This document shows positions 1 to 64,000 of a stretch of DNA of 64,000 nucleotides, piece by piece. Position numbers and translations under genes: made by a program. This stretch comes from Fontimonas thermophila (GTDB lineage Bacteria; Pseudomonadota; Gammaproteobacteria; Nevskiales; Nevskiaceae). The stretch spans positions 186,001-250,000 of the forward strand of contig NZ_FOOC01000002.1 in NCBI RefSeq assembly GCF_900113085.1, given 5' to 3'. Numbering within the stretch: the first letter of the stretch is position 1; each line of letters opens with the position of its first letter. Below the pieces are notes generated by a model. The model was not told the origin of the DNA. It searched no databases and saw only the letters and a program-made list of their open reading frames with translations.

Positions 1-287
1 GCATGCGCCTGCAGACCGATCCGACCGTGATCTATGGCCTCGGCGAGAAATTCGACGGCAATCTGCGATTGCGCGATCTACGCACCGATGGCGACTACAA
101 CACCTACACGCGCAGCGGACTGCCGCCGACGCCAATCTGTCTGCCGGGTCGTGCCGCGATCCGCGCGGCGCTACATCCGCAGCCGGGCAAGGCCTTGTTT
201 TTCGTTTCGCGCGGGGACGGCACCCACGTATTTTCGGAGACGCTGGCGGAGCACGAGGCCGCCGTGCGTCGCTATCAGCTCAAGTAG
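1..287 (+). CDS. mltG: Endolytic murein transglycosylase MltG, C-terminal part
   Basis: Only the last ~94 residues are in the window; the gene begins before base 1. MltG is an inner-membrane lytic transglycosylase that cleaves nascent peptidoglycan strands and limits glycan length. The fragment carries the typical C-terminal YceG-family run LQTDPTVIYGLG, then DLRTDGDYNTYTRSGLPPTPI, with a late FVSRGDGTHVFSETLAEH. The family pattern matches well, and the catalytic Glu lies upstream of what is visible here. It sits directly before tmk and holB, the usual gammaproteobacterial order, which supports the call. It ends in TAG, and about 100 bases separate it from tmk. Confidence 0.93.
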   Translation, partial: MRLQTDPTVIYGLGEKFDGNLRLRDLRTDGDYNTYTRSGLPPTPICLPGRAAIRAALHPQPGKALFFVSRGDGTHVFSETLAEHEAAVRRYQLK

Positions 288-388
288 TGAGAGGGTGCGG
301 GTGACGATGACGGCGGGAGCCCTCGAACCGGTGTATCGTGCATCCGGCGCGTATCCCGTGGTGCGCACCGAAAGGAGATCGATCATCC

Positions 389-1006
389 GTGCGCGGTAGA
401 TTCATTACCCTCGAAGGCGGCGAGGGCAGCGGTAAATCGACGCAGGCGCGCCGCATCGCCGACTGGCTGCGCGCGCGCGGGCGCATCGTCGTGCTCACCC
501 GCGAGCCGGGTGGCACGCCGCTCGCCGAGGCAATCCGGACGCTCGCCCTGCAGCGTTGGGACGAGGGCATGACACCCACAACAGAGCTGTTGCTGATGTT
601 CGCCGCACGTAGTGCCCATGTGCACGCGTTGATCGAGCCGCATCTGGCGGCTGGTCATGATGTCGTCTGCGACCGGTTCGTCGATTCCAGTTATGCCTAC
701 CAGGGCGCTGGGAAAGGCGTTGATGTCCGTCACCTCGCGGCACTGGAGGCTTTGGTGCTTCCGAAGCTCAAGCCGGATTTGACGTTCGTGCTTGATCTTC
801 CGGTCGAGCAGGGGCTGCGACGGGCGCACGCGCGTGGGCAGAACAACCGTTTCGAGGACGAAGCACGGCCGTTTTTCGAGCGCGTGCGCGAGGCTTTTCT
901 CGCCCGTGCGGCGGATGAGCCGCAGCGCTGCGTCGTCATCGATGCGCGTGCCGACGCGGATACGGTTTTCGATGCGATCGTCGCCGTACTGGAGCAGCGG
1001 CTGTGA
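389..1006 (+). CDS. tmk: Thymidylate kinase
   Basis: Phosphorylates dTMP to dTDP with ATP in the cytoplasmic dTTP pathway. The 205-residue protein has the P-loop GGEGSGKST at residues 10-18, the DRF motif in CDRFVDSSYAYQG, and a Gln/Arg-containing lid region (RGQNNRFE). I chose the GTG at 389 because AAAGGAG lies about 9 bases upstream and the protein then begins directly before the first beta strand. An earlier in-frame start at 338 would add a tail with no family match. The stop overlaps the GTG start of holB by 4 bases, so the two are translationally coupled. Confidence 0.95.
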   Translation: MRGRFITLEGGEGSGKSTQARRIADWLRARGRIVVLTREPGGTPLAEAIRTLALQRWDEGMTPTTELLLMFAARSAHVHALIEPHLAAGHDVVCDRFVDSSYAYQGAGKGVDVRHLAALEALVLPKLKPDLTFVLDLPVEQGLRRAHARGQNNRFEDEARPFFERVREAFLARAADEPQRCVVIDARADADTVFDAIVAVLEQRL

Positions 1007-2028
1007 ACGCATTACGACGCCCGCTGCCGTGGCAGCAGGATTTATGGATCGAGCTGACGACGCAGGTGCTGCAGGGACGTCTGTCGCACGCCCTGCTGTT
1101 ATCGGGTCCGGATGGTGTCGGCAAAGGTCATTTTGCCCGCGCCCTGGCTGCTTTTCTCATCTGCGAGCAACGCAGCGGCTATGCCTGCGGATCGTGCCGC
1201 AGTTGTCAGCAGCTCGCGGCTGGCACGCAGCCGAATGCCACCTGCCTGAGCCCGGACGGCCATACGGCACTCGTGCTCGCATCGACGATGCCGGAAACCC
1301 GGCTGGTGCACTGGCAACCGGATAAGGACAGCAAGCGCCAGGATATCGCCATCGGCGCGGTGCAGAGCGTGATCGCGCAGCTGCAGCAGAGCAGTCATTA
1401 CGGCCAGGTGCGGGTGGTGCTGATCAACCCGGCCGACCGGCTCAATGACAGCAGCGTCAACGCCCTGCTCAAACTGGTCGAGGAACCGCCGGCTGGGACG
1501 CATCTGCTGTTTGTTTCCGAACGGCCACAAGTGCTGGCGGCGACACTGCGCAGCCGCTGTCAGCGCATCCGGTTGCCGCTTCCCGACGCCGCCGTCGCCG
1601 GCGCATGGCTCGCTGATCAGACCGGACGGTCGGATCACGCCGAGGCGCTGGCTGCGGCGCAGGGCGCGCCGCTGCGGGCGCTGGCGCTCGCCAGCGGTGA
1701 AGCACTCACGCTACGGCGTGAGTGGGCGGAACTGTGGATGGCCGTCGGACGGCGCCGCAAGGACCCGGTGAGCGCTGCCGCGATGGTCGATCGCGATCAC
1801 ATCGCCAGCCACTTGCAGTGGGCCTGGTCATGGCTGTACGCACGTTTCCGTGCAAGCGTGCTGGGTAACGCGATCGATGCCGATGTCCTGCCGGCCTGGG
1901 AAGAACTGCTTGGCGAGATCGTCGAGGCCAATCGTCTGGTCGCCGGCACTGCGCAACCGCAGCTGGTGCTGGAGTCGCTGCTCGTGCTGTGGGCCAAACA
2001 CGCGCCCCGGCTGCAGGGCACGTCGTGA
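1003..2028 (+). CDS. holB: DNA polymerase III delta-prime subunit
   Basis: Clamp-loader subunit that, with DnaX and HolA, opens the beta clamp during replication. It has 341 residues. The AAA+ fold shows GPDGVGKG at residues 35-42, a four-Cys zinc site (C54, C62, C65, C68) typical of delta-prime, and the SRC sensor motif in TLRSRCQR. Insertions around residues 80-105 make it slightly longer than the E. coli protein. It starts with GTG overlapping the tmk stop and is followed within 100 bases by pilZ, the usual order in Pseudomonas-like genomes. Confidence 0.94.
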   Translation: MNALRRPLPWQQDLWIELTTQVLQGRLSHALLLSGPDGVGKGHFARALAAFLICEQRSGYACGSCRSCQQLAAGTQPNATCLSPDGHTALVLASTMPETRLVHWQPDKDSKRQDIAIGAVQSVIAQLQQSSHYGQVRVVLINPADRLNDSSVNALLKLVEEPPAGTHLLFVSERPQVLAATLRSRCQRIRLPLPDAAVAGAWLADQTGRSDHAEALAAAQGAPLRALALASGEALTLRREWAELWMAVGRRRKDPVSAAAMVDRDHIASHLQWAWSWLYARFRASVLGNAIDADVLPAWEELLGEIVEANRLVAGTAQPQLVLESLLVLWAKHAPRLQGTS

Positions 2029-2109
2029 GGGCATGGCACGCGGCATTTGCAGCCCCGAGGAATCGGGGTAGAGTTGGATGGCGAGTTCCACGTCAGCCTC
2101 ACAGAACGG

Positions 2110-2472
2110 ATGAGCACTCCCCAGAGAACCGGCGGCGCCCCACCCGGGATCTTGACGCTCAACATCAAGGACAAGTCGGCGCTTTATGTCGCCTACATGC
2201 CGTTCATCAAGAACGGCGGGTTGTTCATCCCGACCAGCAAGGAATACCGGCTGGGGGACGAAGTCTTCATCCTGCTCACGCTGATGGACAACCCCGAGCG
2301 CATCCCGGTCGCCGGCAAGGTCGTCTGGGTCACGCCCAAGGGCGCGCAGAACAAGCGCCTGCAGGGCATCGGCGTGCAATTCAGCCCGCAGGACGGCGGC
2401 AGCACGCAGAAGAAGATCGAGGCCCTGCTCGCCGGCGCGCTTGGCGCAGACCGGCCGACGCACACGATGTAG
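2110..2472 (+). CDS. pilZ: Type IV pilus assembly protein PilZ
   Basis: Small cytoplasmic protein needed for type IV pilus biogenesis. It is the founding PilZ-family member and, in characterised species, does not bind c-di-GMP itself. The 120-residue product carries the stretch YMPFIKNGGLFIPT, the core GDEVFILLTLMD, the run VAGKVVWVTPKGAQ, and the C-terminal SDRPTHTM-like end (here ADRPTHTM), a diagnostic ending. I took ATG 2110 (MSTPQR), which matches the family length of about 118 residues; in-frame codons back to 2047 give an unconserved extension. It follows holB as the last gene of the mltG-tmk-holB-pilZ run. Confidence 0.94.
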   Translation: MSTPQRTGGAPPGILTLNIKDKSALYVAYMPFIKNGGLFIPTSKEYRLGDEVFILLTLMDNPERIPVAGKVVWVTPKGAQNKRLQGIGVQFSPQDGGSTQKKIEALLAGALGADRPTHTM

Positions 2473-2487
2473 CGACTGCGCCTCGCT

Positions 2488-3528
2488 CTATGGGGCCGCC
2501 GGCATGCCGCCGTCGAGCACGTAGGCGTCGTAGCCCTTCTGCGTCAGCACGAACACCGCCACCGAGCTGCGGCGACCGGTGTCGCAGCAGACGATCCACG
2601 TCGTGTTCTGGTCGAGTTGCGCCAGCTTCATGCGCAGGATGTACAGCGGCAGGTTCAGCGCGCCGGGCAGGGCGCCGTTCTGGAACTCGCTGGGCAGGCG
2701 CACGTCGAGCCAGCGCGCCTTGCCGGCGGCGACCAGCTTCTGCGCTTCGGCATAGCCGATGCGGCGCGACAGCGGCTGGTTGAGCAGGGTCTGGAAGTCG
2801 CTCTTGCTCAGGCGCATCAGCTTGCAGCGCGTCAGCGCGGTGATGGTGGCGTTGCGCTTGCCGTCGGCGATCAGCGCTTCTTCGCCGAAGCAGGCGCCGC
2901 TTTCGAGTTCGGCCAGACGCACTGGTTTCTGGTTGGGCTGCTCGCGCGTGACGATGCAGCGGCCGGACATGACGACGTAGAAGTAATCGCCATCGTCGCC
3001 CTGCTTGACGACGACGCTGCCGGCTTCGACGGTGACTTCCTGCATGCGCATGAACATCGCCTGCAGGTTTGCCGGCGGCACCAGCTGGAACGTGCGCATC
3101 TGCAGCAGCCGCGTCATCCAGTCGTCGCCGCCGTCCCCGCTCGGGGTCAGCTCGCCGACCTCGAACGAACCGGTCTGGTCCCAGGTCAGCATCACGTCGA
3201 GCAGGCTGGCATCGACGGCAAGAGCCCGGACTTCGCTGGCGCAATGAGCATTTACCGTGCGGGGTGACTGATGCGCCAGGCGGTGCGCGGCAGCCGGCGT
3301 GCCGGCGCGGATCACGGACAGGGTACGGTTTTGCGCGTCGGTCAACTGGACCTCGCCGGCGAGCACGAACAGCGCCTTGTCGGCCGGATCGCCGATTCTG
3401 AACAGGTATTCACCCTTGCCGGCGGTTACGATGGCCGACTTGCGCGCAAGATCGGCCTGACTCTCGGGCCGGAGCGCGTTGAGCGGCACGTAATGGGCGA
3501 ACAGCGTGGGGGCGACGGTGTCGGTCAT
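2488..3528 (-). CDS. Double cyclic-nucleotide-binding domain protein fused to rhodanese
   Basis: The 346-residue soluble protein has two CRP-like cyclic-nucleotide-binding (CNB) domains (about residues 8-110 and 125-245) and a C-terminal rhodanese domain (about 255-346). The second CNB has a good phosphate-binding cassette (FGEEALIADGKRNATITAL). The first has a degenerate cassette (AGTPAAAHRLAH). The rhodanese loop CDTGRRS keeps the catalytic Cys, so sulfur transfer is possible. No helix-turn-helix is visible, so it is not a CRP-type regulator. I chose ATG 3528 (MTDTVAP); the ORF extends 18 codons further without conservation. It converges on pilZ. Ligand and partner are unknown. A cyclic-nucleotide- or redox-gated sulfurtransferase or adaptor is inference. 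Confidence 0.85.
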   Translation of the reverse strand: MTDTVAPTLFAHYVPLNALRPESQADLARKSAIVTAGKGEYLFRIGDPADKALFVLAGEVQLTDAQNRTLSVIRAGTPAAAHRLAHQSPRTVNAHCASEVRALAVDASLLDVMLTWDQTGSFEVGELTPSGDGGDDWMTRLLQMRTFQLVPPANLQAMFMRMQEVTVEAGSVVVKQGDDGDYFYVVMSGRCIVTREQPNQKPVRLAELESGACFGEEALIADGKRNATITALTRCKLMRLSKSDFQTLLNQPLSRRIGYAEAQKLVAAGKARWLDVRLPSEFQNGALPGALNLPLYILRMKLAQLDQNTTWIVCCDTGRRSSVAVFVLTQKGYDAYVLDGGMPAAP

Positions 3529-3742
3529 GCGTCCACGGCGACAAACATGCGGCAATGCTAGCACGCAGCCGGGGCGATCCATGCCGTTTGCCTCCGGGCA
3601 TGACCAGGCAATCCTGTGCGATCGATCTCATCGACGCGCTGGATGCGCTGCCGGGGATGTCGCACGGAGGAACTGCGGCGTGGCGTATAGTGGCCCCGTT
3701 TGCGGCACTGATCCACATTCTTGGACCTGAGGCGCAGAAAGT

Positions 3743-4435
3743 ATGACCGGAATCGAACTCTATACCGCACCGACACCGAACGGCTGGAAAATTTCGGTCG
3801 CACTGGAGGAACTGGGTTTGCCGTACACGGTGCGTCCGGTGAACCTGATCGCCGGAGATCAGCGCAAGCCCGAATTCCTCAAACTCAATCCCAATGGTCG
3901 CATTCCGGTCATCGTCGATCACGACAACGGAGGTCTGGTGCTGTTCGAGTCGGGTGCGATTCTGATTTATCTCGCCGAGAAAACCGGCCGGCTGCTACCC
4001 AAAGATCCGGCCGAGCGGTTCTACGCGATCCAGTGGCTGATGTTCCAGATGGCGGGGGTGGGGCCGATGATGGGGCAGGCCAATGTCTTTTTCCGCTATC
4101 TGCCCGAGAAGATCCCGGTGGCCATCCAGCGCTACCAGAACGAATGCCGGCGTCTGTTTGAGGTGCTGGATGTGCGTCTTGGCCAAGCGCAGTGGCTGGC
4201 CGGCCGTGAATATTCGATCGCCGACATCGCCAACTGGTGCTGGGTGCGCACTTACAAATGGTCAGGCGTCTCCATCGACGGCCTGACCCATTTGCGCCGC
4301 TGGCTGGACGCGATGAAGGCGCGCCCGGCCTGCCAGAAGGGCATCACCATCCCGGTGAAGCTGCCGGAAATCGGTGCTGGCACGCACGACGACGAGGCAT
4401 TCGCCAAAGCCGCGCAAGCGCTGGTACAGCGATAG
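3743..4435 (+). CDS. Glutathione S-transferase, YfcG/YghU-like
   Basis: Cytoplasmic thioredoxin-fold transferase or disulfide-bond oxidoreductase of 230 residues. The N-terminal GST domain starts [25 protein letters not shown] is the hallmark of the nu-class (YfcG/YghU) proteins, which use a Thr/Asn motif in place of a catalytic Tyr or Ser. GRIPVIVD supplies the cis-Pro, and the all-helical C-terminal domain includes [10 protein letters not shown]. Start ATG 3743 follows directly after a GCAGAAAG stretch. A second GST-like gene follows after about 80 bases, so the two may share a transcript. The substrate cannot be read from sequence. Confidence 0.9.
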
Positions 4436-4518
4436 CGCGACACAACACCGCGCTTCCGATCCTGCCGGCGATGACCGGGGCCAGGTCGGAGGTCACGATC
4501 AAGGAGCGATGACGGATC

Positions 4519-5523
4519 ATGGAGCCTTACCGGATCTATGGCAGCAATGCCTCACCATATTCGCGCAAGCTGCGTGCGATTCTGCGTTACCGCCGTCTGC
4601 CGCATCTGTGGGTGGTCGGCACCCCGGAGACGCTTCCGGAGATCGCCCAGGTTCGCCCCAGGCTGGTGCCGGTGCTGCGCGTGCCCGACAGTGGCGAATT
4701 CCGGGTCGATTCGACGCCGCTCGCCGACTGGCTGGAGCAGCGACACCCAGGCGTGCGTTCGATCATTCCGGAAGATCCGGGCGATGCGTTCGTCTGCTAC
4801 TTGATCGAGGATTTTGCCGACGAATGGGTCAACAAGGCGATGTTCCATTACCGCTGGCACGAGGATGCCACTGCGCAATGGGCTTGCCACTGGATCATGT
4901 ATGACGTGATGGCGCACGCCGCTGGCCCTGCGCACGATCAGGCAGCGCGTTTCTTTCATGACCGGCAGCGCAGTCGCATGGCCATGGTCGGCTGCACGCC
5001 GGAGAATGCCCTGGTCATCGAAGCGGGCTACGCGCGTCTGCTCGCGATTCTGGCCCCGTACGTCGGCAGCACGCGGTATTTGTTCGGCAGCCGGCCGTCG
5101 CTGGCCGATTTCGCATTGTATGGGCAGCTTGCGCAGCTGACCTTCGATCCCTGGCCACAGCGGATTTGCCGCGAGCGTGCACCTGCGGTCGAAGCGTGGG
5201 TGATCCATCTCGACGATGCGAGCGGTGTCGAAGGCCAGTGGCAACCCCAGGCTGGAGCGGCGGTGCGCGAAGCCTTGCTGGAAATGATCGGTTCCGAGTA
5301 TCTGCCGTTTCTGCGCGCCAATGCGGCCGCGCTCGCCAGCGGTGCGCAGCGGCTCGAACTCGACATCCGCGGGCGGCGCTATGCGCAGGCACCGTCTGCT
5401 TACCAGGGCAAGTGCTATGCGCAGCTCAAGCAGCGCTGGTTGGCGCTCGACGCTCAACAGCAGGCGCGGCTGCGGCCTCTGCTGGCGCGCACCGGTTGCC
5501 TGTCCGCATTCGACGATGGATGA
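4519..5523 (+). CDS. Glutathione S-transferase-like protein
   Basis: A 334-residue protein, long for a GST. The N-terminal thioredoxin-like domain (residues 1-80) has YRIYGSNASPYSRKLRAILRY and PRLVPVLRVP with the cis-Pro. The C-terminal helical domain contains the GST signature YLFGSRPSLADFALYGQL. The extra length comes from an inserted middle region (residues ~85-170, Trp/His rich) and a ~75-residue C-terminal extension after the GST fold. The catalytic Ser/Cys position reads NASPYS, so a Ser-type active site is possible. It lies downstream of the nu-class GST and converges on the TetR regulator gene. The substrate is unknown. Confidence 0.8.
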   Translation: MEPYRIYGSNASPYSRKLRAILRYRRLPHLWVVGTPETLPEIAQVRPRLVPVLRVPDSGEFRVDSTPLADWLEQRHPGVRSIIPEDPGDAFVCYLIEDFADEWVNKAMFHYRWHEDATAQWACHWIMYDVMAHAAGPAHDQAARFFHDRQRSRMAMVGCTPENALVIEAGYARLLAILAPYVGSTRYLFGSRPSLADFALYGQLAQLTFDPWPQRICRERAPAVEAWVIHLDDASGVEGQWQPQAGAAVREALLEMIGSEYLPFLRANAAALASGAQRLELDIRGRRYAQAPSAYQGKCYAQLKQRWLALDAQQQARLRPLLARTGCLSAFDDG

Positions 5524-5529
5524 CCGGCG

Positions 5530-6201
5530 TCACGCCGACGCAGGCCCTTGCAGGCCGCCGTGCTCGACGTAGGCGCCCAGTGCCTCGAACATCACCGCGC
5601 AGTTGCGCACGACCACGTCCACCGGCTCGGCGTAGCCGCCGTAAGCCCAGTGCATCGCCGTGTTCATGAAGGCGCCGACCAGACCGTGGGCGACCAGCCG
5701 CAAGTCGTAGCCGCTGCCGCTCAGGCCGGGGTACAGCGATTCGACCATCGTCCGGACAAGCTCGGCGAAACTCTCCGTCGTGCGCCGCGACAGGCGGGTG
5801 ACCTCGTCGCTGATGGTGAACACGTCAATGAACAGGATGCGCATCAGGCGCGGATCATCCTTGAAGGACTGGAACAACATGCGCAGTGCCGCACGTGCCA
5901 TCGCGCCAGCGTCGCGCCGCGCCGGCAGCAGCGCGGCGACGACCGCGTCGCGCAGCTGGGTGGTCAGATGCTCATAGACGGCGATGTAGAGTGCCTCGCG
6001 GTTCGCAAAGGACTCGTAGAAATAGCGCTCGGTCAGCCGGGCCTTGGCGCAGATTTCGCGCACCGTCGTGGCGTGGAAGCCGCGTGTGCCGAAGGCCTCG
6101 ATGCCGGCCTCGACCAGCATGCGCCGGCGCTGTGCCTGGCGCTCGTCGGCGGCGATGCCGCGAAAACGGCTGGATCTGCGTCGAGTGGGGCGTGTGCTCA
6201 C
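5530..6201 (-). CDS. TetR-family transcriptional regulator
   Basis: A 223-residue repressor-type protein. The N-terminal helix-turn-helix (about residues 22-70) reads RRMLVEAGIEAFGTRGFHATTVREICAKA followed by LTERYFYESFANREALY, the standard TetR DNA-binding unit [shown here in two pieces]. The C-terminal helical ligand domain is divergent. The gene is divergent from a flavin monooxygenase operon. The 77-bp gap contains two inverted repeats (6215-6226 and 6242-6259) that fit TetR operators, so it probably represses both itself and the monooxygenase operon until a substrate or product binds. The ligand is unknown. Confidence 0.92.
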   Translation of the reverse strand: MSTRPTRRRSSRFRGIAADERQAQRRRMLVEAGIEAFGTRGFHATTVREICAKARLTERYFYESFANREALYIAVYEHLTTQLRDAVVAALLPARRDAGAMARAALRMLFQSFKDDPRLMRILFIDVFTISDEVTRLSRRTTESFAELVRTMVESLYPGLSGSGYDLRLVAHGLVGAFMNTAMHWAYGGYAEPVDVVVRNCAVMFEALGAYVEHGGLQGPASA

Positions 6202-6214
6202 GGCCGCGCAATAT

Positions 6215-6226
6215 TGACACGTGTCA
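6215..6226. promoter_or_regulatory. Perfect 12-bp palindrome, candidate TetR operator 1
   Basis: TGACACGTGTCA is a perfect palindrome lying just upstream of the TetR gene start (6201) in the divergent gap. It shares the TGACA half-site with the second repeat at 6242-6259. Binding here would cover the regulator's own promoter. The assignment to this TetR protein rests on position and symmetry. Confidence 0.7.
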
Positions 6227-6241
6227 TTGTCAAACGTAAAG

Positions 6242-6259
6242 TGACAACGACTGTTGTCA
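6242..6259. promoter_or_regulatory. Inverted repeat, candidate TetR operator 2
   Basis: TGACAAC-GACT-GTTGTCA has 7-bp perfect arms and a 4-base spacer. It ends about 20 bases before the monooxygenase ATG (6279), so a bound repressor would block its transcription. The half-site TGACA is shared with the palindrome at 6215-6226, supporting one regulator for both sites. Confidence 0.72.
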
Positions 6260-6278
6260 TTGTCTGCCAGGAGGAGTC

Positions 6279-7793
6279 ATGGCGTTCGACGCAGGTAGGA
6301 GCGGCGATGCGGCGTTCCCCATCGTCATCGTGGGCACCGGTTTCGCCGGTCTGGGCATGGGCATCGCGCTGAAGAAAGCGGGTATCGAATCGTTCACGAT
6401 ACTCGAGCGCGCGCAGTCGGTCGGCGGCACCTGGCGGGACAATCACTATCCGGGCTGCGCCTGTGATGTGCAATCGCATCTGTATTCGTTTTCGTTCGAA
6501 CCGAATCCAGACTGGACGCGGATGTTTGCGCAGCAGCCGGAAATCAAGGCTTATCTGGAGCGCTGCGCCGAGAAATACGGATTGCTGCCGCACATCCGCT
6601 TCGGCGCCGAGGTCGTGCAGGCCCGCTATGACGAAACCGCGCGTCTGTGGACGGTGACGACGCGGGATGGTCGCAGCTTCCCGGCGCGCGTGTTGATCTC
6701 GGGCATGGGGGGGTTGTCCACCCCGGCGTACCCGGATTTGCCCGGCCTGGATCGCTTCAAGGGCAAGGCGTTCCATTCCGCGGAGTGGGATCATGCCTAT
6801 GACCTCACGGACAAACGCGTCGCCGTGATCGGTACCGGCGCTTCGGCGATTCAGTTCGTGCCCCAGATCCAAAGACAGGTCGCGCGGCTCGATGTTTACC
6901 AGCGCACGCCGCCATGGATCATGCCCAAGCCCGATCGGCCGATCGGTGCGTTCGAGCGGAGTTTGTATCGCCGCTTCCCGATCCTGCAGCGTCTGTATCG
7001 CTCATTCATCTACTGGCTGCTCGAAACGCGGGTGCTGGGGTTCGTCATCGATCCGCGCATCATGAAGCTCGCTGCCCGCGTCTCGCTCGCCCACCTCAAG
7101 CGCCAGGTGCGCGATCCCGAGCTACGCCGCAAGCTCACGCCGGATTACACCTTTGGCTGCAAACGCGTGTTGATCTCGGATGATTATTACCCGGCGCTGA
7201 CGCAGCCCAATGTGGCCTTGATCACCACCGCGATCCGCGAAGTGCGCGAGCACGGCATCGTCACCGCCGATGGGGTCGAGCATCCGACGGATTGCATCAT
7301 TTTCGGCACCGGCTTCAAGGCCCAGGATCCGCTCCCGCGTGGCACGATTTTCGGCCGCGGCGGCATCGATCTGCTCGATGCCTGGAAGGAGGGGCCGGAG
7401 GCCTACAAGGGAACGACCATCGCCGGCTTCCCGAACCTGTTCATGATCGTCGGGCCGAACACGGGATTGGGACACAGCTCGATGGTGTACATGATCGAAT
7501 CGCAGGTCGCCTACATCCTCGATGCGATCCGGCAGATGCGCACCCAGGGTTGGTCGGCCGTCGAGGTCAAGCCCGAGCGCCAGGCGCGCTACAACGCCGA
7601 TTTGCAGCGCCGGCTGCAGCGCGCCATCTGGACCGCGGGGGGGTGCCGGAGCTGGTATCTCAACGATCAGGGACGCAACACGACGCTGTGGCCGGGGTTC
7701 ACCTTCCGCTTTCGCCAACTCCTTGCGCGCTTCGATGCCGATGATTATCTCGTCGAGCCGCTGACTGTCGCGGTGAACGCCGACGTCGTATAA
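6279..7793 (+). CDS. Flavin-containing Baeyer-Villiger-type monooxygenase
   Basis: FAD- and NADPH-dependent monooxygenase of 504 residues that inserts oxygen next to a ketone to form an ester or lactone. The FAD-binding GTGFAG is at residues 19-24 and a second Rossmann motif GTGASA at 185-190. The Baeyer-Villiger fingerprint FKGKAFHSAEWD is at about 160-171. ATG 6279 follows GGAGGAGTC. It is the first gene of an operon with a secreted esterase-like lipoprotein and a short-chain dehydrogenase, and is divergent from a TetR regulator. The substrate could be a cyclic or long-chain ketone or a steroid; sequence alone does not tell. Confidence 0.9.
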   Translation: MAFDAGRSGDAAFPIVIVGTGFAGLGMGIALKKAGIESFTILERAQSVGGTWRDNHYPGCACDVQSHLYSFSFEPNPDWTRMFAQQPEIKAYLERCAEKYGLLPHIRFGAEVVQARYDETARLWTVTTRDGRSFPARVLISGMGGLSTPAYPDLPGLDRFKGKAFHSAEWDHAYDLTDKRVAVIGTGASAIQFVPQIQRQVARLDVYQRTPPWIMPKPDRPIGAFERSLYRRFPILQRLYRSFIYWLLETRVLGFVIDPRIMKLAARVSLAHLKRQVRDPELRRKLTPDYTFGCKRVLISDDYYPALTQPNVALITTAIREVREHGIVTADGVEHPTDCIIFGTGFKAQDPLPRGTIFGRGGIDLLDAWKEGPEAYKGTTIAGFPNLFMIVGPNTGLGHSSMVYMIESQVAYILDAIRQMRTQGWSAVEVKPERQARYNADLQRRLQRAIWTAGGCRSWYLNDQGRNTTLWPGFTFRFRQLLARFDADDYLVEPLTVAVNADVV

Positions 7794-7833
7794 AGGCGGC
7801 GCGGTATCCAGTGCCGGCGAACGGAGGAGATCG

Positions 7834-8910
7834 ATGAGAACATCTGTTTTTCAGATCGCGTCGGTGGCGACGCTGGGGATTCTCCTTGCGGCCTGCGGGG
7901 GATCGGATACGCCCGCCGAGGGATCGGCCTTGCGCGGCGGGGCCGTACCCCCGGTCCCGGCGCAGGCTGCGGGTTGTGCCGGTATCCATGGCAATCCGCC
8001 GGCGGAGCTGACCCATTCCCCCAGCGCATTGCCCGGTACTTTGTCCAATCTTGCACAGTACTGCACGCTGCGCGGCGGCGAGGTGTTGACCTGGAGCGAT
8101 GGTGACGGCACGCCGCGCCAGGCCTGTCTTTACGTCCCGGCTCAGGCGAGTGCGCAGACGCCCCTGCCGCTCGTCGTTTTTCTGCAAGGCTCGATTTTTC
8201 CCGCCGATCAGCAGGTGTTGGTCAGCCAGTACGACACTCTTTACGAAACTGCGGATCTCACCGGGGATCCGAACCGGCCGGGGTTCATCCTGCTCGTGCC
8301 GCAAGGGCGTGATACTGCTCACCACTATCCCTTCCCGGACGATACCGGGCTGGGATGGGACAACTGGTACCGCAATTTCGACCGCTCGGACCCGGCGATC
8401 AACCGCGACGTCCAGACGATCGATCATTTCATCGCCGAGGTGAAAGCCCGCGGTATCGTCGATCCACGCCGGATCTACATGACCGGCTGGTCCAACGGGG
8501 CGGCGATGGCGATTCTCTACGGGCTCAACACACCGGGAATCGCCGCCACCGCCGTTTATTCCTCGCCCGATCCGTTCGTGGACATCGCCGATCCTTGCGC
8601 CCAGCCGCCGTTCGGCAACAACCTGCGGCCGATCATGACCGTACACAACGATTGCGACATCGTCGGCATCTGTACGACCGGCAGTGAGGGTTTCCGCGAG
8701 CGCATCACACGCACGATGCCGCAGCTTGAATACCGGGCAGCGATCATCGACCTGCAGCAGCAGGAAGTCGCGGCCTGCGATGCCAGCTGTACTTACGACG
8801 GCACTCCGGTCGATGCGCTTTCCCCCGGCGCCGTGCGTCATCTGATCTGGCCGACGCAATGGAATGCGCGGATGTTCCAGTTCCTGCGCGAGCGCGCGCT
8901 CCCCGAATGA
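7834..8910 (+). CDS. Exported PHB-depolymerase/feruloyl-esterase-like lipoprotein
   Basis: Alpha/beta-hydrolase of 358 residues. A signal peptide ends in the lipobox LLAAC (Cys 21), so it should be a lipoprotein. The nucleophile elbow is GWSNG with Ser at about 220, as in the LpqC/PHB-depolymerase esterase family. The region FLQGSIFPADQQ near residue 117 may form the oxyanion hole. The C-terminal VRHLIWPTQWN may supply the catalytic His. GGAGGAG precedes the ATG, and only 40 bases separate it from the monooxygenase. It may hydrolyse an ester made from, or related to, the monooxygenase product. Polyester or polysaccharide ester hydrolysis is an alternative. Confidence 0.82.
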   Translation: MRTSVFQIASVATLGILLAACGGSDTPAEGSALRGGAVPPVPAQAAGCAGIHGNPPAELTHSPSALPGTLSNLAQYCTLRGGEVLTWSDGDGTPRQACLYVPAQASAQTPLPLVVFLQGSIFPADQQVLVSQYDTLYETADLTGDPNRPGFILLVPQGRDTAHHYPFPDDTGLGWDNWYRNFDRSDPAINRDVQTIDHFIAEVKARGIVDPRRIYMTGWSNGAAMAILYGLNTPGIAATAVYSSPDPFVDIADPCAQPPFGNNLRPIMTVHNDCDIVGICTTGSEGFRERITRTMPQLEYRAAIIDLQQQEVAACDASCTYDGTPVDALSPGAVRHLIWPTQWNARMFQFLRERALPE

Positions 8911-8932
8911 CCTCCACCGAGATGACCGACCA

Positions 8933-9766
8933 ATGAAATCCTTCCACGACAAAGTCGCAGCCATTACCGGGGCCGGGTCCGGCATGGGCCGTGAGCTTGC
9001 CATTGAACTGGCTGCACGCGGCTGCCATCTGGCGCTCTCCGACGTCAACGAGGCCGGTCTTGCGCAGACGGTGAGCCTCGTCGGCGATCGCGTGCGCGTC
9101 ACCCACGCCCGCGTCGATGTGGCCGTGCGCGAGCAGGTCTATGCATGGGCCGATGCCGTCGTGCGCGACCATGGCAAGGTCAATCTGATCTTCAACAATG
9201 CCGGTGTCGGGCTCGGCGCGAGCATCGAGGGCATGCGCTACGAAGATTTCGAGTGGTTGATGAACATCAACTTCTGGGGCGTCGTCTATGGCACCAAGGC
9301 TTTTCTGCCCCACCTCAAGCGCGCGGAAGAGGGCCACATCATCAATACTTCGAGCGTTTTCGGGCTGATTGGCGTGCCTTCGCAGTCGGCCTACAACGCG
9401 GCCAAATTCGCCGTCCGCGGGTTTACCGAGGCGCTGCGCATGGAACTGGAGATGGAGGGTTGCAAGGTCAGCGCCACCAGCGTGCACCCGGGCGGCATCA
9501 AGACCAATATCGCCCGCGCCGCGCGGCTCGATCCCAGCGTCGGCCAACTCGGCATCGACCATCGAAACGCAACGGTCCGATTCGAGAAAAACTTCATCAC
9601 CACCGCGAACCGTGCCGCGCGCATCATTCTGCGCGCCGTCGAGAAGAACCAGCGCCGGGTGCTGGTTGGCCCGGATGCGTATGTCGTGGACTGGATGGTG
9701 CGGCTGATGCCGTCGCTGTACCAGCGGCTGGTCGTCCAGTTCAGCCGCAGGACGATGGCAGCATAG
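8933..9766 (+). CDS. Short-chain dehydrogenase/reductase
   Basis: NAD(P)-dependent oxidoreductase of 277 residues. The cofactor motif TGAGSGMG is at 12-19, NNAG at 88-91, and the catalytic Tyr and Lys are in YNAAK (Y154, K158), with a Ser near 141. After residue ~190 a longer C-terminal part ends in a region rich in hydrophobic and basic residues (VDWMVRLMPSLYQRLV), as in several fatty-acid or steroid SDRs. I chose ATG 8933 because the homologous fold begins there. It is the last gene of the monooxygenase-esterase-SDR operon, 22 bases after the esterase; it could interconvert the alcohol and ketone that feed the monooxygenase. Confidence 0.9.
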   Translation: MKSFHDKVAAITGAGSGMGRELAIELAARGCHLALSDVNEAGLAQTVSLVGDRVRVTHARVDVAVREQVYAWADAVVRDHGKVNLIFNNAGVGLGASIEGMRYEDFEWLMNINFWGVVYGTKAFLPHLKRAEEGHIINTSSVFGLIGVPSQSAYNAAKFAVRGFTEALRMELEMEGCKVSATSVHPGGIKTNIARAARLDPSVGQLGIDHRNATVRFEKNFITTANRAARIILRAVEKNQRRVLVGPDAYVVDWMVRLMPSLYQRLVVQFSRRTMAA

Positions 9767-9777
9767 GCCTGCCGTAA

Positions 9778-9807
9778 GGCGGTGGTAGGCCATTGCCTGC
9801 CACCGCC
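9778..9807 (+). terminator. GC-rich stem-loop after the SDR gene
   Basis: GGCGGTGGTAGGC and GCCTGCCACCGCC form 13-bp arms (12 pairs plus one G-T) around the loop CATT. No T-run follows, so it may stabilise the mRNA end or act with the stronger candidate terminator at 9923-9959. Confidence 0.55.
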
Positions 9808-9922
9808 AATGGTGCGCGACGGATCTTCCTCCGCGCAGGGCTGCCGCCGAAAGTCCGCTGATGCCCCGATTGGCGCGGACTTGATCCCGCGCGTATGGGT
9901 CTCCCTCCGGCCATCGCGCTCA

Positions 9923-9959
9923 GCTCGGAGTTTTAATCGGAGAAACCCCGAGCCCTTTT
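9923..9959 (+). terminator. Rho-independent terminator candidate
   Basis: GCTCGGAGTTT pairs with AAACCCCGAGC (10 of 11 positions) around a 9-base loop and is followed by CCTTTT. It lies between the SDR operon and the cyclase gene, and probably ends the upstream transcript. The ~320-base gap 9767-10084 otherwise holds only the stem-loop at 9778 and the inverted repeat at 9985-10017. Confidence 0.6.
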
Positions 9960-9984
9960 GACGTGCTGTGCCGCTTCCGGCGCT

Positions 9985-10017
9985 TTGCGCACACGGGCGA
10001 TGTCGTCATGTGCGCAA
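9985..10017. repeat. 9-bp inverted repeat upstream of the cyclase
   Basis: TTGCGCACA and TGTGCGCAA are perfect 9-bp arms separated by 15 bases, starting about 100 bases before the predicted cyclase start. The symmetry fits a dimeric regulator site. No regulator gene adjoins it, so its binder is unknown. Confidence 0.5.
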
Positions 10018-10084
10018 TCTGTCTTTGCATCTTCGCGGCACGATCCGGCTACAGTTGTGCCCTCAATCACGCGAGGTAGCGAGC

Positions 10085-11386
10085 TTGAGCACCGGACACG
10101 AGATCGTCGCGATCATCGCTCTGGGGATGGGGTTGATGTTCTGGATCACCGACCGTCCCAGCCCCACCAGCCGTGCGCTGGCCTTGTTCCTGGGCCTGCT
10201 CGGGCTCGATGTGTTCGCCAATGCCACGCTGGTACATGTTCTGGCCGGCAGCGGTGTCTTGCCTTGGTGGGCGCGCGGTGTGGGCTTTCTCGATGCCGCA
10301 ACGTTTATCGCCGGCTGCGAGTGGGGGCTGCGGGTATCCAGAACCGTGAGCGAGGAGCGCGGCGAAGGCCGGGACGAGGGTTTGATCCGCGCGGCACAGG
10401 TCTTGTCGCTGGTATATGGCGTTCTTGTCTCGCTGGCGCCGGAACTGCGCTACCACATTTTGTCTCTGCCGCCACAGGCAAAGGTCGATCCGCGCATCGC
10501 CGTATTCATCGTTCCGGCGCTGCTTGCGGGCAGTCTCGTGCTCATTGCCGGCATTTTGCTGTTGCGGCGGCGCCCCGATCGCGCCGAACAAGTCCGTATC
10601 GTCAGCGCGCTGGCGGCCGTGCCATTTCTCACTGGCGCATTGATTTTGCCGACCGCCGCGGCGCCTTATGCGATCGTGATCGGCGAGCTGATGTTTCTGT
10701 TCGGTGCGCTGCGCTATTACATGATCCAGGGTGCCCGCGGCATGTTCATGGCGCAGTTTCTCTCCCCGCAGGTGGCCGAACTCGTGCGGACCCGCGGTTT
10801 GCGCCATGCGATGGCCCGCAAACGGGTAGAGATCGCCGTGGTGTGCTGCGACATCCGCCGTTTCACGGCCTATGCCCAGGCGAACACGCCTGAGCAAGTC
10901 ATGCGCTTGCTGCGGGCGTTTTATGCCGCCGTTGGCGCTGCTGCGCAGGAATTCGGCGGCACGGTGAAAGATCTGGCCGGTGACGGCGCCTTGATTCTGA
11001 TCGGTGCGCCGGTGTCCTTCGAAGATCGTGCCCAGCGCGCGATCGGGCTGGCGCGCCGCTTGCAGGAGCGTGTGCGGCCGGTTCTGAAGCGCTATTCGCC
11101 GGAGCTGGGGCTGGGGGTCGGCGTTGCCAGCGGCAGCGTTGCCGTCGGCATCGTCGGCGACGGCGGGCGTTACGAGTACATGGCCGTGGGACCGGCAGTG
11201 AATCTCGCATCGCGGCTGTGCGACAAGGCCGCCGACGGGGAGATCCACATCGACGAAGCAACCCTGCAGGAAAGCGGTGAGTCGCTGCCGGCACAGCGCC
11301 GACGACGCTACGTCAAAGGGATCGACAAACCCGTGACCACTTACGTGCTGCGTGCCGACCTCACTGCACCCGCACCGGCCCCTTGA
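10085..11386 (+). CDS. Membrane class III adenylate/guanylate cyclase
   Basis: The ~433-residue protein has an N-terminal half of about seven hydrophobic segments (beginning GHEIVAIIALGMGLMFWI) and a C-terminal class III cyclase domain. Metal-binding aspartates are in VVCCDIRRFT and LAGDGALILIG. GIVGDGGRYEYMAVGPAVNLASRL matches the transition-state region. It should make cAMP (or cGMP) from ATP (GTP) on the cytoplasmic side. The TTG at 10085 is my choice because GAGG lies ~10 bases upstream and the first membrane segment then starts near residue 6; the frame is open from 9968, but that extension would include the 9985-10017 repeat. Its 3' end overlaps the convergent gene by 26 bases. Confidence 0.85.
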   Translation: MSTGHEIVAIIALGMGLMFWITDRPSPTSRALALFLGLLGLDVFANATLVHVLAGSGVLPWWARGVGFLDAATFIAGCEWGLRVSRTVSEERGEGRDEGLIRAAQVLSLVYGVLVSLAPELRYHILSLPPQAKVDPRIAVFIVPALLAGSLVLIAGILLLRRRPDRAEQVRIVSALAAVPFLTGALILPTAAAPYAIVIGELMFLFGALRYYMIQGARGMFMAQFLSPQVAELVRTRGLRHAMARKRVEIAVVCCDIRRFTAYAQANTPEQVMRLLRAFYAAVGAAAQEFGGTVKDLAGDGALILIGAPVSFEDRAQRAIGLARRLQERVRPVLKRYSPELGLGVGVASGSVAVGIVGDGGRYEYMAVGPAVNLASRLCDKAADGEIHIDEATLQESGESLPAQRRRRYVKGIDKPVTTYVLRADLTAPAPAP

Positions 11387-12173
11387 GCGCCTTGGCGATT
11401 TTACGGCCTTGCCGGTCGCTCAAGCCGTCACCGACACTGACGGTGTAAATGCCCGGCTTGTTGACCGGGAACAGCAGCATGCGCTTGTTGTTGGCGCCAA
11501 TTTGCCAGCTGCCGTTGACGGTCTTGCCGTTTGCGTCGGTCACCCGCAGATGCGCGGCCGCTGCCGCGGCGTCGTCGAAAGCGCCGTTGAACATCAGCAC
11601 GATCGCGCGGGTGTACGCCGCCGAGCCGGCATAAACGAGCGATAGCTGCGTTGGCGATTCCGGTCCCCACCACTGGGTGATGACTTCGGGTTTCTTCGCT
11701 TTCTTGCCCGGTGTGGGTTGGGTTGCCGGTTTGCCCGGCGCTGCGGCTGGAGCAGTGTCCTCCGGTGTGCTCGGCGGTGTTGCGGTCGCGGATTGGGCGG
11801 CCGGCTGTGGGCGAGGTTCTTCGGATTCCGCCGGTACGGCGGGTGCAGGCTCGGAGACGGTCAGTGATTCGGATTCGGTAACTGGAGGTTCGGTGCCGGC
11901 CGACGCCTCATCCACTGCGGATACCGCATCGTCGATCGCTTGCGCATCGGCAGATGCTTCTGGAACCTGATTTTCTGCAGGGGCCGTCGGTTCATCGTGC
12001 GCTGGTGCACTCGGCGCCTGCAGCGTGCCGGCGAAGACTTCTTCGACCGGTGCGAGGCGCGCAAGGCCGGGATGTTCTTCCTCGACCGGAGGGAAGGCGA
12101 ATTCGAGACCGAAGTACGTGGCCGCTGCGACGGCGACCGCCACCACGGACATGATCAGGCCTTTCGTGTTCAT
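11361..12173 (-). CDS. Membrane-anchored protein with macroglobulin-like Ig domain
   Basis: A 270-residue protein. Residues 3-25 form one N-terminal membrane segment (LIMSVVAVAVAAATYFGLEF). A Pro/Ala/Glu/Ser/Thr-rich linker of roughly 130 residues follows, then a C-terminal beta-rich domain (~175-270). That domain resembles the first macroglobulin domain of bacterial alpha-2-macroglobulins: AIVLMFNGAF, LRVTDANGKTVNGSWQ and GIYTVSVGDGLSDRQG. It lacks the rest of such a protein, including the bait and thioester regions. ATG 12173 has GGAGGG 12 bases upstream. Likely it displays the domain in the periplasm. The function is unknown and the family match is from recognition, not a search. Confidence 0.65.
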   Translation of the reverse strand: MNTKGLIMSVVAVAVAAATYFGLEFAFPPVEEEHPGLARLAPVEEVFAGTLQAPSAPAHDEPTAPAENQVPEASADAQAIDDAVSAVDEASAGTEPPVTESESLTVSEPAPAVPAESEEPRPQPAAQSATATPPSTPEDTAPAAAPGKPATQPTPGKKAKKPEVITQWWGPESPTQLSLVYAGSAAYTRAIVLMFNGAFDDAAAAAAHLRVTDANGKTVNGSWQIGANNKRMLLFPVNKPGIYTVSVGDGLSDRQGRKIAKALKGPVRVQ

Positions 12174-12193
12174 GGATCGTCCCAACCCTCCAG

Positions 12194-12219
12194 AAAATGT
12201 CGTTGAAAAATGTCGTTGA
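12194..12219. repeat. Perfect 13-bp tandem duplication
   Basis: AAAATGTCGTTGA occurs twice back to back, 20-45 bases upstream of the macroglobulin-like gene and within the 266-base divergent gap to the FabG-like gene. It may be replication slippage or paired regulator half-sites. Confidence 0.8.
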
Positions 12220-12393
12220 CATCTCGCCGCAGAGTCTGCGGGCTGCCAGGCAGGTGCATGTGTGGGGCAGGCGCCTGCGGGTACACGGATTCTCGCGGAC
12301 GGCGAACTATCGGCTAGAGTTTTGCCAACGTCAATGGCAGCCGTGGCGGATGAGCCGGCCCGCGCTGCCGTATCGATCCCGTCATCGCGCTGC

Positions 12394-12399
12394 GATAAT
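12394..12399 (+). promoter_or_regulatory. Possible -10 element for the FabG-like gene
   Basis: GATAAT, preceded by TGC (an extended -10), lies about 40 bases before the ATG at 12440. No good -35 hexamer is seen at the usual distance, so confidence is low. Confidence 0.35.
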
Positions 12400-12439
12400 A
12401 CACATTCTCCTCCATCCTCACCTATTGGGAACGCCTGCG

Positions 12440-13861
12440 ATGAGCGATCGCTATCTCGAATTCACCCAGTCCGGTTTCGGCAAAACCTTCGCCTCCTTGC
12501 TCGGCTTGCCGACGCCGCCGCGGCTGCGCCGTGCCGATGCACCTTGGGCCGAGCGTCCACTCGAGGGCGTGCCGGTACTCATCGGCGGCGACAGCCGTGC
12601 AACCCTGGCCGAGCCGCTGCTCGCGGCGCTGTCGGGCATGGGCGCCGTCCTGCGCATCGCGCCTGAGCATGCTGGTCTTGCGCCGATCAAGAGCGCGGCG
12701 GCCAAACGCGGACTCACCCTCATTGGCAATCCGAGCGAGGCCAGCGGAGAGCCACGCAGCCAGGCACTGATCTTCGATGCGAGCGGGCTGTCGTCGCCGG
12801 CGCAGATGCGCGAGGTGTTCGATTTCTTCCAGCCGCTCGTGCGCGGTTTGCCCGCGAATGGCCGCATCCTGGTCGTCTCGCGCGCAGCCGATGTCTGTGA
12901 GGATGTCGCCAGCAAGACCATGTCCGCGGCGCTGCGCGGCTTTGTCCGCGCACTCGGCAAGGAGATCGGCAAGAACGGAAGCACCTGCAATCTGATCGAG
13001 GTCGGCAAGGGTGGCGAAGCCTGGCTCGATGCGCCGCTGCGCTTTTTCCTGACGCCGCATTCGGCTTATGTCTCCGGGCAGGTGTTACCGGTGACCGGCG
13101 GCAGCGGCAAACCCGTCGCACTGCCGGGCAGCCTCGGCGGCAAGGTCGCGCTGGTCACCGGTGCGGCGCGCGGCATCGGTGCGGCGATCGCCGAGGTGCT
13201 GACGCGCGAGGGCGCACGCATCGTCGGTATGGATCACCCGTCGCAGGAAGGTCCGCTCGGCGAGACGATGGCGCGCATCGGCGGGCATGGGCTTGCGCTC
13301 GATGTCACGGCACCCGATGCGGCCTCGCGCATCGCTAACGAAGTGGGGGCGCGTTTCGGTGGTTTGGACATCGTCGTCCACAACGCCGGCGTCACCCGCG
13401 ACAAGATGTTGCGCAACATGAGCGCGCAGCACTGGGACATGGTGCTCAGCATCAACCTCGCGGCGATCCTCAACATCAACGAAGGGCTGCTCCAGAAAGG
13501 TCTCAACGACGGTGCGCGCGTGGTCTGCATCTCGTCGATCGGCGGCATTGCCGGCAATGCCGGGCAGACCAATTACGCGTCGACGAAAGCCGGTGTCATC
13601 GGCTATACCGAGGCCATGGCCTCGCTCATGGCCAGCCGTGGCGGCGCCATCAATGCGGTCGCGCCGGGCTTCATCGAGACGCAGATGACCGCGCAGATGC
13701 CGCTCGCTCCGCGCGAGGTCGGGCGGCGCATCAATTCGCTGTCGCAGGGTGGTCTGCCCCAGGATATCGCCGAAGCCGTGGCTTTTCTGGCCTCGCCGGC
13801 ATCCGGCGGCATCAACGGCCGCACGCTGCGTGTCTGTGGCCAGAACTGGTTCGGCGCATAG
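12440..13861 (+). CDS. High-molecular-weight FabG-like 3-oxoacyl reductase
   Basis: A 473-residue member of the long FabG group (FabG4-like). The N-terminal ~220 residues form a degenerate Rossmann-type domain without a clear cofactor motif. The C-terminal half is a full SDR: VTGAARGIG, HNAGVTRDKML, catalytic Ser in SSIGG, and Y-x3-K in NYASTKAG. Such proteins reduce 3-oxoacyl-CoA or -ACP with NADH in fatty-acid or polyketide-type metabolism. ATG 12440 (MSDRYLEF) begins the conserved N-terminus; the reading frame is open further upstream but unconserved. No acyl-carrier or thiolase gene is adjacent, so the role in this organism is inferred from family. Confidence 0.88.
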   Translation: MSDRYLEFTQSGFGKTFASLLGLPTPPRLRRADAPWAERPLEGVPVLIGGDSRATLAEPLLAALSGMGAVLRIAPEHAGLAPIKSAAAKRGLTLIGNPSEASGEPRSQALIFDASGLSSPAQMREVFDFFQPLVRGLPANGRILVVSRAADVCEDVASKTMSAALRGFVRALGKEIGKNGSTCNLIEVGKGGEAWLDAPLRFFLTPHSAYVSGQVLPVTGGSGKPVALPGSLGGKVALVTGAARGIGAAIAEVLTREGARIVGMDHPSQEGPLGETMARIGGHGLALDVTAPDAASRIANEVGARFGGLDIVVHNAGVTRDKMLRNMSAQHWDMVLSINLAAILNINEGLLQKGLNDGARVVCISSIGGIAGNAGQTNYASTKAGVIGYTEAMASLMASRGGAINAVAPGFIETQMTAQMPLAPREVGRRINSLSQGGLPQDIAEAVAFLASPASGGINGRTLRVCGQNWFGA

Positions 13862-13982
13862 CGGCCGCCAGATCGTCCAGGGCCGGGGGCGGCATTCGCT
13901 TCCCGGCCCGTGGCGCGGCCATTAAACTTTTACCCGATCGCGGTACGTGCGGTGGTCGCCTGACCATCGGCCTGCCGTGCCG

Positions 13983-14603
13983 ATGTCGAGGCCCGTTTTG
14001 TCCAAGCTCGCTTCTCCTCCGCTGCAACTGATCGCCGAATCGCGGTTGCCGACGCCGTACGCGGAATTCCGTATCGCCGTGTACAAGGCCGAAGACGGCA
14101 AGGAGCATGTGGTTCTGGCGCTCGGCGATCTTGCGGGTGATCCGCCGCTCGTGCGCGTGCATTCGGAATGCCTGACCGGGGATGCCTTGTTTTCGCTGCG
14201 ATGTGACTGCGGAGCCCAGCTACAGGCCGCCATGCAGCGCATTGCCGAGGCGGGCCGCGGCGTGATCCTGTATCTGCGCCAGGAAGGTCGCGGCATCGGT
14301 CTGGGGAACAAGATCCGCGCGTATGCGCTGCAAGATCAGGGGGCCGATACCGTCGAGGCCAATCATCAACTCGGTTTTCCGGCCGACGCCCGGGAGTACG
14401 GACTCGCCGTGCGCCTGCTGCATCAGCTCGGGTTGAGGCGCATTCGCCTGATGACCAACAACCCGCGCAAGCTCGATGCCTTGCGCGCCGACGGTATCGA
14501 GATCATCGAGCGTGTCGCCCTGGAGGGGGGGCGTAATCCGCACAATGAGAAGTATCTCGCTGCCAAGGCCGCCAAGCTCGGGCACTGGCTGACGCTGCCC
14601 TGA
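13983..14603 (+). CDS. ribA: GTP cyclohydrolase II
   Basis: Converts GTP to the 2,5-diamino-6-ribosylamino-pyrimidinone phosphate, the first step of riboflavin synthesis. The 206-residue protein has [20 protein letters not shown], with the zinc-binding Cys residues in the Cys-x10-Cys-x-Cys arrangement, [14 protein letters not shown], and NNPRKLDAL near the C-terminus. It is the single-domain form with no RibB fusion. I took ATG 13983 (MSRPVL) over the GTG at 13947. Its stop overlaps the next gene's ATG (TGATG), so expression is coupled to the UbiB-family kinase. Confidence 0.93.
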
Positions 14604-16591
14604 TGGATCCGCAGACCGACGGCGCAGGTCAGGGTTTGCTGCGCGAACTGGGTGAGCTGACGGTCTCGACCTACCGAGTGTCGCAGGGCTTCGCGCCGCT
14701 GCTGCGCCTGCTCGCTTCCGAGGCCGATGTCACGCGCGAGGAGCTCGGCACTGCAGTCGATCGGGCATTCGATGCCCTGTACCGCCATCCACTGCTCCGC
14801 CAGACCGAGCGGCTGACGGCCTACCTGCGCAGCCGGCGTCTGATCCCCAATGAGCAGTCCACCGAGGAGTTGATCCGCTTCGTCGTCGAGCAGTTGGTGG
14901 CACGTTCGCCGGTGCCGGTGCCGGATGCGCTGGTGCAGGAGTTTTGGCAGTTCTTCGACGAGCTCTTCGCTTCACCCGAACTCAAGGGGCTGGGCGAGCT
15001 GACGCTGGATATGGTGCGGTTGGTGATCCGCACGTATGAGCCGTTGCTGGTCGAAGTGATCAACATCCTCAAGGCCGGGCGGCGTTTTAATCAGTGGCAG
15101 ATCAACGAGATTCTGCGGCGTGCGGCATTGGTGCGTCAGGATGTGCTGATCGTGCGCCGGCAGATTCGTGCCCTGCGTCATATCAAACCGTTCTTCCAGG
15201 CGGATCCGAAGGATTTCAAGACGCAGGCGCAGATCGTCGCACAGATGGTGCGCGAGTTCGGCCCGTTCTTCGTGAAGATGGCCCAGGTCGCATCAGCCAA
15301 TGCCGATTTTCTTCCCGAGGAAATCGCGCGCGAGCTCGCGGTTTTCCACGAAGACGTTCCGCCGATGAGCGAGGAGGAAGTCAACCAGGCCTTTCTCGAG
15401 TGTTACGGCAAGCTGCCTCACAAGATGTATCTCGATTTCGATCCGGCGCGCCCGGTGCGTTCGGGTTCGATCGGATCGGTTTATTTCGCCAAGAAGCCGT
15501 TCATCGAGAACGGGCGCGAAGTATTGCGGCCGGTCGTCATCAAGGTCGGTCGCCAGAACATCGACCGCGAGTTCGCAATCGGCAAACTCGTACTCGGGCT
15601 GGCGATCATGTCCTCGCAGTACTGGGCGCCGCACTCCAAACTGACGCCGTTTTTACGTGCGATGCAGGAGCAGGTCGATGAATTCGTCGCCGGATTCGTC
15701 GAGGAGCTCGATTTCGACCAGGAGGCCGAGAGCCATCTGCGTTTCTACCAGCGCAGCCTGCATTCCAGAATGTGGCGCGTGCCCGAGTTGTACGGACACA
15801 CTCGTCGCATCATCGAGATGGAGTATCTCGTCGATGCGGCGAGCCTGACGCGTGCGCTGCGCCGTCTGCCCGCCTCCGAACGGCGCCGCTTCCAGCGGCA
15901 GGTGTCCGAGCGTTTGCTCTACACGCTGCTTTATCACGTCTTCGTATATCGCGAGATGCACGGCGACCTGCATCCCGGCAACGTCATGATCGGTTCCGAC
16001 GGTACGCTGCATCTGATCGACTGGGGTAACGTCGTGCCTTTGGATGGCAAGTGGCGTGTGGTATGGGATTATCTCGTCGCCGCGGTCATTGCCGATACCG
16101 ACATGCTGACCGATGCGCTGATCCGCGTCAGCACGCAACCACAGGCCAATGCCGCACGCCGTGCCGAGATCAAGTCGGCGCTCGACGAAACCCTGCGCAA
16201 GAAAGGGGTGCAACCGCTGACGCGCCGAAACTTCATGCATGAGCTGCGCCACGGCGGGCTCGCCGGTCTGCACCGGCGCGGACAGACCGTGCTGCATCTG
16301 ATGTCGAACACGCAGCAAGCGGGCGTGGTGCTCAAGCGCGATTATCTGCACCTGTCGCGCGCCCTGTTCGCGGCGGCCGGCAGCTTCGGCAGCTTGTATG
16401 AGAACGACTCCAAGCGCCGGCTGGCGCTCGATCTCGCCCGCGGTCTGGCGCGGCTACCGCTGACCTTCACCCAGGATCGTCTATACGAGCACATCGACCG
16501 TCTGCGCAAAGAATTCGTCGAACTTCTGCCGCTGCCCCGCGCGCTGCGCGCGCGCATGGTCGATCGCGAGCAGGCCTTGCACCGGAGCTAG
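14603..16591 (+). CDS. ABC1/UbiB-family atypical kinase
   Basis: A 662-residue protein of the ABC1/AarF/UbiB kinase-like family, which supports ubiquinone or lipid metabolism at the inner membrane. The first ~190 residues are helical and outside the family core. The core has PFFVKMAQVASANADFLP, where the family's KxGQ motif reads KMAQ, a Gly-rich loop RSGSIGSVYFAKK, the catalytic segment HGDLHPGNVM and the metal-binding DWG in LIDWGNV. The C-terminus has no clear membrane anchor. It overlaps ribA and is followed 5 bases later by pyrD, itself a quinone-linked enzyme. UbiB proper is ~540 residues and usually beside ubiE/ubiJ, so this is a paralogue. Confidence 0.85.
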   Translation: MDPQTDGAGQGLLRELGELTVSTYRVSQGFAPLLRLLASEADVTREELGTAVDRAFDALYRHPLLRQTERLTAYLRSRRLIPNEQSTEELIRFVVEQLVARSPVPVPDALVQEFWQFFDELFASPELKGLGELTLDMVRLVIRTYEPLLVEVINILKAGRRFNQWQINEILRRAALVRQDVLIVRRQIRALRHIKPFFQADPKDFKTQAQIVAQMVREFGPFFVKMAQVASANADFLPEEIARELAVFHEDVPPMSEEEVNQAFLECYGKLPHKMYLDFDPARPVRSGSIGSVYFAKKPFIENGREVLRPVVIKVGRQNIDREFAIGKLVLGLAIMSSQYWAPHSKLTPFLRAMQEQVDEFVAGFVEELDFDQEAESHLRFYQRSLHSRMWRVPELYGHTRRIIEMEYLVDAASLTRALRRLPASERRRFQRQVSERLLYTLLYHVFVYREMHGDLHPGNVMIGSDGTLHLIDWGNVVPLDGKWRVVWDYLVAAVIADTDMLTDALIRVSTQPQANAARRAEIKSALDETLRKKGVQPLTRRNFMHELRHGGLAGLHRRGQTVLHLMSNTQQAGVVLKRDYLHLSRALFAAAGSFGSLYENDSKRRLALDLARGLARLPLTFTQDRLYEHIDRLRKEFVELLPLPRALRARMVDREQALHRS

Positions 16592-16596
16592 AGCGG

Positions 16597-17604
16597 ATGT
16601 ATCGCATCGCCCGTGATCTGTTGTTTCAGCTCGACGCCGAGCGTGCGCACGCGTTGACGCTGGAGATATTCCGGCACTTGCCCGATCTGGCAACGGCACC
16701 GTTTCGTTGCGCTACGGTCGAAGCACCGGTGACCTTGATGGGGCTTTGTTTTCGCAACCGCGTCGGACTCGCTGCCGGTCTCGATAAGAACGGCGAGTGT
16801 CTGCGGGCATGGGAGCGGCTCGGATTTGGGTTCGTCGAAATCGGCACCGTGACGCCGCGACCGCAGCCGGGCAATCCGCGGCCACGCCTGTTTCGTCTGC
16901 CACAGCACCAGGCGCTGATCAACCGGCTCGGGTTCAACAACAAAGGCGTCGATTATGTAGTGCGCGCCGTTGCCGATTCCGGCTACCGCGGCGTGCTGGG
17001 TATCAATATCGGCAAGAACTTCGACACGCCGATCGAGCGTGCCGAAGAGGATTATGCGCACGCCTTGCGCAAGGTCTATGCCGCGGCCTCCTACGTCACG
17101 GTGAACATCTCCTCGCCCAATACCCGCAACCTGCGTGATCTGCAGGAAGAATCGCGCTTGCGCGCCTTGCTGATGCGCCTGAGCGCCGAAGGACGCGCGC
17201 TCGCCCAGCGACACGGCAAACAGACGCCGATCCTCGTCAAGATTGCACCAGATGTATCCGATGCCGCGCTCGAGGGTATCGCCACGGCCGCCCGTGAATG
17301 CGGAGTCGATGGTTTGATCGCAACGAACACTACGGTCTTGCGCCCAGGCCTCGACGGTGAACCACTTGCGTCCGAACCGGGAGGGCTGTCCGGAGCGCCG
17401 CTGCGCATACTTGCCGACGACGTGCTGCGGCGACTGCGGCAGCGGGTGGGAAGGGATTATCCCCTGATCGGTGTCGGCGGGATTCTGAGCGCTGCAGATG
17501 CACGGGCCAAGCGGGATGCCGGAGCCGATCTGGTGCAGATCTACAGCGGCTTCATCTACCGCGGCCCGGCGTTGATCGCCGAATGTGCCAGGGCGCTGGC
17601 CTGA
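16597..17604 (+). CDS. pyrD: Dihydroorotate dehydrogenase (quinone), class 2
   Basis: Membrane-associated FMN enzyme that oxidises dihydroorotate to orotate with ubiquinone in pyrimidine synthesis. 335 residues, the usual class 2 length. It shows the amphipathic N-terminus MYRIARDLLFQLDAERAHAL, AAGLDKNGECLRAW, GFVEIGTVTPRPQPGNPRP, INIGKN, VNISSPNT (catalytic Ser region) and GVGGI near the end. It is five bases behind the UbiB-family gene, so probably the third cistron of ribA-ubiB-like-pyrD. Confidence 0.96.
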   Translation: MYRIARDLLFQLDAERAHALTLEIFRHLPDLATAPFRCATVEAPVTLMGLCFRNRVGLAAGLDKNGECLRAWERLGFGFVEIGTVTPRPQPGNPRPRLFRLPQHQALINRLGFNNKGVDYVVRAVADSGYRGVLGINIGKNFDTPIERAEEDYAHALRKVYAAASYVTVNISSPNTRNLRDLQEESRLRALLMRLSAEGRALAQRHGKQTPILVKIAPDVSDAALEGIATAARECGVDGLIATNTTVLRPGLDGEPLASEPGGLSGAPLRILADDVLRRLRQRVGRDYPLIGVGGILSAADARAKRDAGADLVQIYSGFIYRGPALIAECARALA

Positions 17605-17647
17605 GCGCCTTGAAGCCCCACCGCAAAATCCCGTCATGATCCGGTGG

Positions 17648-17677
17648 TTGCCGCTGCGCCCGGTAATCCAGTACAGT
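17648..17677 (+). promoter_or_regulatory. Candidate sigma70 promoter of the OmpA-family gene
   Basis: TTGCCG and TACAGT are separated by 18 bases and lie about 37 bases before the ATG at 17714. Both hexamers depart from consensus. Confidence 0.45.
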
Positions 17678-17713
17678 CGCGGCCCATAACGAACATCTTT
17701 TGGGGACAGCACG

Positions 17714-18884
17714 ATGCGCATGAAGCTGATTTCGGCTGCGGCGGTCTCTTGGCTGTGGGGCGGGGTGGCTCACGCGGTGACGGTTGAGGACTACGACATC
17801 CCGTATATCGGGGGCGCTTATCTCTACGAACTCGGCGACGCCAGCCGCGATTCCGAGAACGGGCAGGGCGGATTGATCCAGTTCGGCTGGCCGTTGACCG
17901 AATTCGGTTATTCCCACTGGGCCGCGGAAGTTGCCGTGCATGGTCTTCGCCGTGATCGCGACATCGACGGCAAGCCCGATTATCAGCGTGGTCTGCTGCT
18001 CGACGCGGTTTACGACTTCGGCCTGTTCGGATGGGGTGACGGGGCATCGGCAGGGCCCCGCTTCAAGCCCTTCGTGCTCGCTGGCCTGGGCGTGCTCCAG
18101 GAGGACGTACGCGGTTCCGAGCATGAGCATTTCGGGATCAACCTTGGCGGCGGTGCTCTGTTCTCGCTGCCGTGGCACGGGCTTGCCGTGCGCACCGAAG
18201 CGCGTGTACTCGGCCAGGCGAACGACAAGTCGGTCGCCGGAGAAGACGTGTTGTTCGACTACCGCCTCTCCGTCGGCCTGCAGGTGCCATTGACCCCGCT
18301 GTTCGCAAAGGCTGACCATCCCGAACCTGCCGCCGCAGCGCCGGAGTGCGAGCTCGCCGTCGTCGATCCGGTCACCGGTCGCAGCGACTGCGGTGTGGAC
18401 TCCGACCGTGACGGCGTGCTCGACGGTCTCGATCAGTGTCCAGCGACGCCCTCTGGCGCGGCGGTCGATGCGCGCCGTCCAGGATCGCTGCCCGGGTACA
18501 CCAGCCGGTTCCAAGGTCGACGCCAGTGGCTGCATCGTCGGCCAGACGCTGACACTCACCGGCGTCAAGTTCGAGAACGATTCCGCCGTGCTCACCGAGG
18601 CATCGCGCAAAATCCTCGACGAGGTTGCCGAGTCCTTGAAGAACCAACCGAACGTACGCGTCGAGATCGGCGGGCATACCGACAGCATCGGCAACGATGC
18701 GTACAACCATATCCTCTCGCAACAGCGGGCCGAGGCGGTACGTCAGTATCTGATCTCGCGGGGCGTGTCGGGCGACCGGCTCGTGGCCATGGGTTACGGC
18801 GAATTCCGTCCGGTGGCGTCCAACGAAACTCCGGAAGGCCGCGAGCAGAACCGCCGCGTCGAGTTCAAGCTGATCGTCGAGTGA
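17714..18884 (+). pseudogene. OmpA-family outer membrane protein, frameshifted in the TSP3 repeats
   Basis: Two frames are needed to read one OmpA-family protein. From ATG 17714 a signal peptide (ending AHA) leads into a beta-barrel-like domain, then a thrombospondin type 3 calcium repeat (DSDRDGVLDGLDQCPATPSG, residues ~230-250). Just after VDAR (about 18470) that frame leaves the family. The next frame picks up at VQDRCPGTPAGSKVDASGC and continues through a full OmpA peptidoglycan-binding domain (VKFENDSAVL, GGHTDSIGNDAYN, LSQQRAEAVRQYL, NRRVEFKLIVE) to TGA 18884. About a dozen residues expected between two TSP3 repeats are missing, so a repeat-linked deletion, real or an assembly error, best explains it. 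A terminator follows. Confidence 0.82.
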
Positions 18885-18935
18885 TCCTGTCTGCGGCGGT
18901 TTGCGGCGAGCGGTCGGTCAGGAGACCATCAATCG

Positions 18936-18969
18936 GATACGGCCATCGGTGCGATGGCCGTATCTTTTT
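18936..18969 (+). terminator. Rho-independent terminator of the OmpA-family gene
   Basis: GATACGGCCATC pairs perfectly with GATGGCCGTATC (12 bp) around GGTGC and is followed by TTTTT. It lies 52 bases after the OmpA-family stop. The ATG at 18954 is inside the 3' arm, which argues against that codon as the start of the next gene. Confidence 0.9.
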
Positions 18970-19007
18970 ACGCAAGATTACGCGCACAAAGCATCGGTTT
19001 GCGTCGC

Positions 19008-19214
19008 GTGAGCGAGTCCACGCCCCCATCCGGCGACATTCCATCCCCTTGTATCCAGGTCTGCACGCTCGATGCCAAGGGCGTTTGCACCGGCTGCTAC
19101 CGTACCCTGCGTGAGATCGCTGAATGGCCAACGGCGGACCGCCTGCGCAAAATCGAGATCCGTCGCCTGGCCGAACTCAGACGCAGTGTGGCCATGCACC
19201 GGAGATTTTCATGA
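19008..19214 (+). CDS. DUF1289-family small Cys-rich protein
   Basis: A ~68-residue protein with PCIQVCTLDAKGVCTGCYRTL followed by REIAEW: four Cys in the pattern Cys-x3-Cys...Cys-x2-Cys that marks DUF1289, a likely metal-binding domain of unknown function. I used GTG 19008 because the upstream in-frame ATG at 18954 falls in the terminator stem. Its stop overlaps the ATG of the thioesterase gene by 4 bases, so the two are coupled. No experimental role is known to me. Confidence 0.85.
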   Translation: MSESTPPSGDIPSPCIQVCTLDAKGVCTGCYRTLREIAEWPTADRLRKIEIRRLAELRRSVAMHRRFS

Positions 19215-19660
19215 AGCAACCGCCGCCCAAGCTCGAGGACTTCGCATACCTCATCGAGATCCCCACGCGCTGGGCTGATCTCGATGCGCTCGGCCATGTC
19301 AACAACACACGGTTTTTTACTTTTGACGAGAGCGCGCGGCTGGATTATTTCGCCTCGCTGATGCGCGATGATCCGCAGTTCTGGAAACGCTACGGTTTGA
19401 TTCTCGCCGGCATCGGCGCGGATTTCCTCGCTCAGTTGCACCATCCCTCGATACTGACCGTCGGTTTTCGGATCGCACGGATGGGGCGCAGCTCGATGCA
19501 GAGCATCGCCGGCATGTTTGTCGATGGCCGCGCCGTTGCCGTTACCCGGGGCACCATCGTCTGGTTCGATTACGTAGAGCAAAAACCGCTCGCGCTACCG
19601 GCGGCAGTCCGCGCTGCGATCCGTGCGCGTGAACGCCTTGCGCCGGAAGAAACCGCATGA
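19211..19660 (+). CDS. Acyl-CoA thioesterase, 4-hydroxybenzoyl-CoA thioesterase family
   Basis: Hot-dog fold thioesterase of 149 residues. The N-terminal signature RWADLDALGHVNNTRFF has the catalytic Asp and the GHVNN turn typical of YbgC/FcbC-like enzymes, which hydrolyse acyl-CoA to free acid and CoA. ATG 19211 overlaps the DUF1289 stop (ATGA). It is not next to tol-pal, so it is not the classic YbgC gene; the acyl substrate is unknown. Confidence 0.9.
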   Translation: MKQPPPKLEDFAYLIEIPTRWADLDALGHVNNTRFFTFDESARLDYFASLMRDDPQFWKRYGLILAGIGADFLAQLHHPSILTVGFRIARMGRSSMQSIAGMFVDGRAVAVTRGTIVWFDYVEQKPLALPAAVRAAIRARERLAPEETA

Positions 19661-19685
19661 GGCACCGCTGCGCACAGATGCGTTT

Positions 19686-20192
19686 TCAGAGCCGCAGTTC
19701 AGTGAACGGTCGCGCCGGAGAGGACGCTTCCCAGAGCGGGTCGAAGCGTCGTAGCTGCTGTTGCGCCTCGAGCGGAGCCTGACGATACAGCTTCGATTCG
19801 AGTGCCTCCGGCCGTTTCCGATGCCAGACGGCAGATACGTCCGCGATCACGCAGTCTTCGACGAGTGCGCGCGATTCTTCGGGTAGTTCACGAAACTGCA
19901 CGCGGCTGCTCAAACGCCGTGCCAGCTCGACGAAGCGATGAGCCCGGCGCATCGCCAGATCGGGCTGGTTGACGAGCACCCGCACGCGGGTGCGGTCATG
20001 GCGCAGCACGAACGCACGCAATGACTCGACGATGGCGATGCTGCCGTACAGGGCCGGTTCGAAGCAATAGCTGAGGATGGCGATCTCGTTGCGGGCATCG
20101 TGCAGCAGCGATGCTACGATCTGGACGCTGGCCTCGACTCCGACAATGGTTTCGGAGCGTGACGGATCGCGGTCGGGCAGCGTTTCGAGCAC
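19686..20192 (-). CDS. Conserved hypothetical protein next to purB, phospholipase D-like fold possible
   Basis: A 168-residue soluble protein. The pattern ASLLHDARNEIAILSYCFEP, LRAFVLRHDRTRVRVLVNQP and AHRFVELARRL resembles a half phospholipase D-like fold, but no HKD catalytic motif is present, so catalysis is not expected. It starts 12 bases after the purB stop, as a second cistron. A similar protein next to purB is common in Pseudomonas-like genomes to my knowledge. The function is unknown. Confidence 0.7.
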   Translation of the reverse strand: MLETLPDRDPSRSETIVGVEASVQIVASLLHDARNEIAILSYCFEPALYGSIAIVESLRAFVLRHDRTRVRVLVNQPDLAMRRAHRFVELARRLSSRVQFRELPEESRALVEDCVIADVSAVWHRKRPEALESKLYRQAPLEAQQQLRRFDPLWEASSPARPFTELRL

Positions 20193-20204
20193 GGCTGTTG
20201 GATT

Positions 20205-21647
<1,443 letters not shown>

Positions 21648-21682
21648 TTATCCGAGCCCGATGACTGCCCGCGGGAGAGGCC

Positions 21683-23110
21683 ATGGCCAGAACTGCACGC
21701 AAGATTCCGACTGCCGCTTTTCGCGTCGAACGCGATAGCTTGGGCGAGGTACGGGTGCCGGCTGCGGCATTGTGGGGTGCACAGACGCAACGCGCCGTGG
21801 AGAACTTCCCGGTCTCGGGCCGGCGCATGCCACGCGATTTTTTGCGCGCACTGGGTCTGATCAAGGCCACTGCGGCGGAGGTGAACGCCGCATTGGGTGT
21901 GCTGGATGCGCGCATGGCGCGGGCCATCGCCGCGGCCGCGATGGAAGTTGCCGACGGGATGCACGACGCACAGTTCCCGGTGGATGTCTTCCAGACCGGC
22001 TCGGGGACTTCGAGCAACATGAATGCGAACGAGGTCATCGCCCGGCTCGCCGCGCAGCGTCTGGGTCATCCGGTGCATCCGAACGACCATGTCAACTGCA
22101 GCCAATCGTCGAATGACGTGATCCCGACCGCCATTCACGTGGCCGCGGCCCTGGCGCTGCGGGATGATTTGTTGCCGGCGCTGACGCAGCTCGCAACGGC
22201 GATCGAGCGCAAAGCACGTGCGCTGCGCGGACAGGTCAAGACCGGACGCACGCATCTCATGGATGCGATGCCGCTGCGCTTCGACCAGGAGTTGTCGGGC
22301 TGGGCACAGCAGATCCGCCATGCGCTCGCCCGCATCGAATCCGTGCGCCCGCGTCTGCACGCGCTGGCGCAGGGCGGCACGGCCGTCGGCACGGGAATCA
22401 ATGCCCATCCACGATTCGCACGGCGGTTCGCATCGGCGCTGTCGCGGCGGACACGTTTGCGTCTGCGCCCAGCCGATAACTTTTTCGAGGCCTTGTCGTG
22501 CCAGGACACGGCGGCGGAATTGTCGGGCCAGCTCAAGGTGCTGGCCTGCGCGTTGATGAAGATCGCCAACGATTTGCGCTGGATGAACTCAGGGCCGCTC
22601 GCCGGTCTCGGCGAAATCGAGCTCCCGGCCGTGCAGCCCGGCTCGTCGATCATGCCGGGAAAGGTCAATCCGGTGATCCCCGAGGCCGTCTGCATGGTGG
22701 CCGCCGAGGTGATCGGCAACGATATGACGATTGCGATCGCCGCCCAGTCCGGCAATTTCCAGCTCAACGTCATGCTGCCGCTGATTGCCGACACCCTGCT
22801 GCGCAGTATCCACTTGCTCGCGAATGCCAGCCGTCTGCTCGCCGAGCGCGCGATTGCCGGCTTTGTCGTCCGCCAGGACCGCATCGGTGCGGCGCTGGCG
22901 CGCAATCCGGTGCTGATCACCGCAGCCAACGCGGTGATCGGGTATGAGAAGGGCGCAGCGATCGCCAGGCAGGCGTATCGCGAGGGGCGGCCCGTGCTCG
23001 ATGTCGCCGTGGAACAGACCGACCTGCCGCGCGCGCGCTTGGAAAAGCTGCTCGATCCAGTGCAGTTGACGCAGGGTGGTCTGCCGCAAGCGCCGCGTCG
23101 CCGCCGCTGA
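21683..23110 (+). CDS. fumC: Fumarate hydratase, class II
   Basis: Oxygen-stable, cofactor-free fumarase of the TCA cycle. 475 residues of the aspartase/fumarase superfamily: QTGSGTSSNMNANEV, HPNDHVNCSQSSNDVIPTA, KTGRTHLMDAMP and GSSIMPGKVNPVIPEA. The sequence ends in a basic tail (APRRRR). A second, iron-sulfur fumarase is encoded 1.5 kb downstream, on the far side of an AAA+ gene. Confidence 0.95.
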   Translation: MARTARKIPTAAFRVERDSLGEVRVPAAALWGAQTQRAVENFPVSGRRMPRDFLRALGLIKATAAEVNAALGVLDARMARAIAAAAMEVADGMHDAQFPVDVFQTGSGTSSNMNANEVIARLAAQRLGHPVHPNDHVNCSQSSNDVIPTAIHVAAALALRDDLLPALTQLATAIERKARALRGQVKTGRTHLMDAMPLRFDQELSGWAQQIRHALARIESVRPRLHALAQGGTAVGTGINAHPRFARRFASALSRRTRLRLRPADNFFEALSCQDTAAELSGQLKVLACALMKIANDLRWMNSGPLAGLGEIELPAVQPGSSIMPGKVNPVIPEAVCMVAAEVIGNDMTIAIAAQSGNFQLNVMLPLIADTLLRSIHLLANASRLLAERAIAGFVVRQDRIGAALARNPVLITAANAVIGYEKGAAIARQAYREGRPVLDVAVEQTDLPRARLEKLLDPVQLTQGGLPQAPRRRR

Positions 23111-23198
23111 TCGGCAGTCTGCGTTATCCCGTCGGTCCGTACCTGTGATGGCCAGCGTGCTTGGCTAGGCTGCGTGCACGTCTGTCTCGGAGTTGGGC

Positions 23199-24536
23199 AT
23201 GTTCGATCTAAGCTGGCGCGGCTCACGCCGCCGCACTGTCGAAACCGGGCCGCGCACCACGCCTGCCCCTTTTCTGGCGATCTACGTGCCCGAGGCTTGG
23301 CGGATGGGTGATGCCGGCTTGCAGGACGCGCTGACCCGGCTGCTGCCGGCCGGACGCAGCCATGTCGTTCGCAGTCTGGGTGCATCCGATGGATCTTCGG
23401 TTACTACCGCAGTGGACGCGGAATTCGCATTGAGCCTGTTCGTGGACCCGATGCTGCTCGACCCCCTTGCCCAAGGGGTGCTCGCCGCCCGTGAAGCCGG
23501 TCGCCAGGCGACGTTGATCGTGGCCGTGCAGGGACGACAACTCACCGCGCTCGGGCGCTGGCTCCAGCAGCGCGCCCAGAACGGCCGGCTGGCGGGTCTG
23601 CGCCTGATTCTCGCGCAGAATCCGGAGGATGCGCTGCGGCAGTTGCCCGAGCGTCTGAGTCACGGCGTCGAAGACAATGTCATCCGCATGCCAGTCACCA
23701 CCGAGGTCGAGCGCCCGGTTTACCGCAGTTTTTACGTGTTCAGCCCGGAACTACAGGCCCTGGTCGGGCGCATTCGCGCTTTTGCCAACAATGGCATCAC
23801 CCGCGCTTATCTGCTCGGTGGGCCGGGCAGCGGCAAGACCTCGCTGGCTTACTTCTACTATCAGGTCCGCGGCAAGGGACGTTTCGTCTCGGTGAATCTC
23901 GCGGCTGAGAATACCGGCGATAAAATGGCCGTGAAATCATTGCTGTGCGGACACGTTGCTGGTGCGTTCCCCGGTGCTGGTGCGCGGCTGGGCGCATTCA
24001 CCCATGCGCGTGACGGTGTGTGCTTCCTCGACGAGAGCCACGGTGTCAGCGGCGCGGTTATGGAAGTGCTGATGGAGGCACTCGACAACGGTCAATACCT
24101 GCCGTTCGGCGCCTCGGCCAAGCAACCGCTCGATTGCGCGCTTTTGTTTGCCTCCAACCGCAGCTGGTCCCATCTGCAGGCGTCGGTCAACATCGATGAG
24201 TTCACGCGCCTGGGGGCGGCCGTGCTCGAGGTCCCCGAGCTGCGCAGGCGCGAGGAGGACATGATCGCGGTCATTGCCTCGACCATCGCCCGCCTGGGTG
24301 CCGGATGCACCACCTGGGTACCGCCGGAAGGGCTCGACGAGCCGGCTTGGCGGGTGATTCGCGAATGTCGCTGGCATGGCAATGTGCGCGCCCTGGTCCG
24401 TGTACTGGAGGCAGCCTTCGTCGAGACGGCCGGCCGTGGGGCGACTGCGTTGATTCCGGCCAGTGCGATCGAGACCGGGATCGCGCTCTGGGAGCCGGCC
24501 ACACATCACAGTCACCGGCTCTACGCGGCGGCGTGA
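23199..24536 (+). CDS. Sigma54-activator-like AAA+ ATPase with GAFPGA loop and no HTH
   Basis: A 445-residue protein. Residues 1-190 are an unrecognised alpha/beta domain. From ~185 it is a bacterial-enhancer-binding AAA+ domain: Walker A GGPGSGKT (207-214), L1 loop AGAFPGAGAR (254-263), Walker B VCFLDES (274-280) and WHGNVRALVRVLEAA (from 392), the usual WPGNVREL region. The essential Thr of GAFTGA is Pro here, and the protein ends after the AAA+ domain with no DNA-binding helix-turn-helix. Sigma54 contact is therefore doubtful; ATPase activity is plausible. ATG 23199 has GGAG 6 bases upstream. It lies alone between two fumarase genes. Role unknown. Confidence 0.82.
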   Translation: MFDLSWRGSRRRTVETGPRTTPAPFLAIYVPEAWRMGDAGLQDALTRLLPAGRSHVVRSLGASDGSSVTTAVDAEFALSLFVDPMLLDPLAQGVLAAREAGRQATLIVAVQGRQLTALGRWLQQRAQNGRLAGLRLILAQNPEDALRQLPERLSHGVEDNVIRMPVTTEVERPVYRSFYVFSPELQALVGRIRAFANNGITRAYLLGGPGSGKTSLAYFYYQVRGKGRFVSVNLAAENTGDKMAVKSLLCGHVAGAFPGAGARLGAFTHARDGVCFLDESHGVSGAVMEVLMEALDNGQYLPFGASAKQPLDCALLFASNRSWSHLQASVNIDEFTRLGAAVLEVPELRRREEDMIAVIASTIARLGAGCTTWVPPEGLDEPAWRVIRECRWHGNVRALVRVLEAAFVETAGRGATALIPASAIETGIALWEPATHHSHRLYAAA

Positions 24537-24626
24537 GTTTTACCAGGGCGTCGGGCTAGCAAGCGGACTGCGCCGGCAAAACCGGGTAGCATTCGCGCCC
24601 GGTGAATGCCCCAGCCGTGTGAGCCC

Positions 24627-26159
24627 ATGACCACGATCCGCCAGGACGATTTCATTCAGTCCATCGCCGACGCCTTCCAGTACATCAGCTATTACCACCC
24701 GCTCGATTACATCCGGGCGCTGGGCGAGGCTTATGAGCGCGAGGAAAATCCAGCCGCCAAAGACGCGATCGCGCAAATCCTGACCAATTCGCGCATGAGC
24801 GCGGAAGGACATCGGCCAATCTGCCAGGACACCGGGATCGCCACGGTCTTTCTCAAGATCGGCATGAACGTCCGCTGGGAGGCGACGATGTCGGTCGCCG
24901 ACATGGTCAACGAGGGTGTGCGTCGCGCCTACACCCATCCGGACAATCCGCTGCGTGCCTCGGTGCTGGCCGATCCGGCCGGCAAGCGGATGAACACCAA
25001 AGACAACACGCCCGCAGTGATTCACTACGAGCTCGTTCCCGGTGATCACATCGAGGTGATTTGTGCCGCCAAGGGGGGCGGCTCGGAAGCCAAGGCCAAG
25101 ATGGCGATGCTCAACCCGTCCGACTCGATCGTGGACTGGGTGCTCAAGACCGTGCCGACGATGGGCGCCGGCTGGTGTCCGCCGGGCATTCTCGGCATCG
25201 GCATCGGCGGCACGCCGGAAAAAGCGATGCTGCTCGCCAAGGAGGCGCTGATGGCGCCGGTGGACATCCACGCGCTGAAGGCGCGGGGCCCGCGCAATCG
25301 GGCCGAGGAGCTGCGTCTGGAACTCTACGAGAAAGTCAATCGGCTGGGCATCGGCGCCCAGGGTCTGGGTGGGTTGACGACGGTCGTGGACGTCAAGGTG
25401 CTCGACTATCCGACACACGCTGCGAACCTGCCGGTGGCGATGATCCCCAACTGCGCGGCGACGCGCCATGTGCATTTCGAGCTCGATGGCTCGGGTCCGG
25501 TGGTGTTGCCGACGCCACGCCTCGAAGACTGGCCCAAAGTGACCTGGCAGGCAGACACCAAGGTGGCGACGCGCGTGAATCTGGACTCACTGACCCGTGA
25601 CGAGGTGGCGCGTTGGAAGCCGGGCCAGATCCTCTTACTCAACGGCAAGATGCTGACGGGCCGCGATGCTGCCCACAAGCGCATCCAGGACATGCTGAGC
25701 AGGGGCGAAAAACTGCCGGTGGACTTTCGCAACCGTGTGATCTATTACGTCGGCCCCGTCGATCCGGTGCGCAACGAGGTCGTCGGTCCGGCGGGACCGA
25801 CCACGGCCACGCGCATGGACAAGTTCACCGAAATGATGCTTGCGCAAACCGGCTTGCTCGCCATGGTCGGCAAGGCCGAGCGCGGTCCCGCCGCGATCGA
25901 GGCGATCAAAAAGCACAAAAGCGCCTATCTGATGGCCGTCGGCGGCGCGGCCTATCTCGTGGCCAAGGCGATCAAGGCGGCGAGGGTCGTGGCTTTCGAG
26001 GATCTGGGCATGGAAGCGATCTATGAATTCGAAGTACAGGACATGCCGGTGACCGTTGCGGTCGATGCCCAGGGAACTTCGGTCCATGAAACCGGGCCGA
26101 AACAGTGGCAGGCCAGGATTGCTGGCCGCATCGGCGACATTCCGGTGGCTTTGGCATGA
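24627..26159 (+). CDS. Fumarate hydratase, class I ([4Fe-4S])
   Basis: Iron-sulfur fumarase of 510 residues in the single-chain FumA/FumB arrangement (N-terminal alpha and C-terminal beta regions). Seen are CQDTGIATVFLKIG, ICAAKGGGSEAKAKM, GWCPPGILGIGIGGTPEK, IPNCAATRHVHF, GKMLTGRDAAHKR, VGPAGPTTATRMD and KAERGPAAIEAIKKH. Cys residues in the first and fourth motifs probably ligate the cluster. Oxygen-sensitive, so the pair with fumC may cover different oxygen or iron states. The stop overlaps dsbB (ATGA). Confidence 0.93.
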   Translation: MTTIRQDDFIQSIADAFQYISYYHPLDYIRALGEAYEREENPAAKDAIAQILTNSRMSAEGHRPICQDTGIATVFLKIGMNVRWEATMSVADMVNEGVRRAYTHPDNPLRASVLADPAGKRMNTKDNTPAVIHYELVPGDHIEVICAAKGGGSEAKAKMAMLNPSDSIVDWVLKTVPTMGAGWCPPGILGIGIGGTPEKAMLLAKEALMAPVDIHALKARGPRNRAEELRLELYEKVNRLGIGAQGLGGLTTVVDVKVLDYPTHAANLPVAMIPNCAATRHVHFELDGSGPVVLPTPRLEDWPKVTWQADTKVATRVNLDSLTRDEVARWKPGQILLLNGKMLTGRDAAHKRIQDMLSRGEKLPVDFRNRVIYYVGPVDPVRNEVVGPAGPTTATRMDKFTEMMLAQTGLLAMVGKAERGPAAIEAIKKHKSAYLMAVGGAAYLVAKAIKAARVVAFEDLGMEAIYEFEVQDMPVTVAVDAQGTSVHETGPKQWQARIAGRIGDIPVALA

Positions 26160-26677
26160 CCGCACATTACCGCTGGCTCAGTTTTTTCGGTTTCCTGGCC
26201 TGTGTCATCGGCATGGCCTTTGCGCTGTATCTTGAACATTTCCGGGGGTATGAACCCTGTCCGATGTGCATCTTCCAGCGCGTGGCGATGATGGCTGCGG
26301 GCGTGGTGTTCCTGGTCGCAGCCGTGCACGCTCCAAAGCGCGCCGGGCGCTGGGTGTATGCCGTGCTCGCGGCGCTGGCATGCGGCATTGGGGCTGCGAT
26401 CGCGGGACGACACGTCTGGTTGCAGTCGCTGCCGCCGGATCAGGTGCCGGCCTGCGGCCCGACCCTCGACTATCTGCTCGACATGCTGCCGGTGATGGAC
26501 GTGGTGACGATGGTGCTCAAGGGCGACGGCAACTGCGCCAAAATCGATGCGCAATGGTGGGGGATCAGCCTGCCGGGCTGGACACTGATCGCTTTCATCG
26601 GCCTTGCGCTGTATGCCTTGGCGATGCCGGTCGCCGCGCGCATTGCAGAGCGGCGCTCACACTACATCAGCGGTTGA
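26156..26677 (+). CDS. dsbB: Disulfide bond formation protein DsbB
   Basis: Four-helix inner-membrane protein that reoxidises DsbA and passes electrons to ubiquinone. It has 173 residues. The first redox pair is CPMC after the first membrane helix (EPCPMCIFQR); the second pair is ACGPTLDYLL and GDGNCAKID in the second periplasmic loop. Translationally coupled to the class I fumarase by a 4-base overlap. No dsbA is in the window. Confidence 0.95.
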   Translation: MTAHYRWLSFFGFLACVIGMAFALYLEHFRGYEPCPMCIFQRVAMMAAGVVFLVAAVHAPKRAGRWVYAVLAALACGIGAAIAGRHVWLQSLPPDQVPACGPTLDYLLDMLPVMDVVTMVLKGDGNCAKIDAQWWGISLPGWTLIAFIGLALYALAMPVAARIAERRSHYISG

Positions 26678-26707
26678 GAAATTTCTTCCAACATATTGAA
26701 TCGACGC

Positions 26708-27190
26708 ATGAGTTACGCCACGACCGATCTTTCCGACGCCCATCCCGAGGCCCAGGTCGCCGAGCCGATCTTCGCGGATTTCGGCGGCCGCATCGCCTTT
26801 CACGGCCCGATCAAGACCCTCAAGGTGTTCGAGGACAATGCACTGATCCGCGCGACACTCGAGACCCGCGGCGAGGGCCGGGTGTTGGTCATCGATGGCG
26901 GAGGGTCGAATCGCTGCGCCCTGGTCGGTGGCAATCTCGGCCAGCTCGGCGTCGACAACGGCTGGGCCGGTATCGTCGTCTATGGGTATGTACGCGATGC
27001 CGAGGAGCTGGCCGAGCAGGACATCGGCATCAAGGCGCTGGGTACACATCCGCGCAAATCGGAAAAAGGCTTGCACTCGGCCGTCCAGGATCGGCCCGTC
27101 AGCTTTGCCGGCGTGACCTTCCGGCCGGGCGCGTGGCTTTATGCCGATGCCGATGGCATCGTGATTGCCGAAGGCCCGATCCACACCTGA
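26708..27190 (+). CDS. rraA: Ribonuclease E activity regulator RraA
   Basis: Trimeric protein of 160 residues that binds RNase E and lowers its activity. Its fold resembles class II aldolases. The family motifs VLVIDGGGSNRCALVGGNL, GIVVYGYVRDAEEL and GIKALGTHPRKS are present. ATG 26708 gives the usual ~160-residue length. It lies 30 bases downstream of dsbB and is probably part of the same transcript. Aldolase-type paralogues exist but usually differ in the GxxHP region, so RraA is preferred. Confidence 0.9.
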   Translation: MSYATTDLSDAHPEAQVAEPIFADFGGRIAFHGPIKTLKVFEDNALIRATLETRGEGRVLVIDGGGSNRCALVGGNLGQLGVDNGWAGIVVYGYVRDAEELAEQDIGIKALGTHPRKSEKGLHSAVQDRPVSFAGVTFRPGAWLYADADGIVIAEGPIHT

Positions 27191-27271
27191 TCATTCCCGG
27201 CAGGACGAACGCTGTGCATCCGCGTCTGTTGCTTGCAACGCACGCACAGCATCGGCGGATGGGGCTGTTCG

Positions 27272-27300
27272 TTGCAGCAGCCTGGGTGCTTGGCTATAGT
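27272..27300 (+). promoter_or_regulatory. Sigma70 promoter of malate synthase
   Basis: TTGCAG and TATAGT are separated by exactly 17 bases, about 50 bases upstream of the malate synthase ATG. Good match for a housekeeping promoter. Confidence 0.65.
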
Positions 27301-27347
27301 TCCCGCCCATTTTTCTGGCATTTTCCATCAGTTAGCGAGGTTCACCG

Positions 27348-28934
27348 ATGAGCGCAGTCAAAGGCGTCGAAATCACCGGCGCAATGAAACCGGCCTACAA
27401 GAAAATCCTCACTCCGGAGGCGCTCAAATTCGTCGCCACGCTCGTTCGCAAGCATGGCCCGACGCGCGACAAGCTGATGGCCTATCGCGAGGAGCGCCAG
27501 GCTCTCGTCGATGCCAAGAAGCTCAAGCTCGGCTTTCTCAAGGAAACGAAGAAAATCCGCGACGGCAAATGGCAGATCGCTGGCATTCCGGCCGATCTGC
27601 AGGATCGTCGCGTCGAGATCACCGGGCCGGTCGACCGCAAGATGATCATCAACGCGCTCAATTCCGGCGCGAAGTGCTTCATGGCCGATTTCGAGGATGC
27701 CTCCTCGCCGACCTGGGAGCTGATGATGGATGGCCAGGTCAATCTGGCCGATGCCGTGCGGCGCAAGATCACGTACACCTCGCCGGAGGGCAAGGAATAC
27801 AAGCTCAATCCGCAGATCGCCACGCTGATCGTGCGTCCGCGCGGCTGGCATCTGCTCGAGAAACACATCCTCATCGACGGCAAGCCGGCGCCAGGCGCCA
27901 TCGTCGATTTCGGCCTGTTCTTCTTCCACAACGCCAAAGAGCAGATCAAGCGAGGTACGGGGCCGTATTTCTACCTGCCGAAGATGCAGTCGCATCTCGA
28001 GGCGCGGTTGTGGAACAACATTTTCAAGGACGCGCAGAATCTGCTGAAGATCCCGCAGAAGACGATCAAGGCCACCGTGCTGATCGAAACGATCTGGGCG
28101 GCCTTCGAGATGGAGGAGATTCTTTACGAGCTGCGCGATCACATCGTCGGACTCAATTGCGGCCGCTGGGATTACATCTTCAGCTTCATCAAGACGTTCC
28201 GTAATTATGGCGACCGCCTGATTCCGGATCGCCTGGGCGTGACGATGGACAAGCATTTCCTCGACAGCTACTCCAAGCTGCTGTGCCAGGTCACTCACAA
28301 ACGCGGCGCGCAGGCGATGGGCGGCATGGCGGCGTTCATCCCGACCAAGGATCCGGCCAAGAACGAGGAAGTGTTCGCCAAAGTCCGCGCCGACAAGCTG
28401 CGCGAGGTGATGAATGGCCACGACGGCACCTGGGTGGCGCATCCAGGGCTCGTACCGGTGGCGATGGCGGTATTCGACGAGCACATGCCGCAGCCCAACC
28501 AGATCGACAAGAAGTTCCCCGAGCGCAGAATCAAGGCCGAGGACTTGCTCCAGCTGCCGGAGGGGCAGATCACCGAAGGCGGTTTGCGTAACAACATCAA
28601 CGTCGGCATCCAGTACATCGAAGCCTGGATTCGCGGCAACGGCTGCGTGCCGCTGCACAACCTAATGGAAGATGCGGCCACCGCCGAGATTTCACGGGTT
28701 CAGGTCTGGCAGTGGCTCAAGCATGGCGCCAAGCTCGCCGACGGGCGCACCGTCACGCGCGCGCTGGTGCTGGCGATGATCGACGAAGAGCTCGCCGGCA
28801 TCCGCAAGCAGCTCGGTGACGAGCGCTACTACCAGGGCCGTTTTGCAGAAGCAGCGGGCCTGTTCGCGCGTCTGGCGACTGCCCCGCAGTGCGCGGACTT
28901 TTTGACGCTGCCGGCTTACGACTATCTCGACTGA
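27348..28934 (+). CDS. aceB: Malate synthase A
   Basis: Condenses glyoxylate with acetyl-CoA to malate, the second glyoxylate-shunt step. It has 528 residues, the length of isoform A rather than the ~720 of isoform G. MADFEDASSPTWELMMDGQ, LIVRPRGWHLLEKH, YLPKMQSHLEARLWN, VLIETIWAAFEMEEILYELR, LNCGRWDYIFS and MGGMAAFIP cover the active site, including the catalytic Arg in RPRGWH and the Glu/Asp metal ligands. The following gene is isocitrate lyase, after a 314-base gap that contains a terminator and a promoter. Confidence 0.96.
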   Translation: MSAVKGVEITGAMKPAYKKILTPEALKFVATLVRKHGPTRDKLMAYREERQALVDAKKLKLGFLKETKKIRDGKWQIAGIPADLQDRRVEITGPVDRKMIINALNSGAKCFMADFEDASSPTWELMMDGQVNLADAVRRKITYTSPEGKEYKLNPQIATLIVRPRGWHLLEKHILIDGKPAPGAIVDFGLFFFHNAKEQIKRGTGPYFYLPKMQSHLEARLWNNIFKDAQNLLKIPQKTIKATVLIETIWAAFEMEEILYELRDHIVGLNCGRWDYIFSFIKTFRNYGDRLIPDRLGVTMDKHFLDSYSKLLCQVTHKRGAQAMGGMAAFIPTKDPAKNEEVFAKVRADKLREVMNGHDGTWVAHPGLVPVAMAVFDEHMPQPNQIDKKFPERRIKAEDLLQLPEGQITEGGLRNNINVGIQYIEAWIRGNGCVPLHNLMEDAATAEISRVQVWQWLKHGAKLADGRTVTRALVLAMIDEELAGIRKQLGDERYYQGRFAEAAGLFARLATAPQCADFLTLPAYDYLD

Positions 28935-28948
28935 GTGACAAAGCCCAG

Positions 28949-28986
28949 GCCGTGCGCCGGCCCATCGGTCGGCGCACGGCGTTTCT
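28949..28986 (+). terminator. Terminator after malate synthase
   Basis: GCCGTGCGCCG pairs perfectly with CGGCGCACGGC around a 10-base loop, followed by GTTTCTT. It is 15 bases past the malate synthase stop and implies that isocitrate lyase has its own promoter. Confidence 0.7.
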
Positions 28987-29096
28987 TCCTGCGACCCGGC
29001 TTACGGTGAGGCAAGCCCGCGCCCGCGGCGTCGGCGCTGGCCCTATACGGGCTTTTTGACTGACAGCGATGACAGCGCGCGGTGACGCCAAAGTGC

Positions 29097-29127
29097 TTGT
29101 GCGTTGCAAAATGATTGCCGGTATAAT
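29097..29127 (+). promoter_or_regulatory. Possible promoter of isocitrate lyase
   Basis: A perfect TATAAT (29122-29127) lies about 120 bases before the isocitrate lyase ATG. The best -35 (TTGTGC at 29097) is 19 bases away, so the -35 match is weak and an activator may be needed. The remaining leader, 29128-29248, shows no other clear element. Confidence 0.5.
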
Positions 29128-29248
29128 CGCGCCCCCTAAAGCGGCGCCCTGCGCGGGTTCGGCTCCGGACGCTCGGGAATCGCCGCCTGGCCTTACGAAA
29201 CGATGAAGGCCGTGATCGGTTTCTTTCACCCCGAGAGGACTGCTGCAC

Positions 29249-30556
29249 ATGACTCGCGACGAGCAAATCAAGGCCCTTGAACACGACTGGGCGACCAACC
29301 CCCGCTGGAAGAACGTCAAGCGCACGTACTCCGCCGCCGACGTCGTCCGTCTGCGCGGCAGTCTCCAGATCGAGTACACGCTCGCCAAGCGCGGTGCCGA
29401 AAAGCTCTGGCGTCTGATCAATGGCGAAGCCAAGAAAGGCTATGTCAACGCCTTTGGCGCGATCACCGCAGGACAGGCGATGCAGCAGGCCAAGGCGGGC
29501 CTGGAAGCCGTGTATCTGTCCGGCTGGCAGGTCGCGGCCGACGGCAACACCTCTGAAACCATGTACCCGGACCAGTCGCTGTATGCCTACGACTCGGTGC
29601 CGACCATGGTTCGCCGCATCAACAACACGTTCAAGCGCGCCGACGAGATCCAGTGGGCGCGCGGCATCGGCCCCGGCGACAAGGAGTTCATCGATTATTT
29701 CCTGCCGATCGTGGCGGATGCCGAAGCCGGCTTCGGGGGTGTGCTCAATGCGTTTGAGCTGATGAAGAACATGATCGCCGCCGGTGCGGCCGGCGTGCAT
29801 TTCGAGGACCAGCTCGCGGCGGTCAAGAAGTGCGGCCACATGGGTGGCAAGGTGCTGGTGCCGACGCAAGAGGCGATCGAAAAGCTCATCGCCGCGCGCT
29901 TTGCCGCGGACATCATGGGCGTGCCGACCATCGTGCTCGCCCGCACCGACGCCGAGGCCGCCAACCTCCTCACCTCCGACCACGACCCCAACGACAAGCC
30001 CTTCTTGACCGGTGAGCGCACGCAGGAAGGCTTCTTCCGGGTCAAGAACGGGCTCGAGCAGGCGATCTCCCGCGGTGTCGCCTACGCGCCGTATGCGGAT
30101 CTCGTCTGGTGTGAAACCGGTACACCGGATCTCGGCTTTGCGCGCGAGTTCGCGCAGGCCATCCACGCCAAGCACCCGGGCAAGCTGCTCGCCTACAACT
30201 GCTCGCCCTCGTTCAACTGGAAGAAGAACCTCGACGACAAGACCATCGCCGAATTCCAGGACAAGCTTTCCGAGCTGGGCTACAAGTATCAGTTCATCAC
30301 CCTGGCCGGCATCCACATCAACTGGTTCAACACCTTCCAGTTCGCGTACAACTACGCACGCGGTCAGGGCATGAAGCACTACGTGGAGATGGTGCAGGAG
30401 CCGGAGTTCAAGGCCCGCGAGAAGGGTTACACCTTCGTCTCCCACCAGCAGGAAGTCGGCGCGGGCTACTTCGACGACGTCACCACCGTCATCCAGGGCG
30501 GTTCTTCCTCGGTGCAGGCGCTCAAGGGTTCGACCGAAGAAGAGCAGTTCCACTGA
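29249..30556 (+). CDS. aceA: Isocitrate lyase
   Basis: Splits isocitrate into glyoxylate and succinate, the first glyoxylate-shunt step. It has 435 residues. The catalytic loop is [14 protein letters not shown], with Cys 194 by the E. coli analogy. Also present are [41 protein letters not shown] and [16 protein letters not shown] 29249 follows GAGAGGACTGCTGCAC. No AceK kinase gene follows, so isocitrate dehydrogenase control must be encoded elsewhere or be different. A strong terminator ends the gene. Confidence 0.97.
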
Positions 30557-30585
30557 GAACGGCAAGGCAGCATCGTCGGTTCAGC

Positions 30586-30616
30586 AAAACCCCCGGACCC
30601 TCCGGGGGTTTTGTTT
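30586..30616 (+). terminator. Strong Rho-independent terminator of isocitrate lyase
   Basis: AAAACCCCCGGA and TCCGGGGGTTTT form a perfect 12-bp stem around CCC, followed by GTTTT. Confidence 0.93.
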
Positions 30617-30703
30617 TGGACAGTCTTTATCGATGCATCCACAATCAGCCAGCATTGATTGCCAAGGTGCGCTCCAATCACGCCTGGACACGGGAGTATG
30701 ACC

Positions 30704-32020
30704 ATGACTGCGGAGTCGATGCACCGTTCATGGCCGAGTCGCCAGACGCTCAACGAGGAATTGTTCCGTCGCCCGCCGGTTCCAGTGCCGACTGGAGCCT
30801 GGGTGCTGCACACCGCCTACCTGCAAGACACGGAGCAGAGCGCACGATCCATTGAGCAGTTGCGCCGGGGTGCGGCAGCGGGCAAGCGCATGGCTGCAGG
30901 GGATGGTCGCAGCGCTGAAATCCTGCGCTGGGGCGCAGGTCTGCTCAAATGGGAGCGGCATACCGAATTCACCAGCTATACCTGGGTCCTGCCCGGTTCG
31001 CCGACCGAACCGTTCGCGCCGGATTCCGGTATTGCAGAGATTCTGGACTGGCAGGCGCGGATCATCGGCCAGATGCTGGTCGCGACCCGTCTGCGGACCT
31101 TGCCGGAGGCAGATACGCCTCTGCGCGCGGCGGCCTATGCTGCGCTCGACGCGGAGGCGCCGGCCAGTCTCGTTCTGGATGGGGAAGCCGAGATTCGGGT
31201 GGATTGCCGCATCCATCCCGACGATGAATGCACCCATGTGCTCTTGCTCGATCGCGGGCTTGGTGATGCCCGCCGTTCCCGCCTGGTGCAGCGTCTGCTG
31301 GAAATCGAGACATACCGGATGCTGGCCTTGCTCGGTTTCCCGGTCGCCCAGTCGCTCGTGCATGAGCTGCACCATCTCGAAGAGCGCTTGCAGGTGCTGG
31401 TTGCTGCGGTCGCGCGGGTCGATGCTGCGGCCGGAGCCGACGAGGACCGGCAACGGTTGAGTGATTTGCTGGCGCTGGCGTCGGAGATCCAGCGGCTTTC
31501 GACCACGCACGTGTTCCGTTTCGACGCTTCCTTGGCGTATCACGAGCTGGTCGAGAACCGCTTGGCCGGTCTGCGCGAGGAACGTCTGCCCGGACAGCAG
31601 CGGCTGGGTAGCTTCCTGCGCCGGCGGCTGACCCCGGCGATGAAAACGGTGGGTACGGTCCGTCAGCGCTTGGAGATGTTCGCGGCACATATCGACCACA
31701 CCGCGTCACTGTTGCGCACCCGTGTGGAGCTGGGTTTACAGCAGCAAAATCGCGAATTGCTCGCGTCGATGAATCGGCGTGCGGCCTTGCAGTTGCGCCT
31801 GCAGCAGACCCTCGAAGGGTTGTCGGTGGTCGCAATCAGTTATTACGGCGTCGGCCTGGTCTATTACCTGGCGCGTGCTCTGATGAGCTTGGGATTGCGT
31901 CTGGATCCTTATGCCGCCGCCGGCGCGGCTGTACCCTTTGCAGTGGCAGGTGCGTGGTGGAGTGTTAGACGTGTGAAAGCAATCCTGCGTACCGGGGATC
32001 ATATCGATCCGCCGGATTGA
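30704..32020 (+). CDS. DUF3422-family membrane-anchored protein
   Basis: A ~438-residue protein recognised as DUF3422 by HRSWPSRQTLNEELFRRPP, LRWGAGLLKWERHTEFTSYT, PGSPTEPF and a C-terminal membrane hairpin (VVAISYYGVGLVYYLARAL and YAAAGAAVPFAVAGAWW). The middle is a long helical, probably coiled-coil region. Two ATGs compete (30698, 30704); GGGAG at 30692-30696 fits 30704 better. Function is unknown. It stands alone between the isocitrate lyase terminator and the tRNA genes. Confidence 0.85.
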   Translation: MTAESMHRSWPSRQTLNEELFRRPPVPVPTGAWVLHTAYLQDTEQSARSIEQLRRGAAAGKRMAAGDGRSAEILRWGAGLLKWERHTEFTSYTWVLPGSPTEPFAPDSGIAEILDWQARIIGQMLVATRLRTLPEADTPLRAAAYAALDAEAPASLVLDGEAEIRVDCRIHPDDECTHVLLLDRGLGDARRSRLVQRLLEIETYRMLALLGFPVAQSLVHELHHLEERLQVLVAAVARVDAAAGADEDRQRLSDLLALASEIQRLSTTHVFRFDASLAYHELVENRLAGLREERLPGQQRLGSFLRRRLTPAMKTVGTVRQRLEMFAAHIDHTASLLRTRVELGLQQQNRELLASMNRRAALQLRLQQTLEGLSVVAISYYGVGLVYYLARALMSLGLRLDPYAAAGAAVPFAVAGAWWSVRRVKAILRTGDHIDPPD

Positions 32021-32065
32021 ATCCGCATCATACGCGGGAAATGCCAGCGCCAGGAGTGTTTGAAT

Positions 32066-32141
32066 TGGCGTCCCCACGGGGATTCGAACCCCGGTTACCG
32101 CCGTGAAAGGGCGATGTCCTAGGCCTCTAGACGATGGGGAC
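32066..32141 (-). tRNA. tRNA-Glu (anticodon TTC)
   Basis: The reverse strand reads a complete 76-base cloverleaf beginning GTCCCCATCGTCTAGAGGCC, with the anticodon loop CTTTCAC (anticodon TTC), the T loop GTTCGAATC and an encoded CCA. The acceptor stem GTCCCCA pairs with TGGGGAC. It is downstream of tRNA-Ala on the same strand, probably co-transcribed. Confidence 0.98.
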
Positions 32142-32246
32142 TCGACGGGGATATCCACCCATCAAGCCGCCGAACCGGCGCGGTGGGGACCCTGATCTCT
32201 CCACCCCGGGCGGTTCGTGATGACTTGACGCAACTGCCGAAACGGT

Positions 32247-32322
<76 letters not shown>

Positions 32323-32337
32323 ACACCAGGGGCGCGC

Positions 32338-32343
32338 ATTATA
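32338..32343 (-). promoter_or_regulatory. -10 element of the tRNA-Ala/tRNA-Glu operon
   Basis: On the reverse strand TATAAT lies 15 bases before tRNA-Ala and is followed by a GC-rich discriminator (GCGCGCCCC), typical of stringently controlled stable RNA promoters. The -35 region is poor and overlaps the inverted repeat at 32351-32367. Confidence 0.65.
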
Positions 32344-32350
32344 CCCAAAC

Positions 32351-32367
32351 GGTTTCTGATTGAAACC
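32351..32367 (-). terminator. Weak stem-loop after the RNase T2 gene
   Basis: GGTTTC and GAAACC form a 6-bp stem around 5 bases, followed on the reverse strand by GTTTG. It lies 17 bases past the RNase T2 stop and just before the tRNA promoter. A weak terminator or chance symmetry. Confidence 0.35.
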
Positions 32368-32383
32368 TGGAAATTGGACTTTT

Positions 32384-33025
32384 TTATGGCCGCTCTACCA
32401 GCTGCCCGGGCACTGGCCGGATTTGCACCGACGAGCGGCAGCGATCTTCGACATCGGCGCCGCAGCGGCGCAATTGAAAGTCGCGGTCCAGGCAGATGCG
32501 GATTTCGCTGAGCCAGCTACCGCGGCATTGCACGGCGATGCCGTCGGGCTGCAGGCGGGGATTCACCTCGATGAAGGCGCGCTCGATCGCATCGACGCTC
32601 GTTTCGATGCGTTCGGTCGGCGCGCGCAGCATCGGCGGGATCGACACAAGGCGCCATGCGCGTTCGACGTTCAGGAAATACTCCTGCATCGGCAGGCCGC
32701 TGCAGCTGCCGTGCTTGCGCCATTGGCGCTGGATGAGTTCGGTGCTGGGCATCAGCGGCAGCATGCGTTCGATCAGCTCTTTCGGGACGCGGCTGCGCTC
32801 GCCGCAGTAGTCCGGATAGCCTTGCTCATGCTGTGGCCACAGGCCATGTACGATGAAGCCGTGCGCATAAGTGCACTGCTCGGCGGCGGGTTCGGACCGG
32901 CAAAACTGCGGGGACCAGGACAGCGCGAGAATCCAGTAATCGAACTCCCCGGGGCGATCGGCGGCGTGTACCGGCGCGCCGAGCGCGCAGAGGACCGCCA
33001 GCCCGATCCCGACCCATGTTTTCAA
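32384..33025 (-). CDS. RNase T2-family ribonuclease, exported
   Basis: A 213-residue protein with a signal peptide ([19 protein letters not shown]) and an RNase T2 fold: [12 protein letters not shown], first active-site segment [12 protein letters not shown], and second segment [11 protein letters not shown]. The canonical second segment is HEWxKHG, so the first His and the Glu are Arg and Gln here, while the Lys-His pair is kept; activity may be reduced. I chose TTG 33025 because it overlaps the PEP synthase stop as TTGA and begins the signal peptide exactly. A periplasmic RNA-scavenging role is likely by family. Its coupling to ppsA is unusual. Confidence 0.85.
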
Positions 33026-35394
33026 GCGCGTTGTCCTGCAAGAAACAGCCACGTTTCGACCACCGTGTCCGGGTTGAGTGACATCGATTCGATCCCTTGC
33101 TCCACCAGCCAGCGCGCGAGTTCCGGATGGTCCGAGGGACCCTGCCCGCAAATACCGATGTATTTATTGTGCTTGCGGCACGCCTGAATCGCCATTTTGA
33201 GCATGGCCTTGACTGCATCGTTGCGTTCATCGAACAAATGCGCGACCAGGCCGGAGTCGCGGTCCAGGCCCAGCGTCAACTGGGTCATGTCATTCGATCC
33301 GATGGAAAATCCATCGAAGTATTCTAAGAACTGCTCGGCCAGCACGGCATTGGACGGCAGCTCGCACATCATGATCAGCTCAAGGCCGTTGTCGCCGCGG
33401 CGCAAACCGTTGGCGGCAAGGATTTCGATGACCCGGCGGGCCTCGTCGACCGTGCGCACGAACGGGACCATGATCTTGACGTTGGTCAGCCCCATTTCGT
33501 CGCGCACGTAGCGCAGGGCGCGGCACTCCAGATCGAAGCAGGGCCGGAACGATTCGGCGATGTAGCGGGAAGCCCCGCGGAATCCGATCATCGGATTTTC
33601 TTCATGCGGTTCGTAGCGTCTGCCTGCGATCAGGTTGGCGTATTCGTTGGATTTGAAGTCGGATAGGCGCACGATCACCGGCTCGGGGGCGAATGCTGCG
33701 GCGATCGTCGATATGCCTTCCGCCAGACGTTTGACGAAGTAATCGACCGGCGAGCCGTAGGGGGCGATCATTGGATCGATGATGCGGCGTTCGTCCGGCG
33801 ACAGGTGCTCGTATTCGAGCAGGGCCTGCGGATGGATGCCGATCTGGCGGTTGATGATGAACTCCAGTCGCGCAAGGCCGACGCCGCGATGGGGCAGTGC
33901 AGCGAAATCGAAGGCCTGCTCCGGCGTGCCGACGTTCATCATGATTTTCACCGGGATCTCCGGCATTTTGTCGAGCGCGACTTCATCGACCGTGTAATCG
34001 ACGTTGCCGGCATAGACATGGCCGGTGTCGCCCTCGGCGCAGGAGACAGTGACTTCGACGCCATCTTCGAGCACCTGGGTGGCGTTGCCACAGCCGACCA
34101 CCGCGGGAATGCCGAGCTCGCGGGCGATGATCGCGGCATGGCAGGTGCGGCCGCCACGGTTGGTGACGATGGCGCTGGCCCGCTTCATGATCGGTTCCCA
34201 GTCGGGATCGGTCATGTCGGTGACCAGCACATCTCCGGGCCGGACGCGGTTCATCTGTTCGATCGACGTGAGGATGCGCACCGGGCCGGCCCCGATTTTC
34301 TGACCGATGGCGCGGCCGCTGGCGAGCACGGTGCCCTTGTGCTTGAGCCGGTAGCGACGCAGGACGTTGGTTGAGGCGCGCGATTTCACCGTCTCCGGAC
34401 GCGCTTGCAGAATGTACAGCTTGCCGTCGATACCGTCCTTGCCCCACTCGATATCCATCGGCCGGCCATAGTGACGCTCGATGATCAGCGCCTGGCGGGC
34501 GAGTGTTTCCACTTCCGCATCGCTCAGACAGAAGCGGTTGCGTTCGGCTGGCGCAACATCGACGAATTCCACCGTCCGGCCGAGCGAGGTGTCCGTGCCA
34601 TAAACGAGCTTGCGCGCTTTTTCGCCGAGGCCGCGGCGCAGCACGGCGGGACGGCCGGCCTCGAGCGCCGGCTTGTAGACATAGAACTCATCGGGGTTGA
34701 CGGCCCCCTGGACCACCGCCTCGCCCAGACCGTAGGAAGCCGTGATGAAGACGGCGTCCTTGAAGCCGGATTCGGTGTCCATCGTGAACATGACCCCGCT
34801 GGCGCCCTTGTCCGAACGCACCATGCGCTGTACCCCGGCGGACAGCGCGACGGCGGCATGGTCAAAGCCGTGGTGCACGCGGTAGGCGATCGCGCGATCG
34901 TTGTAGAGCGAGGCAAAGACTGCCTTGATCGCACCCAGGACGTTGTCGATGCCGCGCACATTCAGGAAGGTTTCCTGCTGTCCGGCGAAGGAGGCATCGG
35001 GCAGATCCTCGGCCGTCGCCGAGGAGCGCACCGCCACCGAAATCTCCGCGCCGGATTCGGCGACGAGTTGTGCGTAATGGTTACGGATGTCTTGTTCGAG
35101 GGCGGCGGGAAAGGGCGCCGCGGCGACGGCAGCACGAATGGCACGGCCGGTCTGTGCGAGCTGCTCGACGTCATCGACGTCGAGCGAGGCCAGCATGTCC
35201 TGGATGCGCCCGGCCAGATTGTCGTGTGCCAGGAATTGCCGGTAGGCCGCGGCCGTCGTTGCAAAACCATTGGGTACGCTGACGCCGGATGCGGCCAGGT
35301 TGCGGATCATTTCCCCTAGCGAGGCATTCTTGCCGCCGACGATCTCGACGTCGGCCATACTCAACTCCGAGTACCACAGGACGTTCTTGCTCAT
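33022..35394 (-). CDS. ppsA: Phosphoenolpyruvate synthase
   Basis: Converts pyruvate and ATP to PEP, AMP and phosphate, the entry to gluconeogenesis from C2/C3 compounds. It has 790 residues. The N-terminal ATP-grasp domain starts [20 protein letters not shown] with [10 protein letters not shown]. The phosphorylated His is in [18 protein letters not shown]. The C-terminal PEP-binding barrel ends with [12 protein letters not shown]. It is divergent from ppsR (71 bases between starts), which controls it post-translationally. Downstream it is coupled to an RNase T2 gene. Confidence 0.97.
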
Positions 35395-35465
35395 GTACTT
35401 TCTGATTCGATCACAGCAGGTAAAGTTGACGCACCGCGGTTATTGCCGCGTCCTGACGGACTCCG

Positions 35466-36290
35466 ATGGCTGCTTCCAGACCCGTATTTTTCGTCTCCGA
35501 CGGCACCGGCATCACGGCCGAGACGCTGGGCAACACGCTGCTGACCCAGTTTGAGGGGCTGGTCTTCGACACGGCCACTTTGCCATTCGTCAATACCGTG
35601 GAGCGGGCGAAAAGCACCGTGGACTATATCAATTTCATCGGCAGCCAGACGGGCCAGCGGCCACTGGTCTTCAGCACGACCGTCAACGATGAGGTGCGCG
35701 CGATCCTGCGCGGCGTCAAGGGCCTGTTCATCGATTTATTCGACCGCTTCATCCACGAGATGGAAAAGGAACTGGCGGTCCGCTCGACCCATGCCCAGGG
35801 GCGTGCGCACGGTCTGGCTGATCCTCGGCGCTACCACGATCGCATCGAAGCCGTGAGCTATGCGATGGAACACGACGATGGCGCCTCCACCCGCGACTTG
35901 TCGCGCGCCGATGTGATCCTCATCGCCCCCTCCCGATGCGGCAAGACGCCGACGAGCATGTACTTGGCCTTGCAGCACGGCTTGTATGCGACGAATTTTC
36001 CGCTCACGCAAGATGATCTAGACCATCTGCGCCTGCCGTCGGCGCTCAAAGGACTGGAGTCGCGCTGCTTTGGTCTGACTTCCGATCCGGAACGGCTGGC
36101 GCAGGTACGCACCGAACGTCGTCCGGGATCGCGCTACGCCTCGCTGTCGCAATGCGCCTACGAACTGCGCCAGGCCGAGCAGCTCTACCGGCGCTTCGGG
36201 ATTCCGTTCGTGAACTCGGCGAACATGTCCATCGAAGAGATCGCGGCGGTCGTGATGCAGGAAAAACACTTGCGCAAGCCGACTTTTTGA
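35466..36290 (+). CDS. ppsR: PEP synthase regulatory protein (kinase/pyrophosphorylase)
   Basis: Bifunctional DUF299 protein of 274 residues. It inactivates PEP synthase by ADP-dependent phosphorylation of a Thr and reactivates it by phosphate-dependent dephosphorylation. Motifs: RPVFFVSDGTGITAETLGN at the N-terminus, the P-loop-like SRCGKTPTSMYLA in the middle, and NSANMSIEEIAA near the end. It is transcribed away from ppsA and placed so one divergent region can serve both. Confidence 0.95.
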   Translation: MAASRPVFFVSDGTGITAETLGNTLLTQFEGLVFDTATLPFVNTVERAKSTVDYINFIGSQTGQRPLVFSTTVNDEVRAILRGVKGLFIDLFDRFIHEMEKELAVRSTHAQGRAHGLADPRRYHDRIEAVSYAMEHDDGASTRDLSRADVILIAPSRCGKTPTSMYLALQHGLYATNFPLTQDDLDHLRLPSALKGLESRCFGLTSDPERLAQVRTERRPGSRYASLSQCAYELRQAEQLYRRFGIPFVNSANMSIEEIAAVVMQEKHLRKPTF

Positions 36291-36343
36291 AGACTCGCGG
36301 CTGGTGACGGGTATCCTATTGGCCCCTGTGCCGATCGCATGCC

Positions 36344-36943
36344 GTGAGCACCTACAGTCCGCGCCTGAATCGTTTGATCGAAGCCTTGCGCCGTTTGCCG
36401 GGAGTGGGTCCCAAGTCGGCGCAGCGCATGGCTTTTCACCTGCTCGAACGCGAGCGCGACGGCGCACGCCAGCTCGCGCTCGCCATTGGCGAGGCACTCG
36501 AGGGTATCGGGCGTTGCCCGAGCTGCCGGATGTTCTGTGAGGACGAGGCTTGCCGGTATTGCACTCCCGAGCGCAGCGCGGGTGGCCATTTGTGCGTCGT
36601 CGAGGGTCCGGCGGATCTCGTGGCGATCGAGCACGGCACGGCGTACCGCGGGCGCTATTTCGTACTCATGGGCCGGCTGTCCCCGCTCGACGGCATCGGT
36701 CCCGACGAGCTCGGTCTGCCGCGCCTGGCGGCGCTGCTCGACGAAGGCTGGGTGCGCGAGGTGATCATTGCAACCAATCCGACCGTCGAGGGTGAAGCGA
36801 CGGCTTACTATCTGGCCGAGATGGCCAAGGCACGGGGGATCAAGGTCAGCCGCATCGCCCATGGCGTGCCGATGGGGGGTGAGCTCGAGTATGTGGATGC
36901 CGGCACACTCGCCCATGCGCTTTCCGGGCGCACTGCGGTCTGA
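36344..36943 (+). CDS. recR: Recombination protein RecR
   Basis: Recombination mediator that works with RecF and RecO to load RecA on gapped DNA. It has 199 residues: a helix-hairpin-helix [20 protein letters not shown], a four-Cys zinc finger [16 protein letters not shown], and a Toprim domain with [15 protein letters not shown]. It begins with GTG 36344, 53 bases after ppsR. In most gammaproteobacteria recR follows dnaX and ybaB; here it follows ppsR. Confidence 0.95.
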
Positions 36944-37038
36944 GACTCAACGGCTGATGTCGCGTGACGTGTCCGGAAGGCGGGTCTGCAACAGGCGCAG
37001 GGCAGCATCCGGTGAGGTGGGGTGATGCCACCTGCGCT

Positions 37039-37374
37039 TCATGCGAGCAGTGCGTCGATCTTGGCCGCGCAGATGAAGTCGTTCTCGGTGAGGCCGTTCA
37101 CCGCATGGGTCCAGTACCGTATGGTGACCGTGTTGTACCCGAAGTGGATGTCGGGATGGTGGTCCTGGGTATGTGCGATCCACGCCACCGCATTGACGAA
37201 TGCCGTGGTCTGCCAGTAGTTGTCGAAGCTGAAGCGGGCCTCGATCATCTTGCCGTCCTCGACCAGATGCCAGCGCGCATCGAGCTGCTTCTTCAGGCTG
37301 GTTGCGGCGGCCAGATCCAGTGGCGGGACACCGCCTTCGCAGGGCACGCACGTCTTTTTGCTCAACTCGGACAT
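37039..37374 (-). CDS. phhB: Pterin-4a-carbinolamine dehydratase
   Basis: Small enzyme of 111 residues that recycles the pterin cofactor of phenylalanine hydroxylase. The active-site segment is DHHPDIHFGYNTVTIRYWTH, followed by LTENDFICAAKID, the family ending. ATG 37374 gives MSELSKKTCVPCEGG. It lies 35 bases after the cystathionine lyase stop, apparently as the last gene of the transsulfuration operon; no phenylalanine hydroxylase gene is in the window. Confidence 0.92.
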   Translation of the reverse strand: MSELSKKTCVPCEGGVPPLDLAAATSLKKQLDARWHLVEDGKMIEARFSFDNYWQTTAFVNAVAWIAHTQDHHPDIHFGYNTVTIRYWTHAVNGLTENDFICAAKIDALLA

Positions 37375-37409
37375 GACGGTACTCGGGTTGTGCCGAAAGC
37401 AGGCAGATT

Positions 37410-38573
37410 CTACCCGCGCAGGGCCTGATCGAGATCGGCACGCAGGTCTTCGAAATCCTCGATGCCCACGGAGAGGCGGCAGAGCGCATCGCTGATGCCG
37501 AGCGCGGCACGCCGGTCCGGGGGGACGCTGGCGTGGGTCATGATCGCGGGATGTTCGATCAGGCTCTCGACCCCGCCGAGCGACTCGGCAAGCGCGAACA
37601 GCTCGCAGCGCTCGAGAAAACGTCGGGCTGCTTCGAGCCCGCCTTTGAGTTCGACCGAAATCATGCCGCCATAGCCGCGCGGCATCTGCCGCTGGGCGAG
37701 CCGATGTTGGGGGTGTGAGGACAGGCCCGGGTAGTGCACGCGCGCGATTTTCGGATGCTGCTCCAGCCATTGCGCGAGTGCCAGGGCATTATCGCAATGC
37801 CGTTGCATGCGCAGTCCCAGTGTCTTGACGCCGCGCAAGGCCAGAAAACTGTCGAACGGACTGGCCACGGCGCCGACGGCGTTCTGCAGGAACGCGAGCC
37901 GTTCGGCGAGAGCCGGATCATCGCCGACGATGAGCAGGCCATTGACGACGTCCGAATGACCGTTGATGTATTTCGTCGCCGAATGCATGACCATGTCGAA
38001 ACCCAGCTCCAGGGGCCGTTGCAGATACGGGCTCGCGAAGGTGTTGTCGGCCACCGTCAGTACGCCATGACGGCGGCCGATTGCGGCGATGGCGGTCAGA
38101 TCCGCGAGCTTGAGCATGGGATTGCTTGGTGTTTCCACCCAGATCAGCCGGGTCTTGGGACGGATCGCGGCCTCGACGTTCGCGGGATCGCGCATGTCCA
38201 CATAGCTGAACGTCAAGCCTGCGCTCTTTTCGCGAACCCGTGCGAACAGGCGATAAGTGCCGCCGTACATGTCATCGGCGGCGATCACGTGTGCACCCGG
38301 TTCGAGCAAGTCGAGTACGGTGGCCGTCGCTGCAAGGCCCGAGGCAAAGGCAAACGCGCGTTTGCCACCCTCGAGATCTGCCACGCAGCGCTCGTAAGCG
38401 AAGCGTGTAGGGTTCTGCGTGCGCGAGTATTCGTAGCCTTTGTGGATGCCGGGGCTGTCCTGGACGTAGGTGGATGTTGCGTAGATCGGCGGCATGATCG
38501 CACCGGTCGAGGGATCGGGCGCCTGGCCGGCATGGATGCAGCGGGTGAAAAACCCCATGGTCGTGGTGCTCAT
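37410..38573 (-). CDS. PLP-dependent transsulfuration enzyme (cystathionine gamma-lyase or gamma-synthase)
   Basis: Cys/Met-metabolism PLP-dependent family, 387 residues. The PLP-binding Lys is in HSATKYINGHSD; SGLAATATVL, WVETPSNPMLK and DNTFASPYLQRP line the cofactor site; SLGGVESLIEHPA matches the C-terminal domain. The sequence alone does not separate gamma-lyase from gamma-synthase. Pairing with cystathionine beta-synthase 870 bases upstream favours gamma-lyase in reverse transsulfuration (homocysteine to cysteine). ATG 38573 has AAGG 9 bases upstream; ATG 38582 is an alternative. Five bases follow the HAD gene's stop. Confidence 0.9.
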   Translation of the reverse strand: MSTTTMGFFTRCIHAGQAPDPSTGAIMPPIYATSTYVQDSPGIHKGYEYSRTQNPTRFAYERCVADLEGGKRAFAFASGLAATATVLDLLEPGAHVIAADDMYGGTYRLFARVREKSAGLTFSYVDMRDPANVEAAIRPKTRLIWVETPSNPMLKLADLTAIAAIGRRHGVLTVADNTFASPYLQRPLELGFDMVMHSATKYINGHSDVVNGLLIVGDDPALAERLAFLQNAVGAVASPFDSFLALRGVKTLGLRMQRHCDNALALAQWLEQHPKIARVHYPGLSSHPQHRLAQRQMPRGYGGMISVELKGGLEAARRFLERCELFALAESLGGVESLIEHPAIMTHASVPPDRRAALGISDALCRLSVGIEDFEDLRADLDQALRG

Positions 38574-38578
38574 CGGTG

Positions 38579-39430
38579 TCATCCTTGGTAAGTCCGCGCT
38601 GCCAGCGCGATGTCGGTGGCCAGGCTGCGCACGGCCATGACGAGAAAATTGGACAGGTCGGAATCCTCTGCGTAATTCGCCGCGTGCAGATTGGCGACAC
38701 GGCCGTCGCGCACGAACTGGAAAGCCGATCCCCATTTGTCCTCGCGGTGACGGTCGTAAACCGCAATCGGGATGCCGCCGTGCTGTCTGAGCAGGGAAAA
38801 GCAGGGGATGTCGGTATAGCCATCGCCGACGAAAATCATCTGCCGGAACGGCACGCGAATCTGCTCCGGTGACAGTTTGCGGTTGACCTCGAAGGGCCGA
38901 CCGACGTGATCCGGGCCGATCAGACCTTTTTGCACGTGGAACAGATAGCGTGTCTTGTCGGTGAAACTGATCACCCGGCGCACGAATACCGCTTGGCCGT
39001 CACTGCCGTAGTGGAATTCCGAGGCCCAGATCTGGGTGAACTCATGCGCGATCCGGGTTGCGCGCAAGACATCGCCGATCCCGCTGGAAATCACGTAGAA
39101 CTCGAGCTGCACGCGCGGGTGGGTCTCGCGCACGGCGGCGCGTAGCCGCGCAAACAGTGTCTCCACGCCCGGGTGCAGCGGTGCCCGTCGCCCCCAGTCG
39201 GCGAGCCGCTCACGGGTGATCGGGGGGATACACCCGCTACGGCCGGCTTCGATCATGCGATAGAGATAAGCCGGCACGGGATCCCAGTCCTCGCGCGTGA
39301 TCAGCGGATCGACTTCTTCCTTCCAGAACCGGCTGGCATCGACGAGTCCGCTGTGGCGCAGAAAGCCGGTCGTCGTATCTGGTGCGAGCGTATCGTCGAA
39401 ATCGAAAACGACGGCAATCGTTTCGTGCAT
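38579..39430 (-). CDS. HAD-superfamily hydrolase
   Basis: A 283-residue phosphatase-like protein with the HAD motifs: DFDDTLAPD (nucleophile and acid/base Asp near residues 10-12), ISSGIG (Ser of motif II), Lys near RYLFHVQKG, and VGDGYTDIPCF (motif III/IV acid pair). The substrate cannot be read from sequence. It lies 13 bases after the cystathionine beta-synthase gene and 5 bases before the gamma-lyase/synthase gene, so it is likely co-expressed with transsulfuration. A phosphoserine- or PLP-related phosphatase would fit but is speculation. Confidence 0.9.
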   Translation of the reverse strand: MHETIAVVFDFDDTLAPDTTTGFLRHSGLVDASRFWKEEVDPLITREDWDPVPAYLYRMIEAGRSGCIPPITRERLADWGRRAPLHPGVETLFARLRAAVRETHPRVQLEFYVISSGIGDVLRATRIAHEFTQIWASEFHYGSDGQAVFVRRVISFTDKTRYLFHVQKGLIGPDHVGRPFEVNRKLSPEQIRVPFRQMIFVGDGYTDIPCFSLLRQHGGIPIAVYDRHREDKWGSAFQFVRDGRVANLHAANYAEDSDLSNFLVMAVRSLATDIALAARTYQG

Positions 39431-39443
39431 GCCATTACAACCG

Positions 39444-40811
39444 TTACAACTGTTTGCGTAGGTAATTGAGCAGATCGATGCGGGTGATCAGGCCGAGGAA
39501 TCTGCCCTGGTCGGCAACGATCGCGACGTGATCGCGGGCGAATATGGGCATCAGCTCGCTGATCGGCGCATCGGGGGCCACCGTTTCCAGTTGCGTGACC
39601 ATGGCCGTGGCGACGGTGTCCTTGAAGCGATCCGGATCGAGATGGACATGCTGGACGATGTCCGATTCGTCGATGATACCGACGATGCGCTCGCCATCCA
39701 TGACGGGCAGTTGCGAGATGTCGAACAGTTTCATGCGCCGATAGGCGTGCAGCAACGTATCCTCGGGCCGTACCGTGACCGCCGAGCCCTCGGCATAGCG
39801 GCGGACGATCAGATCGACGAGGGTGCCTTGGCGCGGACGCTCGAGCAGCCCCTGGTCGAATAACCAAAAATCGTTGTACATCTTCGACAGATACTTGTTG
39901 CCACTGTCGCAGACGAAGGTGACGACGCGCCTGGGCGCAGTCTGCTCGCGGCAATAGCGCAGTGCGGCGGCCAGCAAGGTACCGGTGCTCGAGCCAGCCA
40001 GAATGCCCTCGCGGCGCAGCAGCTCGCGCGCGGTCTCGAAGCTTTCACGGTCGCTGATTTCGTATGCCTTGCGCACGCGCGACAGATCACAGTTCGGGGG
40101 GACGAAATCCTCACCGATACCCTCGACCAGCCAGCTGCCGGCCTGTTTCTGGATCGACCCGGTGCGTACGACGTCGGCCAGCACCGACCCTTGCGGATCG
40201 GCGAGCACCATTTCCACGTGCGGTGCGACACGTGCAAAGTAACGCGACAGTCCGGTCAGCGTGCCGCCGCTGCCGACGCCGCAGACGACGGCATCGAGCA
40301 TCTGGTCGGTCTGCGCCCAGATTTCCGGGCCGGTGGTCAGCTCGTGCGCGAGCGGATTCGCGGGATTGGCGAACTGGTTGACATAAAAGCTGTTCGGAAT
40401 CTCGCGACTCAAGCGCTCGGCCATGTCCTGGTAGTAGTCGGGGTGTCCCTTGCCGACGTCGCTGCGTGTGATTCGGCATTCGGCACCGAGCGCCTTGAGG
40501 TGCAGCACCTTCTCCTGGGCCATCTTGTCGGGGATGACCAGGATCAGGCGATAACCTTTCTGGGCTGCGACCAGGGCGAGCCCGAGCCCGGTATTGCCCG
40601 CGGTGGCTTCGATCAACGTACCGCCGGGCTGGATGCGGCCTTCGCGCTCGGCGGCTTCGATCATCGACAGGCCGATGCGGTCCTTGATGCTGCCGGTCGG
40701 ATTTTGGTTTTCGAGTTTTACGAACAGCCGGCATGGGCCGGTGTCGAAGCGCTGGAGCTCGATCAGCGGGGTGTTGCCGATCATGCCGAGAATGCCGCCG
40801 CGACCAGTCAT
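39444..40811 (-). CDS. Cystathionine beta-synthase with CBS domains
   Basis: A 455-residue PLP enzyme. The PLP Lys is in [13 protein letters not shown] and the phosphate-binding loop is [18 protein letters not shown] is the substrate loop. Two CBS domains (about 340-455, with [16 protein letters not shown] and [16 protein letters not shown]) follow the catalytic domain, as in eukaryotic-type cystathionine beta-synthase, and can bind adenosyl ligands such as SAM. It condenses homocysteine with serine. It is the first gene of the operon, divergent from orn by 79 bases. Confidence 0.93.
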
Positions 40812-40890
40812 GTTCTGCCTCTGCGCGATATTCTTGCCGGGGTGGGGTCGGTCAGCCGAAGATATCACCCGCTCGCTGCCATTGCCTGAG

Positions 40891-41445
40891 ATGAGTCCCG
40901 ACCCCAGCCACTTGATCTGGATCGATCTGGAAATGACCGGGTTGATTCCGGAGCGCCACCGCATCATCGAGATCGCGACCATCGTCACCGACGCGCATCT
41001 GAACGTGCTCGCCGAGGGGCCGGTGATCGCCATCCATCAGCCGGAAGAAGCGCTCGCGGCGATGGATGAATGGAACACCCGCCAGCACGGCGGTTCAGGC
41101 TTGATCCAGCGCGTGCGCGACAGCCGCATCGATGAAGCCGAAGCCCAGGCGCTGACGCTCGACTTTCTGGCGCGCTGGGTGCCCCCCGGCAAGTCACCGA
41201 TGTGCGGCAACTCGATCTGCCAGGACCGTCGCTTCCTCGCACGCTGGATGCCCGAGCTGGAACGGTATTTTCATTACCGCAATCTCGACGTGAGCACGCT
41301 CAAGGAACTGTGTCTGCGCTGGGCGCCGCAGCTGGCCCAGGGCGTGAAAAAGAGTTCCACCCATCTTGCGCTCGACGACATTCGCGATTCGATCGACGAG
41401 CTGCGGTATTACCGCGAGCACTTTCTGCGTCTGCCCCCGGTTTGA
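40891..41445 (+). CDS. orn: Oligoribonuclease
   Basis: DEDDh 3'-5' exoribonuclease that degrades 2-5-base RNAs, including pGpG from c-di-GMP turnover. It has 184 residues. [20 protein letters not shown] holds the first Asp-Glu pair, [20 protein letters not shown] the next Asp, and [21 protein letters not shown] the His and final Asp. ATG 40891 gives MSPDPSHL. It is divergent from the transsulfuration operon and converges with the histidine kinase gene. Confidence 0.97.
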
Positions 41446-41486
41446 GCCGGCGTGGATTTTGGTTCACGGTGGAGGATCATGCCCGG

Positions 41487-42815
41487 TCAGTGCACGGGCA
41501 GGACGACAACCACCTTGCCGCCGCCGAGTTCAGAGCGCTCCAGATGCAACTGCCCGCCGTAGGCCTGCACGATCTCGTCGACGGCAGCCAGACCGAGCCC
41601 CTGACCCGGTACACGGGTATCCGCCCGTGCGCCGCGGCGCAAGAGCCGGTCGGCATCGGGGGGGAAGCCCTCGCCATCATCTTCGACCACGATCAGGCAC
41701 TGGCGATGCGCGTTCAGCGCGCTGATGCGCACCCGGGTGTGGCCGTACTTGGCAGCATTGTCCAGCAGGTTGCCGATCAGGTCGTAGAGGTCGCCCTGAT
41801 CGGCCCGCACGCGCAGTGTTTCGGGAATCTGGTTCTCAATCTGCAGGTTCTTGTCCGCGTACACCTTGGCGATCGCACTGAGTAGCTTGTCGGCGAGCCC
41901 GCGCAGCGCCACCGGCTCGGTCAGCGTGCGTGTGCCGACGGCAGCGGCCCGGCGCAATTGGTGATCGACGATGTGTTGCATGCGATCGACCTGCTCGTGG
42001 ATCTGACGCCGGTGTACCGGATCCAGATGGGCCTCCGCCGTCAGTCCGCGCAGGACCGCGAGCGGCGTTTTGAGCGTGTGCGCCAGATCGCCCAGCGCAT
42101 TGCGGTAGCGCGTTTGCTGATTCCGTTCGTTGACGATCATCGCGTTGAGATCGCGGGTGAGTGGCTGCAATTCGTCGGGATACTGGCCGGTGATCTGCGT
42201 CTGCTCGCCGCGTTCGATCTGCTGGAGTTCATATGCCAGACGGCGCAGCGGCGCCAGCCCCCAGCGCAGCAGCACCAGCAGCATCAAGGTCAGCGCGATC
42301 AGCGTTGCGCCCAGCCATCCCCAGAGCGTGCGCCGGAACACGCCGACCTGGCGGTCGAAGGCCGTGGCGTCTTCTAGCACGACGACGGTATAGCGCCGCG
42401 GATCGTCCGATGCATCGATCCAGCGCAGGCCAAAGCTCAGCGAAAAGGCGTGGAGATCGTCGCGACGGTCGAATCGCCATTCGCCGACCTGGGGCAGTTG
42501 CGGTGGCGTCAGGCGCAAAGAATCGGACGAGCTCCAGGCGATCGCGCCGTTTTCGTCGAGCAGAGCGGCCTCCAGACCGGACAGCGGCTGGCGCAGGCGC
42601 GGGTCTGGCACGGCGTCGAGCGCGATCGTCAGCCCGCCGGCGGCATTCGTCGATGCCGCGCCGAGCAATGAGTAGACGAGTGTCTGCAGTTTGTCCTGCT
42701 GGGCCTGCAGCAAGCCGCCGATGAAAGCGCGTTCGAGGATCAACCCGGCCAGGCTGCCGAAAGCCGCGAGGATCACCGCGGCCGCGACCAGCAGCCGGCC
42801 GCGCAGCGAGTTCAT
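41487..42815 (-). CDS. Sensor histidine kinase, PhoQ-like
   Basis: Membrane sensor kinase of 442 residues. TM1 is near residues 8-30 (LLVAAAVILAAFGSLAGLI), a periplasmic sensor region of ~130 residues follows, and TM2 is near 165-185 (LWGWLGATLIALTLMLLVLL). Then come a HAMP region, the H-box GDLAHTLKTPLAVLRG with the phospho-His, the N-box NLLDNAAKYGH, and the G-boxes DDGEGFPPD and GQGLGLAAV. Third gene of PepSY-response regulator-kinase, 25 bases after the regulator. The periplasmic region lacks a strong acidic patch like PhoQ, so the stimulus is unknown. Confidence 0.92.
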   Translation of the reverse strand: MNSLRGRLLVAAAVILAAFGSLAGLILERAFIGGLLQAQQDKLQTLVYSLLGAASTNAAGGLTIALDAVPDPRLRQPLSGLEAALLDENGAIAWSSSDSLRLTPPQLPQVGEWRFDRRDDLHAFSLSFGLRWIDASDDPRRYTVVVLEDATAFDRQVGVFRRTLWGWLGATLIALTLMLLVLLRWGLAPLRRLAYELQQIERGEQTQITGQYPDELQPLTRDLNAMIVNERNQQTRYRNALGDLAHTLKTPLAVLRGLTAEAHLDPVHRRQIHEQVDRMQHIVDHQLRRAAAVGTRTLTEPVALRGLADKLLSAIAKVYADKNLQIENQIPETLRVRADQGDLYDLIGNLLDNAAKYGHTRVRISALNAHRQCLIVVEDDGEGFPPDADRLLRRGARADTRVPGQGLGLAAVDEIVQAYGGQLHLERSELGGGKVVVVLPVH

Positions 42816-42840
42816 GGCGTATCCCGTCCTCCGGGCGGAT

Positions 42841-43518
42841 TCAGTTGCGCGGCAAGTCCCAGCGGTAACCTGCGCCGCGGATCGTCGTGATCGGATTGTA
42901 GCGGCTGTCCGGATCGAGCTTGGCTCGCAGCCGGCGGATGAAGACCTCGATGACGTTGCTGTCCCGCTCCTCGTCTTCGGCATAAAGATGCTCGGTCAGC
43001 TCGGCCTTGGAGATGACCTTGCCGGCGTGCATGACCAGGTATTCCAGGACCCGGTATTCGTAGCTGGTGAGATCCACCGGTTTGCCATCGACCGTCACGG
43101 TCTTGGCGCTGGTGTCGATGACGTAAAGACCGGAGACGAGCCGGGCCGAGGTCCAGCCGCCGGCACGACGCAGCAATGCCCGCACGCGCGCAATGAATTC
43201 CTCGCGGTGGAAAGGCTTGACCAGATAGTCGTCGGCGCCGGCTTCGAGACCCTCGACCTTGCTTTGCCAGCCATCGCGCGCGGTCAGGATCAGGATCGGG
43301 TACTTGCGCCCGCTGGCGCGGGCCCGGCGGATGATGTCGATCCCGGGTGTGCCGGGCAGGCCCAGATCGATGACGGCGACGTCGGCCGGATATTCTTGGG
43401 CCATGTAGGCGCCCTGGTTTCCATCGCTGGCGGCGTCCACGACGAAACCATCCGCAGTGAGAAAGCGTACGACTTGCTCGCGCAACGCCGGATCGTCCTC
43501 GATGACCAATGCGCGCAT
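42841..43518 (-). CDS. OmpR/PhoP-family response regulator
   Basis: A 225-residue DNA-binding regulator paired with the kinase downstream. The receiver has the acidic pair EDD (residues 7-9), phosphoacceptor Asp in VAVIDLGLPGTPG, Thr/Ser in LTARDG and Lys in LVKPFHREE. The C-terminal winged helix shows LTSYEYRVLEYL and VIEVFIRRLRAKL. ATG 43518 starts MRALVIEDD. It sits 20 bases after the PepSY gene stop. The inverted repeat at 43907-43930 may be its own site. Confidence 0.94.
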   Translation of the reverse strand: MRALVIEDDPALREQVVRFLTADGFVVDAASDGNQGAYMAQEYPADVAVIDLGLPGTPGIDIIRRARASGRKYPILILTARDGWQSKVEGLEAGADDYLVKPFHREEFIARVRALLRRAGGWTSARLVSGLYVIDTSAKTVTVDGKPVDLTSYEYRVLEYLVMHAGKVISKAELTEHLYAEDEERDSNVIEVFIRRLRAKLDPDSRYNPITTIRGAGYRWDLPRN

Positions 43519-43538
43519 GGGTTGTTCGTCCAATGGAA

Positions 43539-43850
43539 TCAGGGTGTGACCGAGTAGATACGGACTTCGCCGTCTTTGAGTACTTTCACACGATAGCCCA
43601 GACCATCGGGCTGTACGGCCAGGATGCGGCCGCCATGCTGTCGCTGCACCTGCCGCGCCGCCTCCGCAGGCGTCATGGCGGGCTGCATCATCGGCAGTGC
43701 CTGGCGCCCATCCCGGGGCGGTACAAGCCCCGGCGCGACCAGCTCCGGTTCCGGGATCCGCTCGGGCGGACGATCACGGTCGACCTTGCCCCGGGCGAAG
43801 GCGAGCGGCGCGGCCGCGATCAAGCACAGGATGAGAAGCAATCTGCGCAT
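43539..43850 (-). CDS. Exported PepSY-domain protein of the two-component operon
   Basis: A small protein (103 residues from ATG 43850) with a signal peptide (RRLLLILCLIAAAPLAFA), a Pro/Arg-rich linker and a PepSY-like end (MTPAEAARQVQRQHGG, ILAVQPDGLGYRVKVL and GEVRIYSV). PepSY proteins are thought to bind or inhibit periplasmic partners. It is the first gene of the operon with the response regulator and sensor kinase, so it may act as a periplasmic modulator of the kinase. That role is inference. Confidence 0.85.
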   Translation of the reverse strand: MRRLLLILCLIAAAPLAFARGKVDRDRPPERIPEPELVAPGLVPPRDGRQALPMMQPAMTPAEAARQVQRQHGGRILAVQPDGLGYRVKVLKDGEVRIYSVTP

Positions 43851-43906
43851 CGAACCGGTTGAATGTGTTCGGACATCGGTCATGCGTGTGCATGCCGCGC
43901 AGTTTT

Positions 43907-43930
43907 TGCACAAATGCGCCGGTTTGTGCA
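43907..43930. promoter_or_regulatory. Perfect 8-bp inverted repeat upstream of the PepSY operon
   Basis: TGCACAAA and TTTGTGCA flank an 8-base spacer about 57 bases upstream of the PepSY ATG, in the 156-base gap before the glycine-zipper gene end. No T-run supports a terminator in the reverse direction, so a regulator site is more likely. The rest of this gap shows nothing else. Confidence 0.5.
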
Positions 43931-44006
43931 TCCCCCCAGATGCGCCGGTCCGCGCAGACGCGTGTCTTCACCACGGGCAGCAAGAGAGCAGGGCATCATC
44001 GCCGGA

Positions 44007-44561
44007 TCAGTACCGGGCATATCCGACCGGACGGACATCGACCCGGATCGCGATGCGATCGCCCGGATCGTATGGCATACGCGTGTGATAAAGGCGCCCG
44101 TTGTAGCGATAAGTCACGTCGTAGCCCTCGATACGCTCCTCGTAGCGGGTCTCGTAGGCGGTGCTGCATCGCCGTTCGTAACCGATGCGCTCGCGCACGG
44201 GCGGGGTATGCTGCACTGCGATCTGATGGCCGATGCTGGCGCCGATGAGGGCGCCGACCGCCGTAGCCGCATCCCGGCCGCGTCCCTTGCCGAACTGATG
44301 CCCGGCGACCCCACCGGCGATGGCGCCGATGAGTGCGCCGCTGGTCCCGCTGTCGGTCCAGTACCCACCACGGCCTGGGTAGACGACGCGCTCGTCCCAG
44401 CATTCCCGCAGGGGCTCCTCGATGCGCACGCTGCGGTATATCGGTGTGGCACGGATTACCTTGGCGTACTCGATGTCCTCGTAGCGGCGGTGATCGGCAT
44501 GAGCAAGAGGGGCGGCTAGCGCGATGGCCATTGCGATGACACCGGGCATGGATCGGTTCAT
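44007..44561 (-). CDS. Glycine-zipper 2TM-domain exported protein
   Basis: A 184-residue exported protein with a signal peptide (PGVIAMAIALAAPLAHA). Residues ~85-125 form two glycine zippers, GALIGAIAGGVAGHQFGKG and GRGRDAATAVGALIGASIGH, typical of SlyB/2TM-family proteins. A Tyr/Arg-rich C-terminal part (YEERIEGYDVTYRYNGRLY) follows. GGAG lies 7 bases before ATG 44561. Usually such proteins insert into or coat the outer membrane; no lipobox is seen. It is the neighbour, on the same strand, of the PepSY two-component operon; in enterobacteria slyB is a PhoP target, so co-regulation is plausible but unproven. Confidence 0.85.
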   Translation of the reverse strand: MNRSMPGVIAMAIALAAPLAHADHRRYEDIEYAKVIRATPIYRSVRIEEPLRECWDERVVYPGRGGYWTDSGTSGALIGAIAGGVAGHQFGKGRGRDAATAVGALIGASIGHQIAVQHTPPVRERIGYERRCSTAYETRYEERIEGYDVTYRYNGRLYHTRMPYDPGDRIAIRVDVRPVGYARY

Positions 44562-44685
44562 GGCTGACTCCACATAAGGCCGCCTGACACGACAGGCTTG
44601 TGACAAGCCTAGACTGCCGAGCTGAATTCGTACTGAACTTTAGACACCGTGCGGCCGGCCATTTCGGGCGATGGTGGCACAGCCG

Positions 44686-46044
44686 TCATTTCTGTGAGGT
44701 GGTTGCGAACTTCTTGAGCGTGGCGGGCGTGAAATAGCCGGGGTCTTTTTCCCAGTCGTATTCGATCATCTCACGCTCCTCGTTGGTGAGGTTGATCGCC
44801 ACGTAACGGCGCGATTGCAGGTCATAGTGCACCTGCACCCCGTTGACCACGACCGGGACGTTGGCGAAAGCGATCGAATGTGACTCCGCCGTCCGCCAGA
44901 ACTGGTTGCGTTCATCGTACATGTCTTGCAGGTGGACGATCCAGGAATCTTCGTCCAGGTAGAAGGTACGACGTTTGTAGCGGTGTGCGAATCCAGGCTT
45001 GACTTCGGCCTCGATGACCCAGACGCGGTGCAGCTCGTAGCGGGCGAGATCCTGATTGATGTGACCTTTGCGGATGATGTCTTTGTATTTGAGCGTCGGG
45101 TCGTAGAGCTTGTAGCTGTTGTACGGGATGATCATCTCCTTCTTGCCGAGGAGCTTGATCGTGTATCGGTCGAGCGGGCCGTTGAACATGTCGATCTGGT
45201 CGTGCGTCATCAGCCCGTCGAACAGGGGATTGTCGTAACCGACTTCGCCAATGCGTCGCGCGCGACCGACGCTGTTGTTATAAACCCAGACGCCGGTTTG
45301 ATCCTTGATTCGGTCGATCGGTACGTGCAGCAGATGCGCTTCGCCGGCCTTGTTAGGTGGCGCAACGGTCTTGGTGAACGCGTAGAGATTCATTCCCTTG
45401 AGCGACTCGACCGTCGATTTGACGTTGTTGTATACGTAGGTGAGCTCGAGATAGTCGCGCTGGACGACGAAAGACCCGTCGGCAGCGGTGGCCGCTGCGT
45501 TGACATAGCCTCTGTAGCCGCGCGTGTTGTAGCGCATGATGTGGTTCCACATCACCTCCGTGCCGTTTTTGGGGATCGGGAAGGGGTATCCCTGCGCCGT
45601 GCAGCAGAAGCCATAGCCCTCGTTGACCAGTTCCACCTTCGTCGCATTGTCTTTCGTGGCCTTGTAGAACCAGTCCGGATAAGACGCCGAGCGGCGGGTG
45701 GGGTAAACGATCATCTTGTAGTCCGGAAAGGTTCTGAACAGCGCCTTGTAGCCTTCGGTGAGCACGTCGGCATATGCGGCGACGTTCTGTGCTGTGATCA
45801 CGAACAAGGGTTTGTCTGCCGCATAGGGGTTTTCGCCCCGTTTCATTTCCCGCTGCGGCAGGCCGCCGGTCCATTCGGGGATGCGGCCGTCGGCCGATGG
45901 ACCGCGCTCGGCGCCGATGGGGGTCAATTCCCGATCGAGCTTCGCGGCTTCGGCGGCCGATACCTTGGCCTGGACATGGGCGGTCGCAAGCAGCAGCGTC
46001 AGGCTGCACAGACAGAGAAGCAGAGAACGGATCGGTCTTGGCAT
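44686..46044 (-). CDS. DUF1329-family exported protein
   Basis: A 452-residue protein with a signal peptide (LLLCLCSLTLLLATAHVQA) and the DUF1329 pattern: GAERGPSADGRIPEWTGGLP, FPDYKMIVYPTRRSASYPDW, WNHIMRYNTRGYRGYV, NRAR-like VGRARRIGEVGYDNP, and RKG then YELHRVWVIEA. Its fold is likely a lipoprotein-carrier-like beta structure (LolB/LolA type). It is 73 bases downstream of an MMPL-type RND gene. DUF1329 with an MMPL RND protein is a recurring pair that I take to handle hydrophobic substrates at the envelope. Confidence 0.9.
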   Translation of the reverse strand: MPRPIRSLLLCLCSLTLLLATAHVQAKVSAAEAAKLDRELTPIGAERGPSADGRIPEWTGGLPQREMKRGENPYAADKPLFVITAQNVAAYADVLTEGYKALFRTFPDYKMIVYPTRRSASYPDWFYKATKDNATKVELVNEGYGFCCTAQGYPFPIPKNGTEVMWNHIMRYNTRGYRGYVNAAATAADGSFVVQRDYLELTYVYNNVKSTVESLKGMNLYAFTKTVAPPNKAGEAHLLHVPIDRIKDQTGVWVYNNSVGRARRIGEVGYDNPLFDGLMTHDQIDMFNGPLDRYTIKLLGKKEMIIPYNSYKLYDPTLKYKDIIRKGHINQDLARYELHRVWVIEAEVKPGFAHRYKRRTFYLDEDSWIVHLQDMYDERNQFWRTAESHSIAFANVPVVVNGVQVHYDLQSRRYVAINLTNEEREMIEYDWEKDPGYFTPATLKKFATTSQK

Positions 46045-46117
46045 CGGATGGTCTTACGCCAAAGTGGCGCGTCTCCTCGTCGTTTTGGTTGCTTTGAGCT
46101 TCGCGCGGGATCGAAGT

Positions 46118-48457
46118 TCAGGCCGTTCGTCGTGATGGCAGAATCAGGTAGGCTAGGGCAGGCAGCAGCAGAATCGCGCCGAGCAGATTGGCGCTGAACA
46201 TGAATAGCAGCAACAAGCCCATGTCGGCCTGGAACTGCAGCCCGGAAAACAGCCAGGTACAGACGCTCACGATCAGAGAGGCCGAGGTGAAGATCACGGC
46301 TTTGCCGGTATGCCGCAATGCCTCAAAGTAAGCGGCTTGCAGATCATGTCCGCGATTGAGTTGTGCGGCAAGGACGCTCCACAGGTAAATACTGTAATCA
46401 ACCCCGATGCCGACACCAAAGGCAGCAACCGGCAGAGTGGCCGGCTTCATGCCAATCCCGAGCGTTGCCATCAGTCCATAGGTGAGCAGCGAACAGAGCA
46501 CGAGGGGCGTGAGGATGCAGACGACGCTGGCTACGGTGCGAAAGGACAGCCAGGCAAACAAACCCAGAGTCGCGTGCACCCAGATGATGACCAGAAGCTC
46601 ACGGGCCCGGATCTCCTCGTTGGTCGCCGCCATCACACCGATGTTGCCGGAGGCAAGCGCGAAGGTCACACCGCTGCCGCGGTTTTCGGCGTCGAAGCGC
46701 TTGACCCGTTCGATCACGCGGTCGATGGTCTCGGCGCGGTGATCGGTCGTGAACACCAGTACCGGCATCACACTGCAGTCGGGGTTGTGCAGACCCAGTG
46801 CGGTCGGTACCGGCGCGACCAGCGGAGCCAGTGCCGCCTGATTGCGTGGCAGCACGCGCCATTTCGGTGCTTCTTCGAACCAGCCCGCTCGCACCTGGCG
46901 GGCGATCATCGGCAATGACGATACCGATTGCACGCCTTCGGTGTTGCGCATATGCCAAGTAAAGCGGTCGATCGCTTCCATCTTCACCGGATCGACACAG
47001 CCTTGTTCGCCGGCGATCGCGAGCACTTTGAGTAAATCGACGCCGATCGCGAAATGCGCGGCGATCGTGCGTGAATCCTGGTTGTAGCGGCTGTCCGGCC
47101 GCAGCTCGGGTACCCCAACCTGGCTGTCGCCGACCGTGAGCTGCGGGTACATGGACAGCGCCCAGAGCAGCGCGGCGGCAGCGCCGGCGAGGGTAACGCG
47201 CGCATACGGGCCTGTTGCGAACACGGACAGATGCCGCCACACCCGATCCCCGATGTGGGCGCGCCGTTGCGCACGATGCCGGAATTTTTCGATGTCCGGC
47301 AGGCGGACCCAGGACAGCACGATCGGCAGCATCAGCTTGTTGGTGACGATCACCGCGGCCATGCCCATCGCCGCGTTGAGCGCCATTTCGCGCACGATCT
47401 CGATCTGGATGAATGCGAGGGTTGCAAAGCCGATGACGTCGGTGACGATCGCGACCGTGCCGGGGATGAACAGTCGGCGAAACGTCTCGACCGAGGCTTC
47501 GTACGAGTCGCGTCCGTTCTCGGCGACCTCGTGCCCCCAGGCATTGATGTACTGGACGCCGTGAGATACGCCGATCGACAGGATCAAGAATGGCACCAGG
47601 ATGGCGAATGGGTCGAGCCCGAAACCCGCCAGGCGCAGCAGGCCCAGCTCCCAGACGACGGCGGTCAGTGCCGCACCCAGGGGTAGCAGCGACAGCCTGA
47701 AAGAACCGCAGAACAGCCACAGCAGCGCCATCGTCAAGAGCAGCGCGATGCCAAAGAAGGCCGCGACTTCGCCACTGGCGTCGGTCACGTCCCCCACCAC
47801 CTTGGCGAAGCCGATGATATGGATGCCGATCGTCTCGCTTTCGTAGCGACGCCGGATGTCCTCGAGCTGGGCGGCGACACGGACGTAGTCCAAGCGCTCG
47901 CCCGTCGTCGGATCGTGCTCGAGCAATTCGGCGACGACCATCGCGCCGCGCTGGTCGGCAGAGACCAGACGCCCGATGATGCCGGCCTTGCCGACGTTCT
48001 CGCGGATCAGCGCAAGGGTTTGCGGCGTGGGCCGGTAGTTGCGGGGCACCACATCGCCCGAGGCAAAACCGCCCTCGACGACTTCGATGTAACGCACCCC
48101 AGGGGTGAACAGCGAGGTCACCCGCGAACGATCCACACCGGGCAGGAAGAACACCGCGTCGGTGACCTGGCGCAGAGTCTCGAGAAAGTGGGCGTCGTAA
48201 ATGTCGCCACCGTCACGGCGCAGCAGCGCGATCGAAATCAGGTTGGCACCGCCGAAAGCCTGTTCGTACTGCTTGAAGATCTGCATGTACGGATGCTGGA
48301 GCGGGATCTGCTTTTCGAAGCCCGCATCGGGTTCCAGGCGCAGCGCCAGCATGAACATCCAGACCGTGAATGCCAGCAAGATGGCGAAATTCAGCCGACG
48401 CCGTTCATACACGAGCGGCACGACGAAGGCGAGGATGCGCGTGGCGGTTGGTCCCAT
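46118..48457 (-). CDS. RND-superfamily (MMPL/HAE3-type) transporter
   Basis: A 779-residue inner-membrane transporter with a single N-terminal TM, a large periplasmic domain, a 5-6 TM bundle, a second periplasmic domain and a last bundle. TM segments include ILLAFTVWMFMLALRL near residue 27, IALLLTMALLWLFCG, LVIIWVHATLGLFAWLSF and LLLLFMFSANLLGAILLLP near the end. The central SIGVSHGVQYINAWGHEV and GVGIGVDYSIYLWSVL carry the TM4/TM10-type Gly/Asp motifs of this family. It starts 11 bases after the adaptor-protein gene and leads into the DUF1329 gene; hydrophobic-substrate export is inferred. Confidence 0.9.
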   Translation of the reverse strand: MGPTATRILAFVVPLVYERRRLNFAILLAFTVWMFMLALRLEPDAGFEKQIPLQHPYMQIFKQYEQAFGGANLISIALLRRDGGDIYDAHFLETLRQVTDAVFFLPGVDRSRVTSLFTPGVRYIEVVEGGFASGDVVPRNYRPTPQTLALIRENVGKAGIIGRLVSADQRGAMVVAELLEHDPTTGERLDYVRVAAQLEDIRRRYESETIGIHIIGFAKVVGDVTDASGEVAAFFGIALLLTMALLWLFCGSFRLSLLPLGAALTAVVWELGLLRLAGFGLDPFAILVPFLILSIGVSHGVQYINAWGHEVAENGRDSYEASVETFRRLFIPGTVAIVTDVIGFATLAFIQIEIVREMALNAAMGMAAVIVTNKLMLPIVLSWVRLPDIEKFRHRAQRRAHIGDRVWRHLSVFATGPYARVTLAGAAAALLWALSMYPQLTVGDSQVGVPELRPDSRYNQDSRTIAAHFAIGVDLLKVLAIAGEQGCVDPVKMEAIDRFTWHMRNTEGVQSVSSLPMIARQVRAGWFEEAPKWRVLPRNQAALAPLVAPVPTALGLHNPDCSVMPVLVFTTDHRAETIDRVIERVKRFDAENRGSGVTFALASGNIGVMAATNEEIRARELLVIIWVHATLGLFAWLSFRTVASVVCILTPLVLCSLLTYGLMATLGIGMKPATLPVAAFGVGIGVDYSIYLWSVLAAQLNRGHDLQAAYFEALRHTGKAVIFTSASLIVSVCTWLFSGLQFQADMGLLLLFMFSANLLGAILLLPALAYLILPSRRTA

Positions 48458-48468
48458 CGCCAGAGATC

Positions 48469-49572
48469 CTATTGCTCGTGCACGGGAGTGCCGTCACTCA
48501 AACGCTGCAATCCGGCGATGATCAGGCGCTCGCCGGCGCGCAGGCCGTCTAAGACTTCCGCTTCGCCAGGGATGCGCAGCCCGACGCGGATCTCGCGCAG
48601 GCGGGCGCTGCCGTCGTCGACGACATAGACGAATTGCCGCTCACCGCGCGGGAAGATCGCCTGCTCCGGAATCACGATCGCATCCGCTTTGTGCCCGAGT
48701 ACGAGCCGCACCCGCGCGAACTGGCCCGGGCGCAGGCGCCCCTCGGGATTGGGCAGACGGGCGCGCAATGCGATCGAGCGCGTGGTGTCGGCGATCCGTG
48801 GATCAATCGCATAAACCTCGCCAGAGAAACGCTCGCCGGGATAGGCATCGACCTCGACCGCCAGCGTCTGGCCGACGCGGAGCATCGGCAGTGCGCTCTC
48901 ATCGATGCGCAAATCCACCTTCACCCGGTCCATCGCTTGGAGATGGACCAGATCCTGGCCCGGGGCGACGTAATCGCCGGGGCTGACCTGACGCAACCCA
49001 GCGACGCCGGAGAAAGGCGCGAGAATGCGGGTCTTATCGAGCCGTGCCTGGGCCAGGGCCATCGCTGCTTTTGCGGCATCGAAAGCCGCGGCGGCCTGGT
49101 CGCGTTCAGCCTGGGCAACGAGTTTGCGCGCAAACAACTCGGTGGCGCGTTCGAAATTGCGCTGGGCCAGCACGAGACTGGCGCGGGCCTGGTCCAGCTC
49201 GGCGCGGTAGATCGCATCGTCGAGCGCAAACAACAGCTGGCCAGCCTTGACAGCCTGCCCTTCGGCAAAGCCGATGTGCGCGATGCGACCGGCAATTTCT
49301 GGACGGACGACCACCGATTCGTCTGCGCGGATGCTTCCGACCGCGACGAGTTCATGCGCCAGCGGCCGCGCCGACACCGTGTGCACTTCGACGGGGACAG
49401 TCACGCGCGCAGGCGCTTCGGCGGCACCCGGCGATTCGCCGCTGCAGCCGGCGAGCAAAGTGATCACGGTAGCGAATGCTGCACCGGCGGTGAAGAACCG
49501 GGGGCATCGACGCACGACGTGACCGAAGGGAGGATGACGGGAGTGGCTACGCACCCTTTGATTCTGAAGCAT
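48469..49572 (-). CDS. RND efflux periplasmic adaptor (membrane fusion protein)
   Basis: A ~367-residue adaptor of the AcrA/MexA type. A lipobox (LLAGC) follows a membrane segment (FFTAGAAFATVITLLAGC), so it is lipid-anchored. Lipoyl halves are VRPEIAGRIAHIGFAEGQAV and ILAPFSGVAGLRQVSPGDYV with a helical hairpin between (QRNFERATELFARKL), and the C-terminal domain reads VIPEQAIFPRGERQFVYVV. The ATG at 49572 is the best start but the ribosome site is weak. The adaptor type usually partners an HAE-1 pump, but the adjacent pump is MMPL-type; an orphan HAE-1 pump lies 3.7 kb away. Confidence 0.88.
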   Translation of the reverse strand: MLQNQRVRSHSRHPPFGHVVRRCPRFFTAGAAFATVITLLAGCSGESPGAAEAPARVTVPVEVHTVSARPLAHELVAVGSIRADESVVVRPEIAGRIAHIGFAEGQAVKAGQLLFALDDAIYRAELDQARASLVLAQRNFERATELFARKLVAQAERDQAAAAFDAAKAAMALAQARLDKTRILAPFSGVAGLRQVSPGDYVAPGQDLVHLQAMDRVKVDLRIDESALPMLRVGQTLAVEVDAYPGERFSGEVYAIDPRIADTTRSIALRARLPNPEGRLRPGQFARVRLVLGHKADAIVIPEQAIFPRGERQFVYVVDDGSARLREIRVGLRIPGEAEVLDGLRAGERLIIAGLQRLSDGTPVHEQ

Positions 49573-49670
49573 AGCGCCGGTTTCTGTCTCGGGTTGCTCA
49601 AGCTTGCCGCTTGGATGCCGATGCAATGGCGGGGGCTGTGTCCACGGCAGTCCGTTCCACGGGATGGAGC

Positions 49671-50315
49671 ATGGCCAATCTCGCGCGCTGGAATGAGATC
49701 TTCGCAGAGCTGGGATTGCCGGCCGATCCGGAGGTCCATGCCGAGTTGCGCTGTCGCTACAGCGGGCCGGGTCGCGCCTATCACAACCTGCACCACGTCT
49801 GCGAATGTCTGGATCTCTTCGAGCGTGTGCGCGCACACTGCGTCCACCCGCAAGAGGTGGAGCTCGCGCTCTGGTTTCACGATGCCGTTTGTGATGCGCG
49901 CCGCAGCGATAACGAACTCCGCAGTGCCGAGTGGGCGGTGGCGGTTTTGCGCCGGGTTGGCGCGGATCCGGGCACGGTGGAGCGGGTCTATGGGCTCATT
50001 CTGGCAACGGCGCCGCAGGTCGATCCAGTGACGGAAGATGAATGCCTGATCGCGGACATCGATCTGGCGATTCTGGGGGCACGGCCACGGCGATATGAGG
50101 CTTATGAGCGCGAGCTACGGCAGGAGCATCACCATGTGCCCCAGACGCTGTACACAACCATGCGCAAGAAAATCCTGCGCGATTACTTGCAGCGGCCGCA
50201 GCTATACCACACCGAGTGGTTTCGGAGCCGCTACGAGACGCCGGCCCGCGGCAATCTGCAGCGCATGCTGCGGCGCCTGACCGGCGGCGGTGTGTCGGCC
50301 ATTGGCATCGAATGA
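49671..50315 (+). CDS. HD-domain metal-dependent phosphohydrolase-like protein
   Basis: A 214-residue cytoplasmic protein. The N-terminal RAYHNLHHVCECLDLF and the central ALWFHDAVCDARRSDNE hold the His and His-Asp residues of an HD-superfamily metal site, and ECLIADIDLAILG carries a further Asp pair. The family has been annotated for decades as predicted metal-dependent HD phosphohydrolase with no assigned substrate. ATG 49671 has GGGA 6 bases upstream. It converges on the psp cluster and is transcribed away from the adaptor gene. Confidence 0.85.
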   Translation: MANLARWNEIFAELGLPADPEVHAELRCRYSGPGRAYHNLHHVCECLDLFERVRAHCVHPQEVELALWFHDAVCDARRSDNELRSAEWAVAVLRRVGADPGTVERVYGLILATAPQVDPVTEDECLIADIDLAILGARPRRYEAYERELRQEHHHVPQTLYTTMRKKILRDYLQRPQLYHTEWFRSRYETPARGNLQRMLRRLTGGGVSAIGIE

Positions 50316-50351
50316 ACGGCGGTCACCGGGCGCCGCGGCGTTCCACGCAGC

Positions 50352-50729
50352 TCAGCCCTCGAGTTTGCGCAGCTCCCGGCGCAGTTCAAAGTCGCGGCTG
50401 GCCACGCAGTCCTCCATATGGCGCAGCCGCTGTTCGAGACGTGAAAACCGGAGTTTGAGCGTGGTGATGTCCGGCGTATCCGGTGTACGCGCAGAGGCAG
50501 GTCCATCGCCCGGCTCCATCAGGTACCAGAGCGCGAGATAAATCACGCCCACCGGGAAGAAGCCGCCCAAGATGAAGCCTGCCGCGAAGAGCAGGCGGAT
50601 CAGCTTGACGTTCCAGTCAAAAAACTCGGAAAGACCCGCGCAGACGCCGGCGATCCAGCCCTGCGCCGGCAAGCGGCGCATGCGCCGGAACAGGCTGATC
50701 TCGTCGCGCAGGCGGTTACGGACGGTCAT
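50352..50729 (-). CDS. pspC: Phage shock protein C (PspC domain)
   Basis: Inner-membrane protein of 125 residues that senses envelope stress and relays it to PspA. The PspC domain has LPAQGWIAGVCAGLSEFFDWNV and a TM helix (LIRLLFAAGFILGGFFPVGVIYLALWYLM). A C-terminal coiled coil (LRFSRLEQRLRHMEDCVASRD) follows, a placement seen in proteobacterial PspC. ATG 50729 is 14 bases inside the end of the pspB gene. Confidence 0.92.
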   Translation of the reverse strand: MTVRNRLRDEISLFRRMRRLPAQGWIAGVCAGLSEFFDWNVKLIRLLFAAGFILGGFFPVGVIYLALWYLMEPGDGPASARTPDTPDITTLKLRFSRLEQRLRHMEDCVASRDFELRRELRKLEG

Positions 50730-50979
50730 GGTATTTGTTTCTCCAACCGGGCGATTCGGCATCGAGAATCTGCTCCAGCGCCTCGATGCGTTGTTCCATG
50801 CGCTCGGCCAGGGCGATGAGTTCGGCATGGGCAGACGCACTGGCCGTTTGCGCATCGCGCTGATGGCGTCTGCGATCGATAACGGCCGCGTATATGAAAT
50901 ACATCACCATCCCCGGCATGATGACGAAGATGCAGATGATCGCGACCAGCGGAACCAGCTCTTCCGTCAGCGCTTCCAC
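50716..50979 (-). CDS. pspB: Phage shock protein B-like small membrane protein
   Basis: An 87-residue protein with one N-terminal TM helix (LVPLVAIICIFVIMPGMVMYFIYAAV) and a C-terminal basic/amphipathic helix (LIALAERMEQRIEALEQIL). This is the PspB layout. PspB works with PspC in releasing PspF from PspA. Overlap with pspC (14 bases) and order pspA-pspB-pspC support the call. Sequence identity to enterobacterial PspB is low, so the call leans on context. Confidence 0.82.
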   Translation of the reverse strand: MEALTEELVPLVAIICIFVIMPGMVMYFIYAAVIDRRRHQRDAQTASASAHAELIALAERMEQRIEALEQILDAESPGWRNKYHDRP

Positions 50980-51015
50980 ACGAGTTTCCCCACTTAAGTG
51001 GTGTGAGAGGGCCGA

Positions 51016-51708
51016 TCAGCCACCGGCTTTGTCGTCCGGGCCCGGGGCATCGGACCGACCGAGTCTGGCTTTCAATTTTGCCAGCTCCGCCTCGATCTTA
51101 TCGTCGGATTCGAGTCGTGCAAATTCGTCCGTGATGCTGCGTGTCCCGAGATCGTAGGCCTCGAGCTCGGCTTCCATGCGATCGATTTTGCCCTCGTATT
51201 GTTCCATGCGCAGCATCGCATCGGCCATCTTGCGGTCGCTGATCTGGGTCTTGACCTTCAGGCGCGAGGCGACCGATTGCTGGCGCAGGATGATGGATTT
51301 CTGGCGCTGGCGCGCATCGGCGAGTTTGGCTTTGAGCTTGTGGGTGTCTTCGTCGAGTTTGGCGAGTTCTTCGGTGACGTGGTCGAGTTCTTTTTCGATG
51401 GAGGCTCGTTGCTCGGCCAGGCGTTGACGCACGCCGAGCGCGGCGCGTGCCAGATCCTCGCGGTTTTTGCTGACCGCCAGTTCAGCCTTGCGTTCCCAGT
51501 CGTCGATCTCGGCCTGCAGCCGTGCGATCGTGCGTTCCAGCTCCTTTCTGCGCGCCAACGTGCGTACCGCCATCGAGCGGACTTCAACGAGCGTGTCTTC
51601 CATTTCCTGAATGATCAGGCGGACCATCTTCTCTGGATCCTCCGCCTTGTCGAGCATGGCGTGGATGTTGGAATTGATGACGTCCGAAAGGCGGGAAAAG
51701 ATGCCCAT
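51016..51708 (-). CDS. pspA: Phage shock protein A
   Basis: Peripheral membrane ESCRT-III-related protein of 230 residues that binds stressed membranes and, in E. coli, inhibits PspF. MGIFSRLSDVINSNIHAMLD is the membrane-binding amphipathic start, then DPEKMVRLIIQEMEDTL and a long coiled coil (ARRKELERTIARLQAEI, ARLKVKT-like region, DRMEAELEAYDLG). The gene starts 27 bases after a small exported-protein gene, with pspB 36 bases downstream. Confidence 0.95.
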   Translation of the reverse strand: MGIFSRLSDVINSNIHAMLDKAEDPEKMVRLIIQEMEDTLVEVRSMAVRTLARRKELERTIARLQAEIDDWERKAELAVSKNREDLARAALGVRQRLAEQRASIEKELDHVTEELAKLDEDTHKLKAKLADARQRQKSIILRQQSVASRLKVKTQISDRKMADAMLRMEQYEGKIDRMEAELEAYDLGTRSITDEFARLESDDKIEAELAKLKARLGRSDAPGPDDKAGG

Positions 51709-51735
51709 GGGATGGCTCCGATGAAACGTGACGGA

Positions 51736-52017
51736 TCAGCCGTCAAGATCTTGCGCAGTGGTTTCAAGCGCAGACGTTTGCGCTGACGGCGCAGAAACGT
51801 CTTGCGGCGACCACCACGACCTGAGGGTGCGCTCGAGCTCCTCGCGCAGTTCATGGCGGATCTGGAGGAGCGCGGCATTACCCTGAGCGGCGATGATCCG
51901 GCCAATGCCGGTGACGACGGAAGGGGTTGTGCCATCCCCCGCTACGGCCATGGCGGGGCTGACGAGGGTTGCCGTCATAACGAGCGTGTACAGGCGCAGC
52001 GAGGCAAAACGGTTCAT
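51736..52017 (-). CDS. Small exported protein, first gene of the psp operon
   Basis: A 93-residue protein of unknown family. It has a signal peptide (LYTLVMTATLVSPAMAVAG) followed by a short helix LLQIRHELREELERTLRSWW and a Ser/Thr/Gln-rich end. AGGAG lies 5-10 bases before ATG 52017, and a sigma54-like promoter lies at 52056-52072, so it is the first cistron read by PspF. It is absent from the enterobacterial psp operon I know. A periplasmic stress reporter or accessory is possible; I recognise no function. Confidence 0.72.
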   Translation of the reverse strand: MNRFASLRLYTLVMTATLVSPAMAVAGDGTTPSVVTGIGRIIAAQGNAALLQIRHELREELERTLRSWWSPQDVSAPSAQTSALETTAQDLDG

Positions 52018-52055
52018 GGCGGGCTCCTGGAGTCCAGCGGTAGTACCACCCTCAT

Positions 52056-52072
52056 AGCCAAGGTCATGCCAA
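52056..52072 (-). promoter_or_regulatory. Sigma54-type promoter of the psp operon
   Basis: On the reverse strand TTGGCATGACCTTGGCT matches the -24/-12 pattern with GG and GC spaced 10 bases apart. There are two departures from consensus (the C of TGGCAC is T; the second T of TTGC is G). It is about 40 bases upstream of the small exported gene's ATG. A PspF gene in the other direction supports it. Confidence 0.7.
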
Positions 52073-52163
52073 CCTGCTGTCTTTTTGTAACACCTTGATG
52101 TTAAAAGAACTCATCAGTGCGGATCCGGGCTGCCCGCAGTGGCTTGCGATATTTTCCGCCATC

Positions 52164-52184
52164 AAGTGGCAGATTTAGCCACTT
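52164..52184. promoter_or_regulatory. Candidate PspF upstream activating site
   Basis: AAGTGGC and GCCACTT form a perfect 7-bp inverted repeat with a 7-base spacer. It lies roughly 95 bases upstream of the sigma54 promoter and next to the pspF start at 52202, the place where PspF sites activate psp and repress pspF. The 184-base divergent gap otherwise shows only an AT-rich stretch. Confidence 0.6.
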
Positions 52185-52201
52185 TGTGAGATGATTCCGC
52201 C

Positions 52202-53248
52202 ATGGACGTGGATGCCCGCGATGCGCCCGAGCCGATTCTTGGGCAGTCCGACAATTTCCTCGCGGTTCTGGAACGCATCTCGCGGGTTGCGCCGCTGCGC
52301 AAGCCGGTTCTGATCATCGGTGAACGCGGTACGGGAAAAGAGTTGATCGCAGCGCGGCTGCACTACCTGTCCGAGCGCTGGGCGCGGCCGTTCGTGAAAT
52401 TCAACTGTGCGGCGCTCAACGAGGAGCTTCTCGAGTCCGAGCTGTTCGGCCATGTTGCAGGTGCTTACACCGGAGCGGCACGTGCGCGCGTCGGCCGTTT
52501 CGAGCTCGCCCATGGTGGCACTTTGTTCATCGATGAGCTCTCGTCGATGTCCCTGCGCCTGCAGGAAAAGCTGCTACGCGTCGTCGAGTATGGTGAATTC
52601 GAGCGGGTCGGATCGAGCGAGACGATCCGCGTCGATGTGCGTCTGATCGGGGCCGCGAACGTCGATTTACCGGCGCTCGCCCGCGCCGGGCAGTTCCGCG
52701 AGGACTTGCTTGACCGGTTGTCCTTCGACGTAATCACCGTGCCGCCGTTGCGCGAGCGGCGTGAGGACATCCTGCTGCTCGCGCGGAAATTCGCCGAGAC
52801 TATGGCGGCCGAACTCGGTCGTGAGTATTTTGCCGGCTTCTCTCCCGCAGCCGAACGCGCGCTGCTGGAATATCACTGGCCCGGCAATGTGCGCGAGTTG
52901 CGCAACGTCGTCGAGCGCGCGGTGTATCGGCTCGACAACGCCCGGCAAGTCGTCGAGCACATCGAGTTCGATCCGTTTGCCTCGCCGTACCGGCCACGGA
53001 CGCGAGAGAGCCCGCCGCCAGCATCTACTGCCATGACCGCGTCACAGGCATCCACCACGGTGGCCGACGCCGATCCGGCCTTGCCGCTCGACTTCGCGCG
53101 GACGGTTGCCGAATTCGAGATGCGCCTGCTGCGCTGCGCGCTCGCGTCGGCACGCTACAACCAGAAAAAAGCGGCCGAGCTGCTGCGGCTCAGTTATCAC
53201 CAGTTTCGCGGCCAGTTACGCAAGTACAAATTGCACGATGTCTCGTGA
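52202..53248 (+). CDS. pspF: Psp operon transcriptional activator PspF
   Basis: A 348-residue sigma54 activator with no receiver domain, as in PspF. Walker A GERGTGKE is near residue 40 and the sigma54-contacting loop is GAYTGA (the Tyr variant of GAFTGA). Walker B is GGTLFIDEL, YHWPGNVRELRNVVERAV ends the AAA+ domain, and a Fis-type helix-turn-helix (YNQKKAAELLRLSYHQFRGQ) closes the protein. PspA inhibits it until stress. It is divergent from the psp operon it activates and converges on the HAE-1 pump gene. Confidence 0.95.
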   Translation: MDVDARDAPEPILGQSDNFLAVLERISRVAPLRKPVLIIGERGTGKELIAARLHYLSERWARPFVKFNCAALNEELLESELFGHVAGAYTGAARARVGRFELAHGGTLFIDELSSMSLRLQEKLLRVVEYGEFERVGSSETIRVDVRLIGAANVDLPALARAGQFREDLLDRLSFDVITVPPLRERREDILLLARKFAETMAAELGREYFAGFSPAAERALLEYHWPGNVRELRNVVERAVYRLDNARQVVEHIEFDPFASPYRPRTRESPPPASTAMTASQASTTVADADPALPLDFARTVAEFEMRLLRCALASARYNQKKAAELLRLSYHQFRGQLRKYKLHDVS

Positions 53249-53299
53249 AGACATCGACACATGCGGTTCTGGACTGACGCTAGCAACACGCATCCTGCT

Positions 53300-56200
53300 T
53301 CATACGATCTCTTCGCTGCTTTGCCGTATCTGGCTGTGCAGGCGCGCTGCATGGCGCCCCGGCGAGCCGGTGCGCCGGCACAGCAGACCGTAGAACACCG
53401 GCACGATGTACAGCGTCAGCACCGTCGAGAAAGCAACGCCGAAGAAAATCACCACGCCGAGGATTTGGCGCGCTTCCGCGCCGGCACCGGAGGCGAGGAT
53501 CAGCGGCACGGCGCCGGCGATCGTCGCGAACGAGGTCATCAGGATCGGGCGTAGGCGGATGCGGCTGGCTTCGATGAGCGCGTCATCGAATGCATGGCCG
53601 GCATCACGCAACTGGTTGGCGAATTCAACGATCAGAATGCCGTTTTTTGCCGCAAGCCCAATCAGCATGACGATGCCGATCTGCGAGTAAATGTTCAGCG
53701 TCATGTCCAGCGACCACAACGCCGCCAGCGCGCCGAAGATCGCAAGCGGCACGGTCGTCATGATCACGATCGGATGGATGAAGCTCTCGAACTGCGCACC
53801 CAGTGCGAGATAGACGATCAGCAAGGCCATGGCAAAAGTGAACACGACCGCTGATCCTGCGTCGCGGAATTCGCGCGAATCACCGCGATACCCGATCTGC
53901 ACCGTATCAGGGAGTTCCTCGCGAATGATCGACTCGAGGTCATCGAGGGCCTGGCCCAGCGTGTAGCCGGGCGCGAGCGCAGCGCTGATCGTGATCGCGC
54001 GCATGCGGTCGAGACGGTTGTATGCCGCCGCCGCGGCGGATTCGCGCATCTTGACGAGGCTCGACAGCGGCACGAGCGATCCGTCGCTGGCGGCGCGCAC
54101 GTAGATGTCCGACAGATCGGCAGGCGAGCGGCGTGCGTCATCCGGTGATTGCAGGATGATGTCGTACTCCTCGCCGTTGCGCTCGAAGCGCGTGACCCGG
54201 CGGTCGCCCATGAAGGTTTCAAGGGCACGGGCGATACTGGCCACCGGCACGCCCAGATCCGCCGCGCGCGCGAGATCCACCTCGAGCTCGATCTGCGGCT
54301 TGTTTTCCTGATAATCCGAATCCAGGCGCAGTAATCCGGGGATTGCACGCGCGCGCTGTAAAACCCGATCTCGCCACTCGGCCAGCTCCGCATAGTGGCT
54401 ACCGCCGATGGCGATCTGTACTGGCACGCTTGATCCGCCAACGCCGAATCCGGCGCGCTGAAAAATGCTGATGCGGACACCGGTGAGATCGCCGAGCTTG
54501 GCAACGTAATCTTCGGCGATCTGCTGGGAACTGCGCGTGCGTTCGTCCCAAGGTGTCAAGGTGACGATGAACCGCGCCGTGTTGATTTCTTCGCCACCTC
54601 CGAAATCGGGGATGCGGGCGATGATACGCTCGATCTCGCCCTGGCCGAGCTGCGCCATAATGCGAGCTTCGATCTGGTCAACATACGACTCGGTGTAGGC
54701 AAAACTCGCGCCCTCGGGCGCGCGCACCCCGATAAAAAATCCGCCCCGGTCTTCCGGTGGCGTGAATTCCTCCGGGATGAGCCGCAACAGAAAGATCACG
54801 CCAACGACCAGTGCAGCCAGCACCAGAACCGATATCGTCCGATGCGGCAGGATGCGGCGCAGCGACGCCTGGTAGGCGTTCGACAGTCGTTCGAAGCCTC
54901 GTTCCAGCGCATCGAGCACCCGGCTGCGATGGTCATTCTTGCGCAGCAGCGCGGCCGACAGCACCGATGACAAGGACAGCGCGACGATCGACGAGCACGC
55001 GACCGCGCTGGCCAGCGCCAGCGCGAACTCGCGAAACAGCCGGCCGATGTTACCTTGCAAAAACCCAATCGGCACGAATACCGCACACAACACCACGGTC
55101 GTCGCGATGACTGCGAAACCCACCTCGCGCGTCCCCCGGAATGCCGCGAGCAGCGGCGGCTCGCCCAGTTCCAGCCGGCGGTGGATGTTCTCGACGACGA
55201 CGATGGCATCGTCCACGACCAGGCCGATCGCGAGCACCAGTGCGAGCAGGGTCAGGATGTTGATCGAAAAATCGAACAGATACAGAAACAGGAAAGACGC
55301 GATCAACGAGATCGGTACCGTCACCGCGGGTACGAGGGTCGCACGCACGCTGCCCAGGAAAAGCAACAGCACGACGATCACGCTCGCTGCGGCGATGATC
55401 AGGGTCATCATCACCTCATCGAGCGATGCGGCGATGAATGCCGAGGAGTCGTAATTCATCTCGAGCTTCATGCCCGCGGGCAGTGTCGGCTGCAATTGCC
55501 GCATCACCGCGCGGATGCCCTCGGCGACTTCCAGGGTATTGGCTTTCGAGGTTTTGATCACGCCCAGCCCTAGCGAGCTGACGCCATTGGCCTTGAAGCT
55601 GCCACGTGGGTCTTGCGGGCCGAGCTCGATGCGTGCGATGTCACCCAAGCGGACCGGAAAACCGTCGGCGCCACGGGATATCACGAGCTCGGCGAAGTCT
55701 TCCGGGGTGCGGAATGGTCGCGCCGTGCGCAGCGTGAACTCGCGCTGTTCGGACTCGATGCGGCCAGCAGGTCGCTCGATGTTCTGCTGGACGAGTGCGT
55801 TCTCGACGTCTTCCGCTGTCAGTCCGCGGGCAGCCAGACGTGCGCGGTCGAGCCAGATACGCATTGCATAGCGCTGGGCACCGCCGAGGCGGATTTCCGC
55901 GACGCCGGGTACGCTCGTGAAGCGGTCGACCAAGTACCGCTCGGCGTAGTCGGTGAGGGCCATGCCATCCAGCCGGTCGCTGGTCAGCACCATCCATAGG
56001 ATGGGGCTTGCGTCTGCATCGGCTTTGACGACTTCCGGTGGATCGGCCTGATCCGGCAGATCGTCGATCACGCGCGAGACGCGATCCCGCACATCGTTGG
56101 CTGCAGCGTCGATGTCCCGGGCGAGCGAGAACTCGATCGTGATCTGCGAACTGCCATCGCGCGAGGAAGAAGAAATCGAGCGGATTCCCTCGATACCGGA

Positions 56201-56413
56201 AATGCGGTCTTCGATGACCTGTGTGATTTGGCTTTCGACGATCTGTGCGGAGGCGCCCGGATAACTCGTCCGCACCGAGACGACCGGCGGGTCGATGTCG
56301 GGGTACTCGCGGACCGAAATGTTGGCCAGTCCGAATACGCCGAAGACCACCAGCAGCAAGTTGATGACGGTCGCGAGAACCGGGCGTTTGATGGAAATGT
56401 CGGACAACCACAC
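53300..56413 (-). CDS. HAE-1-type RND efflux pump
   Basis: An ~1037-residue inner-membrane proton-driven exporter of the AcrB/MexB class. The N-terminus LSDISIKRPVLATVINLLLV, then FGLANISVREYPDIDPP and VETSY-like VSVRTSYPGASA, lead into porter domains. TM regions include the DD of TM4 in LVVDDAIVVVENIHRR and KNGILIVEFANQLRDAG in TM10-11. It ends FFGVAFSTVLTLYIVPVFYGLLCRR [shown in part]. I chose GTG 56413 because the first TM follows it directly; 56482 is an alternative start. No adaptor or TolC gene adjoins it, so it is an orphan here. Confidence 0.92.
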   Translation of the reverse strand: MWLSDISIKRPVLATVINLLLVVFGVFGLANISVREYPDIDPPVVSVRTSYPGASAQIVESQITQVIEDRISGIEGIRSISSSSRDGSSQITIEFSLARDIDAAANDVRDRVSRVIDDLPDQADPPEVVKADADASPILWMVLTSDRLDGMALTDYAERYLVDRFTSVPGVAEIRLGGAQRYAMRIWLDRARLAARGLTAEDVENALVQQNIERPAGRIESEQREFTLRTARPFRTPEDFAELVISRGADGFPVRLGDIARIELGPQDPRGSFKANGVSSLGLGVIKTSKANTLEVAEGIRAVMRQLQPTLPAGMKLEMNYDSSAFIAASLDEVMMTLIIAAASVIVVLLLFLGSVRATLVPAVTVPISLIASFLFLYLFDFSINILTLLALVLAIGLVVDDAIVVVENIHRRLELGEPPLLAAFRGTREVGFAVIATTVVLCAVFVPIGFLQGNIGRLFREFALALASAVACSSIVALSLSSVLSAALLRKNDHRSRVLDALERGFERLSNAYQASLRRILPHRTISVLVLAALVVGVIFLLRLIPEEFTPPEDRGGFFIGVRAPEGASFAYTESYVDQIEARIMAQLGQGEIERIIARIPDFGGGEEINTARFIVTLTPWDERTRSSQQIAEDYVAKLGDLTGVRISIFQRAGFGVGGSSVPVQIAIGGSHYAELAEWRDRVLQRARAIPGLLRLDSDYQENKPQIELEVDLARAADLGVPVASIARALETFMGDRRVTRFERNGEEYDIILQSPDDARRSPADLSDIYVRAASDGSLVPLSSLVKMRESAAAAAYNRLDRMRAITISAALAPGYTLGQALDDLESIIREELPDTVQIGYRGDSREFRDAGSAVVFTFAMALLIVYLALGAQFESFIHPIVIMTTVPLAIFGALAALWSLDMTLNIYSQIGIVMLIGLAAKNGILIVEFANQLRDAGHAFDDALIEASRIRLRPILMTSFATIAGAVPLILASGAGAEARQILGVVIFFGVAFSTVLTLYIVPVFYGLLCRRTGSPGRHAARLHSQIRQSSEEIV

Positions 56414-56654
56414 GGCGCGGACTCGATGGGGTAAACACGCCGATGATACGCGCTGCGGCATGGACACAGGCAGATCGCGCAAGGGAAATCATGTCGATAT
56501 CTGACATGGACTGCGCTCTTTTTTTGCACCAGCGGATTCACCGACGGGTGTGCGGATATCCGGAACCCAGCGGCGCCGTGGCCACTATCGAGCTACCCAC
56601 GAATACCGTTCTTCCGCAGTAGAACGACCGTTTATCCCGTGTCGGCGTTTTCTC

Positions 56655-56682
56655 TCAAGTTTTTCGCGGGACATCCCGATAA
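56655..56682 (+). promoter_or_regulatory. Sigma28 (FliA) promoter of fliC
   Basis: TCAAGTTT and CCCGATAA with a 12-base spacer match the Pseudomonas-type sigma28 pattern (TCAAG...GCCGATA) with a single mismatch in the -10. It lies about 100 bases before the fliC ATG; the 372-base gap 56414-56785 holds no other obvious element. Confidence 0.8.
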
Positions 56683-56785
56683 AGGCGGCAACAGCGGCCA
56701 TCATCGAGCCCGGCAACGGGACCGCTGCGGCAGGACCGGAGCCGGACGGCGCCGGGTCCGGTTTCAGTTCACGAAGGAGCTATCC

Positions 56786-57940
56786 ATGCAAGTGATCAAT
56801 ACCAATGTGATGTCGCTCAATGCCCAGCGCAATCTGACGACCTCGCAGAGTTCTCTGTCCATTTCGTTGCAACGCCTGTCATCGGGTTTGCGCATCAACA
56901 GCGCCAAGGACGATGCCGCCGGCATGGCGATTTCCGAGCGGTTCACGTCCCAGATCCGCGGACTCAACCAGGCTCAGCGCAATGCCAACGACGGTATTTC
57001 GCTCGCGCAGACCGCTGAAGGCGCCCTCGCCACGGTGACGAGCAATCTGCAGCGCATCCGCGAGCTGGCCGTCCAGTCGTCGAACGCCACCAACACCAAT
57101 ACCGACCGCGCTGCGCTGCAAACCGAAGTCACGCAACTGCTGGCGGAAATCGATCGTGTCGCCAATCAGACCAGCTTCAACGGCGTGAAACTGCTCGACG
57201 GCAGCTTCAGCGGTGCCGTATTCCAGGTCGGCGCCAACGCCGGTGAGACCATCACCGTCTCCTCGATCGTCGATGCCAACACTGCGGCGCTGGGTTCGGT
57301 GACGCAGAACACCTCTGCGGGTCTGTCGGTTTCTGCATCCACCCTGACCGGATACGCGACGGCGATCGCCGCCGGTGGTGTCACCATCAACGGTGTGGAC
57401 ATCGGTGCCATCGGCGCGGCAACGAGTGCTGCCGAACGTGCCGGCCAGCTCGTCAACGCAATCAACGCGGTTTCGCAGCAGTCGGGGGTCGGAGCCTCGT
57501 ACGACGCCGCCACCGGCCAGATCACGCTGACCAGCGCCGTGGCGATCACGATCGGAGGCACGACTGACGACGCCACGATCGCCGGTTATGCCAATGGTTC
57601 CTTCAGTACGCTGACCACGACCACCGGCATCGACACGCTGAGCGTCGCGTCCTATGCGGCCGCCCAGCTCGCGATCCAGTCGGTGGACAGTGCGCTTGCT
57701 ACCGTGAACTCGGCGCGCGCCAGCCTCGGTGCCGTACAGAACCGCTTCGAGTCGGTGGTGGCGAATCTCGCCACGACCTCGGAGAACCTCTCGGCAGCGC
57801 GTTCCCGCATCCAGGATGCCGACTTTGCCGTGGAGACCGCCAATCTGACGCGGGCACAAATCCTGCAACAGGCGGGTACTGCGATGCTGGCCCAGGCCAA
57901 CAGCATGCCGCAGAACGTCCTCAGCCTGCTCCGCGGATGA
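56786..57940 (+). CDS. fliC: Flagellin FliC
   Basis: Filament subunit of 384 residues. [17 protein letters not shown] begins the D0 domain, [20 protein letters not shown] and [20 protein letters not shown] are D1, and a C-terminal [20 protein letters not shown] and NVLSLLRG close it. The central domain (about 180-320) is variable and Ala/Thr/Gly rich, of the shape of a surface-exposed, immunovariable domain. AAGGAGC precedes the ATG, and the sigma28 promoter upstream fits late-class control. A stem-loop lies after the stop. Confidence 0.97.
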
Positions 57941-57953
57941 GAGTAGGGACGAA

Positions 57954-57976
57954 CCCCGGGGTGCATCACCCCGGGG
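57954..57976 (+). terminator. Stem-loop downstream of fliC
   Basis: CCCCGGGGTG and CACCCCGGGG form a perfect 10-bp stem around CAT. Only CTTCG follows, no T-run. It may end most fliC messages while allowing read-through to flaG-fliD-fliS, or stabilise fliC mRNA. Confidence 0.65.
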
Positions 57977-58027
57977 CTTCGCCTGGCCACGGAGCACAGG
58001 CCGGGGAGCGAGCCGGAGGATCCGGAG

Positions 58028-58378
58028 ATGGTGAATGCGCTGAATGCGCCGAATGCCGTGGTGGCGCCGACCGCACCGTGGGGTGACGGTCGCGTCGCTG
58101 CTGCGCCATCCACACACACCATGCCTGTGCCACGACCGCCGTTGACCGCGGAGATACCGGCCACGCCGGAAGATCTCGCTGCGGCTTTGCAAAAACATGC
58201 CGAACGTGCAGGGGCGGAGCTGAGCTTCCGCGTCGATGAAGAACTCGGACGGATCGTCATCACCGTACTCGACCGGCGTGATGGCACGATCCTGCGGCAG
58301 ATTCCGAGCGAGGAGGCGATGCGTATCGCTCGCTACCTCGCCGAGCAGATTTCTCATGTCGTGGACACGGTGGCCTGA
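58028..58378 (+). CDS. flaG: FlaG-family flagellar protein
   Basis: A 116-residue protein between fliC and fliD, the position of FlaG in Pseudomonas-like genomes. The conserved end reads LSFRVDEELGRIVITVLDR and QIPSEEAMRIARYLAEQI, the FlaG domain. The N-terminal half is a Pro/Ala-rich linker. FlaG affects filament length in the characterised species. GGAG precedes the ATG by only a few bases. Confidence 0.9.
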   Translation: MVNALNAPNAVVAPTAPWGDGRVAAAPSTHTMPVPRPPLTAEIPATPEDLAAALQKHAERAGAELSFRVDEELGRIVITVLDRRDGTILRQIPSEEAMRIARYLAEQISHVVDTVA

Positions 58379-58404
58379 CCTCAAGCACAGGAGACGACAC
58401 ACCC

Positions 58405-59739
58405 ATGCCTTCGATCACCTCTTCCGGCATCGGCTCCGGTTTGGACATTGCCTCCTTGGTCGCGCAACTGGTGGCTGCCGAGCGTTCGCCGACGCAGACA
58501 CGCATCACGCAGGCGCAGAACAAGCTCAATGTCCAGCTCTCGGCACTGGGGACGTTCAAGGGCGCGCTGTCCGACGTCAAGGCCAAGCTCGATGCGCTCC
58601 GCTCCGATGGTGTGCTCGGTGCGCTCAAGGCGACGGTCTCCAATCCAGACGCCTTCACGGCAAGCGCGACGGCCGCGGCCACGGCCGGCCGCTACGATAT
58701 CGAGGTCGTTTCACTGGCGCGCGCACACAAGCTCGTCAGTGCCGCCTATCCAGGCGGTGGTGCCACGGTGCTCGGCGATGGCGACGTCGAGATCAGCGTC
58801 GGCGGGGAGTCGTTCACGGTCACGCTCGGCGGTGGCGAGAACACGCTCGCGGATCTGCGCAGCAAGATCAACGCGACCAGCGACAATACCGGCGTCAGTG
58901 CGACGCTGATCAACACGGATGGCGGGACACGCTTGCTGCTCACTGCCACACGGACCGGCGCCGATCATGCGATCGTCGTCACCAGCGGCCTGGTGTCGTT
59001 CACCGAGCAGCAAGCCGCTGCGGATGCGCACGTGCGTATCGAGGGCTACGATCATTTTGCGTCGTCCAACACCATCAGCGATGCCATCGACGGTGTCACG
59101 CTCCACCTGACCGGAGCCGATCCCGGCCAGGTACACACGTTGACGCTCGCGCCGGACGATGAGGCGGTCACCAAGGCGGTTTCGGCCTTCGTCAACGCCT
59201 ACAACGCGGCGGTGACGACAGTCGCCTCGCTGACACGCTATGACGCCGAAAAGCGCAGTGCCGCGCCGCTCACTGGTGATGGTGCCGTGCGCAGTGCGAT
59301 GCAGAACCTGCGCAACGTTCTTGGGGCGACCGTGGAAGCCGGCAGTTTCGACTATCTCGCCGACATCGGCATCACTACCCGCACGGATGGCACTCTCGTT
59401 CTCGATGGCGGCAAGCTGGCGGCTGCCCTTGCCAGCGACCGCGGTTCGGTCGAGCGCCTGTTCACGGCCGAGAACGGCTATGCCGTGCGTCTTGCTACCG
59501 TGCTCGACGAGGTGCTGGGCGCTGATGGCAGCATCGGCACCAAGACCGAGGCTCTGCAGGCGCGCCTGCGCGATCTCGACGGCCAGCAGCAGGCGCTCGA
59601 TGACCGCATGGCGCGTGTGCAGGCGCGCTACCAGGCACAGTTCAGCGCGCTCGATGCATTGATCGCGCAGATGAACTCGACCAGCAACTTCCTGACGCAG
59701 CAATTGACCGGTCTGGCCCAGCTCAACAAGCGCTCGTGA
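58405..59739 (+). CDS. fliD: Flagellar filament capping protein FliD
   Basis: Cap protein of 444 residues that sits at the filament tip and chaperones flagellin polymerisation. The N-terminus GIGSGLDIASLVAQLVAAE and the run NKLNVQLSALGTFKGALSD form the FliD_N domain. ADDEAVTKAVSAFVNAYNAA-type and LGADGSIGTKTEALQARLRD fit FliD_C, and the coiled-coil end FSALDALIAQMNSTSNFLTQ holds the filament-binding helix. It follows flaG by 26 bases. Confidence 0.95.
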   Translation: MPSITSSGIGSGLDIASLVAQLVAAERSPTQTRITQAQNKLNVQLSALGTFKGALSDVKAKLDALRSDGVLGALKATVSNPDAFTASATAAATAGRYDIEVVSLARAHKLVSAAYPGGGATVLGDGDVEISVGGESFTVTLGGGENTLADLRSKINATSDNTGVSATLINTDGGTRLLLTATRTGADHAIVVTSGLVSFTEQQAAADAHVRIEGYDHFASSNTISDAIDGVTLHLTGADPGQVHTLTLAPDDEAVTKAVSAFVNAYNAAVTTVASLTRYDAEKRSAAPLTGDGAVRSAMQNLRNVLGATVEAGSFDYLADIGITTRTDGTLVLDGGKLAAALASDRGSVERLFTAENGYAVRLATVLDEVLGADGSIGTKTEALQARLRDLDGQQQALDDRMARVQARYQAQFSALDALIAQMNSTSNFLTQQLTGLAQLNKRS

Positions 59740-59803
59740 GCGCTCAAGGATCGCGCAGCATCGCCGATACAGAGCGCAAGACTGCCGCGATGCCCATCAT
59801 CCC

Positions 59804-60187
59804 ATGTCCTCCGCTGCCCTCGATTATTACCGCGCCACTTCCGCCCATGCCGGTGTCGAAGCCGCGACGCCGCACAAGCTCGTGGAGATGCTCTATGCCG
59901 GCATTCTCGAGCGGTTGATCACCGCGCGTGGGGCCATCGGGCACGGCGACCGGCAGACCAAGCTGCGCGCATTGTCGTCGGCGCTGGCCATCGTCGAGCA
60001 TTTGCGGCTGAGCCTGGATCATGTATCCGGCGGCGAGATTGCCCGCAATCTGGATGCTCTCTATGACTATATGGGCCGCCGTCTGCTGCAGGCGAACCTG
60101 CATGACGACGTCGATGCGATCGACGAGCTCTTGGATCTGACACGGCGCATCAAGTCGGCCTGGGATGCCATCGCGCCGATGGCCTGA
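59804..60187 (+). CDS. fliS: Flagellin chaperone FliS
   Basis: Export chaperone of 127 residues that binds the flagellin C-terminus and prevents premature assembly. The FliS pattern is present: ALDYYRATSAHAGVEAATPHKLVEMLYAGI and LSLDHVSGGEIARNLDALYDYMGRRLLQAN [each shown in part]. Its TGA abuts the ATG of the next gene with no gap, so the two are coupled. Confidence 0.94.
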   Translation: MSSAALDYYRATSAHAGVEAATPHKLVEMLYAGILERLITARGAIGHGDRQTKLRALSSALAIVEHLRLSLDHVSGGEIARNLDALYDYMGRRLLQANLHDDVDAIDELLDLTRRIKSAWDAIAPMA

Positions 60188-60772
60188 ATGGACACCGTCA
60201 TGGAAGGCTTGCTCGATCAGTGGCTCGGTTATCGAGATTGCCTGCCGCTGACGCTCGAACCTCTCGTGGAGCCACCGGGCACCGCACAGCTCGCGCATTG
60301 GCACGAACAGAATCTGCGCACGCTGCACGTGATCGCGATTCTCGACGAGCGTCACCAGCGTGGCGAACCCGGCGGGGCGATCGAGAGCGAAATCGAACGT
60401 CTGCACCAGAAGCTGGACGTCGTGCTCGAATTGCTCGGGGCGGTGGTGCGTGCACGCCGCGGCGATCTGCCGACGCGACCGGTGCGCCTGAGCCGGGAAG
60501 GGCTGAGCTGGCCGGTCGCACCGGATTCGCCTGCGCCGGGCACGCAATGGCTGGCATCCCTCGATCTCCATGGTAGTGCGCCGGCACCACTGTGCTGGCC
60601 GGTGCAAATTCTCGGCGTGCACGAGGGTGAGGTCTGCGCCCGCTTCGTCGCCATGACCGACGCACTGGGCGCGGCGATCGAGCGCCTGGTGTTCACCCGG
60701 CACCGACGGTCGGTCGCCGGCGCACGTTCGCCGGGTGGTGGCGGCGCGGTGTCAGGAGTCTCCCGACAATGA
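60188..60772 (+). CDS. Atypical PilZ-like protein in the fliT slot
   Basis: A 194-residue protein. Residues 1-90 are mainly helical, with a heptad-like stretch ESEIERLHQKLDVVLELLG. From ~93, TRPVRLSREGLSWPV begins a PilZ-like beta-barrel domain. The usual c-di-GMP motif D/N-x-S-x-x-G reads RLSREG with Arg in place of the acidic or Asn residue, so ligand binding is doubtful. It replaces FliT, which normally follows FliS. Coupled to fliS and followed by a LuxR-type regulator. A flagellar control role is inferred from position. The family assignment rests on motif and fold shape. Confidence 0.65.
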   Translation: MDTVMEGLLDQWLGYRDCLPLTLEPLVEPPGTAQLAHWHEQNLRTLHVIAILDERHQRGEPGGAIESEIERLHQKLDVVLELLGAVVRARRGDLPTRPVRLSREGLSWPVAPDSPAPGTQWLASLDLHGSAPAPLCWPVQILGVHEGEVCARFVAMTDALGAAIERLVFTRHRRSVAGARSPGGGGAVSGVSRQ

Positions 60773-60802
60773 GCGCGTTGTGGATCACCTGCGAGTCGTC
60801 AC

Positions 60803-61441
60803 ATGCGCATCATCCTGGCCGACCCCCGAACCCTCGTCCGCGCCGGTTTGAAGCGACTCCTGCAAGAACACACGGATGCACAAATCGTCGGTGAGGTCGC
60901 CGACGGCCAGGCGCTGCTGGAGAAGGTCGGGCAACTGCACCCGGACGCCGTGCTCACCGAGATCGAGCTGCCGAAGATCACCGGCATCGAAGCCCTAGTC
61001 CAGATCCATCGCCATTATCCCGAGGTCGCGGTGCTCATCCTTTCGTCGCTGACGGATGGTCAGCACGTGCGGGCAGCGCTGCGCCACGGTGCCGCCGGTT
61101 TTCTCGACAAGGACGCCGACCCGATGGAACTGCACCTCGCGTTGCGTGCGGTACAACGCAAGCAGATTTATCTGAGCCCCTCGATCTCACATGCCGCGGT
61201 CGAGCGCCGTGGCGGCGCCCTGCGCCAGGAGGATCAGGTGATGCTGACGCCCCGCCAGCGCCAGGTTTTGCAGCTCATCGCGCGCGGCAAGTCCACCAAG
61301 GAAATCGCCGCACTGATGGGCGTAAGCATCAAGACCGTGGAGACGCATCGTGCGCGGCTGATGAACGCGCTGGGTTTGTACGGCACCAATGCGCTGATGC
61401 GCTATGCGATCCGCACGGGTCTGGATTACGCACATCTCTGA
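60803..61441 (+). CDS. NarL/FixJ-type regulator with Glu at the phosphoacceptor position
   Basis: A 212-residue protein of the LuxR-type response-regulator class. The receiver has an acidic residue at D7 and Lys in FLDKDADP (K103), but the phosphoacceptor site reads LTEIELP with Glu 53 where Asp is normal. The C-terminal LuxR helix-turn-helix is complete: LTPRQRQVLQLIARGKSTKE, IKTVETHRARL and NALGLYGTNALMRYA. No kinase gene is adjacent. A constitutively active (phosphomimetic) regulator in the flagellar cluster is the simplest reading; regulation by partner binding is another. Confidence 0.9.
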   Translation: MRIILADPRTLVRAGLKRLLQEHTDAQIVGEVADGQALLEKVGQLHPDAVLTEIELPKITGIEALVQIHRHYPEVAVLILSSLTDGQHVRAALRHGAAGFLDKDADPMELHLALRAVQRKQIYLSPSISHAAVERRGGALRQEDQVMLTPRQRQVLQLIARGKSTKEIAALMGVSIKTVETHRARLMNALGLYGTNALMRYAIRTGLDYAHL

Positions 61442-61455
61442 AAATTCGGTAGTCG

Positions 61456-61471
61456 CGTCGGGAATCCGACG
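61456..61471. repeat. Inverted repeat upstream of rpoN
   Basis: CGTCGG and CCGACG flank GAAT, a 6-bp hairpin in the 136-base gap before rpoN. No T-run follows, so it may be a protein site or a weak mRNA hairpin. Confidence 0.4.
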
Positions 61472-61577
61472 TCTGTCAGGTAAAACCTTACTCTCTGTAG
61501 GGAAAATCGTGCTTTAGGGATTCTCCCGCTTCCGGGAAGCTGGCTTGGCCAAGTTCGGAACGGAAGGAGAACCCAGA

Positions 61578-63014
61578 ATGAAACCGACCCTGCGCCAGCA
61601 GCCAGTCCAGGCGATGGCGATGACGCCACAGCTGCTCCAATCGATCCGGCTGCTGCAACTCTCGTCACTCGAACTCGAACAAGAGCTGCGCGAGGCCCTC
61701 GAGCGCAACGTTCTGCTCGAAACGGTCGATGACAGCGAAAGCGGCGAAGACGAAACGGAAGCGACCAGCGGCGCGGATCAGATATGCGCGCACGGCATGC
61801 TTGCCGGAGCGTCCGTCACCGCGGATCTCGATGGATCGGGTCGTGACAGCTGGTGGGGCGGCGAGTCTCGTGACGAAGACGACGCTCCCTGGGAAGCGCG
61901 TATCGCCGAGCCGGCGGTGCAGGACGCCCGTCTGGCGGCGATCGAGCAACTCAAACTCATCGTCACTACGCCGCGCGAAGCCCGCCTCGTCACCGTCATT
62001 CTCGAGGCGATCGACGATAACGGCTATCTCGAGCAGCCACTCGATGGCATCGCCCGCGAATCGGGTCTCGACCCGTTGCCCGGTCTTGCCGAAGTCGAGG
62101 CGGCATTGCAAAAGGTGCAAAGCGTCGAGCCCACGGGTTTCGGCGCACGCGATCTGCGCGAGTGCCTGCTGCTACAGATCCACGCACTGCCGCCCGCTAC
62201 GCGGGGGCGTGCTCTCGCCGAGCGTATCGTCTCGACCTGTCTTGATCGGCTCGCGAATCGTGAATTCGACGGCATCTGTACAGCGCTGGGTGTCGATCGG
62301 ATGGATTTGCACGATGCCGTCGAGCTGATTCTTTCGCTCAACCCGAAACCGGGCGCGGCGATGGCGGTGGCAGCCGAGGCGGCACTGCCGGACGTGGTGG
62401 TCAGCGGTGTTCCCGGCGCATGGAAGATCGAGCTCAATGCCGAACGCCTGCCGCGCGTGCGGATCAACCGTCTTTATGAGCGCCTGCTCGCAGGCGCCAG
62501 CGAGCGCACGCTGCGTGATCAGTTGCAGGAAGCACGCTGGCTCGTGCGGGGTGTCGAAATGCGCAACGAAACCTTGCTGCGCACGGCGCGCGCCATCTTC
62601 GAACGTCAGCAAGGGTTCCTCGAGCGGGGCGAGGAGGGCATGGCGCCGCTGACCTTACGCGAGATCGCCGATGCCATCGGCATGCATGAATCGACCGTCT
62701 GTCGGGTCACGACCAACAAATGGGCCCAAACGCCTTGGGGGATCTACGAACTCAAGGCATTCTTCCCCTCACAGATCATGGGCGCAGACAGCGAGACCTC
62801 AGGCACGGCCGTGAAAGCGATGATCCGCCGCATCGTCGATGCCGAAAACGCCAGCCATCCGCTGTGTGATGGCGAAATCGCTGCGATCCTGGCCCGCCAT
62901 GGCGTACACGTGGCCCGGCGCACGGTGGCGAAGTATCGCGAGGCCATGGGTATCCCGCCTGCCAAGGAGCGATGTGCACGGGTTGCGCGTCGGCGCTTGC
63001 GTCTGGTGGGTTGA
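61578..63014 (+). CDS. rpoN: RNA polymerase sigma-54 factor RpoN
   Basis: A 478-residue alternative sigma factor for sigma54 promoters. The N-terminal region I is Gln/Leu rich (KPTLRQQPVQAMAMTPQLLQ), a Glu/Asp-rich region II follows, the central core-binding domain is clear, and the C-terminal RpoN box ARRTVAKYRE is intact (residues ~446-455). GAAGGAG precedes ATG 61578. It lies within the flagellar cluster before a receiver and fleQ, so it may be a second or specialised RpoN for flagella. Whether another rpoN exists elsewhere is unknown. Confidence 0.96.
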   Translation: MKPTLRQQPVQAMAMTPQLLQSIRLLQLSSLELEQELREALERNVLLETVDDSESGEDETEATSGADQICAHGMLAGASVTADLDGSGRDSWWGGESRDEDDAPWEARIAEPAVQDARLAAIEQLKLIVTTPREARLVTVILEAIDDNGYLEQPLDGIARESGLDPLPGLAEVEAALQKVQSVEPTGFGARDLRECLLLQIHALPPATRGRALAERIVSTCLDRLANREFDGICTALGVDRMDLHDAVELILSLNPKPGAAMAVAAEAALPDVVVSGVPGAWKIELNAERLPRVRINRLYERLLAGASERTLRDQLQEARWLVRGVEMRNETLLRTARAIFERQQGFLERGEEGMAPLTLREIADAIGMHESTVCRVTTNKWAQTPWGIYELKAFFPSQIMGADSETSGTAVKAMIRRIVDAENASHPLCDGEIAAILARHGVHVARRTVAKYREAMGIPPAKERCARVARRRLRLVG

Positions 63015-63049
63015 GCGCGGCGCGTGCATATGGACAAAGGAGTGCCGAG

Positions 63050-63433
63050 GTGAGGAAGTGGCGTACGGTGTTGGTGGACGACAACCGGCCATTCCTAGTG
63101 CTGGCTCGGCATCTGCTTGCCGACTATCCGCAGATCGACGTGATCGGAGAAGCCTACGACGGCCATCAGGCCGTGATGCTCGCCGAGACGCTGCGTCCCG
63201 ATCTGCTCATCATGGATCTGGCCATGCCGGGGATGGGCGGCCTGCAGGCCACACGTCTGATCAAGGCGCAAGATAAGCCTCCGATCATCCTCATCGCATC
63301 GCACTACGACGATCCGGCACACCGCGAATTCGTTGCCCAGGTCGGAGCCGATGGCTTCATCAACAAGCAGCGTTATGAAACCGAGGTCATCGCCTTCATC
63401 CGCAATCTCTCGGGGGTAATCACTCATGAATGA
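63050..63433 (+). CDS. Single-domain response regulator
   Basis: A 127-residue receiver with no output domain. It starts GTG 63050 with AAGGAG 7 bases upstream. Motifs: VDDN (acidic pair), phosphoacceptor Asp 56 in LLIMDLAMPG, Ser in IASHYDD and Lys in FINKQRYE. Its stop overlaps fleQ by 8 bases (fleQ ATG 63426). A lone receiver that feeds into the FleQ-RpoN circuit or the flagellar motor is possible; the partner is unknown. Confidence 0.9.
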   Translation: MRKWRTVLVDDNRPFLVLARHLLADYPQIDVIGEAYDGHQAVMLAETLRPDLLIMDLAMPGMGGLQATRLIKAQDKPPIILIASHYDDPAHREFVAQVGADGFINKQRYETEVIAFIRNLSGVITHE

Positions 63434-64000
63434 AGCACGGGTACTGGTCATCGATGCCGACGTCGAACGCGCCGAGAGCTTGCGCACGGTTTTGGATTTC
63501 ATCGACCACCGTCCGGTGGTCGTCGAGAGCGTCGCCATGCTCGACCTACACCAGCACAAGCCGCGCGAGTGGGCGGCCGTGACCGTCGGCAAATCGGAAC
63601 CCTCGGCATTGATGCCTTTCATCGACTGGCTGCGGCGCGACCGGCTGCATCCGCCGTTGCTGGTGCTGCAACCGTATTACGAAGCCGTGCTCGAGGTGTC
63701 GGGCCTCGACCGTAGTGCCTGCCTGCAGCTCGATGTTCCCGTCAAGTACGCCCAGCTCTCTGAACTGCTGCGGCGCGCCAGTCTGCTCGGCATGGAAAAG
63801 GCGGCGCAGGCCGTGCGCCTATCGGGACCGACCGGCAACTCGCCGGCGATCCGCCGTGTGCGCCGGATGATCGAGCAGGTTGCAGCCTTCGATACCACCG
63901 TGCTGATCACGGGTGAATCCGGAACCGGCAAAGAAGTCGTTGCGCGCGCCATCCACGAGCGTTCTCCCCGCGCGGGCAAACCTTTCGTCGCCGTCAACTG
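63426..64000 (+). CDS. fleQ: Flagellar master regulator FleQ, N-terminal part
   Basis: Sigma54 activator of early flagellar genes; in Pseudomonas it also binds c-di-GMP. The visible 191 residues have the FleQ-type N-terminal receiver-like domain (VLVIDADVERAESLRTVLDF), which lacks a phosphoacceptor Asp, as known for FleQ. The AAA+ domain follows with Walker A GESGTGKE at residues 163-170 and RPGK-type run SPRAGKPFVAVN. It runs off the window end, so the GAFTGA loop, DNA-binding domain and c-di-GMP contacts are unseen. Confidence 0.95.
   Translation, partial: MNEARVLVIDADVERAESLRTVLDFIDHRPVVVESVAMLDLHQHKPREWAAVTVGKSEPSALMPFIDWLRRDRLHPPLLVLQPYYEAVLEVSGLDRSACLQLDVPVKYAQLSELLRRASLLGMEKAAQAVRLSGPTGNSPAIRRVRRMIEQVAAFDTTVLITGESGTGKEVVARAIHERSPRAGKPFVAVN

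Follow-up and report, generated by a model that had tools for sequence, protein, structure and literature searches.

Gene organisation and domain structure

The window, that is, the whole stretch of 64,000 nucleotides of Fontimonas thermophila DNA that was analysed, contains between two fumarase genes an open reading frame of 445 amino acids, which starts with ATG and has no internal stops (Table 1). Residues 182–332 of its product match the Pfam family Sigma54_activat (PF00158) with an E-value of 1.1e-18 and 67.9 bits (cut-off 20.2), while the match to AAA_lid_14, at 23.3 bits, is below the 27-bit cut-off of that family. By sequence, the closest solved relatives of the 445-residue protein are NtrC1, PspF, ZraR and LuxO. 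An AlphaFold2 model of the whole protein has a mean pLDDT of 83.8, and its AAA+ fold matches the structures of NtrC1, LuxO, FleQ and PspF, with a best Foldseek E-value of 2.5e-14. When the AAA+ part is compared with 5ep1 using VIA-align, a Z-score of 18.6 and an r.m.s.d. of 3.6 are obtained for 197 aligned residues; activators score a Z of around 18. About 30 residues are present beyond the AAA+ lid, which leaves no space for a Fis-type helix-turn-helix (HTH) domain.

Table 1. Location of the gene, its domains and motifs, and the flanking genes (window coordinates).
Feature	Coordinates	Strand	Basis
Fumarase C, flanking, not part of the finding	21683–23110	+	Pfam Lyase_1, FumaraseC_C
Whole gene, sigma54-activator-type AAA+ protein without HTH	23199–24536	+	Open reading frame, Pfam; 46 intact distinct sequences, including its own
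Amino-terminal domain, residues 1–174	23199–23720	+	AlphaFold2 models, fold comparison, residue counts
Walker A GGPGSGKT, residues 207–214	23817–23840	+	Sequence
L1 loop GAFPGA, residues 255–260, Pro258 replacing Thr	23961–23978	+	Sequence, homologue alignment
Walker B VCFLDE, residues 274–279	24018–24035	+	Sequence
Arginine-finger region, residues 328–337	24180–24209	+	Alignment to activators
GNVR sensor II region, residues 394–397	24378–24389	+	Sequence
Carboxy-terminal tail WEPxxHHSHxxY, residues 431–442	24489–24524	+	Homologue residue counts
Class I fumarase, flanking, not part of the finding	24606–26159	+	Pfam Fumerase, Fumerase_C

The gene is separated from the fumarase C gene by 88 bases and from the class I fumarase gene by 69 bases. 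Of 30 loci compared, 12 share this purB-side neighbourhood, L018 and L058 being counted separately although they represent a single place. In the others, the surrounding genes, as named by eye, are dnaJ-like, hemoglobin-like, transaldolase or Tad genes; none of the neighbouring products of 80 or more amino acids is constant across the loci. Because the gene sits elsewhere in these other loci, the fumarases are considered unlinked to it, in agreement with an earlier sequence-only reading of the window, and a role as partner in a fumarase operon was rejected. Also located in the window is a tRNA-Glu and tRNA-Ala pair (32066–32322, reverse strand). Two of the genome's ordinary sigma54-type activators are encoded at 52310–52924 and at 63894–64000, the latter running past the window; it starts with a stretch that, by eye, resembles the amino-terminus of FleQ, and about 7 kb separate it from the flagellin gene near position 56795.

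Conserved motifs and departures from the activator fold

From the 52 genomes of the order in which a match was found, 49 sequences were read (those of G013, G024 and G027 are not among them). Two broken copies (L054 of G074 and L060 of G015) and one that overruns the usual carboxy-terminus near a contig end (L064 of G049) were excluded, leaving 46 intact, distinct homologues. Eleven loci from named genomes encode proteins identical to 11 of these 46 and were counted once. For comparison with activators, 11 family members were aligned with seven RtcR sequences, one further activator found via a weak RtcR-domain match (L129) and seven rows from the same genome, which represent six distinct proteins (L005 and L083 are one gene).

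The ATP site is well conserved. In the Walker A motif, Gly207, Gly208, Gly210, Gly212, Lys213 and Thr214 are present in all 46 homologues and Pro209 in 45, while Asp278 and Glu279 of the Walker B motif and Gly394, Asn395 and Arg397 of the GNVR region are invariant. All three motifs are therefore intact, as had been read from the single sequence. The L1 loop, in contrast, has lost the threonine of the GAFTGA motif throughout the family: residue 258 is proline in 42 homologues, alanine in three, valine in one and threonine in none. The preceding Phe257 is invariant. Just after the loop, one residue is missing in the 11 family members with respect to the compared activators, and the family reads KSLLCGH at the place where these show, for example, ESELFGH or MSALFGH. 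The arginine-finger loop is two residues shorter in the same 11 members. Residues 331 and 337, which we take to be the two arginine fingers of the FREDLxxRL motif, are asparagine and arginine, respectively, in 46 of 46 homologues; the compared activators have arginine at the first position, mostly as FREDL. In a tree with the compared activators, the AAA+ domain of the family forms a separate clade on a long branch.

Where activators continue into the HTH domain, the family has a short tail of sequence WEPxxHHSHxxY, in which Trp431, Glu432 and Pro433 are present in all 46 homologues and His436, His439 and Tyr442 in 45. None of the 46 has space for an HTH domain. The genome's other six activators (E-value of 0.001 or less), on the other hand, combine a GA(F/Y)TGA or GSFTGA loop with an HTH-like, Fis-like end, as judged by eye. 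The architecture can be regarded as beyond chance because it is common to 46 distinct intact homologues. The sequence-only reading had described both the proline in the loop and a chain that stops after the AAA+ domain, and the latter holds for all 46 homologues and the former for 42 of them; homologues with GAFTGA and an HTH domain, which it had named as the sign of a frameshifted or truncated copy, were not found among the 46.

The amino-terminal domain

The first 19 residues are of low confidence in the model and are followed by a receiver-like alpha/beta fold. When modelled alone, the amino-terminal domain has a mean pLDDT of 79.0 and is doubly wound, with an order of strands and helices that fits a five-stranded receiver-like sheet. 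Fold matches are spread over many unrelated alpha/beta folds: the best one, the TIR structure 4c6t (Z 9.5, r.m.s.d. 3.4, 123 aligned residues), is generic, with several GTPases also matching, and the receiver-like domain of CpaE (4dn6; Z 7.4, r.m.s.d. 3.3, 113 aligned residues) is tied with many others. The lists contain many alpha/beta folds, and the absence of a family from them is not informative. From these models the domain is predicted to be of a receiver-like alpha/beta fold.

By sequence, the domain appears to be an orphan. Pfam gives no family for the window member, and over the amino-terminal domains of the 46 members seven families match once each, the best with an E-value of 0.079, none consistently and none a receiver family; two PADLOC families each match one of the 46. 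A profile of the domain found only the window's own genome among 274 of the class, with at most 13 candidates scored per genome. The domain, which the sequence-only reading had not recognised, thus still has no consistent sequence match, but a fold can now be predicted for residues 1–174. A phospho-acceptor aspartate is not conserved: position 83, after the third strand, is Asp in 16 homologues, Glu in 12, Asn in 8, Ala in 6, Ser in 2 and His and Thr in one each. Descent from the receiver-like domain of TadZ was rejected at an hhalign probability of 4.4%, and descent from the CARF domain of RtcR at 0.3%; the RtcR-type CARF domain PF06956 has no match in the 46 members or in the window's genome.

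Distribution of the family

Eleven relatives, 59–75% identical, were found in named genomes, the record titles of which give Sinimarinibacterium, Hydrocarboniphaga, Nevskia, Stagnimonas, Nevskiaceae, Salinisphaerales and, in one case, Rhodospirillales. This last record (L017) and G028, which belongs to the window's taxonomic family, encode identical proteins, so the title is probably wrong. Taken together, the titled relatives presumably belong to the single order that GTDB calls Nevskiales. Outside the window's order the family was not seen, while within it 52 of 85 genomes have a match; in the window's taxonomic family, 45 of 58 genomes have one, of which one is broken. In a sample of the class, for which at most four candidates per genome were scored, a single genome of 369 was positive, the window's own, and the gene is absent from the sample's three further members of the order. 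The weakest full-length member within the order (G074) scores 4.5e-109. Each of the 33 order genomes without the gene has an ordinary activator as its top match, with E-values from 1.6e-14 to 1.0e-23.

A stop and a frame break disrupt the copy in G074, which has neither TadZ nor RcpC; in G015, which has the other broken copy, both are still present. No plasmid match was found at 1e-30, and 66 viral stretches that matched a pattern include no relatives, and spread by mobile elements was therefore rejected. No paper on the family is among the matches listed in open-licence PMC. The family is an order-restricted variant of the activator AAA+ fold. The GAFPGA change by itself is already in print (PMC3162934, PMC4641369).

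Association with the Tad pilus

In four genomes (G001, G002, G058 and G078, from three genera and three families), the gene is located 2.8–10.1 kb from rcpC of a Tad (Flp) pilus locus. Because of this adjacency, the presence and absence of the gene and of Tad components were compared. Of the 85 order genomes, 68 have RcpC and likewise 68 have TadZ, with G007 having TadZ only and G059 RcpC only. TadZ is present in 50 of 52 genomes with the gene and in 18 of 33 without it, and RcpC gives the same four counts (Fisher p = 4.5e-6, a value that leaves out relatedness and is inflated by shared ancestry). These counts include the two broken copies, without which TadZ is present in 49 of 50 positive genomes. 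Within family f6, the gene is present in all four Tad genomes and in two of 13 Tad-less ones (p = 0.006, kinship again ignored); ten of these 13 are 3.3–4.3 Mb in size, so they are not reduced. Flagellin (67 of 85 genomes) and the type VI secretion protein VipA (11 of 85), taken as controls, are unlinked to the gene, with one-sided p-values of 0.39 and 0.31.

The chance of a location within 11 kb of rcpC is, as a rough estimate, 2e-4 for four of 50 genomes, or alternatively 1e-5 for three of about eight distinct gene positions, a number judged from the locus comparison. In the other 46 genomes with gene and Tad, any copy on the same contig as rcpC is more than 11 kb away from it, with adjacency across contig ends possible. 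In a SecY tree of 27 genomes (three of 30, G059, G076 and G078, have a SecY below threshold and are not included), the Tad-less genomes fall by eye into at least five clades, with some weak nodes: G014; G036; G071, G072, G080, G081 and G083; G075, G077 and G079; and G069 and G070 with G073 and G074. The gene is absent from the first four, while in the last G069 and G070 do not have it, G074 has the broken copy and G073 an intact one. The gene is thus mostly missing where Tad has been lost.

Some observations speak against the link. Of the 33 negative genomes, 18 have TadZ; they include every genome of families f4 and f5 (eight) and of genus g8 (three), so the gene is not required for Tad pili as such. 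Furthermore, TadZ and RcpC were not found in G073, which has an intact gene, while Tad is present in G015, where the gene is broken. Among 13 clusters of Tad-locus genes from 20 loci, none is peculiar to positive genomes, several being patchy on both sides. Given these exceptions and the scarcity of adjacency, the protein would be at most an accessory of the Tad system, to which it is probably linked.

An ApaH-like (diadenosine tetraphosphatase) gene, named by eye (L084:1008–1820 and its counterparts), is present in 17 of the 20 Tad loci and often divergent from flp. G037 and G042 each have an extra, diverged Tad-like locus and G029 has an extra RcpC-bearing locus with different neighbours (L085, L087 and L090).

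Possible function

The family has kept the loop phenylalanine and the ATP site but has lost the threonine, one arginine finger and the DNA-binding domain, which makes sigma54 activation unlikely, while a grip on another peptide is possible. The protein is very probably not a sigma54 activator. The evidence favours a putative ATPase acting on a target other than sigma54-RNA polymerase; the sequence-only reading had proposed this without naming a partner, and Tad genes are now linked to it. Our preferred reading, to which we assign a probability of roughly 0.45, is that of an order-specific, activator-derived AAA+ ATPase, most likely not an activator, which has been kept as an accessory of the Tad pilus.

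Direct action on a Tad protein is a tentative extension of this reading. The protein would form a ring like its relatives, in which the phenylalanine of the L1 loop could grip a peptide, while the receiver-like domain and the WEP tail would dock it onto a cytoplasmic Tad component. The likeliest such components are the MinD-like TadZ/CpaE and the hexameric motor TadA/CpaF, which may be loaded, positioned or remodelled in an ATP-dependent cycle. FleN is a MinD-like ATPase, and FleQ-FleN complexes are among the solved structures, according to PDB titles; they would be a precedent for an activator bound by such an ATPase. A hexameric AAA+ protein with a receiver-like domain would also suit a ring of the CpaF/CpaE type: Caulobacter CpaF is described as a hexamer, modelled with six CpaE dimers around it, and the receiver-like domains of the MinD-like CpaE are thought likely to mediate contacts (PMC13170226). 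The complete picture is speculative and rather unlikely: an activator AAA+ ring would have given up its role in transcription entirely and would now remodel the Tad machine, gripping a Tad protein with its loop and docking next to TadZ and TadA with its receiver-like domain.

Alternatively, the protein could be a regulator without DNA contact of its own, which forms mixed rings with an ordinary activator (for example a FleQ-like one), sequesters it or pairs with another regulator, and thereby controls appendage genes including those of Tad. Fold and clade are shared with activators, at least six ordinary activators are available in the same genome as pairing partners, FleQ-FleN complexes have been solved, and altered-loop activators working at sigma70 promoters are reported (PMC10274813, PMC3162934). 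However, a DNA-binding domain is present in none of the 46 homologues, and the long branch of the AAA+ domain fits mixed rings less well than it does a new partner. No strict -24/-12 promoter match is located upstream of flp in 20 Tad-region loci, the lone match lying ahead of a TadE-like gene, at a distance of 270 bases, in G032, which does not have the gene, and a looser pattern has no match in the 600 bases before the window's gene. Flagellin presence, moreover, is untied to the gene. We regard a regulator of this kind as improbable.

The ATPase could also have a role unrelated to Tad, its co-occurrence with Tad being a by-product of ancestry and the joint loss of optional genes. The 18 genomes with TadZ and without the gene, the opposite exceptions G073 and G015 and the lack of a stable gene neighbour agree with this. 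On the other hand, flagellin and type VI secretion are likewise patchy and do not track the gene, ten of the 13 Tad-less f6 genomes are not reduced in size, and adjacency to Tad in three genera is improbable by chance. On this evidence, a role outside Tad is unlikely.

There is little to be said for a working sigma54 activator that tolerates a loop proline and acts from solution, in the way presumed for FlgR and CtcC, which have no DNA-binding domain. The Walker motifs and the loop phenylalanine are intact and activators without an HTH domain are listed in PMC3162934, but a threonine-to-proline change is reported to have inactivated NifA of Bradyrhizobium japonicum (PMC4641369), the first arginine finger is asparagine in 46 of 46 homologues, the L1 loop of the 11 members compared is shorter by a single residue, and alanine or valine in four of 46 shows that proline itself is not strictly kept. 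Such an activator is highly improbable. Truncation or frameshifting of an ordinary activator can be dismissed as the origin of the gene, since the 46 intact, distinct homologues begin and end alike and conserve their tail, a match is present in 45 of the 58 genomes of the taxonomic family, only one of them broken, and the only decayed copies, in G015 and G074, derive from this same family.

If the preferred reading of a Tad accessory is correct, the AAA+ engine of an activator now serves a substrate different from RNA polymerase, and in one order a pilus machine of wide occurrence possesses an ATPase additional to TadA and TadZ. With Tad as a lead, the function can be tested directly. For annotation, it should be kept in mind that Pfam labels such proteins as sigma54 regulators despite the loss of the threonine, an arginine finger and the DNA-binding domain.

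Comparison with known systems

With bEBPs such as NtrC1, LuxO, PspF and FleQ, the family shares the AAA+ domain with its L1 loop, Walker A and B motifs and GNVR region. It differs in having its own amino-terminal domain and tail, and in the features by which bEBPs are recognised: the fourth position of the GAFTGA motif is neither threonine nor serine, only the second of the two arginine fingers is kept, and the WEP tail takes the place of the carboxy-terminal HTH, which is usual although not universal in bEBPs. In PspF, the ring is described as taking in the amino-terminal peptide of sigma54, with the L1 phenylalanine touching leucines of this peptide and arginine residues near the loop touching DNA (PMC9770992).

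Among curated families, RtcR is the best match of the AAA+ part, but with 97.1 bits against an NCBIfam cut-off of 650; the PADLOC family RtcR_PspF2 gives 105 bits. The stretch preceding the AAA+ domain is of similar length in RtcR and other CARF-AAA-HTH regulators. Unlike the family, the seven RtcR sequences that were read keep the loop threonine and, going by the PADLOC family name, would also have an HTH domain. Assignment to a defence system was rejected, the only support being three RtcR-type matches, all via the AAA+ part.

TadZ/CpaE, which co-occurs with the gene, has a receiver-like amino-terminal domain beside an ATPase, the arrangement predicted for the family. Its ATPase, however, is of the MinD type and that of the family AAA+, and the amino-terminal domains show no relation by profile.

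FlgR, CtcC and FleT resemble the family in combining an AAA+ domain with the absence of an HTH domain, and are counted as functional sigma54 activators in PMC3162934. Loss or alteration of the sigma54-contact motif, in turn, is shared with the loop-defective activators, among which are Caulobacter and Rhodobacter NtrC, VpsR, TyrR and DVU2960. NtrC and TyrR are described as acting on sigma70-type promoters, and VpsR as judged not sigma54-dependent or sigma70-acting. DVU2960 of Desulfovibrio vulgaris has the identical GAFPGA sequence and is given as of unclear function (PMC4641369), and proline seemed to be a favoured substitute for threonine among about 110 deviant activators (PMC3162934). In contrast to these loop-defective activators, the family as a whole is without a DNA-binding domain, and what is new here is that its gene tracks the Tad pilus, with adjacency to the Tad locus in four genomes.
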